Shown: in pieces, positions 1 through 34,486 of the stretch
How positions within the stretch are numbered: position 1 is the first letter of the stretch
How the letters are laid out: the number at the start of each line of letters is the position of its first letter
Origin: a virus
Strand: one strand, 5' to 3'
DNA: 34,486 bases
Virus record (IMG/VR): IMGVR_UViG_3300021471_000017
Span: 1 to 34,486 of that record
The notes under the pieces: generated by a model
The model's database searches: none
Seen by the model: only the letters and a program-made list of their open reading frames with translations
What the model was told of the DNA's origin: nothing
Made by a program: the position numbers and the translations under genes

Positions 1-131
1 AATCTATGGTTCTTTCTTTATTACTTCTCCGTGAATAATTACTGAAACAACAACATCTTCTACACGGTTCAATTGAATAAGCTCTCCTTTATCGTTCTTC
101 ATGATGATGGGAACTTTTGCTCTAATTTGAT
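1..131. repeat. Left copy of terminal overlap of a circular or permuted genome
   Basis: Bases 6-131 are identical to 34361-34486 (126 bp, direct orientation). The first five bases also align if one A is missing between positions 5 and 6 relative to 34356-34361. An exact direct repeat at the two ends is what an assembler leaves when a circular or circularly permuted molecule is linearised. A true short terminal repeat is possible but less likely, because a coding gene runs straight through the junction. Confidence 0.9.
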
Positions 132-207
132 TCAAGAATTTTACTGCTTTATCAGGTTCTTCGGTATGATAAATCACCTTTTTAGTTGTGTTCGCAATAC
201 TACTCAT
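4..207 (-). CDS. Hypothetical protein, 3' end altered by a 1-bp difference at the contig edge
   Basis: As read here the protein is 67 residues and stops at TAG at positions 4-6. The stop exists only because one A is missing next to position 5. In the right-hand copy of the overlap the frame continues for 11 more codons (LDLTLNIPTKE) and ends at 34326-34328, giving a 78-residue protein whose last codons overlap the AAGGAG ribosome-binding site of the next leftward gene. The longer form is therefore the likely real gene. The start ATG follows AAAAAGGAGGAATTGCT. The chain is small and charged, with a predicted helix followed by beta strands. It weakly resembles the 68-residue protein at 4525-4731 in layout. 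Function unknown. Confidence 0.75.
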   Translation of the reverse strand: MSSIANTTKKVIYHTEEPDKAVKFLNQIRAKVPIIMKNDKGELIQLNRVEDVVVSVIIHGEVIKKEP

Positions 208-277
208 AGCAATTCCTCCTTTTTAAGCTAAAAGTTTTATATCCCAGCGGTTCATGTTTACTGATTTTGGTAATCAT
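200..277 (-). CDS. Possible 25-residue peptide
   Basis: An ATG lies one base after the stop of the nuclease gene, preceded by AGAGGAAG at a workable distance. It opens a 25-codon frame (starting MITKISKHEP) that ends inside the next gene and contains that gene's ribosome-binding site. It would be a basic peptide of unknown role. It fills an otherwise empty 71-bp gap in a very compact arm, but so short a frame can arise by chance. Confidence 0.25.
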   Translation of the reverse strand: MITKISKHEPLGYKTFSLKRRNCYE

Positions 278-278
278 G

Positions 279-1184
279 CTATTCTTCCTCTCTGCTTTCT
301 TCTATTTTTAAAGATTCTCTCGTAAGCTCTTCAAAGAGTTCAGGCTCGACCTTTTGCAAGATTTTTGTATCAATCTTGAAGACATTCAAACCATACTTTT
401 CATAGAGTTCTTCTTTATCAATCTTAGCTCTAAGTTTCTTGTAGCTCGTTAGTTTTTTCTTCGCAACTACTTTACCGACTTTTATTTCTTCATTATCCTG
501 TAATTGCATAAGAATGTGCTTTTTAATTTCTTCTTCTAATGCTTGCAAGTAAAAATATTCAGAAATCAAACTTTCAATACTATCGTGCATATGAAATTTT
601 CTTCTTAACGGGCATGAAGCTACTCCAGGACAGTATTTACAATGTTCTCCTGAGCTTACTTGATACTGCTTTTCGTCGTGGCCTTTACCTTCAAGTGCAG
701 TTGCTACTCCGACTATTTCAGCAATTATATTCTCTTTTTCCTCTAAATTATCTAAAACGTCATAATGATAAACTCCGTCTGCAGTAATAACTATTACAGG
801 TTTCTGAGAAATAATAGAATAGATTTTCGGTTGTAATTCGTTAAACTTATGACCTGATTTGAACTCAAAAACTACTGGTTCATCATTTACATAGCCTAAA
901 GCATCATACACACCCTCGATTACTATATTATTAGCAATTTCCTCTGAGAATGGTACTTCATAAGCAACAATTTCAGCACCTATTTTTTCAAGTCTCCTTT
1001 GCAAAGTCTTGACTCTTGCAACTACATGTGGTTCCGTGATTATTTCTTCACCTGCAAGTAATTGATGAACTTTCTTCCCGAAATCCATTGCTTCTGTTTC
1101 TACTTCAAGACCTTGAATATACTTCAAATAATACAACCTTTGACATTGAAGGAATGTATCAATACGTGAAAAACTCAATACCAT
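279..1184 (-). CDS. PD-(D/E)XK nuclease with Fe-S type cysteine cluster (Cas4/AddB-like)
   Basis: The 301-residue protein has the layout of the RecB/AddB/Cas4 nuclease superfamily. The N-terminus SFSRIDTFLQCQ with a following YYLKYI is the typical opening. His40 in FGKKVH, Asp94 in GVYDAL and Glu107-Phe-Lys109 in FEFKSGH form the metal-binding catalytic set. Cys14 together with Cys182, Cys185 and Cys191 (HCKYC...SCP) matches the split four-cysteine 4Fe-4S cluster of Cas4 and AddB. Such phage enzymes usually act as DNA exonucleases in end processing and recombination. A C-terminal extension of about 100 helical residues follows the cluster. The start ATG follows GGAGGGATAGA. It lies in the leftward operon downstream of a RepA-like ATPase, a plausible partner in DNA replication or recombination. 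The nuclease call is firm; the exact substrate is not known. Confidence 0.88.
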   Translation of the reverse strand: MVLSFSRIDTFLQCQRLYYLKYIQGLEVETEAMDFGKKVHQLLAGEEIITEPHVVARVKTLQRRLEKIGAEIVAYEVPFSEEIANNIVIEGVYDALGYVNDEPVVFEFKSGHKFNELQPKIYSIISQKPVIVITADGVYHYDVLDNLEEKENIIAEIVGVATALEGKGHDEKQYQVSSGEHCKYCPGVASCPLRRKFHMHDSIESLISEYFYLQALEEEIKKHILMQLQDNEEIKVGKVVAKKKLTSYKKLRAKIDKEELYEKYGLNVFKIDTKILQKVEPELFEELTRESLKIEESREEE

Positions 1185-1223
1185 TCTATCCCTCCTTAAA
1201 AACTCTCTAATTTTAATATTTTG

Positions 1224-1313
1224 TTATTTTTTTAAAAATCGAACTACTGCACCGATAAAAAGAGCTACGAAAAGGACAACTATAAGAAACACGATAATTT
1301 CTGCACCACTCAT
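1224..1313 (-). CDS. 29-residue single-pass membrane peptide
   Basis: A short frame begins MSGAEIIVFLIVV and ends with RFLKK. The middle is one continuous hydrophobic stretch long enough to cross the membrane, with the basic residues at the C-terminal end. Its ATG overlaps the TGA of the upstream gene as ATGA, and a strong GGAGGGGAG ribosome-binding site sits six to eight bases before it, so translational coupling is likely. It fills the gap between two genes. No family is recognised; phage microproteins of this type can be accessory lysis, exclusion or membrane-anchoring peptides, but nothing here decides between them. Confidence 0.7.
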   Translation of the reverse strand: MSGAEIIVFLIVVLFVALFIGAVVRFLKK

Positions 1314-1678
1314 AATCTCCCCTCCTCTTTGCGATTAATATAAACTTCTTTCTCGTTGATATAACACATGTCTGGATCTAATTTTTTATTCAAAACAGGT
1401 GCAAAGAATAGATAATCAAGTTCATAAAGGATTTTATCAACGATTTCTATCGCCTCTTCTGAAAAATGGATACATGAAACATCAATCATTCTATCTCCTC
1501 GTGGTCCTGCAACTTTCTCAACTAATTCTACAATAAATTTTCTATATTCGTCAAATGCTTTATCAATTTGTTTTTTAAACCTGTAAGCACTTTTTCTCCA
1601 CTCACCATTCTTTTTCCTTGCGGGTTTTGTTATCTCCGCAATTCTTTTTAAGCGTTCCAAATCAAGTTTAACATACAT
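1310..1678 (-). CDS. Hypothetical protein, basic N-terminal half
   Basis: The 122-residue product is not recognised. Residues about 18-45 are strongly basic (including KPARKKNGEWRK), consistent with nucleic-acid contact. The second half is mixed helix and hydrophobic strand, ending in acidic and basic residues. The start ATG is preceded by AAAGGGTGAGAAT. The stop overlaps the ATG of the 29-residue membrane peptide. It is part of the leftward run of small genes. Any DNA-binding role is inferred from charge alone. Confidence 0.7.
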   Translation of the reverse strand: MYVKLDLERLKRIAEITKPARKKNGEWRKSAYRFKKQIDKAFDEYRKFIVELVEKVAGPRGDRMIDVSCIHFSEEAIEIVDKILYELDYLFFAPVLNKKLDPDMCYINEKEVYINRKEEGRL

Positions 1679-1705
1679 ATTCTCACCCTTTCTTTTGACA
1701 TGTTA

Positions 1706-2098
1706 TCACTCCTTGCATATTTCTTCAACCAGCTTTTCAATGTTCTCCTTTGACATTTCTTTGAATTCTTCATATCTATGAGAATAGGCTTCTATGCAAC
1801 CTTTGATTATAATAGGAAGTTCATACTTTAATTGATACTTTGATGCCTGAAATTCCCAGGTTTGCCAGGTGCCAGCTCCAATACTGTCCTCAATTACATC
1901 ATTGTTATGTCTAAGTTTTTTTGCAATGCCTTGCAATACACCTTCATTTCCTCTGTTATGCCCAACATGCACGTCGTACAAATATGGTTTATGTCTGGAT
2001 TTTTCTACAGTTATTTCGAATGTAGTTGATGGCCAGTCATCAAAGAAGTAACCTTCTATATGTAGGTAGTGATTTTCTTTGCTGATTCTAAATTTCAT
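1706..2098 (-). CDS. Hypothetical protein
   Basis: This 130-residue protein is not recognised. The first half is rich in Tyr, His and Trp with alternating hydrophobic residues, suggesting beta structure. The last 30 residues form an acidic, lysine-rich helix (KEMSKENIEKLVEEI). The start ATG has AGAAGGGATAAT before it, a variant of the box shared by the leftward genes, and follows the upstream stop with one base between the genes. There is no signal peptide or membrane segment. Confidence 0.7.
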   Translation of the reverse strand: MKFRISKENHYLHIEGYFFDDWPSTTFEITVEKSRHKPYLYDVHVGHNRGNEGVLQGIAKKLRHNNDVIEDSIGAGTWQTWEFQASKYQLKYELPIIIKGCIEAYSHRYEEFKEMSKENIEKLVEEICKE

Positions 2099-2099
2099 A

Positions 2100-2459
2100 T
2101 TATCCCTTCTCTTTTTTTAATTCTTCAATATACTTTTCTGAATAATAATCATCAATTTCTTGTAAATCATTAAATGGTCTTGCATCTTCCAAAGAAGTTG
2201 GTATTTCTATAAGTCTCCAATCATATTGATAATAACCACCATCAAATTCTTGCACTATTACCCAATCTTTCGCAACAATTATAAACTTTGTATAATGATA
2301 TAGAATACCATACTGACGTTCTATATCTTTTGCGATTTCTTTAAATTCTTCCCATGAAATTCCAAAAACACCGTCTGTTGTTCCAACGTAAATAATATCA
2401 TCTTCGCTTTTATCATATGCATCCATTTCGTCTAAAATCTCTTCAAGTACACTTGCCAT
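2100..2459 (-). CDS. Hypothetical acidic protein
   Basis: The 119-residue product is not recognised. It opens with an acidic helix (EEILDEMDAYDKSEDD) and continues into a mixed alpha/beta segment with several Tyr and Trp residues (GGYYQYDWRL). The start is fixed by the exact GGAGGGATAATATG box. One base separates it from the next gene. The overall acidity and small size are typical of phage host-takeover or DNA-mimic proteins, but that is only a general resemblance. Confidence 0.7.
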   Translation of the reverse strand: MASVLEEILDEMDAYDKSEDDIIYVGTTDGVFGISWEEFKEIAKDIERQYGILYHYTKFIIVAKDWVIVQEFDGGYYQYDWRLIEIPTSLEDARPFNDLQEIDDYYSEKYIEELKKEKG

Positions 2460-2477
2460 ATTATCCCTCCTTTTCCT

Positions 2478-2876
2478 TTAATATATTTCATAAACATACT
2501 TTTCGGATTTAAAATAGAAAACTCGAAATTTTTGTTCTTCTTGTTTAAACACTTCATCAATGGTTTTCTCAAGTGCTTCATTATCGCAATATTTCATCAA
2601 AGTTTCACAAAATAGAGAATCTTCAATAAAATAGTTAAGTAAATCAAAAAGTTTATTTTCAAATCTTGATACATCAATTTGACCTTGAATGTCTGAAAAA
2701 GCGTTAAAAATCTTTTCAAGCGCTTCTTTAGAAGGCTTTACATCGTTCAGAAAATCCCAAAAGCTTTCAAGCGATGAGAAAGAAATCATTTTAGTATACT
2801 TTGAAGCAGTTTCATTATCAAAATATTCTGAAAGTTTTTTGAATATTAAATCTTTATATTTGCCTTCATCCAGCAT
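2478..2876 (-). CDS. Hypothetical mostly helical protein
   Basis: This 132-residue protein is not recognised. It is acidic and appears helical throughout, with short Phe- and Leu-rich segments and a tyrosine-rich C-terminus (FKSEKYVYEIY). The start ATG has GGAGGAATAAT before it. Directly upstream of that ribosome-binding site is the best copy of the GCAATATAA palindrome family (2892-2915). This gene and its palindrome may form a cassette. Confidence 0.68.
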   Translation of the reverse strand: MLDEGKYKDLIFKKLSEYFDNETASKYTKMISFSSLESFWDFLNDVKPSKEALEKIFNAFSDIQGQIDVSRFENKLFDLLNYFIEDSLFCETLMKYCDNEALEKTIDEVFKQEEQKFRVFYFKSEKYVYEIY

Positions 2877-2891
2877 ATTATTCCTCCTTTC

Positions 2892-2915
2892 GCAATATAA
2901 TTTTAGTTATATTGC
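2892..2915 (-). repeat. Intergenic palindrome, copy a (perfect 9-bp stem)
   Basis: GCAATATAA (2892-2900), six-base spacer, TTATATTGC (2907-2915): a perfect inverted repeat. In the leftward RNA it would be a 9-bp hairpin with loop CUAAAA, ending a few bases before the AAAGGAGG of the gene that starts at 2876. Related copies lie at 3795, 4738, 5136, 9142 and 9722. Confidence 0.85.
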
Positions 2916-2925
2916 AATTTTTTAA

Positions 2926-3183
2926 TCAACTTTGTTCATTTTTTAATCTATTAATAACATGCTTACGCCAACGCAAAGCATCATAAAATTTAGTTCTTAC
3001 ATCTAAATGTGATGTGTCTAACCAAATGGCAGATAATAGTTCTTCTACTATCTTCAGTTGATTTAAATCAGATTTCCAATTCGAATCAATAATGTCTTCT
3101 TCAATCATTAGAGGTATATAAGTTGAAAAATACCATTGTGAATAGTGTTCGCGCAGTTGTTTATATAATTCTTTAGCTGTCAT
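2926..3183 (-). CDS. Hypothetical helical protein
   Basis: The 85-residue product is not recognised. It is rich in Trp and Tyr (HYSQWYFSTYIP) and appears helical, with a basic end (RWRKHVINRLKNEQS). The start is fixed by the exact GGAGGGATAATATG box. Downstream it is separated from the next gene by the copy-a palindrome. There is no membrane segment and no metal-binding motif. Confidence 0.68.
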   Translation of the reverse strand: MTAKELYKQLREHYSQWYFSTYIPLMIEEDIIDSNWKSDLNQLKIVEELLSAIWLDTSHLDVRTKFYDALRWRKHVINRLKNEQS

Positions 3184-3195
3184 ATTATCCCTCCT

Positions 3196-3420
3196 TCATC
3201 TTGGTTTTCTCGTAAACATTCTAGCAAATATTTGTTTATCTGTATTACAAATCCATTGTTCTTGCAATTTATCAACGCTTGTAATAGTTATTTTATAGGA
3301 ACTGTCTTTTTTTGTTATTGTAATCCTTTCAATGTCATTATTTTTTGGAAGGGCATAATATATTAAGTCAAGAATTAAATCTTTATAATGATAGTCAGTT
3401 AAATATTCATAACGTTTCAT
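3196..3420 (-). CDS. Hypothetical small protein
   Basis: This 74-residue protein is not recognised. The N-terminal part is a tyrosine-rich helix (YEYLTDYHYKDLILDLIYY). Two beta-like stretches follow (ERITITKK, YKITITSV), and the end is basic (MFTRKPR). The start ATG has GGAGGAGGTGATAA before it. The first bases overlap the stop of the YopX gene as ATGA, so the two are translationally coupled. The alpha-beta-beta arrangement is visible, but no function can be assigned. Confidence 0.65.
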   Translation of the reverse strand: MKRYEYLTDYHYKDLILDLIYYALPKNNDIERITITKKDSSYKITITSVDKLQEQWICNTDKQIFARMFTRKPR

Positions 3421-3779
3421 TTTATCACCTCCTCCAATAATTCTGGATTTTCATAAATATTTCCTATTACTTCTATATCTTTATATGCTGCAAAAGGATA
3501 AAAAGCCTTTCCTGTATCTACTCCAAAAACCCCATCGCGAAACCTAACAACACCTTTTATTTCTCCGTGTTTCTGAACAATTACATCTCCTTCATAAATT
3601 TCTTTTTTGTTTTTATCGTTAACCCCTATATATTGCATTAAAATGAAATCTTCACTAATTTTTGGATAACCACTTTCATCAAAATAACCAATATATAATT
3701 TGTCTAATTGTATAAACTCCTTGGGAATAATCATTTTTTTGGATATTGGATCCCATGCTCTAAATTTAATTTCTCTCAT
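3417..3779 (-). CDS. yopX-like: YopX family protein (first of two)
   Basis: The 120-residue protein has the signature of the YopX family common in Firmicutes phages and prophages: the opening MREIKFRAWDP, the central LMQYIGVNDKNKKEIYEGDV and the closing IEVIGNIYENPELLEE. YopX proteins are small beta-rich proteins of unknown biochemical role, carried as accessory early genes. An upstream in-frame ATG at 3812 would add 11 residues, but it lies inside the palindrome. The ATG at 3779 has the exact GGAGGGATAATATG box and begins the family's canonical N-terminus. A second, more diverged copy is at 4764-5120. Copy b of the palindrome lies just upstream. Confidence 0.85.
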   Translation of the reverse strand: MREIKFRAWDPISKKMIIPKEFIQLDKLYIGYFDESGYPKISEDFILMQYIGVNDKNKKEIYEGDVIVQKHGEIKGVVRFRDGVFGVDTGKAFYPFAAYKDIEVIGNIYENPELLEEVIK

Positions 3780-3794
3780 ATTATCCCTCCTTAT

Positions 3795-3817
3795 CAATAT
3801 AATTTTAGTCATATTGC
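3795..3817 (-). repeat. Intergenic palindrome, copy b
   Basis: CAATATAA (3795-3802), spacer TTTTAG, then TCATATTGC. One position differs from a perfect inverted repeat. In the leftward RNA the change gives a G-U pair, so the hairpin would survive, and the loop CUAAAA matches copy a. It precedes the ribosome-binding site of the first YopX gene. Confidence 0.75.
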
Positions 3818-3818
3818 A

Positions 3819-3971
3819 TTAAACATATTGTCCTTCCATTTTTGAAACTGTTAAACCGACTACTTTTAAAACATTCCCGTACTTTGCTAAAATTTCATCT
3901 AAATCACTTATTGAAATTCCAGTTATTTCATCTTCAATACATTCATCATATTTTGCGATTATTTTAGTCAT
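3819..3971 (-). CDS. Hypothetical 50-residue protein
   Basis: The start chosen is the ATG at 3971, which has AAAGGAGAAAAATT before it and gives MTKIIAKYDE. A longer frame to 4010 lacks a ribosome-binding site. The protein is acidic at first (YDECIEDEI) and then forms one amphipathic helix followed by a hydrophobic strand. It overlaps the end of the upstream gene by eight bases, as expected for coupled small genes. Not recognised. Confidence 0.6.
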   Translation of the reverse strand: MTKIIAKYDECIEDEITGISISDLDEILAKYGNVLKVVGLTVSKMEGQYV

Positions 3972-4176
3972 AATTTTTCTCCTTTGTTTTGGTAATATGA
4001 AGAGTTCCAAAAATATCCCCTAATGTTTCATAAAATTGAAAATGTGTCTCTAATTCAAGTTCGAATAATTCATCCGATTTATCTTTTTCATTACTCTGTT
4101 GCTGTAGATTGTCATATACATTATCGATTTCTTTCATTGTGTTATACATATCCATAATTATATCTCTCTTTTTCAT
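3964..4176 (-). CDS. Hypothetical helical, coiled-coil-like protein
   Basis: The 70-residue product is not recognised. It is almost entirely helical and polar, with a Gln/Asn/Lys/Asp-rich centre (DNLQQQSNEKDKSDELFE), and could form a short coiled coil. The start ATG has GGAGGAGATAAT before it and overlaps the stop of the upstream gene as ATGA. The end overlaps the next gene by eight bases. Confidence 0.62.
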   Translation of the reverse strand: MKKRDIIMDMYNTMKEIDNVYDNLQQQSNEKDKSDELFELELETHFQFYETLGDIFGTLHITKTKEKNYD

Positions 4177-4499
4177 ATTATCTCCTCCAATAATTTAATA
4201 AATTCTAATGGAATTGGTTCAAAAGTAAAATGACAATCAAAATTTTCATCTAAAAATTCAAGTTGACAATAATTTTCATTTATTTGTGGTGTCTTTACTT
4301 GCAAATTTTTAAACACACGAATTATACCAACTTTTTCACCGTTTTTAGATAAAACCTTAATGTCAATTGCATATTTATCTACTTTTTCAATAACAGTTCT
4401 AATATCTGTAAAATAAACATTCCAAGCTATTTTTAAACATTTTATAGTATTTTCTTTCGAATAGTTTTCTAACATTTTTAATGCTTTTTCAACTGTCAT
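4173..4499 (-). CDS. Hypothetical protein, paralogue of the gene at 5450-5782
   Basis: The 108-residue product is not recognised, but it aligns along its whole length with the 110-residue product at 5450-5782. Shared positions include E-YSK-----IK near residue 13, EKxVGxxR in the middle, and F-----IP-E----L-EE at the end. Both proteins look like mixed alpha/beta domains with a helical N-terminus. The start is fixed by the exact GGAGGGATAATATG box. The two copies imply an old duplication within this arm. Confidence 0.68.
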   Translation of the reverse strand: MTVEKALKMLENYSKENTIKCLKIAWNVYFTDIRTVIEKVDKYAIDIKVLSKNGEKVGIIRVFKNLQVKTPQINENYCQLEFLDENFDCHFTFEPIPLEFIKLLEEII

Positions 4500-4524
4500 A
4501 TTATCCCTCCTTTTAATATTTTAT

Positions 4525-4731
4525 TTAGTAGTATCTAGTATCGTTAGGCAATTCTTTATTTTCATCAACATGTACTTTTAACTCTATTTTCTCAATCTGG
4601 TGATTATAAATTAAAACACTTTTTTCTTCATTCGTTAAAACAGCTGATACATAACTATTTTTGAGGGCTTCCATTATGGAATAAATATATTCTAAATCAC
4701 CTTCAATTGTATAAACCTTCACATCACTCAC
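4525..4731 (-). CDS. Hypothetical small protein
   Basis: The 68-residue product is not recognised. A helix (EYIYSIMEALKNSY) is flanked by beta-like stretches, and the second half (EKIELKVHVDENK) is charged. In layout it weakly resembles the protein crossing the contig junction (4-207). The ATG is preceded by AAAGAGGTGAGTG, a poorer ribosome-binding site than its neighbours. Copy c of the palindrome lies immediately upstream. Confidence 0.62.
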   Translation of the reverse strand: MSDVKVYTIEGDLEYIYSIMEALKNSYVSAVLTNEEKSVLIYNHQIEKIELKVHVDENKELPNDTRYY

Positions 4732-4737
4732 CTCTTT

Positions 4738-4760
4738 GCAATATAATCTATGTTATATTG
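4738..4760 (-). repeat. Intergenic palindrome, copy c
   Basis: GCAATATAA (4738-4746), six-base spacer TCTATG, TTATATTG (4753-4760). The stem is a perfect 8 bp. The spacer differs from copies a and b, so the arms rather than the loop are conserved. It lies between the second YopX gene and the gene starting at 4731. Confidence 0.82.
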
Positions 4761-4763
4761 AAT

Positions 4764-5120
4764 CTACTCTTTAATTAGTTCTGGATTTTCGTAAATATTT
4801 CCTATTATTTTACAATTTTCAGAATTTTCTATCAACATCATAATTCTAAAATCACTTAAATCAACAACAACTATTTCATTATACTCATAATAACCATTAC
4901 AATAAGTACCACCATAACATTTTACAATATCTCCTTCATAAATTTCTTTATTATAATCATCTTTAAATCCTATGTATAGCCCGATTGTTTTAAAATCAAT
5001 ATTGTCAAGTGTTTTTGCTCCCCATCCATTATCAATAAAATTTTCTAAAGTAAAATATTCCCATTGTCCTGCGTTTTCATAACCTTTTTGTATTTTTCCT
5101 CTAAATTTAATTTCTCTCAT
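4764..5120 (-). CDS. yopX-like: YopX family protein (second of two)
   Basis: The 118-residue protein carries the YopX landmarks: MREIKFRGKIQ at the start, LYIGFKDDYNKEIYEGDIV in the middle and CKIIGNIYENPELIKE at the end. It is clearly related to the copy at 3417-3779 but diverged in the central strands. The start has the exact GGAGGGATAATATG box. Both YopX genes carry a palindrome directly before their ribosome-binding sites, which suggests that gene and palindrome were duplicated or acquired together. Biochemical role unknown. Confidence 0.85.
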   Translation of the reverse strand: MREIKFRGKIQKGYENAGQWEYFTLENFIDNGWGAKTLDNIDFKTIGLYIGFKDDYNKEIYEGDIVKCYGGTYCNGYYEYNEIVVVDLSDFRIMMLIENSENCKIIGNIYENPELIKE

Positions 5121-5135
5121 ATTATCCCTCCCTAT

Positions 5136-5158
5136 GCAATATAATATTTCTTATATTG
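5136..5158 (-). repeat. Intergenic palindrome, copy d
   Basis: GCAATATAA (5136-5144), spacer TATTTC, TTATATTG (5151-5158). The stem is a perfect 8 bp, just upstream of the ribosome-binding site of the second YopX gene. Confidence 0.82.
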
Positions 5159-5163
5159 AAAAC

Positions 5164-5448
5164 TTATATAGTTTCATTCATGATTTTCAACAGCTTTTTA
5201 ACTTCCTTAAGGATCTTATCTTTTTTCATTTTCCATTCTGTCTCGAATTCTATTGTAATGCCTAACCCAAGACCTTCTACAAATGCCTGCAGTTCATCTA
5301 ATGTATCAAATATAAATTCTCTTTCATCTATCCAATCTTTTGCAACATGCCATACTTTGTATTTACCATCATCTAGTTTCTTAACTTGAAACCCAAGATG
5401 CTTCAATTCTAAAAATGCGTTAAAAATTCTCCCGTTATACACTTTCAT
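5164..5448 (-). CDS. Hypothetical protein, paralogue of the gene at 7691-7888
   Basis: The 94-residue product is not recognised. Its first two thirds align with the 65-residue product at 7691-7888: a helix L--LGF, the KxDDxKYxV strand, an EFxxxxxxE step and a FVxGxxxG motif. The extra C-terminal 30 residues form a lysine-rich helix (KMKKDKILKEVKKLLK). The start has AGGAGGGGTAAT before it. One base separates it from the preceding gene. Confidence 0.68.
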   Translation of the reverse strand: MKVYNGRIFNAFLELKHLGFQVKKLDDGKYKVWHVAKDWIDEREFIFDTLDELQAFVEGLGLGITIEFETEWKMKKDKILKEVKKLLKIMNETI

Positions 5449-5449
5449 A

Positions 5450-5782
5450 TTACCCCTCCTCTTTATTTTCTTCTCTTAACTTATCAACTATTTCTTTCGG
5501 AATATTGTCAAATACAAAGAACCTTTCAGCGTCAGGTGAGATGAAAATACTATATGAATTATCAGCATTTACAAGTTTGATATTAGAATCAAGTGGAATA
5601 CGGAGAACACCTACAAATCTTTTTTCTTCTGTAAAAACAGATATAAGCATATCACCTTCAAAGATGCTTTCAGAATTGAATACAACATCATGTAAACTTG
5701 CAGCACCACAAACATTGATACGTTTAATGGGTTTAGTTTTTGAATACTCTTCAATCGCAAACATTAAATCTTTTACATACAT
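5450..5782 (-). CDS. Hypothetical protein, paralogue of the gene at 4173-4499
   Basis: This 110-residue protein is not recognised but aligns end to end with the product at 4173-4499 (for example EEYSKTKPIK against ENYSKENTIK, and a shared VGxxR turn). The fold looks like a small alpha/beta domain with an acidic tail. The start is fixed by the exact GGAGGGATAATATG box. Confidence 0.7.
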   Translation of the reverse strand: MYVKDLMFAIEEYSKTKPIKRINVCGAASLHDVVFNSESIFEGDMLISVFTEEKRFVGVLRIPLDSNIKLVNADNSYSIFISPDAERFFVFDNIPKEIVDKLREENKEEG

Positions 5783-5803
5783 ATTATCCCTCCTTTTGTT
5801 CTA

Positions 5804-6076
5804 TTAACGTCTCCCCATATTCTCTAAAATTTCGTTTGCTATTTCATCAGCTTCCTTTCCGTATTCTTCAATACTGCCATCTTTGTTTACTTTTATCACA
5901 TTTCCTTTGTAATTTTCCTCATAATCTGATTCTTTAATCACATACAACGCTCTATAACTTTTACTCATGTTTTTAACCCTCTTTTGTGCAAATTTGATTG
6001 CCGTTTCTTTAGAAGCTCCTCTATACCAAATAAGACCCGTTCTTGTCACCACAAACCATCTCTCAATTTTACTCAT
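5804..6076 (-). CDS. Hypothetical protein, paralogue of the gene at 34118-34321
   Basis: The ATG at 6076 is chosen because AAAGGAGTGAATAGG lies at the right distance. A GTG at 6085 sits inside that ribosome-binding site. The 90-residue product shares its first half with the 67-residue product at 34118-34321: WFVVTR/WYVITS, a helix with IKFA-KRV/LKFAIRKV, and ALYVIKESDY/NLYVIKREDY. The duplicated domain is about 50 residues of beta-helix-beta. The extra C-terminus here is acidic. Function unknown. Confidence 0.68.
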   Translation of the reverse strand: MSKIERWFVVTRTGLIWYRGASKETAIKFAQKRVKNMSKSYRALYVIKESDYEENYKGNVIKVNKDGSIEEYGKEADEIANEILENMGRR

Positions 6077-6093
6077 CCTATTCACTCCTTTCT

Positions 6094-7326
6094 TTAAAAT
6101 GGTGGTTCATCGTTTTCGTTTAAATTATTCGCAACGCTAACTACTCCATAGCCTGCACTTGACAATGTTCCAGCGCGTTTCAGCTCTTCGATTTTTCGAC
6201 GGATTGAATTTTCGTTAAGTCCAAACTGTTGTTTAACTTTCGTTATTAAATCCTTGATTTTGATTTCATTTTCCTGCTCTACAACTTGCTTTATAAATTC
6301 TTTTACTTCGTCCGTTTCTTCAATATTTTCTGAAGTTAAGACATCAACACCGTTGTATCTAAATTTAAACAAAAAGCTCAAATTAGAAGGTTTTGAAATA
6401 TTAAACTTGTATGGGATTAAATCTATTTGAAGCTTATCTCGAAGTGAAACTGATTTAAGTTCCCATACAAGCCTTGGATAATTCTCAAAATAAACCGAAC
6501 CGATGGGACTTTTATCTCCTTCTTCTTTTTTACTCTGTTTCGAAATATGCGTTAATAGCAATGTTCTTGTTCCATTTGTGTTGTAAAACTGCTTCAGCAT
6601 TGAGAAAAACTCACCCACTACATCAGCGTGATTAATGTTTCCACCTATTGCAGGTACCACACTATCAATAATCAGCAATTTAATATTGTATTTCACAATA
6701 TCATCAAGAACTTTATCGAACTCATAATTCAACGGAAGGGCAAGATTTCGATAAAACGGACTTTCTAAATCCTGCCCTAAACCGTTTTTCAAAAGAGTAA
6801 AGCGTCTTGAAATATCTTCCAGAGAAGTTTCCCAATCTAAATATAAAACGTTCATTTTAGCTGTTTGCATTTCAAAAAAACCGAAATCAAGCCCGTTTTG
6901 AACAGCCATTGCAATCAATAACGCAAGATAAGACTTTCCAGAACCACCTGGTGCAAATATGAGTGTATACGGATCAGCGACAATGGGCTTGATAAAATAA
7001 TGCTCGTGAGGTTCTGTTTCTATTAATTGAGCTGGTTCATCGTGTGTCAAAAGTTCGTTGATAACCTTCGTGAAAGCAAGTGTAAGAAGCTCTTGCCACG
7101 GAACGTTTTTTTCCAGTATTTCAAGGTGTCTTGAAAGCTTCCACCTTGCATCTATATCCATCAGCTCCACCGTCGAGATAAACAACGTTTTTTCTGTGTC
7201 TGTATCTACAATTTTTAAATTGCTCTGAATGTCTTTTCCTTTTACTCTTATACCCGAGAATATAAGTTGATATCCAGTAAAAAATATCTTATAATTATTT
7301 CCAATGCGTTTAATATCAAGATTCAT
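6094..7326 (-). CDS. RepA-like / AAA_25 ATPase (probable replicative helicase)
   Basis: The 410-residue protein has a RecA-fold ATPase core. Walker A is APGGSGKS at residues 125-132, followed by YLDWE at 162-166. Walker B is LLIIDS with Asp221, and a sensor-like LLLTHIS sits near residue 260. This arrangement matches RepA-type hexameric helicases and the AAA_25 family found in phages and plasmids. Residues 1-110 form a separate N-terminal domain. Residues about 335-395 read as a winged helix (IRRKIEELKRAGTL), suggesting DNA binding. It is the largest leftward gene, and with no polymerase or primase visible it is the best candidate for the central replication protein. It may work with the nuclease at 279-1184. 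A role as a recombination ATPase is the main alternative. Confidence 0.85.
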   Translation of the reverse strand: MNLDIKRIGNNYKIFFTGYQLIFSGIRVKGKDIQSNLKIVDTDTEKTLFISTVELMDIDARWKLSRHLEILEKNVPWQELLTLAFTKVINELLTHDEPAQLIETEPHEHYFIKPIVADPYTLIFAPGGSGKSYLALLIAMAVQNGLDFGFFEMQTAKMNVLYLDWETSLEDISRRFTLLKNGLGQDLESPFYRNLALPLNYEFDKVLDDIVKYNIKLLIIDSVVPAIGGNINHADVVGEFFSMLKQFYNTNGTRTLLLTHISKQSKKEEGDKSPIGSVYFENYPRLVWELKSVSLRDKLQIDLIPYKFNISKPSNLSFLFKFRYNGVDVLTSENIEETDEVKEFIKQVVEQENEIKIKDLITKVKQQFGLNENSIRRKIEELKRAGTLSSAGYGVVSVANNLNENDEPPF

Positions 7327-7340
7327 ATTCTATCACCCTC

Positions 7341-7619
7341 TTATAAGTATTTTTTAAGATTTTTACCTGTTTTCTTTGAATAAGTTTGATTATTACTGAT
7401 TTTTGCCATTTCTTTTGTTATTAGAACGTCTAACAACTGTTGCAATATTTTATTTTGTTGTTCGATTGCATTTGTAAGATTATCGAGCTTTCTTTCAAGC
7501 TTTGCAATTTCTCTGTTTTCTCCAGAAGAACGGGGCGTTAAACCCCGCTCGTGATAAAAATCAAGCCAAGTATTCGAACAGGGGAAATCTATTAAGTCAT
7601 CTTCAAATTTACTACTCAT
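7341..7619 (-). CDS. Hypothetical coiled-coil protein
   Basis: The 92-residue product is not recognised. Residues about 36-72 are a heptad-patterned coiled coil (REIAKLERKLDNL through LQQLLDVLI). The tail is basic and polar (SKKTGKNLKKYL). It lies immediately upstream of the RepA-like ATPase in the transcript, so an accessory or loader role is possible but unsupported by motifs. The start ATG has GAAGGAGTGATGTC before it. Confidence 0.65.
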   Translation of the reverse strand: MSSKFEDDLIDFPCSNTWLDFYHERGLTPRSSGENREIAKLERKLDNLTNAIEQQNKILQQLLDVLITKEMAKISNNQTYSKKTGKNLKKYL

Positions 7620-7623
7620 GACA

Positions 7624-7683
7624 TCACTCCTTCATTAATTGAAATGGCATTTCTGATAATTTTTTAACCGCAAGAACTTTCAT
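7624..7683 (-). CDS. Possible 19-residue peptide
   Basis: A 19-codon frame (MKVLAVKKLS...) fills the gap between two genes. It begins seven bases after the upstream stop, and its stop overlaps the ribosome-binding site of the downstream gene. The upstream sequence (GAGCTTGAT) is a weak ribosome-binding site. It may be only a coupling leader or chance. Confidence 0.25.
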   Translation of the reverse strand: MKVLAVKKLSEMPFQLMKE

Positions 7684-7690
7684 ATCAAGC

Positions 7691-7888
7691 TCAAGAATCA
7701 TTCTTATAATCACAAATAAAATGCACTAAACATAATCCTGCATGTATTCCATCAACAAAAATTTCAATATTATTTTCTAAAATCTCAAATTTTCTTTTGC
7801 TAGGAGCTTCAACAATATATTTGTCATCTTCTTTTCTTGCTTTAAAGCCTAATCTTTTTAAATGTGTTAAATGAACATCATTTTCCAT
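7691..7888 (-). CDS. Hypothetical protein, paralogue of the gene at 5164-5448
   Basis: This 65-residue protein is a shortened relative of the 94-residue product at 5164-5448. It keeps LKRLGF, the DDKYIVEAP strand, the FEI step and the FVDGIHAG motif, and lacks the lysine-rich C-terminal helix. The start ATG has AAAGAGGAGTGATAAA before it. Function unknown. Confidence 0.66.
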   Translation of the reverse strand: MENDVHLTHLKRLGFKARKEDDKYIVEAPSKRKFEILENNIEIFVDGIHAGLCLVHFICDYKNDS

Positions 7889-7892
7889 TTTA

Positions 7893-8093
7893 TCACTCCT
7901 CTTTAAAATATTTAATGATTTCTACAACTTTCTCATAATCAACAAGCGGACACCATTTTGGGATTTCACAGCTTTCAATATCTTTCATTACTAACGTGCA
8001 AAAATCATGATAAAAAACTTCATTTTCTTTGCGAACTTCATCATGAAACGGGCATTCTCTACAAATGTTAATTTTTAAACCTACAATTTTCAT
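7893..8093 (-). CDS. Small Cys-rich, probable zinc-binding protein
   Basis: The start at 8093 is chosen because AAGGAGTGAAATT lies before it; an upstream in-frame start would extend into the previous gene. The 66-residue product has cysteines at 11, 14, 32, 42 and 48 and histidines at 17 and 29, in the pattern C-x2-CPxH ... FC ... SC ... WCPL. Short phage proteins with CPF and a closing CPL are widespread and are presumed to bind zinc. The last 15 residues are an acidic helix. No specific function is known. Confidence 0.7.
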   Translation of the reverse strand: MKIVGLKINICRECPFHDEVRKENEVFYHDFCTLVMKDIESCEIPKWCPLVDYEKVVEIIKYFKEE

Positions 8094-8097
8094 AATT

Positions 8098-8493
8098 TCA
8101 CTCCTTGCCCGCAAAGATTTCACCAATAATCTTGCCCGCTTGTGATTTGCTTAATTTATCAACGTCAACGTCTTTACGATAGCGTTTAATTAGGTTCTTT
8201 TGCTTTTCAGTTGCAGGAATAAATGTTGCTTGCTTTGACTTTGTTTTTGCTTCAACTGCAGGTGTTTTATTTGCTATTTTCGAATATATTTCTTTCAATT
8301 TTTCTGCTTCTTTTTCTATTTGTGTGTTTATTTCATCAAAGATTTTTTCATATTCTGTTCCTTCGTTTACCGTCTTTCCAATGTTTATTTCAAAATTTTC
8401 ATATTTTCCAAGCGCAATTTTCATGCCTATATTAATATAAATCTTTCCTTGTTCTTGCAATAACATTTTAATTTGTTCGGCTTTTTCACTCAT
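8098..8493 (-). CDS. Hypothetical two-part protein with C-terminal ATEKQ helical motif
   Basis: The 131-residue product begins with a beta-rich part (KIYINIGMKIALGKYENF), continues with a charged helix (EKEAEKLKEIYSKI) and a linker, and ends with a helical module containing PATEKQKNLIKRYR and LSKSQAGKIIGEI. Similar C-terminal modules occur at the ends of phage recombination and single-strand annealing proteins, where they are thought to bind DNA. The first part is of a kind seen in phage genomes without known role. Its start follows AGGAGGAAAAAGAAA and is overlapped by the 48-residue gene upstream. A DNA-metabolism role is an inference. Confidence 0.62.
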   Translation of the reverse strand: MSEKAEQIKMLLQEQGKIYINIGMKIALGKYENFEINIGKTVNEGTEYEKIFDEINTQIEKEAEKLKEIYSKIANKTPAVEAKTKSKQATFIPATEKQKNLIKRYRKDVDVDKLSKSQAGKIIGEIFAGKE

Positions 8494-8632
8494 TTTCTTT
8501 TTCCTCCTTTATTTCAAAATATTTTCCAATCTGATCCATTTCTTCAAGCTCAGGGATAATCTTAAAATGTACCCAGCCCCAAACAATGCCGAGCGCAAAA
8601 CCTATTAACCCGCAAATTACCCACATTAACAT
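8486..8632 (-). CDS. 48-residue membrane-anchored protein
   Basis: The frame starts MLMWVICGLIGFALGIVWGW, a clear transmembrane segment, followed by an acidic cytoplasmic-like tail (PELEEMDQIGKYFEIKEEKENE). It has a strong AAAGGAGGGGATAGC before its ATG and overlaps the next gene by eight bases, so it is very likely translated. The type resembles small Rz-like or single-pass accessory membrane proteins, but it lies among DNA-metabolism genes rather than lysis genes. Not recognised. Confidence 0.75.
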   Translation of the reverse strand: MLMWVICGLIGFALGIVWGWVHFKIIPELEEMDQIGKYFEIKEEKENE

Positions 8633-8646
8633 GCTATCCCCTCCTT

Positions 8647-8841
8647 TTATTCTTTTCTTAAATTTAAAACTGAGAAAAGCAGTAATGCGTCCTGAATGGT
8701 GAGTTCCTTGTCAAGGGGAAGAAAGCCTTCTAACGAAGGCCTTCCCCCGTCGTAAGAATATGCTTTAATTTGCCAGAAGTGATAATTGCCACGATTTTTA
8801 TATTCAAACCAGTATTTCATATTTTTATATAAGCTTCTCAT
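8647..8841 (-). CDS. Hypothetical small protein
   Basis: The ATG at 8841 (MRSLYKNMKYW) is chosen over the GTG/ATG at 8862 because GGAGGAGGTGCAGGTAAA sits before it and the ATG overlaps the upstream stop as ATGA. The 64-residue protein is basic and aromatic in its first third, then ends with a helix (TIQDALLLFSVLNL). Not recognised. Confidence 0.64.
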   Translation of the reverse strand: MRSLYKNMKYWFEYKNRGNYHFWQIKAYSYDGGRPSLEGFLPLDKELTIQDALLLFSVLNLRKE

Positions 8842-9125
8842 TTTACCTGCACCTCCTCCCAATCGATGGAATCAACCTCGGCACCATCCATTTCAAGGTA
8901 AACTTCAACAGGTATTTCAATTATGTCTGTATATTTGTGCGTTCCTGCATAAATCCCTGCCCATTTTTCATCTAAAATATCTTCATACTTTTTTTCAATT
9001 TCCAGAACTCCATTGCAAATAATAATCAAATCTTCTTTGTTTAATCTGCAAGTATCTGGGTCAATTCTAATTATTCCTTCATCAACCTCAATTTCTCTTT
9101 TTTTCATTATTTCACTCAATGTCAT
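8838..9125 (-). CDS. Hypothetical acidic protein
   Basis: The 95-residue product is not recognised. It is acidic (EIEVDEGIIRIDPD; MDGAEVDSIDWEEVQ) with a central helix (LIIICNGVLEIEKKYEDIL). The start has GGAGGGGAAAGT before it and a degenerate copy of the palindrome family upstream. The last codons overlap the next gene as ATGA. Confidence 0.66.
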   Translation of the reverse strand: MTLSEIMKKREIEVDEGIIRIDPDTCRLNKEDLIIICNGVLEIEKKYEDILDEKWAGIYAGTHKYTDIIEIPVEVYLEMDGAEVDSIDWEEVQVK

Positions 9126-9141
9126 ACTTTCCCCTCCTTTT

Positions 9142-9162
9142 GCAATATTATTTCTTATTTCG
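9142..9162 (-). repeat. Intergenic palindrome, degenerate copy e
   Basis: The arm next to the ribosome-binding site is GCAATATTA, close to the family arm GCAATATAA. The distal arm has decayed (TTATTTCG). It overlaps the stop of the gene at 9155-9703. It is included because its position relative to the downstream ribosome-binding site is the same as in the other copies. Confidence 0.5.
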
Positions 9163-9703
9163 AATTTTTTTCAACAGGAAAAATTACTTTAAAAATTTGA
9201 CCTTCTGGAACCTTTTCATCTTCGATAAATGTAATCTTGTATTTCTCATGAAATTTTTTAAAAATATCTTCTGAAACATCTTTTACTTGTTTATCTAAAA
9301 GCACCAATACTCCTAATGCTACATATGCAAAATTATGCCAATTTGATATAAGTTGTTGTTGTTTCAATTCTTTAAAAATTTTACTTTTATTTTTTGATAT
9401 TTGAATATGTTTATCTGCTAAAAACAATGTTTTCAAAATAAGTTTTTTATCATTTGGATTATAATGCACTTTTATTTCTTTATTTTTTAAACTCCTTTTT
9501 AAAGCACACAACACAATCGAATGCAAAAAACTAATTTGATTAGTTGATACCTTCATCAACGGACATGGAATTAAATAAGTCCTCAAAAAATTTGAATAGT
9601 CTTGTCTATACAATTTTTCAATCCATGTCACTTTCACACAGTATTTTTCATTAAAATCGATAAAATCTTTAAACAACGCAATAAAATTAGTATTTTCAAT
9701 CAT
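9155..9703 (-). CDS. Hypothetical protein
   Basis: The 182-residue product is not recognised. It is basic, with a lysine/asparagine-rich middle (KKLILKTL; KNKSKIFKELKQQQ) and a hydrophobic run near residues 125-136 (FAYVALGVLVLL) that might be buried or membrane-associated. Second gene of the leftward operon, hence expected to be expressed very early. The start has GGAGGGAAAATAAA before it, and copy f of the palindrome lies upstream. Confidence 0.68.
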   Translation of the reverse strand: MIENTNFIALFKDFIDFNEKYCVKVTWIEKLYRQDYSNFLRTYLIPCPLMKVSTNQISFLHSIVLCALKRSLKNKEIKVHYNPNDKKLILKTLFLADKHIQISKNKSKIFKELKQQQLISNWHNFAYVALGVLVLLDKQVKDVSEDIFKKFHEKYKITFIEDEKVPEGQIFKVIFPVEKNSK

Positions 9704-9721
9704 TTTATTTTCCCTCCCTAT

Positions 9722-9745
9722 GCAATATAATGTTTATTATGTTGC
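9722..9745 (-). repeat. Intergenic palindrome, copy f
   Basis: GCAATATAA (9722-9730), spacer TGTTTA, TTATGTTGC (9737-9745). One mismatch interrupts an otherwise 9-bp stem. It lies before the ribosome-binding site of the gene starting at 9703. Confidence 0.75.
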
Positions 9746-9761
9746 ACTTCTTGTGCGGTAA

Positions 9762-10100
9762 TTAAAAAATGATATAATGTTGCGTTTGATAACATTCTTC
9801 TTCTTCTAATATCTCATCTATTTCTTCAGCATCAATTTTCCTTTGATACTTTTTTGATAAATAGTCTTTTATAGTGTATAAATCATTATCAATTATTTCT
9901 GCGCCATTAGCGATATTTTCAAAGAGTTCTTCTACTTCCGGATCTACTAACGATATTTGAGATAAAGCTTCATGTATTGCGTCATAGGCATATTCACCCC
10001 ATTTTTCATCAATTAAATCGCAATATTCTTCAATTTTACTAATATCTACTCGATATTCATTTCTCTTCAAAAAATCTAAAACATCTTTTCTCTTTTTCAT
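9762..10100 (-). CDS. Hypothetical acidic helical protein, first gene of leftward operon
   Basis: The 112-residue product is not recognised. It begins with a short basic helix (MKKRKDVLDFLKRN) and continues strongly acidic (DEKWGEYAYD; EEIDEILEEEE). It is the first coding gene after the leftward promoter, about 140 bases downstream of the predicted start of transcription and behind a structured leader. First-expressed acidic phage proteins often target host enzymes; nothing in the sequence proves that here. The start has AGGAGGGGATATT before it. Confidence 0.7.
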   Translation of the reverse strand: MKKRKDVLDFLKRNEYRVDISKIEEYCDLIDEKWGEYAYDAIHEALSQISLVDPEVEELFENIANGAEIIDNDLYTIKDYLSKKYQRKIDAEEIDEILEEEECYQTQHYIIF

Positions 10101-10137
10101 AATATCCCCTCCTAATTTATTATTTTTGTTTTTTTAC

Positions 10138-10198
10138 GCTTAGCTTCTTTCAGTCATCTCCCCAGCACCACCTGCAAGAGCCCTACTCAAAGCTAAGC
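10138..10198 (-). ncRNA. Structured, GC-rich 5' leader of the leftward operon
   Basis: GCTTAGCTT (10138-10146) and AAGCTAAGC (10190-10198) are perfect inverted repeats enclosing 43 bases. The interior is visibly richer in G+C than its surroundings and purine-rich on the RNA strand (including GCAGGTGGTGCTGGGGAG), with small internal inverted repeats (GAG/CTC and GCA/TGC). In the leftward RNA it would be a closed multi-loop element about 35 bases after the predicted start and 40 bases before the first ribosome-binding site. It does not match a riboswitch class I can name. A cis-acting antitermination RNA or ligand-sensing leader is possible. Confidence 0.6.
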
Positions 10199-10238
10199 TA
10201 TTCACTTTTCAAAGACCTTTTTCATCGTTTACATCTTA

Positions 10239-10266
10239 ATTATATAGCTTGTATATTACAAATCAA
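10239..10266 (-). promoter_or_regulatory. Leftward early promoter
   Basis: On the minus strand TTGATT (10261-10266), 16 bases, TATAAT (10239-10244). An overlapping alternative uses TTTACA in the upstream dyad, 17 bases, TAATAT. Either would start the leftward transcript near 10230-10245. It is the only good promoter found ahead of the long leftward gene array. Confidence 0.7.
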
Positions 10267-10271
10267 TGTAT

Positions 10272-10287
10272 GAAATGTAAACATTTC
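10272..10287. promoter_or_regulatory. Operator-like dyad next to leftward promoter
   Basis: GAAATGT-AA-ACATTTC is a perfect 7-bp inverted repeat just upstream of the -35 box. The same core appears as GTTTACAT at 10227-10234, on the start-site side of the promoter. A second dyad, TTTAC-N6-GTAAA, lies at 10298-10313. The arrangement looks like binding sites for a phage regulator, although no repressor gene was recognised. Confidence 0.55.
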
Positions 10288-10297
10288 CTTACACTTC

Positions 10298-10313
10298 TTT
10301 ACAATTAGGTAAA
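10298..10313. promoter_or_regulatory. Second operator-like dyad TTTAC-N6-GTAAA
   Basis: TTTAC (10298-10302) and GTAAA (10309-10313) are inverted repeats sharing the TTTAC/GTAAA core with the dyad at 10272-10287. They lie between the leftward promoter and the small-RNA promoter and could control both. Confidence 0.4.
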
Positions 10314-10339
10314 CAATTTTCTTGATAAAAATTTTTGTG

Positions 10340-10367
10340 TTGAAACTGGATAGAAATATGGTAAAAT
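10340..10367 (+). promoter_or_regulatory. Promoter of the candidate small RNA
   Basis: TTGAAA (10340-10345), 16 bases, TAAAAT (10362-10367), preceded by TG in the extended -10 position. The predicted start is near 10374. Only a short unit ending in an intrinsic terminator follows, with no ribosome-binding site or gene. Confidence 0.65.
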
Positions 10368-10373
10368 ATAAAT

Positions 10374-10446
10374 GAAGTGAAAAATCCCCCCTCCTCCCTT
10401 CCTGATAAACGAATCATTAGCCCCGCTCAGGGGCATTTTTTATTGG
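10374..10446 (+). ncRNA. Candidate phage small RNA with anti-Shine-Dalgarno tract
   Basis: Between the promoter and the terminator lies a transcript of about 70 bases with no open frame. It contains a 19-base C/U-only tract at 10385-10403 (CCCCCCTCCTCCC core), then a small TGAT/ATCA stem and the terminator hairpin. The tract includes CCCTCC and CTCCTCCC, complementary to the GGAGGG and GGGAGGAG ribosome-binding sites used by the leftward genes. On the opposite strand the purine tract is not followed by a start codon within 20 bases, so it is not a ribosome-binding site for a minus-strand gene. Existence as an RNA is likely; the anti-Shine-Dalgarno role is inference. Confidence 0.55.
10420..10441 (+). 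terminator. Intrinsic terminator of the small RNA
   Basis: GCCCC-GCTCA-GGGGC followed by A and six T residues. The stem is short but all G-C, and the U-tract is on the plus strand only, so it ends rightward transcription. Confidence 0.8.
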
Positions 10447-10525
10447 CAATTTCTTAAAAAACAAGAAGTAAATATTTTTGATGGATAAAATCCTGAGATG
10501 TAAATCAAAATTATTTTCCCTCTGA

Positions 10526-10537
10526 GACCGATTTAAA
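10526..10537. repeat. CGATTTAAA element, copy 1
   Basis: GACCGATTTAAA is shared with 30763-30774. Its core CGATTTAAA also occurs at 10610-10618. See the ATCGAT palindrome entries. Confidence 0.45.
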
Positions 10538-10600
10538 CCGCCCAAATTTTGCTTCTAAACCCCAGACACGTATTTTGATATACCTGAGTGGAGAAACATG

Positions 10601-10619
10601 CCTTAAAATCGATTTAAAT
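10601..10619. repeat. ATCGAT-centred palindromic element, left copy
   Basis: CCTTAAAATCGATTTAAAT is a near-palindrome around ATCGAT. Its reverse complement occurs at 30768-30786 (19 matching bases), so the two copies lie in inverted orientation on either side of the rightward structural module. Confidence 0.55.
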
Positions 10620-10651
10620 AGGTAGTTAGGAAAGCGAACAATCACTCACAC

Positions 10652-10688
10652 CGCATCACTAAACAGCTGGCGCATCACGACGCATCAC
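10652..10688 (+). repeat. Three CGCATCAC iterons
   Basis: CGCATCAC occurs at 10652-10659, 10671-10678 and 10681-10688, at spacings of 19 and 10 bases (roughly two and one helical turns). A partial copy CGCAT follows at about 10703. Short phased direct repeats next to an AT-rich stretch are typical of replication initiator sites. Confidence 0.55.
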
Positions 10689-10699
10689 TTTTCAAAAAG

Positions 10700-10860
10700 T
10701 TCCGCATAATATTGTTATCTTTTTCTTTTTCTTTCTTTTATATATTTTTCTTTCTTTTTCTTTTTATATATTCTTTTAAATATAACAATTAAAAATAAAA
10801 GATCTTTAAAAAAATAAAAGATCTATAAATATATAAAAATATATAAAAAATATACTTTTG
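10700..10860. other. Very AT-rich stretch, candidate DNA-unwinding element of an origin
   Basis: About 150 bp nearly free of G and C. The left part is a pyrimidine tract of CTTTTT repeats; the right part is A-rich with TATATAAAAA repeats. AAAATAAAAGATCT occurs twice (10792-10805 and 10811-10824). With the adjacent iterons it forms the best origin candidate in the genome. Confidence 0.5.
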
Positions 10861-11011
10861 CAGTTAAAATGTCAAGTTGCAAAATAAACGAATAAATCAA
10901 ACAAGAAGCGATTATCAAAAGTTTCCTCCCGCGAAGTTTTGTATTTGCATTCGTTCAGCTTTTTACAACATAGGTTGAAGTTTGACAGATGGTGGAAAAT
11001 ATACAGGGAAG

Positions 11012-11020
11012 TGGTATAAT
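11012..11020 (+). promoter_or_regulatory. Extended -10 rightward promoter
   Basis: TGGTATAAT is a perfect extended -10. No good -35 lies 16-18 bases upstream; a TTGACA is 27 bases away, too far. A transcript would begin near 11027 and pass a 7-bp inverted repeat (ATGAGAA 11025-11031, TTCTCAT 11067-11073). No gene with a ribosome-binding site follows directly. Confidence 0.5.
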
Positions 11021-11147
11021 ATAGATGAGAATAAAATGGGAAAATTAAAATTGGAAATGAAAAATTTTCTCATTTGAAGACTTTATAGGTAAATTTAGAA
11101 AATAATCATAATTATAGTTGAAATTATACGATGAGGTAGAAATATTT

Positions 11148-11240
11148 GAAAGTTTCACGAAGTTTCAAAAAGTTTCACGAACTTTCTTGAGAATTCTCGA
11201 GTTTTCAAACTTTTTAAAAACTTTTTTGAAACTTTTTGTC
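11148..11240. repeat. 10-bp-phased GTTTC repeat block 1
   Basis: Runs of AGTTTCACGA, AGTTTCAAAA, AGTTTCACGA, ACTTTCTTGA and degenerate continuations repeat every 10 bases. Bases 11151-11176 recur exactly at 11337-11362. Half-sites GAAA and TTTC form dyads. The 10-base phasing of T tracts predicts intrinsic DNA bending. The block precedes the promoter at 11281. Confidence 0.7.
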
Positions 11241-11280
11241 AGGATGAGTGAATTGACTAAAAAAAGAAAATCAGAAATTA

Positions 11281-11309
11281 TTGACAAATAATTGTGATTT
11301 TGGACTAAT
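11281..11309 (+). promoter_or_regulatory. Rightward promoter between the phased repeat blocks
   Basis: Consensus TTGACA (11281-11286), 17 bases, ACTAAT (11304-11309) with TG in the extended -10 position. The -10 is imperfect. Confidence 0.45.
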
Positions 11310-11320
11310 ACACTTAAATA

Positions 11321-11375
11321 TTGAAAAGTTTCAACGAGTTTCACGAAGTTTCAAAAAGTTTCTCAAAAGTTTAAA
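11321..11375. repeat. 10-bp-phased GTTTC repeat block 2
   Basis: A second set of GAGTTTCACG, AAGTTTCAAA, AAGTTTCTCA units, again at 10-base steps, with a 26-base exact match (11337-11362) to block 1. It lies directly upstream of the strongest rightward promoter. Confidence 0.7.
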
Positions 11376-11387
11376 AATTCGTTAGCT

Positions 11388-11415
11388 TTGCGAATTGATA
11401 TTTTTATGATATAAT
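11388..11415 (+). promoter_or_regulatory. Main rightward promoter
   Basis: TTGCGA (11388-11393), 16 bases, TATAAT (11410-11415) with TG in the extended -10 position. The predicted start near 11422 lies 67 bases before the first structural-operon gene. Confidence 0.65.
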
Positions 11416-11434
11416 AAAATTAGAATACTAAGGT

Positions 11435-11465
11435 TGCGGGGAGTTAGACGATGAGTGAGCCCGCA
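11435..11465 (+). promoter_or_regulatory. Hairpin in leader of rightward mRNA
   Basis: TGCGGG (11435-11440) pairs with CCCGCA (11460-11465) across a 19-base loop that contains a GGGGAG ribosome-binding site and an ATG at 11451. It would sit near the 5' end of the rightward transcript and may control stability or translation of the leader frame. Confidence 0.45.
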
Positions 11466-11504
11466 GTGGGTAAAGGTGGTGGGATTTTATGCTTAAAAAG
11501 GTGA
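11451..11504 (+). CDS. Possible 17-residue leader peptide
   Basis: ATG at 11451 follows GGGGAG at seven bases and opens the frame MSEPAVGKGGGILCLKR, ending inside the next gene in another frame. It could couple translation to the HExxH gene that starts at 11489. Short and unproven. Confidence 0.3.
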   Translation: MSEPAVGKGGGILCLKR

Positions 11505-11815
11505 GGATTAACGGATTGGACTACAAGATTAAGTTAGTTTCAGAGATGTACGGTGATGAAGTTGGCAGGATTGATATTTTTGAAGGTATTATCTATCTCG
11601 AAAACAGTAGACCAAGAGGTATGCTTTTCACTTTACTCCACGAAATAATTCATGCTATTTTGTATTCAGCAGGATATACTAATCTTGATGATAATGAGCA
11701 TAATGAGAAACTTATCGACGCAATAACTCATGGACTTTATACTGTTATTAAAGATAATCCCGAATTGATTGAGTTAATTAGAAAGGAGGAGAGTGAAGAT
11801 GAAGATAACGGTTAA
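11489..11815 (+). CDS. Small zinc metallopeptidase-like protein (HExxH)
   Basis: The 108-residue protein contains LLHEIIHAILYSAG, with the HExxH zinc-binding motif near residue 51 and a downstream NEHNEKLIDAIT stretch whose acidic residue could be the third ligand. The fold resembles the minimal ImmA/IrrE or SprT-like metallopeptidase core found in phages. It opens the rightward operon just before the small terminase. Phage ImmA-like proteases can cleave repressors, but no partner repressor is visible, so it may instead process a virion or host protein. The ATG follows AAAGGTGGTGGGATTTT. The C-terminus is very acidic (EESEDEDNG). Confidence 0.7.
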   Translation: MLKKVRINGLDYKIKLVSEMYGDEVGRIDIFEGIIYLENSRPRGMLFTLLHEIIHAILYSAGYTNLDDNEHNEKLIDAITHGLYTVIKDNPELIELIRKEESEDEDNG

Positions 11816-12020
11816 AGGAAATAAGATTAAAATCGGAGATACAGAAATAGAAATTGAAGAAACAGAAAAAGAAGTGGTTATAAACATTATTGTAAAACCT
11901 GAAATTGTTGCTTATCCGTCTAATCCTATGAATCCTCCAGCAATATGGTGCAACCATACTCATACATGGTCTCCTGATAGTTATTCAACACAACAAACTG
12001 GTGGCCCAGCAGGTGAATAA
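11799..12020 (+). CDS. Hypothetical small protein
   Basis: The ATG at 11799 is placed eight bases after AAGGAGGA; an in-frame GTG at 11793 is too close to that site. The 73-residue product has a beta-rich, charged first half (KITVKGNKIKIGDTEIEIEE) and a Pro/Ser/Thr/His-rich, probably flexible second half with one cysteine (WCNHTHTWSPDS). It overlaps the preceding gene and lies before the small terminase. Not recognised; it could be a minor virion component. Confidence 0.6.
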   Translation: MKITVKGNKIKIGDTEIEIEETEKEVVINIIVKPEIVAYPSNPMNPPAIWCNHTHTWSPDSYSTQQTGGPAGE

Positions 12021-12032
12021 GAAGGTGATATT

Positions 12033-12434
12033 ATGGCAAGATCAAAATTAACAGAAGAATTAATCAAAGAAGCTGCAAAACTTATTGAAGCAGGCAACTA
12101 TCAAAAACACGTTGCACAAGCACTTGGTATTGCAGAAGAAACCTGGTATAGATGGTTAAGAGAAGGTGAAGCGTCAGATAATCCAGATGACTTGAAGAGA
12201 CAGTTTTATGAGTCTGTGAAAAAGGCGGAAGCAAATGCTATTGCAAGAAATGTTGCCTTGATACAGAGAGCAGCTCAAGAGGGAAATTGGCAGGCTGCTG
12301 CATGGTGGCTTGAAAGGAAATTCCCATCAGAGTGGGGAAAGAAAGATAAGCTGGATATTGGAGCAGATGATGGTTTGAGAATTGAAATAGTTAAAGTTGA
12401 TAGTAAAGCAAATGAAGATGAAAGTGAAAAGTGA
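12033..12434 (+). CDS. terS: Terminase small subunit
   Basis: The 133-residue protein begins with a helix-turn-helix (residues about 5-45, with HVAQALGIAEETWYRWLREG) that would bind the packaging site. It continues with a helical oligomerisation region and the hallmark WQAAAWWLERKFPSEWG near residue 90, found in many Firmicutes-type phage small terminases. The acidic C-terminal tail is expected to contact the large subunit. It recognises phage DNA to start packaging. The large subunit follows after one intervening gene. Confidence 0.85.
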   Translation: MARSKLTEELIKEAAKLIEAGNYQKHVAQALGIAEETWYRWLREGEASDNPDDLKRQFYESVKKAEANAIARNVALIQRAAQEGNWQAAAWWLERKFPSEWGKKDKLDIGADDGLRIEIVKVDSKANEDESEK

Positions 12435-12444
12435 GGCGGTTATT

Positions 12445-13002
12445 ATGGGAAAAAGTGGAGTGATGGTAACAAGGGAAGGTGATGCAGTTGATTTTACCGA
12501 TGCTTTTTCAAATATTCATGGAGCTTTCATTAATCAGTCGCTTGCATTAAAGAAGCTTGAGAATGGAAATATTTATCTTGCTGTTGCACAAATAACAGCA
12601 CCAGCATCTGGAGATGCTTACGTCGGGATAGAAACTGGGGCTGGTAATGTATGCGTAAATATACAGAGTATGACGCTTTCAAGTGGAATCATAATTGCTG
12701 AAATGTTTGAAGGCTCTGATTTCACAACTGGAACAACTGTAAATATAAACAACATGAATCGAAGAAGTACTAATACATCAACCGTGACTGTTTCAACGGC
12801 TCCAACTGTCAATAGCGAAGGGACTAAAATTGATGAAGTTTCTTTTGGTTCAACAGGAATAGGAAATTCAATTACCGTGAGTGTACTGGATGCTCAGCTT
12901 CCGTGGGCTTTAAAAACAAATACGAAATATCTCTTTAAACTTACCAATAGTGACGGAAACGATGTTGACGTAATAGTAAGAATGGTAATTTTAGAGGATT
13001 GA
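12445..13002 (+). CDS. Structural beta-sandwich protein, probably decoration or tail-associated
   Basis: The ATG at 12445 follows GTGAGGCGGTTATT. The 185-residue product has the pattern of a phage structural family: EMFEGSDFTTGTTV followed by NINNMNRRSTNTSTV, then TAPTVNSEGTKI, and a closing strand-rich domain (KTNTKYLFKLTNSDGND). Proteins with FEGATxxxGT and NRNR...PT..xGT steps occur as virion proteins in several podo- and siphophages and are thought to be jelly-roll surface or fibre-base proteins. Its position between the two terminase genes is unusual. There is no signal peptide. The structural assignment is moderate; the exact site on the virion is unknown. Confidence 0.65.
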   Translation: MGKSGVMVTREGDAVDFTDAFSNIHGAFINQSLALKKLENGNIYLAVAQITAPASGDAYVGIETGAGNVCVNIQSMTLSSGIIIAEMFEGSDFTTGTTVNINNMNRRSTNTSTVTVSTAPTVNSEGTKIDEVSFGSTGIGNSITVSVLDAQLPWALKTNTKYLFKLTNSDGNDVDVIVRMVILED

Positions 13003-13003
13003 T

Positions 13004-14185
13004 ATGCAGGTAAAGGTCATTAAGAGAATTTATGACTTTCTCGAACGAACTAATGCAAAAAATGTATTAATTTATGGCGGAGCGGGTGGTGGAAAATCAT
13101 TTACTCTCGCTCAGTTTTTGCTTTTAGATATAATCGTGCAACTGCGAAACAAAAGCATCTTGATTAGTAGAAAATATAATCCTTCACTTAGAATATCATC
13201 GATGAAATTAGTAAGGATGCTTTTATACGAGTATGGAATACCATTCAAAGAAAACAAGTCAGAACAAATTTTCTATTTTCCGCAGTTTAAGAGTGAAATA
13301 GTATTCAGAGGAGTAGATGATGCAGAAAAATTAAAAAGTACTGAATTTAATTATATTTGGCTTGAAGAAGCAACAGAATTTACGTTAGGAGATTATCAAT
13401 CACTTAGACTGAGATTAAGACGTCCTACTCATAAAGGTAGAAATCAGATTTTTTTAACATTTAACCCGATAGGAAAAAGCAACTGGATATACAAATATTT
13501 TTTCAAAGAGAAACAACCAGACACGGAAATATTACACGTGAACTATAAAGACAACCCGTTTCTTGAAGAAGAATATCGTCAAATACTTAGAAATCTTGAA
13601 AAACAAGACCCGAGGTATTATAAGATTTACACACTTGGTGAATTTGCAGACCTCGACCATCTCGTATATAACAATTGGGACGTTGTAGAGAAACTTCCAG
13701 AAAGTTATGATGAAATTGTGTATGGGCTTGATTTTGGATACAATAATCCGACTGCTCTATTGAAGATAGGAATAAAAGATGATGAAATTTTTGTAATCAA
13801 GGAATTGTATGAATCACACTTAACAAATGCGGACTTGATAGAGAAGATGAGGGATTTTGTTGATACAGATTCTATTATTTATGCAGATAGTGCAGAGCCT
13901 GCAAGAATTGAAGAACTTAACCGTGCGGGTTTTTGGGTGAAGCCAGCATACAAAAGCGTGAAAGATGGAATAGACTTTGTGAAAAGGCATCGAGTACATA
14001 TTCACAAAGAATGCGTCAATACAATTGAAGAGATTGAAATGTATTCATGGAAAACGGATAAAGAAGGAAATATTCTTGAAGAACCCGTTAAATTTCACGA
14101 CCACACGGTTGACGCACTAAGATATGCAATGACTATCTATCTTGAGAACACCGAAATTAAGGGATACAAGCTGGATATATTGTAA
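13004..14185 (+). CDS. terL: Terminase large subunit
   Basis: The 393-residue protein has all the landmarks of a PBSX-type large terminase. Walker A is GGAGGGKS at residues 25-32. Walker B with catalytic acid is YIWLEEAT near 117-123. The coupling motif is LTFNP at 151-155. The RNase H-like nuclease has Asp243 in GLDFGYNNPTA, Asp295 in IYADSAEP and Asp370 in HDHTVDALRYA. It powers DNA translocation into the procapsid and cuts the concatemer. A headful-cutting enzyme of this group fits the circular permutation suggested by the contig ends. The start lies one base after the upstream stop, with GAGG close by. Confidence 0.95.
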   Translation: MQVKVIKRIYDFLERTNAKNVLIYGGAGGGKSFTLAQFLLLDIIVQLRNKSILISRKYNPSLRISSMKLVRMLLYEYGIPFKENKSEQIFYFPQFKSEIVFRGVDDAEKLKSTEFNYIWLEEATEFTLGDYQSLRLRLRRPTHKGRNQIFLTFNPIGKSNWIYKYFFKEKQPDTEILHVNYKDNPFLEEEYRQILRNLEKQDPRYYKIYTLGEFADLDHLVYNNWDVVEKLPESYDEIVYGLDFGYNNPTALLKIGIKDDEIFVIKELYESHLTNADLIEKMRDFVDTDSIIYADSAEPARIEELNRAGFWVKPAYKSVKDGIDFVKRHRVHIHKECVNTIEEIEMYSWKTDKEGNILEEPVKFHDHTVDALRYAMTIYLENTEIKGYKLDIL

Positions 14186-14199
14186 AGGGAGTGATGCTT

Positions 14200-15444
14200 A
14201 TGGCAAAAAATTATCAAGAATTGTTTGATTTGTATTATGGCGATTATGATGAAAATTATTGCAAAAAAAATCACTTGTTCATTGATTATGATAGTCAAGG
14301 CAATTTGAAGCATATTACAAAGTCAGTAGTTGACTATGCATATGAAATCATTGACACGGATTTTAATTTAATACTGGGAAATGATTTTGAGATTTATGTT
14401 CCAGAGAACGAACTTGCGACTGAAAGGTTAAATGAGATACTTGTAGAAAACAACTTTGACAAATTATTGAGATTGTTCGTTATTCAAGGGCTTATATTAG
14501 GCGATACTGCATTAAAACTCGGAAGGGACGATAGTGGAAATATAAGAATTGGGATTGTGAACTTTATTAAAGGAACAGTAAGTTATGAAATGGAGTACGG
14601 GCAGGTATCAAAATGGATTTATGAGTATGCAATGCAACATCAGAATACAAATCTCAATGTAAGAGAGGAATATACAAAAGACAGAGTTCAAATTTATTTT
14701 GATGGAAAACTTGTGCTTAATGTTCCTAATCGTTATGGCGAGTTCTGGCTTATTCATGTAGCTAATAGGCCTCGTTTAGATGACCCGATATGGGGAGAAT
14801 CAGAGCTTGAAAGAATTGGAGACACAATTGACGAAATGAATTCGACTTTAAGTAGAATTTCTGCAATAGAAGATATTTATGCAAAACCACGAATTATTGC
14901 GAGTGGAGTTAAAGATGCAAGTAAATTAAAGGCCGAACACAATGTATGGGCAACTCCCGATAATGCAAACCTTCAGATTCTCGAATACAAGGGAATGATT
15001 ATTCCTGCAATGCTTCAGAAGTATGATAAACTCGAGAATTATTTGAGAAATAAATGCCCTGAACTCATCTTAAACGACCTCGGAAATATTTCAGGTTATG
15101 CACTTAAACTTAAACTTACTAAACTTGTTAAAAAGGTGCAAAACTACAGAGGGGCGTACTTTAATGGAATAAAGAAAACGGCAAAACTCGCACTTGCAAT
15201 GGACGGTGTTGTGGTTGATGAAGTAAAAATCAGAACTGATCCGATTATTCCCGCAGATGAGCTTGAAGATCTTAACAAATGGTTGACATTAATTCAAGCG
15301 CAATTAGTTGCAAGGCAAACCGCAGCTGAAGCATTAGGTTATAATTATGCAGAGGAATTGAAGAAGATGGAAGAAGAAAACTCTTGGTATATGGGGATGA
15401 TACAAAATGGAGAAACTGTATCTGAATCTAAAGAAGAAAGCTGA
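14200..15444 (+). CDS. Portal protein (SPP1 gp6-like)
   Basis: The ATG at 14200 has AAAGGGAG at the correct distance; the GTG at 14191 and ATG at 14194 overlap or crowd that site. The 414-residue protein shows the portal pattern: an N-terminal helical crown region, central wing strands (FWLIHVANRPRLDDPIWGESEL), the long stem helices (RIGDTIDEMNSTLSRIS) and the GNISGYALKLKLTKLVKKVQ region typical of SPP1-type portals. It forms the dodecameric ring through which DNA enters and to which the connector binds. The C-terminus is acidic and overlaps the next gene by 38 bases. Confidence 0.9.
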   Translation: MAKNYQELFDLYYGDYDENYCKKNHLFIDYDSQGNLKHITKSVVDYAYEIIDTDFNLILGNDFEIYVPENELATERLNEILVENNFDKLLRLFVIQGLILGDTALKLGRDDSGNIRIGIVNFIKGTVSYEMEYGQVSKWIYEYAMQHQNTNLNVREEYTKDRVQIYFDGKLVLNVPNRYGEFWLIHVANRPRLDDPIWGESELERIGDTIDEMNSTLSRISAIEDIYAKPRIIASGVKDASKLKAEHNVWATPDNANLQILEYKGMIIPAMLQKYDKLENYLRNKCPELILNDLGNISGYALKLKLTKLVKKVQNYRGAYFNGIKKTAKLALAMDGVVVDEVKIRTDPIIPADELEDLNKWLTLIQAQLVARQTAAEALGYNYAEELKKMEEENSWYMGMIQNGETVSESKEES

Positions 15445-16201
15445 TGAACTTGCAATAAGAGCTTATTTAGAAACAAAAAAAATTCTAAATGAATTAAGCG
15501 GAATGTTAGCAACTGAAGAAATAGGTGCTAAATCATATCAATGGCTTGAAGCTCACTTTCAACAACAGATGAATGAATTACAGGCAAAATATACGACTTC
15601 ATTTGCAAAATATAGCTCCATTATGTTCGAGCAGGGACTTAAGCAGGCTTTCACAGACGTTCACAGCAGTTTTCATGGCATTCCAGTCGAAGTTCTTGGC
15701 TGGTATGACACAACATTTAAAACAATGCAAGAAACTATTTTACGAAATTACACCGCGGATATGATGAGAACTATAAAGAATACAATCATGGTCGGAATAG
15801 TAACAGGAACTCCACCCGACGTGTTAGCTAAAATCATCAAGAAACAAATTCAACCGACAGCAAAAAGGAGAATAACAGTATTAGCAAGAGACCAGCTTTC
15901 CCTTGCAATGCAAAATGGGATTTATCAGGGTTATAAACAACATGAAGACGTTATTAAAGCCTATCAATGGGTAGGACCATTAGATAAAAGAACAACAACA
16001 TGGTGTGAAAATAGACAATTGTTAACTAAAGAAAAGCCCTGGACTCCAAAGGAAGTAGAAAGATATATTGAAGAAAATCCTCGAACTATCAAAGGAAAAG
16101 AAATCAGAGCTTCACATGGTACTTTTCTTCATCCTCATATTCAATGCAGGCATAGACTTGTAGCAATCACAAAATCTATTACTGCGATAGTAAAAGAATA
16201 A
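15407..16201 (+). CDS. Minor head protein, MuF / SPP1 gp7-like
   Basis: The 264-residue product has an N-terminal helical region and a C-terminal MuF-type domain containing YQWVGPLDKRTTTWCENRQLL, then PWTPKEVERYIEENP and the closing FLHPHIQCRHRLVAI. Proteins of this family lie directly after the portal, bind it, and enter the capsid in small numbers, possibly with the DNA. Its first 38 bases overlap the portal gene. The conserved Cys/His residues of the C-terminal domain (C200-like and HxxCRHR) are present. There is no toxin-like fusion at the C-terminus. Confidence 0.85.
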   Translation: MEKLYLNLKKKADELAIRAYLETKKILNELSGMLATEEIGAKSYQWLEAHFQQQMNELQAKYTTSFAKYSSIMFEQGLKQAFTDVHSSFHGIPVEVLGWYDTTFKTMQETILRNYTADMMRTIKNTIMVGIVTGTPPDVLAKIIKKQIQPTAKRRITVLARDQLSLAMQNGIYQGYKQHEDVIKAYQWVGPLDKRTTTWCENRQLLTKEKPWTPKEVERYIEENPRTIKGKEIRASHGTFLHPHIQCRHRLVAITKSITAIVKE

Positions 16202-16215
16202 AGGAGGCAAAGAAG

Positions 16216-16425
16216 GTGAAATGTGATATTGTTGAACTTTTAAAGGATAAAGAAGTTAAAAAGAAGGCACTCAAATATATTCGAAAAATCGATGCAATTC
16301 CAGCCCATGGAATACCTAATATGACAAAAGATGAATTCTTAAAGGTGCTGGATAAATGCTTAAAGGAGAAGAGAACTATCGCACAGGTTTTGGGAATCAA
16401 ACATGAAAGGAATATAATTTATTAA
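16216..16425 (+). CDS. Hypothetical small protein
   Basis: A GTG start at 16216 follows AAGGAGG by eight bases; an ATG five bases later is in another frame. The 69-residue product is basic and helical (KDKEVKKKALKYIRKID; KVLDKCLKEKRTIAQVLG), with a short Pro/Gly linker in the middle. The second helix pair could be a helix-turn-helix, but the match is not strong. It lies just before an internal promoter, so it ends the first part of the structural operon. Not recognised. Confidence 0.6.
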   Translation: MKCDIVELLKDKEVKKKALKYIRKIDAIPAHGIPNMTKDEFLKVLDKCLKEKRTIAQVLGIKHERNIIY

Positions 16426-16431
16426 AGCATG

Positions 16432-16460
16432 TTTACATTAGTAAATTCTTGTGGTAAAAT
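16432..16460 (+). promoter_or_regulatory. Internal promoter within the structural operon
   Basis: TTTACA (16432-16437), 17 bases, TAAAAT (16455-16460), with TG in the extended -10 position. The -35 lies in GTTTACAT, the same octamer seen near the leftward promoter (10227-10234 and, inverted, 10275-10282). The predicted start is about 20 bases before the next gene. Confidence 0.75.
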
Positions 16461-16487
16461 AATATTGTGTAGCATGGAGGTGGTATT

Positions 16488-16757
16488 ATGGCGGATGTTA
16501 TGAAAAGAGACAGGACTTGGAGCAATATTCCGCCCGCAGGTTCAAAAGAACGAGATAAATGGCCTTCACACGTATTTTTAGACCCTACTAACAGAAAATA
16601 TCCATATAAAAAGTATGTAAACGGAGAATGGAAAATATCTTGTGCGGGACTTCTTGCAGCTTATAGAAGGGCAAATATGCAAGGAAATGCAAGTATTGCT
16701 TCAAAAGCAAGAAATCTTGCAGTCAGGTATGGCTGCCCTTGGGCTAAAAAAGAATAA
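16488..16757 (+). CDS. Small protein with its own promoter (moron candidate)
   Basis: The 89-residue product starts MADVMKRDRTW and has a good GGAGGTGGTATT before its ATG. It contains VFLDPTNRKYPYKKY near residue 30, then LLAAYRRANMQGN and a helical end (KARNLAVRYGCPWAKKE). The F-x-P-x-x-RKYP step followed by an Ala/Arg-rich helix recalls small phage proteins of the DUF6582 type seen in head gene clusters, but the match is from memory and partial. A private promoter within a late operon is typical of moron genes expressed independently, for example from a prophage. Alternatively the promoter boosts scaffold and capsid expression downstream. Basic and probably nucleic-acid or head associated. 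Confidence 0.62.
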   Translation: MADVMKRDRTWSNIPPAGSKERDKWPSHVFLDPTNRKYPYKKYVNGEWKISCAGLLAAYRRANMQGNASIASKARNLAVRYGCPWAKKE

Positions 16758-16783
16758 TTTCAATTATAAAGGAGGTATAAAGT

Positions 16784-17452
16784 ATGTTAGAATTTAAGAA
16801 GAGGGGCATCGACATTCAACTCTTCGCAGAGGGGAATGAAGATGCAACTCAGGAAAAAAATGAAAATGAAAACATGAATCAAGAGGTTGAGTCTCCAACT
16901 CCAAGTGAGGGGGAGGCAATTAAAGATGATGAAAATCCCATTGAAGCACTTAAGATGACTGCGATTGAGTTAGGTTTAAATCCCGAAGAACTTGCAATTA
17001 TGACACACAAGGAATTACAAAGTTATGTTGATTCACAAATCACAAAAGCAATAAAAACAAGAGAAGAAAAACTTAAGAAGAAAGCCGAGATTGAAAAAAT
17101 GAAAGAAAAAGGAGAATATGAGAAACTTTTGAAGCAAGAAAGGAAAGAAGCACTTGAAGACTTAAAAATAACTTATCTCAAAGCAAAAGGTTTACCTGAA
17201 GAGATAGGAGCATTAATTGACGTTAACAACTTGATTGATTTATCACTAACTGACGCTAAAGAACAATTAACAGATGTAGTTGATAAAGTAGCAGAAAAAA
17301 TAAATGAACTTGTAGAACAAAAAGTGAGTGAAAAAATCAAAAACATGGAAGCAGGTACATTTAAATCAACAACTGAGATTCAAAAGCAGCTTGCAGACAA
17401 TCCAAAGGAAGCATTGAAACAAATTTTTAGAGGTGAAGTGAAACCGAAGTAA
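16784..17452 (+). CDS. Scaffolding protein (DUF4355 / gp20-like)
   Basis: The 222-residue protein begins with the IDIQLFAEG signature, close to the LQLFAE opening common to scaffold and capsid proteins of Firmicutes-type phages. An acidic disordered segment follows, then a long charged coiled coil (residues about 85-130, with KTREEKLKKKAEIEKMKE) and a helical C-terminus rich in Lys (ADNPKEALKQIFRGEVKPK) that would bind the capsid shell. It sits immediately before the major capsid gene, as expected. It directs procapsid assembly and leaves before or during DNA packaging. The start has AAAGGAGGTATAAAGT before it. Confidence 0.85.
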   Translation: MLEFKKRGIDIQLFAEGNEDATQEKNENENMNQEVESPTPSEGEAIKDDENPIEALKMTAIELGLNPEELAIMTHKELQSYVDSQITKAIKTREEKLKKKAEIEKMKEKGEYEKLLKQERKEALEDLKITYLKAKGLPEEIGALIDVNNLIDLSLTDAKEQLTDVVDKVAEKINELVEQKVSEKIKNMEAGTFKSTTEIQKQLADNPKEALKQIFRGEVKPK

Positions 17453-17474
17453 AACTAAGTAAGGAGGGATTCTT

Positions 17475-18566
17475 ATGGCTACAATTAAAGGATTAGTAAC
17501 GACTTATAATGTAAGTGAAAATAAAGTAGATGTTTCTCCAGTATTATCTATGCTTAAACTTCCACAAACACCATTACTCAACCAAATAGGTATTTCTAAC
17601 GAAACAGTTGATTCTACACACTATGAATGGTGGGATGATGTTTTACCAATTCTTAAAACTACATTAGCTGCTGCATATACTGCTGGTGGAGGTTCAATTA
17701 CCGTTGCAACAGGTGATGGTATTCATTTTCAACCTGGAGATATCATAAGAATTGAAAACTCAATTTATAGAGTAACGGCTGTCAACACTGACACTCTTAC
17801 AATAGTTGTAGTTTCTGGAGATGCAAACCATGACGCAGATGTTGATGTTGAACTCATCGGAAATGCATATGCTGAAGCTTCTGAGTATCAAGATTCACAA
17901 TACACGCAAAAGATTAAGAGATATAATGTTACACAAATTTTTAAAGATCATGTGAAATTTTCTGGCACTCAATTAGAAGTTGCACAATATGTAAATGAAG
18001 ACGTCTTCTTGAATGAAGTACAAAGAAAGTTAGAAAAACTCAGAAGGCTCATGGAAAGAACCGCATGGCTTGGTGTAAGGGTTGACCCATCTGATAACAC
18101 TACACCACGTCTTATGGGTGGCATTAAATGGTTTATCGAACAAGAAGGTATTACAAGCACTACCACTTTTTCAGAAGCAAATTTCAATGCATTCTTAAAA
18201 CAAATTTTTGATGCAAGTGGTGTTGTCAAAGAAGCTTGGATGAACCCATCAACGAAGGCATATTTCAATGCATTGAATGATGACAAACTTGTTGTAGAAA
18301 GAGGAGATACAACCGCTGGAAAACTCATAAAGACCTATATGTCTGACTATGGAGATGTAGATATTAAAACAACTCCTCATTTACCAGAAAATATTATAAT
18401 TGTATTTGATACAACCAAGGTAGCAGTTAGACCACTTCAAAATAGGCAATTTAAATACGAACAACTTGCAAAGACCGGAGATTACATCAAGGGTCAAATA
18501 GTTGGCGAATACACACTTGAATTCAGAAATCCTGATGTTGCTGGAATATTCACAATCTCTGGATAG
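17475..18566 (+). CDS. Major capsid protein (SU10 / DUF5309 type, HK97 fold)
   Basis: The 363-residue protein follows the scaffold and matches the SU10-like major head family: an N-terminal segment with PVLSMLKLPQTPLLNQIG, a strand with YEWWDDVL, an inserted beta domain (residues about 70-130, with FQPGDIIRIENSIYRVTAV), the spine region with ERTAWLGVRVD and PRLMGGIKWFI, and the A-domain strands ending in QIVGEYTLEFRNPDVAGIF. No N-terminal delta domain or protease is apparent, consistent with the separate scaffold. It should be the most abundant virion protein; a strong intrinsic terminator directly downstream would help set that excess. Ribosome-binding site AAGGAGGGATTCTT. Confidence 0.88.
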   Translation: MATIKGLVTTYNVSENKVDVSPVLSMLKLPQTPLLNQIGISNETVDSTHYEWWDDVLPILKTTLAAAYTAGGGSITVATGDGIHFQPGDIIRIENSIYRVTAVNTDTLTIVVVSGDANHDADVDVELIGNAYAEASEYQDSQYTQKIKRYNVTQIFKDHVKFSGTQLEVAQYVNEDVFLNEVQRKLEKLRRLMERTAWLGVRVDPSDNTTPRLMGGIKWFIEQEGITSTTTFSEANFNAFLKQIFDASGVVKEAWMNPSTKAYFNALNDDKLVVERGDTTAGKLIKTYMSDYGDVDIKTTPHLPENIIIVFDTTKVAVRPLQNRQFKYEQLAKTGDYIKGQIVGEYTLEFRNPDVAGIFTISG

Positions 18567-18571
18567 TAATT

Positions 18572-18610
18572 GAGCTGGGGGCAAATCCCCCACGCTCTTT
18601 TCTTTTGATT
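18572..18610 (+). terminator. Intrinsic terminator after the major capsid gene
   Basis: GAGC-T-GGGGG, loop CAAAT, CCCCC-A-C-GCTC, followed by TTTTCTTTTG. The stem is strong with one bulged C. It lies six bases after the capsid stop and should end part of the transcripts, lowering expression of the tail genes relative to capsid. Confidence 0.82.
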
Positions 18611-18629
18611 TTTAAAGGAGGTTGATATT

Positions 18630-18812
18630 GTGAAGTATAGATTTAAAGGAAATTCTAAGTATGTAATAGTTGATGGTAAGGTTTATGAGGTTAAAGGAAA
18701 AGGGAAGGAGAAATATGTAGAAATTCCGAAAGAGGTAGATGTTCCATTTTTAGAACCAGTTGAAAAACCCAAGAAGAAAAAGAAAGAACCTGAACCTGAA
18801 GGTGAAAAATAA
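18630..18812 (+). CDS. Hypothetical small lysine/proline-rich protein
   Basis: A GTG start at 18630 follows AAAGGAGGT by eight bases. The 60-residue product has two short beta strands (KYVIVDGKVYEVKG) and a low-complexity tail of Lys, Pro and Glu (PKKKKKEPEPEGEK). Small proteins with a single strand-rich module are common directly after the major capsid gene and may be head-completion or capsid-binding factors. Function unknown. Confidence 0.62.
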   Translation: MKYRFKGNSKYVIVDGKVYEVKGKGKEKYVEIPKEVDVPFLEPVEKPKKKKKEPEPEGEK

Positions 18813-18826
18813 GAAGGTGAAATAAG

Positions 18827-19306
18827 ATGACTCTTCTTGAATATCTCAGAATGCGAATCCCGGATAAAGATACAGACAATCAAATATTTGAAGATACAGA
18901 ATTAGAACAAGTAATTAAACTACATAGCAAAGTAAGGTTAATTTATCCCGAACAAACTGATTATGAAGGCAAGGTTTTTAATTTAGATACTGTAATGCTT
19001 GATGAAACATATACCGCAAAAGTATGGGTAGATAATCAGGAATTAACAACTGGCTGGACTCTTGATTATGAAACGGGAGTTCTTACATTTGATGAAGCAC
19101 AAGAAGACAAAACAATATTAGTTCAGGTAAAAGCAGTTGATTGGAACAGTGTCCTTGCTGACTGTTATGAGATGATTATGGGCGACTATCGAAAACTGAA
19201 TTCATACAGTATTCAGAATGCAAATCTTTCTTATGACGATACCAAGAAACATTTAAGATATTTAGCAAACTATTATAGACCACCGGAAGGCTGGGAACTG
19301 TTATGA
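18827..19306 (+). CDS. Head-tail connector / adaptor protein
   Basis: The 159-residue product begins with a helical segment (TLLEYLRMRIPDKDTDN). A beta-sandwich insert occupies residues about 45-105 (TAKVWVDNQELTTGWTLDY and VLTFDE), and the end is helical with DCYEMIMGDYRKLNSYSIQ and HLRYLANYYRPPEGW. The C-terminal half resembles the gp15/gp6-like adaptors that sit beneath the portal. Position directly after the capsid and before an HK97 gp10-like gene supports this. Ends with an ATGA overlap into the next gene. Confidence 0.65.
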   Translation: MTLLEYLRMRIPDKDTDNQIFEDTELEQVIKLHSKVRLIYPEQTDYEGKVFNLDTVMLDETYTAKVWVDNQELTTGWTLDYETGVLTFDEAQEDKTILVQVKAVDWNSVLADCYEMIMGDYRKLNSYSIQNANLSYDDTKKHLRYLANYYRPPEGWELL

Positions 19307-19776
19307 TAACAATAACAGTTGATGAGAAACAAAAAGCAAGGATTAAGCAGTATTTGAATGATAAAAGGTTTGTAAATGCAATAAGTAAAGTCTTAGTAAA
19401 AGCAGGTTATGATTTAGAAAACGATATAGTGCAGAACATCTATGAACGGGCTTCGAACACTGGAACACTCGCACAAAGCTGGACTGTTGAACAACTTGAT
19501 AAACTTAGAGTTAAAGTATTCACAGGATCAGAATATGCAACTTTCGTCGAATTTGGAACAAGACCGCATAGACCACCAATTGAACCAATTAGAAATTGGG
19601 TGAGATTAAAATTCAACATTCATTCACCAAAGAAACTCGAAAGTACATCTTGGAAGGTATGGTGGAAAATAGCGCATAAAGGTACTCCAGAGAAAAGATA
19701 TTTTAGAGATGCAGTAGAAGATTTTGATTTGAATGAGTATATAGATACGTTAATTAAGGAGTGGGAGAATGTTTGA
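19303..19776 (+). CDS. HK97 gp10-like tail-completion protein
   Basis: The 157-residue protein contains the family hallmark YATFVEFGTRPHRPPIEPIRNWV near residues 85-108, followed by an amphipathic region and a closing KRYFRDAVEDF. HK97 gp10-like proteins act at the head-tail interface, joining the connector to the tail. The start overlaps the previous stop as ATGA, and the end overlaps the next gene by eight bases, so three connector genes are translationally coupled. Longer than the usual family length by about 30 residues owing to the segment after the FGT motif. Confidence 0.82.
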   Translation: MITITVDEKQKARIKQYLNDKRFVNAISKVLVKAGYDLENDIVQNIYERASNTGTLAQSWTVEQLDKLRVKVFTGSEYATFVEFGTRPHRPPIEPIRNWVRLKFNIHSPKKLESTSWKVWWKIAHKGTPEKRYFRDAVEDFDLNEYIDTLIKEWENV

Positions 19777-20137
19777 TAAAATTCAACCATTAATAACGGA
19801 ACTTGGCAATTATTTCGATTCAGTTTCAATAGCAAATGATGACGCACTTCAAAAAGCAAATAGAGCGGTTATTTTTATAGATAGAATAATTCCAGAATAT
19901 TTGACATCTACAAGAATAAGAAAGCATTGTGAAATTGCAATAATGTTTTCAGTAAGCGGAGAACCTGAAATTGCTTATCAAAATGCTGATGAAAAGATTG
20001 CGAATATAGAAACGGCACTTGATAATTCATTTGCATATTATGAACTTAGTGATTTTCAATATAGTTATCAACACAATGTAAAAAGACTTTTTGTTTTCGT
20101 CAGAGCAAGATTCTATTGGGAAGAAACAAGAAGTTAG
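19769..20137 (+). CDS. Probable tail terminator protein
   Basis: The 122-residue protein has an alpha-beta layout: an N-terminal helix (PLITELGNYFDS), strands (RAVIFIDRIIP and CEIAIMFSVSGE), a helix (ADEKIANIETALDN) and final strands (KRLFVFVRARFYWEE). This matches the tail terminator/completion fold of lambda gpU and related proteins, and the gene lies in the expected place between the gp10-like gene and the tail tube. No diagnostic motif exists for the family, so the call rests on layout and position. Confidence 0.62.
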   Translation: MFDKIQPLITELGNYFDSVSIANDDALQKANRAVIFIDRIIPEYLTSTRIRKHCEIAIMFSVSGEPEIAYQNADEKIANIETALDNSFAYYELSDFQYSYQHNVKRLFVFVRARFYWEETRS

Positions 20138-20161
20138 TTAGTTAGTATGGAGGTGATTTGA

Positions 20162-21124
20162 ATGATTACAGGAGCTAAATCAAGTGTACTTTTAGGAATT
20201 GAATCTTCTTTAGGGCAAGAAGCACAAGCAAAATGGAAACTTCCATTTACAAGTGAATCTCTTAACCATACAGTTGAAGCAATTAGAAGTGAAGCATTGC
20301 TTGGTAATAGAGGTATTAAATCCTTAGCACCGGGTCAAATAGGTGCAGAAGGGAGTTTAGATGTAGAACTTTATCCTGAAACCGCAGGAGTTCTTTTCTA
20401 TCTTGCATTAGGTAAAGCAGCATTAATAGATCCAGATACAACTCCAGACTCAGGAGATGAATATACTAAAATTACTCCAATTGCATTGACTGAAGATTTA
20501 CCAAGTGCTTCAATCGAAGTGAACCACGGTGGAGAAGCATTCAAATATCTCGGAATGAAAATTAACCAATTAAGATTCTCGGGTTCTGTTGGTGCAATTC
20601 CAACGGTTTCTGCTGATTTTGTAGGTATTGAAGAACAAAGCGGTAGTTTGACAGAAGGTACTATAGTCACTCCCGGTGATGATCCTTATTACTTCAAAGA
20701 ATTAAAACTCTATACAGACGAATTTTCAACCACAACTGATTTATACTCAAGCATTGAATTAACCATAAACAACAATCTTACGACAGATGACTATAGGTTA
20801 GATGGCACCGGAAAAAGGAAAACACTTGAAGCTGCGCAATTAGAAATAACCGGAACAATAGATATAATTCTTGATTCAAGTGTTATTACAAACGAGTATA
20901 CAAAATATAAAGACTTTACCGAAGCTTCGATAGGTATTGAACTCGCAAAAGATGCAACAAATACATTGAAAATCTATATCCCAAGATTACTCTTCAGCAA
21001 CATGACTCATGACATAGGTGGACCAGACAAGGTTATGTTAAGAGCTGAATTCACAGCACTTATACCACAATCTGGAGAAATAATTTATGTTGAAGATTAT
21101 ACGAATGATACCGGTAGTTATTAA
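20162..21124 (+). CDS. Major tail tube protein
   Basis: The 320-residue product opens with ITGAKSSVLLGIESSLG and is rich in beta strands, Gly and Ser/Thr, ending with a domain around IYIPRLLFSNMTHDIGG. These features match phage tail tube proteins in which a beta-sandwich ring domain is followed by an additional strand domain. It is placed between the connector genes and the two tail-assembly genes, as in most siphophages. At 320 residues it probably carries a surface domain in addition to the tube core. Ribosome-binding site GGAGGTGATTTGA. Confidence 0.8.
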   Translation: MITGAKSSVLLGIESSLGQEAQAKWKLPFTSESLNHTVEAIRSEALLGNRGIKSLAPGQIGAEGSLDVELYPETAGVLFYLALGKAALIDPDTTPDSGDEYTKITPIALTEDLPSASIEVNHGGEAFKYLGMKINQLRFSGSVGAIPTVSADFVGIEEQSGSLTEGTIVTPGDDPYYFKELKLYTDEFSTTTDLYSSIELTINNNLTTDDYRLDGTGKRKTLEAAQLEITGTIDIILDSSVITNEYTKYKDFTEASIGIELAKDATNTLKIYIPRLLFSNMTHDIGGPDKVMLRAEFTALIPQSGEIIYVEDYTNDTGSY

Positions 21125-21148
21125 TAATTAGAAAAGTGAGGTGAGATA

Positions 21149-21508
21149 GTGAGCTTGTTTGCTTCTAATGAAACCATGAAGCTTTACATTAAAGATAAGA
21201 AAGTAGTAAATAAAGAAACTGATGCATGGGTAGAAGTACCAAAGGAATTATCCGCAGAACTCCGAGAAGAAGCAATGAAAGTTTTTCAAAGTTCAAAGGT
21301 AGAATTAACAAAAGACGGAAATGCAATTTTAGACCTTGCAGCTATTAACAGGATACCTTATGACTTTTTAGTTAAAGTGATTAAAGGCTGGAGTGAAAGC
21401 GTCCCTGTCAGTATTCAGAACTTGAAAAAAGTTGAAGCACAAACTCTTTTAAACATCTGGGTAAAACTTCAAGAACTTTATGGACTTGGAGGTAGCAATG
21501 TATTATGA
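21149..21508 (+). CDS. Tail assembly chaperone, first protein
   Basis: The 119-residue product starts at GTG 21149 behind GTGAGGTGAGATA. It is helical with a conserved-looking PKELSAELREEAMKVFQ and ends RIPYDFLVKVIKGW...LLNIWVKLQELYG. A small helical protein of this size between the tail tube and the tape measure is the usual position of lambda gpG-type chaperones, which coat the tape measure during tail assembly. The gene overlaps the next one by 11 bases in the +1 frame relative to it. A TTTAAAC heptamer lies in frame at 21448-21454, but a -1 shift there leads only to a short extension. Confidence 0.7.
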   Translation: MSLFASNETMKLYIKDKKVVNKETDAWVEVPKELSAELREEAMKVFQSSKVELTKDGNAILDLAAINRIPYDFLVKVIKGWSESVPVSIQNLKKVEAQTLLNIWVKLQELYGLGGSNVL

Positions 21509-21995
21509 GTTTGACAAAGACTGGGTTTTACTCAAGAAACTTACACTTAGAGGTTATCAATTGTTAAGGCAGGGCAGGGTTAGAGAAGCCCTGTCTCTGC
21601 ATATTTTGAAATGGAATGAAAATAAACCTATCAATCCGTATACAGTAGGGCAGTTAAAAGCAGAAATAGTTGATGAATTAATTAAGAAACTCTATGAATC
21701 AATTGAACCAATTTACGGCATGGACCAGAAGATTTTGCAAAGATGGATTGGTTTAATGATAAATGGGCAAGAGGTAAAAGTTGAACCGGATAGAAAATTG
21801 TTTCTTGAAATACGTGAAAAATATTTCAGCTTTGCACTTCTTTACATCGATCACAAAGGCAATATCATTCAGCTCCCTGAATCAGGCGGACTCTTAGACC
21901 AACCTCTTGACTGGATACTCTTTCTATTAGCTTTCAAATCAGCATTCGTTGAAAAATTAGCTCAAGAGAACAAGAAAGTAGCCAAAGGCAGGTGA
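21498..21995 (+). CDS. Tail assembly chaperone, second protein
   Basis: The ATG at 21498 has GGAGGTAGCA directly before it; an in-frame ATG at 21480 lacks a site. The 165-residue protein starts MYYEFDKDWVLLKKLTL and is helical, with WNENKPINPYTVGQLKAEIVDEL and a hydrophobic end (LDWILFLLAFKSAFVEK). It corresponds in position to the gpT part of gpG/gpGT systems. Here it appears to be made by translational coupling rather than the usual -1 frameshift. It should assist tape-measure folding together with the preceding protein. Confidence 0.66.
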   Translation: MYYEFDKDWVLLKKLTLRGYQLLRQGRVREALSLHILKWNENKPINPYTVGQLKAEIVDELIKKLYESIEPIYGMDQKILQRWIGLMINGQEVKVEPDRKLFLEIREKYFSFALLYIDHKGNIIQLPESGGLLDQPLDWILFLLAFKSAFVEKLAQENKKVAKGR

Positions 21996-22001
21996 TAATA
22001 A

Positions 22002-25000
22002 ATGGCAAGACAAGAGAATCTTAATGTTATCATATCTGCAAAAGATAGTGCAAGCCCCGTTTTACGAAATATATCGCAAAGTTTCGATAAATTTGAAAAG
22101 AAAATAGATAAGGCAAGAATGACACTTCAAAGATTTAAACAAAGCGTTGACGTTGCTTTACGGTATACAACAATGCTTACTGGTGCTATAGCTGGAGCAG
22201 TCACGGCGACAACTTATTTTGGCGCAAAAGTAGAGAAAAGTTTTCAAACCGCAAGAACGATGATGAAGATGACAAATGAAGAAGCTCAAAAAATGCAAAA
22301 AAGCATACAGCAACTCGCAATTAATAGTGGTAAATCTTTAAATGAATTAAATGAAGCACTTTACATGTTAGGTTCAGCTGGAATACAATCTAAAGATGCG
22401 ATAGATGTTTTAAGAACAACTACTATGTCGGCAATAGCAGGTGCTACTGATATGACAACTACTTTTATGTCGGCAATTTCTATTATCAATGCATACAATA
22501 TGAGCATAAAAGATTTAACACGTGTCTATGCACTTCAATTTCAAACTGTCAAGAAAGGTTTAATGACTTATCAACAACTGGCAGTTGATTTTGGTTCAGT
22601 TGTCCCAGCTGCAAGACAATTAGGTGTTGCACTCGAAGATGCTCTTGCAGGTTATGCAGCATTAACAAGAATGGGTTTGAGTTCGGCAGAATCAGCAACT
22701 GCAACAGCAATGGCATTTCTCGATTTAGGAGAAAAGGTTGAAAAACTTGAAAAAATAGGTGTCAGGTTGTATGACGAATACGGCAAGTTCAGAGGCTTGC
22801 TTCCTATTATAAAAGACCTTCGCAAGGCATTTGAAGGACTTACCGACCAGCAGAAACAGGCATTACTCGAACAAATTGGATTTGAAATCAGGGCAGCAAG
22901 GGCAATAGTTAACTGGGTTAACAATTATGAAATGCTTGCAGATACGGTTCAAGGGTTGACTGGAGATTCAGAAGCGCTTGCAGAAGCATATGAATTACAA
23001 ACTCAATCAATGAGTTTCTTGCTTGATAAATTAAAAACAAGTCTTGAAGTAGTTAATCAAGCATTTTTTAATGCAATTAGAAGTGATGTAGTGAAATGGG
23101 TAAATCAGATTTCAGCAGGTTTACAAAGAGTTGCGAGCTGGATTGATAAAAATAAAGACTTGATAAGTGATACACTTCCAGCACTATTCCGTCTCTTAGG
23201 TACTATTCTTGGTTTATTAGTTGCGTTGAAACTATTCGCAAGCGGTGCTGAAATACTTACTTATCTCTTGAAACCTATGAATATGCTTATTATGGCGGTT
23301 GTATGGGCTGTCTATGAGTTATGGAAAGCACTATACAAAGGAAATGAATATTCAAAGAATTTTGGTGGATTTATAATGTTTATCTACGATAAACTGAAAG
23401 CATTTGTAGAATTCATCAAAACTAACGTTATTCCCGGTATTCAAGCAGAAGTAGATAATCTTGTTAAGCTATTTAATAAGAGTGGACCAAACATTTTTGA
23501 TTGGATACTTGGCACTATTATCTATTTAGGCAAGCAATTATGGTATTTATTTGAATTATTAGGTAAATGGCTTTCTGATTTGCTTCATAATGTTTTGAAA
23601 AATATTTTAGATGAATTCAAAGGTGATTTAGAAAAATTCTTAAAAGGGCAAAAAATTGTAGTTGTTCCAGTTGTAATACGTGAAGGAAAAGGAACTCCAG
23701 AACAACCAGCAGGTAGTGGAACTGAAAAGCAGGTAAAACAAGAGTATAAAGTTGAACCTGCTGATGAAACAACTAAGAATTTCTTAAAACTTGCAAGTGC
23801 AATTGCAGAAGGGGTTAAAGATTTCACACTTAACTTGCTTGCTGATTTAAGTAAACTTCCACAATGGTTGAAAGACGTTTTTGAAGGAGCAAAGGAAAAT
23901 TGGCAGGTTACATTACAACCTGTCTTGGATTTTGCAAAGCAAGTTTCGTTAGAATTTCAAGAAGATTTAAGTGCAATTAGTGAATGGATTAGAAATGGAG
24001 TAAAAGATATTACTTTAAACCTTCAAGAAGGGACGGCAAACGTATGGGATTGGTTATTGAATGGAGTTCAAACAGTTAAGATTCAACTTGAAAAGGCATG
24101 GGGCAAAGGTTTTGAGTGGTTAGAAAAGGGATTTCAATTAGTTAAGATACAATTGCAACTTGTATTACCAAAACGCGAAAAAGAAACCGGAGAAGCGGTT
24201 GAACCTACCGCAGCTATAACTCCGGTTAAACCTATTTATTTACCTGAACCTACAAATAAGAAGCTTATTACTGATTTCAGTTTCAGCATTCAAGATGCGA
24301 CTAATCAATTACAAGCACTTAATACTCAACTTGGATTGACTGGTGAGGCTCTTTCAACTTCACTTAGTAAGGTTTCACAATCTTATAGATTAGAACAAGC
24401 ACCTGCAGGTTATAAACCTATTTCTCCGTTTGCAGTATTCTTCCCACTTTTTGATTTCCTTGGAGCATTAGCTGGTGCTTTAGGATTAAGTACGTCAACG
24501 TTCTCATTAGGTGCAGCTCCGGTTTTTGGTTTTCAAGAAGGCGGTTTTACAGGAAAAGGCAGTTTAAATGAAGTTGCAGGAGTAGTTCACAAAGGAGAAT
24601 ACGTTGTTCCTGCATGGTTAGTTAGAAAATATCCTGAATTAATTGCTTTACTTGAAGAAAAAAGAATAAAAGGTTATCAAGAAGGTGGTTTAGTAGGTAC
24701 AGTACTCAATTATCTCTTCGGTGGTAGAAAAGCAGAAGCTGATACACTTGTAAAAGACGTTGACTTAATCAAAGAAGTTGTTACGAAAATGTTCGACTTA
24801 ATCAAAGAAACTAATCCTGAAATGGCCGATACCTTTGAAACTCTTGCAAGTAAATTAGGAATTGCTTTACCCAATCTTGATAATAAATGGCAAGAATCTT
24901 GGTTTTCAAAAGGAATGCAGGTATGGACTAAAATCGCAAATTTCCTACAAAAAATGGAGGAAAAAGGCAAAGGAAAAGAAGGAGAAGGTGAAGGTGAAGG

Positions 25001-25826
25001 CAAGGAAGGTGAAACATATAAAGAGAAATGGCAGAAGTTTGTAAAAGATTTACAAGATTTCTGGAATGGTTTTAAAGCGGGGTTTGAAGGTTTTATACAA
25101 ATCGCACAAACTATGGATTTTGGTGCTGTATTAAGTGGAATCTTGCAAGCAGGATTACAAGGTTTAGGTGGTTTATTACAAAGTATTGGCGGTGCTTTAA
25201 TTACAATACTTCCGACACTTCAAAATGTCAGTGAAGTATTATCTTTCTTCAATACAATTCTTAATGGAATTTTTGAAATAATTGGCTCCGTAATTGATTC
25301 AGCATTTAAACCATTCGTGCAAATACTTGCTTCAATAGGCAATTTAATTGGCACTTTATTACTTCCACTATTAGAACCATTCTTAGGAATTTTACAGGCA
25401 TTAGCGCAAGTATTTGCGTGGGCTTACAATACTATATTTGTCCCAGTCGGCAGAGGGTTGTACTTTGTCTTTGGAATTATTGGAAATGCCTTTAATAGGT
25501 TATATAACGTGATCTCTGAAATAGTAAAGAAACTCACCCTTGGATTAATCAATATGGGTAAAAGAACAGTTAAAAGTTGGGATGAAATATGGCAAGAAGC
25601 GCAGGAAAAGATTCAACCGATTGATATAGGAGATTTTGAAGCTGGAAAAGAAGCGACACAAGAATACGTTGCAAATGTCACGAGAAGTGGACCTGAAACA
25701 GTATATAACATAGTAAACCTTTACGCAAATGAAAGCTTTATATTAGACCATAAGAGTGCGTTTTATGACTTCTTAGCTGAAGCAGTGCAGGAATTAATAG
25801 ATACAGGACAAATTAAATTCGCATAA
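22002..25826 (+). CDS. Tape measure protein
   Basis: This 1274-residue protein is the longest in the genome. It has an N-terminal coiled coil, a PhageMin_Tail-type domain (residues about 70-330, with SGKSLNELNEALYMLGSAG and GATDMTTTF), hydrophobic helices (near 400-440 and 1090-1160), and near residue 850 the GGFTGKGSLNEVAGVVHKGE step typical of tape measures. By the usual rule of about 0.15 nm per residue the tail would be near 190 nm. Residues about 605-720 contain tandem repeats of roughly 22 residues with Trp or Phe at the repeat start (WIRNGVKDITLNLQ, WLLNGVQTVKIQLE, WLEKGFQLVKIQLQ). A glycine/lysine/glutamate low-complexity stretch (KGKGKEGEGEGEGKEG) lies near residue 990. The protein sets tail length and is probably ejected with the DNA. 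Confidence 0.93.
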   Translation: MARQENLNVIISAKDSASPVLRNISQSFDKFEKKIDKARMTLQRFKQSVDVALRYTTMLTGAIAGAVTATTYFGAKVEKSFQTARTMMKMTNEEAQKMQKSIQQLAINSGKSLNELNEALYMLGSAGIQSKDAIDVLRTTTMSAIAGATDMTTTFMSAISIINAYNMSIKDLTRVYALQFQTVKKGLMTYQQLAVDFGSVVPAARQLGVALEDALAGYAALTRMGLSSAESATATAMAFLDLGEKVEKLEKIGVRLYDEYGKFRGLLPIIKDLRKAFEGLTDQQKQALLEQIGFEIRAARAIVNWVNNYEMLADTVQGLTGDSEALAEAYELQTQSMSFLLDKLKTSLEVVNQAFFNAIRSDVVKWVNQISAGLQRVASWIDKNKDLISDTLPALFRLLGTILGLLVALKLFASGAEILTYLLKPMNMLIMAVVWAVYELWKALYKGNEYSKNFGGFIMFIYDKLKAFVEFIKTNVIPGIQAEVDNLVKLFNKSGPNIFDWILGTIIYLGKQLWYLFELLGKWLSDLLHNVLKNILDEFKGDLEKFLKGQKIVVVPVVIREGKGTPEQPAGSGTEKQVKQEYKVEPADETTKNFLKLASAIAEGVKDFTLNLLADLSKLPQWLKDVFEGAKENWQVTLQPVLDFAKQVSLEFQEDLSAISEWIRNGVKDITLNLQEGTANVWDWLLNGVQTVKIQLEKAWGKGFEWLEKGFQLVKIQLQLVLPKREKETGEAVEPTAAITPVKPIYLPEPTNKKLITDFSFSIQDATNQLQALNTQLGLTGEALSTSLSKVSQSYRLEQAPAGYKPISPFAVFFPLFDFLGALAGALGLSTSTFSLGAAPVFGFQEGGFTGKGSLNEVAGVVHKGEYVVPAWLVRKYPELIALLEEKRIKGYQEGGLVGTVLNYLFGGRKAEADTLVKDVDLIKEVVTKMFDLIKETNPEMADTFETLASKLGIALPNLDNKWQESWFSKGMQVWTKIANFLQKMEEKGKGKEGEGEGEGKEGETYKEKWQKFVKDLQDFWNGFKAGFEGFIQIAQTMDFGAVLSGILQAGLQGLGGLLQSIGGALITILPTLQNVSEVLSFFNTILNGIFEIIGSVIDSAFKPFVQILASIGNLIGTLLLPLLEPFLGILQALAQVFAWAYNTIFVPVGRGLYFVFGIIGNAFNRLYNVISEIVKKLTLGLINMGKRTVKSWDEIWQEAQEKIQPIDIGDFEAGKEATQEYVANVTRSGPETVYNIVNLYANESFILDHKSAFYDFLAEAVQELIDTGQIKFA

Positions 25827-25841
25827 TAGGAGGTGTGAAAA

Positions 25842-27020
25842 ATGGCATTACATAAAGAACCATACGGACTTGTATATAATGACGACGGCTCGCTTTGTGT
25901 GACAATTCGTGAAGACGACGTTCCATTCGCAGGTGTGAAAAGCTTTGCGGTGGAAGAGGGGACAGAGAATTTGTTTACAAATCCGCAATTTTTAAATAAT
26001 GGTGAAAATTGGTTTGCACTTGGAAGTGCAACATGTATTTCTACTTCGGAATATGCAATTCTTTCAAAAGATGCAGCCAAATACGATGGATTTTATCAAA
26101 ACTTTCCAAGTTTAACTGAAGGAGACACGTATACATGGTCTGCATTAGTTAAATATGTTTCTGGCTCGCAAAATTTTGGAGGGCATATTGGGCCTGCCGA
26201 TACAACAAAACAATTCAAAATTAGAGTTGATAGATGTGAATGGATTAATGATAACTCTATTACTGTTCCTAATGATAACCAATGGCATCTTGTAGAAATA
26301 CAATTTGTTGTTGATACTGAATATACTGATAATAAAATATACGTTCAGCCTGGGCGTGGAGAGGCCATAGCCACAACTTTTTATGTAAAATATGTTCAAC
26401 TCGAACAAAAACCCTTCGCAACCTCATTCGTGAACGGGACGAGAAATTATGGACAGCTAAAAATGCCAATTGCTAAAACAGAAAACATGGTAATTGTTGG
26501 GTGGTTTAAACCAACGGGTGTTTATGATGGAACTTCAGATTCGGGTGAAGAAGCAAGAATTATTAACTTTGAACCAGTATATAATGGCGACTCATTGAGA
26601 TTAATGTACCAGAAAGGGACGAGTAGCAGTGGGCAACCGCTTTATACATTTGCTATTCGTACTACAGTATCAGGCTCAGGTGCAAAAACATGGTCAGTTA
26701 AAACTTACCAACCAGAACAATGGTATTTCTTTGTTTTTATTCTTGATAATGGTACATATAATGCATATATTTTTGATGTAGATGGAAGTTATGAAATAAT
26801 TACTCATACAGTGGATATGTCGTCGTTAGAAGCCGACCATTTTCTAATTGGTTGTCGTCCTAATACTGAATCAGGAACAGCCAATGGTTTGATTTCCAAT
26901 TTATTTATCGGCAAATACCGTGACGACCAAAACAACATTATCTGGACTGACGAATACATTCAAGAAATTTACAACGCAAGGAAGCCGTTTAGTGTACCAC
27001 CAAGATTGCCGATATTGTAA
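25842..27020 (+). CDS. Tail adhesin with carbohydrate-binding and LamG-like domains
   Basis: The 392-residue product has a short N-terminal tail-attachment segment. Next is a CBM4/9-like domain (residues about 40-205, with NLFTNPQFLNNGENWF, a YTWSALVKY strand and the end YVKYVQLEQKPFATSFVNG). A concanavalin/LamG-like domain follows (about 210-375, with VIVGWFKPTG, WYFFVFILDNG and LISNLFIGKYR). The hinge VQLEQKPxATSF joins such domains in many phage and bacterial adhesins. It lies between tape measure and hub, a position often held by distal-tail or receptor-binding proteins, and is the best candidate for host-surface sugar recognition. The closing PFSVPPRLPIL is short and proline-rich. Enzymatic residues are not evident. 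Confidence 0.72.
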   Translation: MALHKEPYGLVYNDDGSLCVTIREDDVPFAGVKSFAVEEGTENLFTNPQFLNNGENWFALGSATCISTSEYAILSKDAAKYDGFYQNFPSLTEGDTYTWSALVKYVSGSQNFGGHIGPADTTKQFKIRVDRCEWINDNSITVPNDNQWHLVEIQFVVDTEYTDNKIYVQPGRGEAIATTFYVKYVQLEQKPFATSFVNGTRNYGQLKMPIAKTENMVIVGWFKPTGVYDGTSDSGEEARIINFEPVYNGDSLRLMYQKGTSSSGQPLYTFAIRTTVSGSGAKTWSVKTYQPEQWYFFVFILDNGTYNAYIFDVDGSYEIITHTVDMSSLEADHFLIGCRPNTESGTANGLISNLFIGKYRDDQNNIIWTDEYIQEIYNARKPFSVPPRLPIL

Positions 27021-27038
27021 TAAGGCAGGTGATAGTAG

Positions 27039-30000
27039 ATGTTCGACAAATTAAATGTGGATACAAGCTATTTAGAATATTACAGGCATCCGACAAGATA
27101 CAAAAGGCTCATAGTTCAAGCAAAAATAGACGGGACTAATTGGTACGATATAAGTCAATATGCTTTGGCATTTAAGGTAAACAACAGGATTGAACTATTA
27201 CAAACTCCTGCGGTTGATTCTGCAACATTAACGGTTAAGAATGAAAATAATGCATTTACTCCTACACAATATAATGACACTTTTGACCCTGCTAATGGGA
27301 AAATAAATGGAACAGTTGATGATGATTATCTAAACAAAGTATGGGAAATAAAAGTATTAGTCGAGGTTGATAATGGGACAAGTACAATACAAATTCCTTT
27401 ATTCTACGGATGGAAACCGCAAGAAGCAATAAAAGAAAAACATAAAACCGCACAAATCGAATTAAAAGATTTGTTATGGATTGCAACACAAAAGAAACCT
27501 GATAATCCTTTGCTTTACGCAGGTTATACTCCTGATGAAATTCTCAATGACATTTTTGTAAATAGGCTGGGCTTTGATACAAGTTATTTAGATTTGCAAG
27601 AACTTACAACTATATGGGAAGTTTTTATTGCAGATAACAATAAGACTTGGTGGAATATCATTCAAGAAGTAGTTAATGCAACAGGTGGTAAAATCACCTG
27701 CTCCCCTGATGGAAAAATTAAATTCAGAACAAGAATTGAAAATTATTCTGACCCTTCCGTAGTTTTGACAATTAATGAAGAAAATATTAGGAATTACAAT
27801 CTTGATAAGAAGAGACAATACAACAAGATAAAAGTTCAATCGGAAGGCTATGAAATAGGTACTTCGCAGGAATTTGTAATAGACCATGAGCTTGAAGGAG
27901 ATGCAAGAACAATTCAAGCAGGACAACAAGCAACATTTGAATTCGAATATACAAGTGAATATATCAAAAATCCCGATAATGGAGTTTATATTTCATATGC
28001 TTACGGCAGTTCTCCAATTGCAACCGATGAATTCTTTACAGAAGGACAGGATGATGGAAATATCAGGTTAGATGAATTAATTGCATACCCAGATAAACTT
28101 GTATTGAAAATAACTAACCTTGCAAGTTCAACTGATTATGCTATTACTCACGTTAAGTTCAAAGCAGTTCCTATTAAGAAAAAAGAAGAAATTAATATCG
28201 TAAAACCAAATCAAACTGGACAGCCTGATTCGGAATACTCTATCACTTCTTTTTATTCTGGAGAAAGCCTTTTGTCGAATATTGCCGACGTGTTTTATAA
28301 TGAGACAACCAAAACTATTAGATTTGAATTACAGCTTAATGAGTTTTATCCTGATTTATACGCAGGAAACTTAGTTAATTTAGAGCTTACTCCAAAAGGT
28401 ATTGCAAGTGGTACTTTTATAGTTGAGAAAGTAGAACATAATCTTGAAAAAGTAAAATATCAAACAAAACTTACACTCCTTGAATGGAAAGATATTACTT
28501 TTGATATTTCAGATAAAACCGTGCAAAAAAAGGTGATTTCTGATTATATTCAACAACCTGCTAATGAAACTACTATAGATGAAATTCAACAAGAAGTTTC
28601 TGAAATTCAAAATCAAGTTGATGATGTTGATAACCGAACTAATTACATTGATGGTGCTACACCTGCAATTCCATCAGGATTAAATCTTGCAACTATAAAC
28701 GAAAATGGAATTAGCTTTATTACTGCTTCATGGGACGCGAACACTGAAACTGACCTTTTAGGTTATGAACTTGCGTGGAGTTATGATGGAATTCACTGGA
28801 ACTATATTACAACCGCGGATACATTAGTAAAATTTGAAGTTGCAGGTAATATGACTGTTTATGTAAAAGTCAGAGCTTATGATGCAGAAGGTAAGAAATC
28901 TAACTGGAGTTCAGTTGAAAGTATCACAAGTGCAAAAGATGAAGTTCCACCTGATATCCCAACAGGGTTAACTGCAACGGGTTTATTCCAAACAATTATG
29001 GTTAAATGGAATGCTAATACTGAAGTTGATTTTAAACATTATGTTTTACAATATGATACAGTAGATACATTTGATAATGATCCACAACAAATAACGTTAA
29101 ATGCAACATCAACAATTATAAAAGATTTAAATGTAAATACAACCTATTATTTAAGAATCAGAGCAGTGGATTTATCGGGCAATGAAAGCAATTGGAGTGA
29201 TTCTGTTTCAGCTTTAACCGCAAAAATAGATGATGAAAGTTATTATGATTATGCAGCAATTAAAGATTGTGTTATTCACAATGGATATATTGATTCTGCA
29301 TGGATTTCAGAGTTAGATGCTGGTTTAATAACAACAGGATATTTAAATGCAGAAAGAATTAAAGCTGGTTCTATTACCGTGGATAAACTTTTGGTGTTTT
29401 CTTCTGATTTACCCGAGGGAACTATAGCATATTTTACAAATTCTTTGATTGATGAAGTGAATGGTATAACACCAGAAGGTTATCCAGAAACTAATTTTGG
29501 ACCAGAAACAATTATACCAACAAGTAATCCATCAATACGTTTTTATGATGTAAAAGGTTCAGTTGTAGGTGATTTATTGATAGGAAATAAAATTTTTGCA
29601 GGGCATGAGATACAGGTAGGAAATTCAGTATTTATCCAAAATGATGAAAATAATAAAGGAACAATTATTATCAAAGACGGTGAAACTGAAGTTGTTAAAA
29701 TAGGTGAAGGAGTTTTGAGTAACGGTGGAAATGGGATAAAGATAATAGGCGGTTTTGAATTAACGGGCGGAATCATTAACCTCTCTCCTACACAAGGTGA
29801 AATTAACTTTATTGATAGCACTTGGAAAATAACAGATGCAGCGGGAACTTATTCTTCACTTCGATTTGAAAATATAAGCAAAAATTCAAGAATATGGTTT
29901 AGAACTTATCCGGATATAAATAGCTACAAGAGAACAGAAATATATATAGATAATCACTCAACGGGCGATTCAGATATTAGTTGGTATTCATTCAGAATTA

Positions 30001-30227
30001 GTGCAGGACCAGATAATGTTGAATTACAATTTCTTAGGCAAAGAACAATTGGGCAAAATGATACTTACATATATTTTTATCCTACTTATATTGAAATAAA
30101 AGCTTGGGGATTACTTATACCAAGATATTTAGACACTCCTCCTGCAATCCCCGGAATGATTTATTTCGATGCATATTACAATCATTTTTATGGTTATAAT
30201 GGTTCAGCTTGGGTAAGATTAGATTAA
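27039..30227 (+). CDS. Large tail hub/fibre protein with two fibronectin type III domains
   Basis: The 1062-residue protein has an N-terminal hub-like part (residues 1-500, with VDSATLTVKNENNAF, FYGWKPQEAIKEKHKT and a late WKDITFDISDKTVQ). A short coiled coil follows (IDEIQQEVSEIQNQVDDVD), then two FN3 domains: residues about 540-630 (ASWDANTETDLLGYELAW) and 635-725 (VKWNANTEVDFKHYVLQY). A J-like central linker (ISELDAGLITTGYLNAERIKAG) precedes a beta-rich, glycine-containing tip that ends YGYNGSAWVRLD. The plan resembles Tal/J-type tip proteins of siphophages, in which the N-terminal part seals the tail tube and the C-terminal part reaches the host. Its length and domain order are unremarkable for that group. 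Confidence 0.78.
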   Translation: MFDKLNVDTSYLEYYRHPTRYKRLIVQAKIDGTNWYDISQYALAFKVNNRIELLQTPAVDSATLTVKNENNAFTPTQYNDTFDPANGKINGTVDDDYLNKVWEIKVLVEVDNGTSTIQIPLFYGWKPQEAIKEKHKTAQIELKDLLWIATQKKPDNPLLYAGYTPDEILNDIFVNRLGFDTSYLDLQELTTIWEVFIADNNKTWWNIIQEVVNATGGKITCSPDGKIKFRTRIENYSDPSVVLTINEENIRNYNLDKKRQYNKIKVQSEGYEIGTSQEFVIDHELEGDARTIQAGQQATFEFEYTSEYIKNPDNGVYISYAYGSSPIATDEFFTEGQDDGNIRLDELIAYPDKLVLKITNLASSTDYAITHVKFKAVPIKKKEEINIVKPNQTGQPDSEYSITSFYSGESLLSNIADVFYNETTKTIRFELQLNEFYPDLYAGNLVNLELTPKGIASGTFIVEKVEHNLEKVKYQTKLTLLEWKDITFDISDKTVQKKVISDYIQQPANETTIDEIQQEVSEIQNQVDDVDNRTNYIDGATPAIPSGLNLATINENGISFITASWDANTETDLLGYELAWSYDGIHWNYITTADTLVKFEVAGNMTVYVKVRAYDAEGKKSNWSSVESITSAKDEVPPDIPTGLTATGLFQTIMVKWNANTEVDFKHYVLQYDTVDTFDNDPQQITLNATSTIIKDLNVNTTYYLRIRAVDLSGNESNWSDSVSALTAKIDDESYYDYAAIKDCVIHNGYIDSAWISELDAGLITTGYLNAERIKAGSITVDKLLVFSSDLPEGTIAYFTNSLIDEVNGITPEGYPETNFGPETIIPTSNPSIRFYDVKGSVVGDLLIGNKIFAGHEIQVGNSVFIQNDENNKGTIIIKDGETEVVKIGEGVLSNGGNGIKIIGGFELTGGIINLSPTQGEINFIDSTWKITDAAGTYSSLRFENISKNSRIWFRTYPDINSYKRTEIYIDNHSTGDSDISWYSFRISAGPDNVELQFLRQRTIGQNDTYIYFYPTYIEIKAWGLLIPRYLDTPPAIPGMIYFDAYYNHFYGYNGSAWVRLD

Positions 30228-30240
30228 GGAGGTTGATGGT

Positions 30241-30408
30241 ATGGAACAGAAAAAACTTCAAAAACTTCAATTAAAATTTTCATTTATGACACTTACAATG
30301 GAAGAAATTGCAGATTTTATCAATGATTTAATTGCAGAAAATGAGCAATTAAAGCAAGAAATTGAAAAACTAAAGCAAGAAGCAAAGCAACAAAATGATA
30401 AGGAGTGA
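30241..30408 (+). CDS. 55-residue coiled-coil protein
   Basis: The frame begins at ATG 30241, eight bases after AAGGAGG that overlaps the stop of the hub gene. The product is almost all Lys, Gln, Glu and Leu with a continuous heptad pattern (ENEQLKQEIEKLKQEAKQQ). It ends at a TGA that lies just before the start of the next gene, whose ribosome-binding site it contains. It is too short to be named, but the signals for translation are excellent. It could be a fibre chaperone or a coiled-coil partner of the membrane protein downstream. Confidence 0.78.
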   Translation: MEQKKLQKLQLKFSFMTLTMEEIADFINDLIAENEQLKQEIEKLKQEAKQQNDKE

Positions 30409-30413
30409 ATAAA

Positions 30414-30773
30414 ATGCTTTTATTTGTGATTTATCTCTGGTTATTGTGGTGGGCTATTGCATTCTTTCCAGTTAAATGGGTATCAGTAAAGAAATTGCCT
30501 GCTATAGCAATGACGATAGCACCATTCATACTTTACAATCCAGATAGATACTTTTTATACAACAAAGAAAGATTAATAAAGCATGAGATGAGGCATATAC
30601 AGCAACAAAGAATGTTATCTCCTGCGATAATGTTGATATTATATTTAGCGTTTTCAATAATCTTATTTGTGTTCTATTTAGCTAAATACCACTCGTTGAA
30701 ATATGCTTTTATGAAGTGTTATCGAGAAAATCCATTTGAGGTTGACGCAAGAAAATATGAACGACCGATTTAA
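30414..30773 (+). CDS. Membrane-embedded HExxH protein (putative metallopeptidase)
   Basis: The ATG at 30414 lies eight bases after AAGGAG; a GTG at 30405 is too close. The 119-residue protein has an N-terminal hydrophobic segment (LLFVIYLWLLWWAIAFFPV) and a second long one (PAIMLILYLAFSIILFVFYLA). Between them is HEMRHIQQQ, a HExxH zinc motif near residue 61, and after them ENPFEVDARKY, whose Glu could be the third ligand. The H-E-x-x-H-x-x-Q plus a downstream N/SFExxA pattern occurs in small membrane proteins of bacteria and phages whose role is unknown. Placed beside the candidate holin, it may act at the envelope in lysis or exclusion. Confidence 0.68.
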   Translation: MLLFVIYLWLLWWAIAFFPVKWVSVKKLPAIAMTIAPFILYNPDRYFLYNKERLIKHEMRHIQQQRMLSPAIMLILYLAFSIILFVFYLAKYHSLKYAFMKCYRENPFEVDARKYERPI

Positions 30774-30786
30774 ATCGATTTTAAGG
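30763..30786. repeat. ATCGAT-centred palindromic element, right copy
   Basis: GACCGATTTAAATCGATTTT at 30763-30782 continues into AAGG. Bases 30768-30786 are the reverse complement of 10601-10619, and bases 30763-30774 equal 10526-10537. It spans the stop of the membrane HExxH gene. The following 134 bases (30787-30920) hold no convincing gene: a 20-codon frame at 30819 lacks a ribosome-binding site, and AAATCC/GGATTT inverted repeats lie near 30870-30895. Confidence 0.5.
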
Positions 30787-30920
30787 GGTGTTTAAAGGGG
30801 CAAGATATGTAATTATATATGACAGTAAACGAAACACGTCTTATTTGCGAAATATTAAAGCGCGTAAATCCGCATAAATAGTGGATTTTCGAAAATACAG
30901 CGTAAGTGAGGTGAGTAGCT

Positions 30921-31253
30921 ATGACGGTTGAAGAGAGACTTACTCGTCTTGAGACAATAATCGAAAATCAGACAAAGCAAATTAATAAGCTAAATGATTC
31001 AGTTGAAAGTTTAGTTGCAAAATTCGAACAAAGGATTGAAATCAATGGAAGGCAAGATGTCAACATTGCAACTATGAAGACAAAGCATGAAGAGCTCGAA
31101 AAGAAGGTTGAAGACCAGGGAGAAGAGCTTGAAAGCCTTGCAAGAGAAGTCAGGGGAGATATAAAGCTATTAACAAGAAAAGTTTATATGCTCGTTGGGA
31201 TTTTGACAGGAGCACAAAGCTTATTAACTTTACTTTTAAAATTCTTCGGTTGA
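30921..31253 (+). CDS. Holin candidate, haemolysin XhlA-like
   Basis: The 110-residue protein has a long N-terminal coiled coil (residues about 3-40 and 52-85, with RLTRLETIIENQTKQINKL and KHEELEKKVEDQGEELES) and a single C-terminal hydrophobic segment (VYMLVGILTGAQSLLTLLL). This is the layout of XhlA-type holin/haemolysin partners in Bacillus prophages and of many phage genes placed after the tail module. It lies alone on the rightward strand, whereas the lysin and another holin are on the leftward strand. Ribosome-binding site AGTGAGGTGAGTAGCT. Confidence 0.7.
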   Translation: MTVEERLTRLETIIENQTKQINKLNDSVESLVAKFEQRIEINGRQDVNIATMKTKHEELEKKVEDQGEELESLAREVRGDIKLLTRKVYMLVGILTGAQSLLTLLLKFFG

Positions 31254-31265
31254 GGAGGTTGAAAA

Positions 31266-32045
31266 ATGAATTATGGAGTAGTTGATTTAACCAATCATGA
31301 AAGCATAAGAATACTTCCGCTTGGAGACCTTCACGTAGGAAGTCCGGTATTTTTAGAGTCAAAGTTTCGAAAGATAGTTCGATATATTCAGGAAAACGAT
31401 GATGTTTATACGGTACTCATGGGAGACCTCATTGACAATGCAACTAAATACAGTATTGGAAATGTATATGAGAACGAAATGTCTCCGCAGGAACAACTTG
31501 ATTACCTAATGAAATCCCTTGAACCTATTAAGAAAAAAATTCTGGGGATTGTATCAGGTAATCACGAAAATAGAACATTAAAAGCAACTGGATTAGATAT
31601 TCTTGCAATTCTTGCAAGCTTCTTTAACTGTTATTATGACAGGAACATTTTAATTTTAGATATAAACGTCGGCAGTAATGCACCTACAAGTAAAAGAAGA
31701 ATTAATTACGTTTTTGAAATAGCACACGGTTTTGGAGGGGGGAGAACCCCTGGTGGTGCGCTTAACAATGCGTTCAAGTTTGGTGATTTAGTTGTAAATG
31801 CGGATGTTGTTTTAACAGGGCACGTTCATAAACCGATGGATGGGGAAAATACTTTCTTGATAGTGGATAAGAGAAATAAGGTGGTTCAAGTGCATAAGCA
31901 GTTAATCATGGTAATTCCATCATTATTAGGATGGGAAGACTACGCACAACAAAGAGCGTATAGACCACCATCAAATTCGCTATACGAACTAACCTTAAAT
32001 GGTTCAAGCAAAGAAATCACAATAACAAAAACTATTAAATATTAA
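31266..32045 (+). CDS. Calcineurin-like metallophosphoesterase
   Basis: The 259-residue protein carries the full metallophosphoesterase motif set: GDLHVG with Asp21 and His23, GDLID with Asp54, GNHEN with Asn99 and His100, His154 in AHGFGG, and GHVHKP with His186 and His188. These bind two metal ions and hydrolyse phosphate esters. Phage copies may act on nucleotides, DNA ends or modified phosphates, and no substrate can be read from the sequence. It is the last rightward gene and its final TTAA is shared with the stop of the converging RusA gene. Ribosome-binding site GAGGAGGTTGAAAA. Confidence 0.9.
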   Translation: MNYGVVDLTNHESIRILPLGDLHVGSPVFLESKFRKIVRYIQENDDVYTVLMGDLIDNATKYSIGNVYENEMSPQEQLDYLMKSLEPIKKKILGIVSGNHENRTLKATGLDILAILASFFNCYYDRNILILDINVGSNAPTSKRRINYVFEIAHGFGGGRTPGGALNNAFKFGDLVVNADVVLTGHVHKPMDGENTFLIVDKRNKVVQVHKQLIMVIPSLLGWEDYAQQRAYRPPSNSLYELTLNGSSKEITITKTIKY

Positions 32046-32431
32046 AAATAGAACCTTACAATCGTTTTTGAAACATTTTTCTCAACCTTCGCAGAAGTAA
32101 TGGAAGGTAAGCAGTATTTATCGTTTTTAAAAACAATGCCCTCAAAAGCGTCAATGAGGGCTTTTAACAAGTTATTTGGATCAGGAAATTTTCTATTAGG
32201 AAAGACAAATTCAATTTCCATTCTAAAAAATTTCTTTTCTTCATACATTACAAGGTGTTCTTTTCTTGCCTTGATACTTGCTAAATCTCGAACGTATTGT
32301 ATAAATTCCTTTGCGTTTTTTGTCGGAACTTTTCTCATTGAACGGGTAATGACATACATATGATTTACCGAGGGAGGAATTCTATCTATCTCAAGTTCAA
32401 AATCAGGTTTTTTTTGTTTTCTTTTACTCAT
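32042..32431 (-). CDS. rusA: RusA-like Holliday junction resolvase
   Basis: The 129-residue protein has the RusA pattern: PPSVNHMY near residue 20, the metal-binding core FPDPNNLLKALIDAFEG at residues 82-98, and KNDK with Asp104. RusA dimers cut four-way junctions and tidy replicated DNA before packaging. The usual DxDN core is DPNN here, with Asp84 kept and the second Asp replaced by Asn86. The same variant is seen in some relatives, so activity is likely but not certain. It has a poor ribosome-binding site and overlaps the upstream gene by eight bases, suggesting coupling. Its 3' end meets the rightward metallophosphoesterase gene. Confidence 0.82.
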   Translation of the reverse strand: MSKRKQKKPDFELEIDRIPPSVNHMYVITRSMRKVPTKNAKEFIQYVRDLASIKARKEHLVMYEEKKFFRMEIEFVFPNRKFPDPNNLLKALIDAFEGIVFKNDKYCLPSITSAKVEKNVSKTIVRFYF

Positions 32432-32690
32432 AACGAGGGTTAGCTTTCATTAACCATTCATCGGGATATATTTCGAACTCTTCAACATCATTTAAACGAG
32501 CAATTCCATATTGATGAAAATTATAATCTAAAACTTCTTCTAATCCATAATGGTCAATTAATTCCCATAACATTAAGAGATATACAGTATGTGTTTTATT
32601 ATCTGTATTTTTATGTATTGCTATATCTTTGACATTTCTAATTGTTCTTGGTGCTTTCTTACTATCTTTAAATTTTAACCATACACGCAT
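32424..32690 (-). CDS. Hypothetical protein
   Basis: The 88-residue product is not recognised. It starts basic (MRVWLKFKDSKKAPRTIR) and continues into a helical segment with several His and Tyr residues, ending acidic (VEEFEIYPDEWL). It has an excellent AAAGGAGGTTAAATT before its ATG and overlaps the RusA gene, so it may be coupled to it. No domain is evident. Confidence 0.66.
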   Translation of the reverse strand: MRVWLKFKDSKKAPRTIRNVKDIAIHKNTDNKTHTVYLLMLWELIDHYGLEEVLDYNFHQYGIARLNDVEEFEIYPDEWLMKANPRYE

Positions 32691-32703
32691 AATTTAACCT
32701 CCT

Positions 32704-33084
32704 TTAATATTTAATACTTAGTTCAAAAAAATTATACCAATGAATTTTTAAATAGTCAAGACCATCAAAGTTATGCTCTGAACGATGTAAAAATTGCAAA
32801 TATACATTATCCGTTATATTAAACCTAATATAAACGTCCCACCATCCACCTGAACTTTCCCATTGAAAAGGTGTTATCCTATTTGGAAAGTCATAAAAGC
32901 CAAAGTCGTAAGCTCGAAAGAATATCCAATGTCTGATACCTAAATCAAACTTCCCAATGCTGACTTCATTGTGAAAGCTTGCGACTCCTCTTACACCTGA
33001 ACCATATTCAAAAACTCCAAGAGAAAAGTTGAATGAAAAAGCAATCACACTAAATACTATCAACAGGATAACTAACAACCTCAT
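32704..33084 (-). CDS. Small exported beta-rich protein
   Basis: The 126-residue protein begins MRLLVILLIVFSVIAFS, a signal-peptide-like segment. The rest is rich in aromatic residues and alternating hydrophobic positions, suggesting many short beta strands (VYIRFNITDNVYLQFLHR; IHWYNFFELSIKY). The final strand ends in an aromatic residue, as in outer-membrane beta-barrels. If the host has an outer membrane this could be a small barrel or surface-exclusion protein; in a single-membrane host it would be secreted. It lies after the lysis cassette, behind a terminator, so it may be separately transcribed. Ribosome-binding site AAAGGAGGGATATTT. Confidence 0.62.
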   Translation of the reverse strand: MRLLVILLIVFSVIAFSFNFSLGVFEYGSGVRGVASFHNEVSIGKFDLGIRHWIFFRAYDFGFYDFPNRITPFQWESSGGWWDVYIRFNITDNVYLQFLHRSEHNFDGLDYLKIHWYNFFELSIKY

Positions 33085-33119
33085 AAATATCCCTCCTTTG
33101 ACAATTGTTTTGGATAGAA

Positions 33120-33139
33120 ACGGGGCATAAAAGCCCCGT
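33120..33139 (-). terminator. Probable terminator after the lysis cassette
   Basis: ACGGGGC-N6-GCCCCGT is a perfect 7-bp inverted repeat four bases beyond the holin stop. On the leftward RNA it is followed by TTTCTATCC, a weak U-tract, so partial termination is expected. No U-tract follows on the plus strand. Confidence 0.6.
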
Positions 33140-33143
33140 CAAA

Positions 33144-33446
33144 TCATCCGTCGATTTTAATGATTTCTTTGACTTTTTGAATCCAATCATGCCCGAATTT
33201 TTGATTCAAGAATCCTACAATTAGGTCAATCATAAGTCCAATTAGAATATCTTGCAAAAAGTCTGGAATAGGAATGTTAATTCCAAAACTTCTTAATGCT
33301 GTTTCAACTGCGTCAATAGCTTTTTGCTTTTTAGACGCGCCGTCTTCTCCTGTTGCTTCTGCAAAAACTATTACCTTAATAACTATCTCTTTGAGCTTAA
33401 CGTACCACTCGAAGTTGCTAAAAAGTGCATCTAACCAGATATACAC
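33144..33446 (-). CDS. Holin, LLH family-like
   Basis: A GTG at 33446 lies eight bases after AGGAGG; the GTG at 33455 abuts that site. The 100-residue product has an N-terminal aromatic hydrophobic part (YIWLDALFSNFEWYVKLKEI). It is followed by the LLH-type pattern: VIVFAEATGEDGASKKQKAIDAVE, then LRSFGINIPIPDFLQDILIGLMIDLIVGF. LLH proteins lie next to endolysins in Firmicutes phages and are classed as holins. It lies directly downstream of a small two-TM protein and the lytic transglycosylase, completing a three-gene lysis unit. A terminator follows. Confidence 0.75.
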   Translation of the reverse strand: MYIWLDALFSNFEWYVKLKEIVIKVIVFAEATGEDGASKKQKAIDAVETALRSFGINIPIPDFLQDILIGLMIDLIVGFLNQKFGHDWIQKVKEIIKIDG

Positions 33447-33451
33447 AACAC

Positions 33452-33622
33452 TCACCTCCTATTTTGGAATAAATATAAAATTAGTGCAATAGGCCATGCT
33501 AACGGCATAACGAATAGTTCAAAGTTTGTAATGTATTGTCCTTCATATCTTACATAAAGTCCAGCAAACACAAGAATAAAATAACCTATCAAATAAATTG
33601 CTAACAAAATCCACCAGACCAT
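33452..33622 (-). CDS. 56-residue two-TM membrane protein (holin-like)
   Basis: The frame begins MVWWILLAIYLIGYFILVFA, a transmembrane segment, has a short polar turn (YVRYEGQYITNFE), and ends with a second hydrophobic segment (FVMPLAWPIALILYLF) and NRR. It has GGAGGGAGTAAAT before its ATG, starts three bases after the transglycosylase stop, and its TGA overlaps the ribosome-binding site of the LLH-holin gene. The two-helix hairpin, size and position are those of class II holins. Either this or the LLH protein, or both together, would form the lysis hole. Confidence 0.78.
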   Translation of the reverse strand: MVWWILLAIYLIGYFILVFAGLYVRYEGQYITNFELFVMPLAWPIALILYLFQNRR

Positions 33623-33624
33623 AT

Positions 33625-34113
33625 TTACTCCCTCCTTCTGAAATAATTATACCACCAAATTGTATCAAGTAAATGGGATTTTGTTTCGCTTGGTACTGAC
33701 TCATCTATTAAGGCATTATTAGGTTCAGTCGTTTTTAACCATCTCAAAACATTACCAATTCCCCAGTTATAACTCATTATAACGTAGATATCTAAGAACG
33801 GAGAATCACCTATTCTTTCTCTTAAAGTTCTATACAACCAGTCTAAGTACAGTATCCCACACTCAATATTCTTGTAAGGGTCTAACATATCCTCATCTTT
33901 AAATTGATATTTGTATATGAAGTTTACAGTTAGCATAGCCGACCTCGATATTTGCATAAGTCCCTTTGCGTAAGGGCTTTCAGCATTACATACGAAACCA
34001 CTTTCAGTTGCAATCATTCCTAACACAAGATTTTCGTCAAAATTCTTAATATTATACTTTTCAAGCAACAGCAAAACAATTTTAGCAATTGCTTCAATTA
34101 AACCTGCGTTCAT
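33625..34113 (-). CDS. Lytic transglycosylase / endolysin (SLT-like)
   Basis: The ATG at 34113 is chosen because AAAAGGTGGGTGAGAGT precedes it and the upstream gene ends at 34118; a longer frame to 34200 overlaps that gene without a better site. The 162-residue protein has the SLT goose-type core: Glu37 in MIATESGF (catalytic acid), AKGLMQIS, PYKNIECGILYLDWL and the closing VIMSYNWGIGNVLRW. The N-terminus is hydrophobic (LIEAIAKIVLLLLEK) and could be a signal-anchor or just a helix. It would cleave peptidoglycan glycan strands to release virions. Placement with two holin candidates on the leftward strand supports the lysis role. Confidence 0.87.
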   Translation of the reverse strand: MNAGLIEAIAKIVLLLLEKYNIKNFDENLVLGMIATESGFVCNAESPYAKGLMQISRSAMLTVNFIYKYQFKDEDMLDPYKNIECGILYLDWLYRTLRERIGDSPFLDIYVIMSYNWGIGNVLRWLKTTEPNNALIDESVPSETKSHLLDTIWWYNYFRRRE

Positions 34114-34117
34114 ACTC

Positions 34118-34321
34118 TCACCCACCTTTTTGATGAACTCCATGGATATGCTCCGCTTCACCCCATTTTTCGTTGTCATAATCTTCTCTCTTGATAACAT
34201 ACAAATTTTTAAACTGCCTTATTTCAACCTTTCTAATTGCAAATTTCAGAGCATGTTCATAAGTAGGAGAACGAAATATAACCTGATGTCTTGAGGTTAT
34301 AACATACCAAACTTCTTGCAT
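34118..34321 (-). CDS. Hypothetical protein, paralogue of the gene at 5804-6076
   Basis: The 67-residue protein shares its domain with the first half of the 90-residue product at 5804-6076 (WYVITS-strand, LKFAIRKV helix, NLYVIKREDY strand). It ends with a His- and Gly-rich tail (EHIHGVHQKGG). The start has AAAGGAGTGATAAT before it. It follows the junction-crossing gene and precedes the transglycosylase with a four-base gap. Function unknown. Confidence 0.68.
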   Translation of the reverse strand: MQEVWYVITSRHQVIFRSPTYEHALKFAIRKVEIRQFKNLYVIKREDYDNEKWGEAEHIHGVHQKGG

Positions 34322-34325
34322 ATTA

Positions 34326-34486
34326 TCACTCCTTTGTAGGTATATTTAGCGTCAAATCTAATGGTTCTTTCTTTATTACTTCTCCGTGAATAATTACTGA
34401 AACAACAACATCTTCTACACGGTTCAATTGAATAAGCTCTCCTTTATCGTTCTTCATGATGATGGGAACTTTTGCTCTAATTTGAT
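34326..34486 (-). CDS. 3' part of the junction-crossing hypothetical gene
   Basis: This is the right-hand copy of the gene at 4-207, entering the window at its right edge. It lacks the 1-bp deletion and so reads on to TGA at 34326-34328, with the last codons inside the ribosome-binding site of the next gene. It defines the true C-terminus (…KKEPLDLTLNIPTKE). Confidence 0.8.
   Translation of the reverse strand, partial: QIRAKVPIIMKNDKGELIQLNRVEDVVVSVIIHGEVIKKEPLDLTLNIPTKE
34356..34486. repeat. Right copy of terminal overlap
   Basis: Direct repeat of the left end: 34361-34486 equals 6-131 exactly, and 34356-34360 continues with one extra A relative to the left copy. It marks the closure point of the circle. 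Confidence 0.9.

Follow-up and report, generated by a model that had tools for sequence, protein, structure and literature searches.

A candidate C-rich small RNA locus between divergent operons of a phage with a probable Firmicute host

A short cassette in the control region between two divergent phage operons plausibly encodes a ∼68-nt non-coding transcript (10374–10441, plus strand), since its promoter–terminator pair and its C-rich tract are both rare and lie together in what is most likely the single early/late control region of the genome. The cassette was analysed in the window, an IMG/VR virus record taken at its full length of 34,486 bases. Under the favoured reading, to which a probability of roughly 35% is given, the product would be a new, lineage-specific phage small RNA (sRNA) whose C-rich region (CRR) masks Shine-Dalgarno (SD) sequences without operon specificity. 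The original prediction had proposed a switch acting on the leftward genes as a group, and the evidence for this vanishes because the tract equals its own shuffles in pairing and the relative L002 has the same ribosome-binding sites (RBSs) without the tract.

The ends of the record overlap by ∼131 bases (1–131 versus 34356–34486) with a single 1-base gap, so that the record can be closed into a circle of ∼34.4 kb that carries two operons. One, the leftward operon, runs from 10100 through 1 and 34486 to 32042 and carries replication genes, RusA, and transglycosylase/holin-like lysis genes, and the rightward operon runs from 11489 to 32045 and encodes a zinc-peptidase-like protein, terminase, portal, capsid, and tail. 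With circular closure, the divergent control region that contains the candidate locus (10101–11488) becomes the only one, separating a single leftward from a single rightward operon, and it serves as the one early/late control region of a siphophage-like genome. The host is likely to be a Firmicute, as phages of Bacillus, Sporosarcina, Enterococcus, and Thermoanaerobacterium are among the closest named relatives by virion and terminase proteins.

The promoter, the 19-base C/U tract, and the terminator of the original prediction were all confirmed in the sequence at the positions it gave. The promoter is a sigma-A/70-type match (10340–10367, plus strand, 10/12) of the form TTGAAA-N16-TAAAAT with an extended −10 TG, in which the −35 box TTGAAA occupies 10340–10345 and TG-n-TAAAAT ends at 10367, and transcription would be expected to start near 10374. 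The pyrimidine tract TCCCCCCTCCTCCCTTCCT lies at 10385–10403 on the same strand, and the intrinsic terminator (10420–10441, plus strand) consists of the hairpin GCCCCGCTCAGGGGC at 10420–10434, with five G-C pairs and a 5-nt loop, followed by ATTTTTT with its six T. Inspection of the frames bore out the claim that neither an RBS nor a gene lies between promoter and terminator: no start codon with an RBS was found there, ATG-AAG-TGA amounts to two codons, and a GTG frame passes without an SD through the terminator. A coding or leader-peptide reading was rejected because the frames lack an SD and cross the terminator, and the tract was likewise rejected as a minus-strand RBS of a leftward gene, with no start codon at a usable distance. 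In the fold prediction, the tract sits between two hairpins and is mostly unpaired (mean unpaired probability 0.69), and the RNA folds weakly better than shuffles (z −1.66). The locus has, by computation, the unpaired run of C-rich sequence able to pair with SDs that characterizes CRR sRNAs and, at the level of sequence, the promoter and intrinsic terminator of its own, without an ORF, that are expected of a trans-acting sRNA.

Promoters with a 10/12 match are common (33 in the window, both strands), and a stricter terminator scan of the window returned three terminators on the plus strand, of which that at 10420 is the best, and none on the minus strand. A promoter followed by a good terminator within 120 nt occurs once in the window, and such a pair was present in 4 of 150 simulated genomes (order-1 Markov). 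Among 200 simulated genomes, two reached a stretch with 11 C within 15 pure pyrimidines, which makes the tract rare for a genome of 33% GC, and CCCCCCTCCTCCC, allowing two mismatches, occurs once in the window against 0.07 expected. Chance, with an unused promoter match or terminator and the tract a mere oddity of sequence, is an unlikely explanation; it would agree with the number of promoter-like matches in 5 kb (30 versus 22 expected) and with the lack of conservation, but not with the combination of the TG, the spacing, the best terminator of the window, and an intergenic place.

The ability of the tract to pair with SD sequences was supported by computation, with a mean duplex energy of −12.6 kcal/mol against leftward and −11.0 kcal/mol against rightward start regions, compared with −4.3 kcal/mol against random windows. 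However, the search of the tract against the phage starts gave no leftward selectivity over shuffles: the pairing beyond base composition that a dedicated switch calls for was not found at leftward starts, which were paired equally well or better by 60 of 200 shuffled tracts and, in a second run, by 46 of 300, and the left–right difference was matched by 54/200 and 66/300. Over all genes, leftward and rightward pairing did not differ significantly (p = 0.083), and in the second run, restricted to strong SDs, leftward sites paired better (−14.6 leftward versus −11.8 rightward, p = 0.028), but the shuffles of that run gave the counts stated above (46/300 for strength, 66/300 for difference). Any pyrimidine string rich in C thus pairs strongly with start regions, whatever its base order, and the asymmetry belongs to the RBSs and not to the tract, since shuffled tracts give an equal left–right difference.

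The RBSs themselves are unevenly distributed. As predicted, GGAGGGATAATATG has six copies in the window, all leftward, and the leftward bias of GGAGGG is real (14 of the 22 leftward genes with GGAGG versus 1 of 11 rightward, Fisher p = 0.004), with rightward genes preferring GGAGGT (8/11); the statement that the RBSs of nearly all leftward genes are complementary to the tract was overstated, as GGAGG is present at all in 20 of the 31 leftward starts used. In the record of L002, 8 of the 12 genes read on the strand that corresponds to leftward have GGAGGG, two genes have an exact GGAGGGATAATATG, and CCCTCCTCCC is absent from the 16.4 kb even when one mismatch is allowed. Similarly, L055 (the record of L022) has GGAGGG in 6 of 13 genes with one exact copy, and the full tract is absent there. 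The bias is therefore independent of the RNA, because L002 shows both the bias and GGAGGGATAATATG in a record that holds no tract, and the tie between a shared RBS motif and the presence of the tract that a dedicated switch implies is broken in L002. An extended start-proximal SD pattern, AGGNAT, has been reported for S. aureus ribosomes (PMC13009471), and GGAGGGAT fits it; in the window, 17/31 leftward and 5/23 rightward starts fit the extended patterns given in that paper. It is highly improbable that the locus yields a minimal RNA that imitates the 16S rRNA 3' end and lowers strong-SD translation in bulk as an early-to-late timing switch, in which the leftward phage genes would be hit first owing to their extra G.

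A palindrome, CAATATAA(N5-6)TTATATTGCA, lies directly upstream of the RBSs of several leftward genes and is a possible operator or dispersed intercistronic element. On the minus strand of the window, it is complete at 2898, 3790–3812, 4744, and 5142 and present as the 3' half only at 9148 and 9728, and some copies of the GGAGGGATAATATG-type motif follow the palindrome CAATATAA..TTATATTGC. L014 carries it at 426 (plus strand), 6556, and 10548 (both minus strand), and the 42-nt stretch 5127–5168 of the window is 93% conserved with L014. Its conservation in L014 ahead of other genes suggests that these sites may be dispersed intercistronic elements.

The original prediction described the proposed switch as unfamiliar from other phages, whereas the mechanism is known already from FsrA, RoxS, RsaA, and StxS, and SD-masking C-rich RNAs, RBS-silencing phage transcripts, and non-coding transcripts at operon junctions have all been described. 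CRRs mask SDs in FsrA and RoxS of Bacillus (PMC8464778) and in RsaA of Staphylococcus aureus (PMC3961350). Like the candidate, FsrA, RoxS/RsaE, and RsaA are stand-alone small RNAs with a promoter and a terminator in which an unpaired C-rich stretch is directed against the SD; unlike the candidate, which is phage-borne and has one tract and no homologue found, they are host RNAs, several of them conserved across species, with 1–4 CRRs and verified targets. In addition, RsaA requires a second contact for optimal binding, whereas the candidate is not known to have one. The SD-masking sRNA reading is favoured because the promoter–terminator pair exceeds chance, the tract is rare and mostly unpaired, and sRNAs of Gram-positive hosts are well established to mask SDs by means of CRRs. 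According to this reading, the rightward promoter in the sole early/late control region would give rise to an untranslated RNA of ∼68 nt, which the intrinsic terminator would end and which may be stable, and its largely single-stranded CCCCCCUCCUCCC would pair with G-rich SDs, hinder 30S binding, and so inhibit the mRNAs. To judge by pairing energy, it would act on the strongest SDs in each of the two operons and possibly also on host SDs.

Two phage transcripts resemble the candidate in place and suggest other roles for it. StxS of the Shiga-toxin phages, the short transcript of lambda pR'-tR', silences an RBS by base pairing (PMC7873438), and like the candidate, it is a short phage transcript stopped by a terminator ahead of a rightward late operon. 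The cassette might accordingly be a late-operon attenuator of the lambda type, at which transcription from what would be a late promoter stops at 10441 until a phage antiterminator lets it continue into the rightward operon, with the short RNA as a by-product possibly reused as an sRNA, as in StxS. Both the attenuator and such reuse are unlikely, even though the cassette is built and oriented in the same way (a promoter, then a short transcript, a terminator, and a rightward virion operon) and StxS provides a precedent. StxS differs in its antitermination control and its Hfq dependence; no antitermination site was seen on the rightward strand of the candidate, which has no boxA-like site, and no Q-like gene was found among the scanned proteins. 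Moreover, better placed promoter-like sites with TG-TATAAT are present farther along, at 10993 and 11388, shortly ahead of where the rightward genes begin, and AT-rich and repeat DNA of ∼1 kb intervenes. The second transcript, PE1-T of the lactococcal phage c2, is an RBS-less transcript in a divergent early/late intergenic region, and origins of Ceduovirus carry just such transcripts (PMC7150918). A comparable transcript that helps to start replication would fit a genome of only two divergent operons whose control region includes a stretch of 14–16% GC (10700–10899), 10-bp-spaced GTTTC repeats (11150–11373), and the turning point of the cumulative GC skew. This role is nevertheless distinctly unlikely, as PE1-T is an early-direction transcript inside the origin, whereas the candidate runs in the late direction and ends ∼260 bases ahead of the AT-rich stretch. 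The skew turn also tracks the direction of transcription, no DnaA box was found in the region, and C-rich RNA is poor for forming R-loops.

Syntenic control regions of relatives were recovered with the 19-base leftward-leader element TATTCACTTTTCAAAGACC. In L002 (IMGVR_UViG_3300033998_000411; identity of 62% in terminase, 62% in the primase-like protein, and 73% in the RusA-like protein), the slot between the operator region and the AT-rich region is occupied by a promoter with an extended −10, thyX (6632–7366), and a terminator immediately preceded by the pyrimidine tract CCCCTTCCTTTT; the arrangement shares the slot and the syntenic control region with the window and differs by the thyX gene and by the promoter and terminator sequences. 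The cassette is absent from the control regions of L014 and L018, and the slot is therefore variable, as would be expected of a cargo site. The close rival of the SD-masking reading is an emptied cargo (moron) slot, in which promoter and terminator once framed a gene that has since gone, leaving the short RNA as a remnant and the tract as part of the former 3' UTR. This is possible though doubtful, and it draws on the promoter–thyX–terminator order of L002 in the same place, on the tract directly ahead of the L002 terminator, and on the cassette-free L014 and L018. Against it, the similarity of the pre-terminator segments is not significant (69/1000 shuffles), for which reason homology of the two tracts was rejected; no thyX remnant was found in the window; and a rare C-rich tract is unexpected in a neutral leftover. 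For the cassette of the window, the choice thus lies between a lineage-specific sRNA and an emptied cargo slot.

No homologue of the sRNA was found in phages, plasmids, or IMG/VR. A DNA similarity search of phages and plasmids gave no credible match, Rfam scans at the gathering and a relaxed threshold gave no match for the locus, and five contigs returned by an exact IMG/VR scan for CCCCCCTCCTCCCTTCC were rejected as unrelated and all without the cassette. The SD-masking reading is weakened by this lack of homologues, by the absence of the RNA from the syntenic L002, L014, and L018, by the irrelevance of tract order, and by the weak fold score. The closest relative by virion genes, L040, is near-identical (most of its head and tail proteins match at 95–100% identity and its capsid at 87%), and its contig stops inside the portal gene, with the control region beyond its end. 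No further loci were obtained with protein queries from the window zinc-peptidase, 9155–9703, and 6094–7326.

Other elements of the control region stand apart from the cassette. The leftward operon has a putative divergent promoter, TTGATT-N16-TATAAT (10239–10266, minus strand), and the spacer between the two promoters (10267–10330) holds repeated GTAAACA/AGTAAA boxes, also seen by eye in L002, L014, and L018, which make it a possible operator. Iteron-like AGTTTC(N)GA repeats with 10-bp spacing precede the rightward operon both in the window (11150–11373) and in L002 (8420–8870), and with the adjoining GC-poor stretch, they are candidate origin or activator sites. An intergenic repeat around TTAAAATCGATTTAAAT occurs at 10591–10642 and, mutually inverted, at 30764–30820 and is common to L002 (7776–7850 and 7985–8032) and L014 (5596–5654). 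The first rightward gene has a GC-rich hairpin, GCGGGGAGTTAGACGATGAGTGAGCCCGC, in its leader (11432–11490), and the surrounding 11432–11760 is 67% identical to L018.

The leader of the leftward operon (10113–10219, minus strand), which is separate from the sRNA, consists of a boxA-like GGTCTTTGAAAAGTGAATAG, which resembles the boxA found in rRNA leaders of Gram-positive bacteria, and, after it, a structured hairpin that is conserved, with minus-strand counterparts in L002 (6440–6545) and L014 (5340–5440). The inner hairpin segments AGTAGGGCTC and GGGAGATGAC-GAAAG are invariant save one base among the window, L002, and L014, and the outer stem is formed by different yet complementary sequences in the three, that is, by compensating changes. 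The layout of a boxA-like element and a hairpin is similar to that of a lambda nut site, and the leader resembles a nut-like antitermination site. Rfam gave no match for it, and a leader-peptide reading was rejected because neither L002 nor L014 preserves the frame. The 19-nt boxA core is also found at other IMG/VR loci, and in L018, L020, and L021 it lies, by eye, just upstream of a leftward gene. This boxA and hairpin leader of a leftward operon unit of ∼24 kb looks more interesting than the sRNA. If the cassette is transcribed, it would place an SD-pairing C-rich sRNA, close in principle to StxS, on a phage of a probable Firmicute host and would offer a simple test case for the bulk tuning of translation by one anti-SD-like tract.
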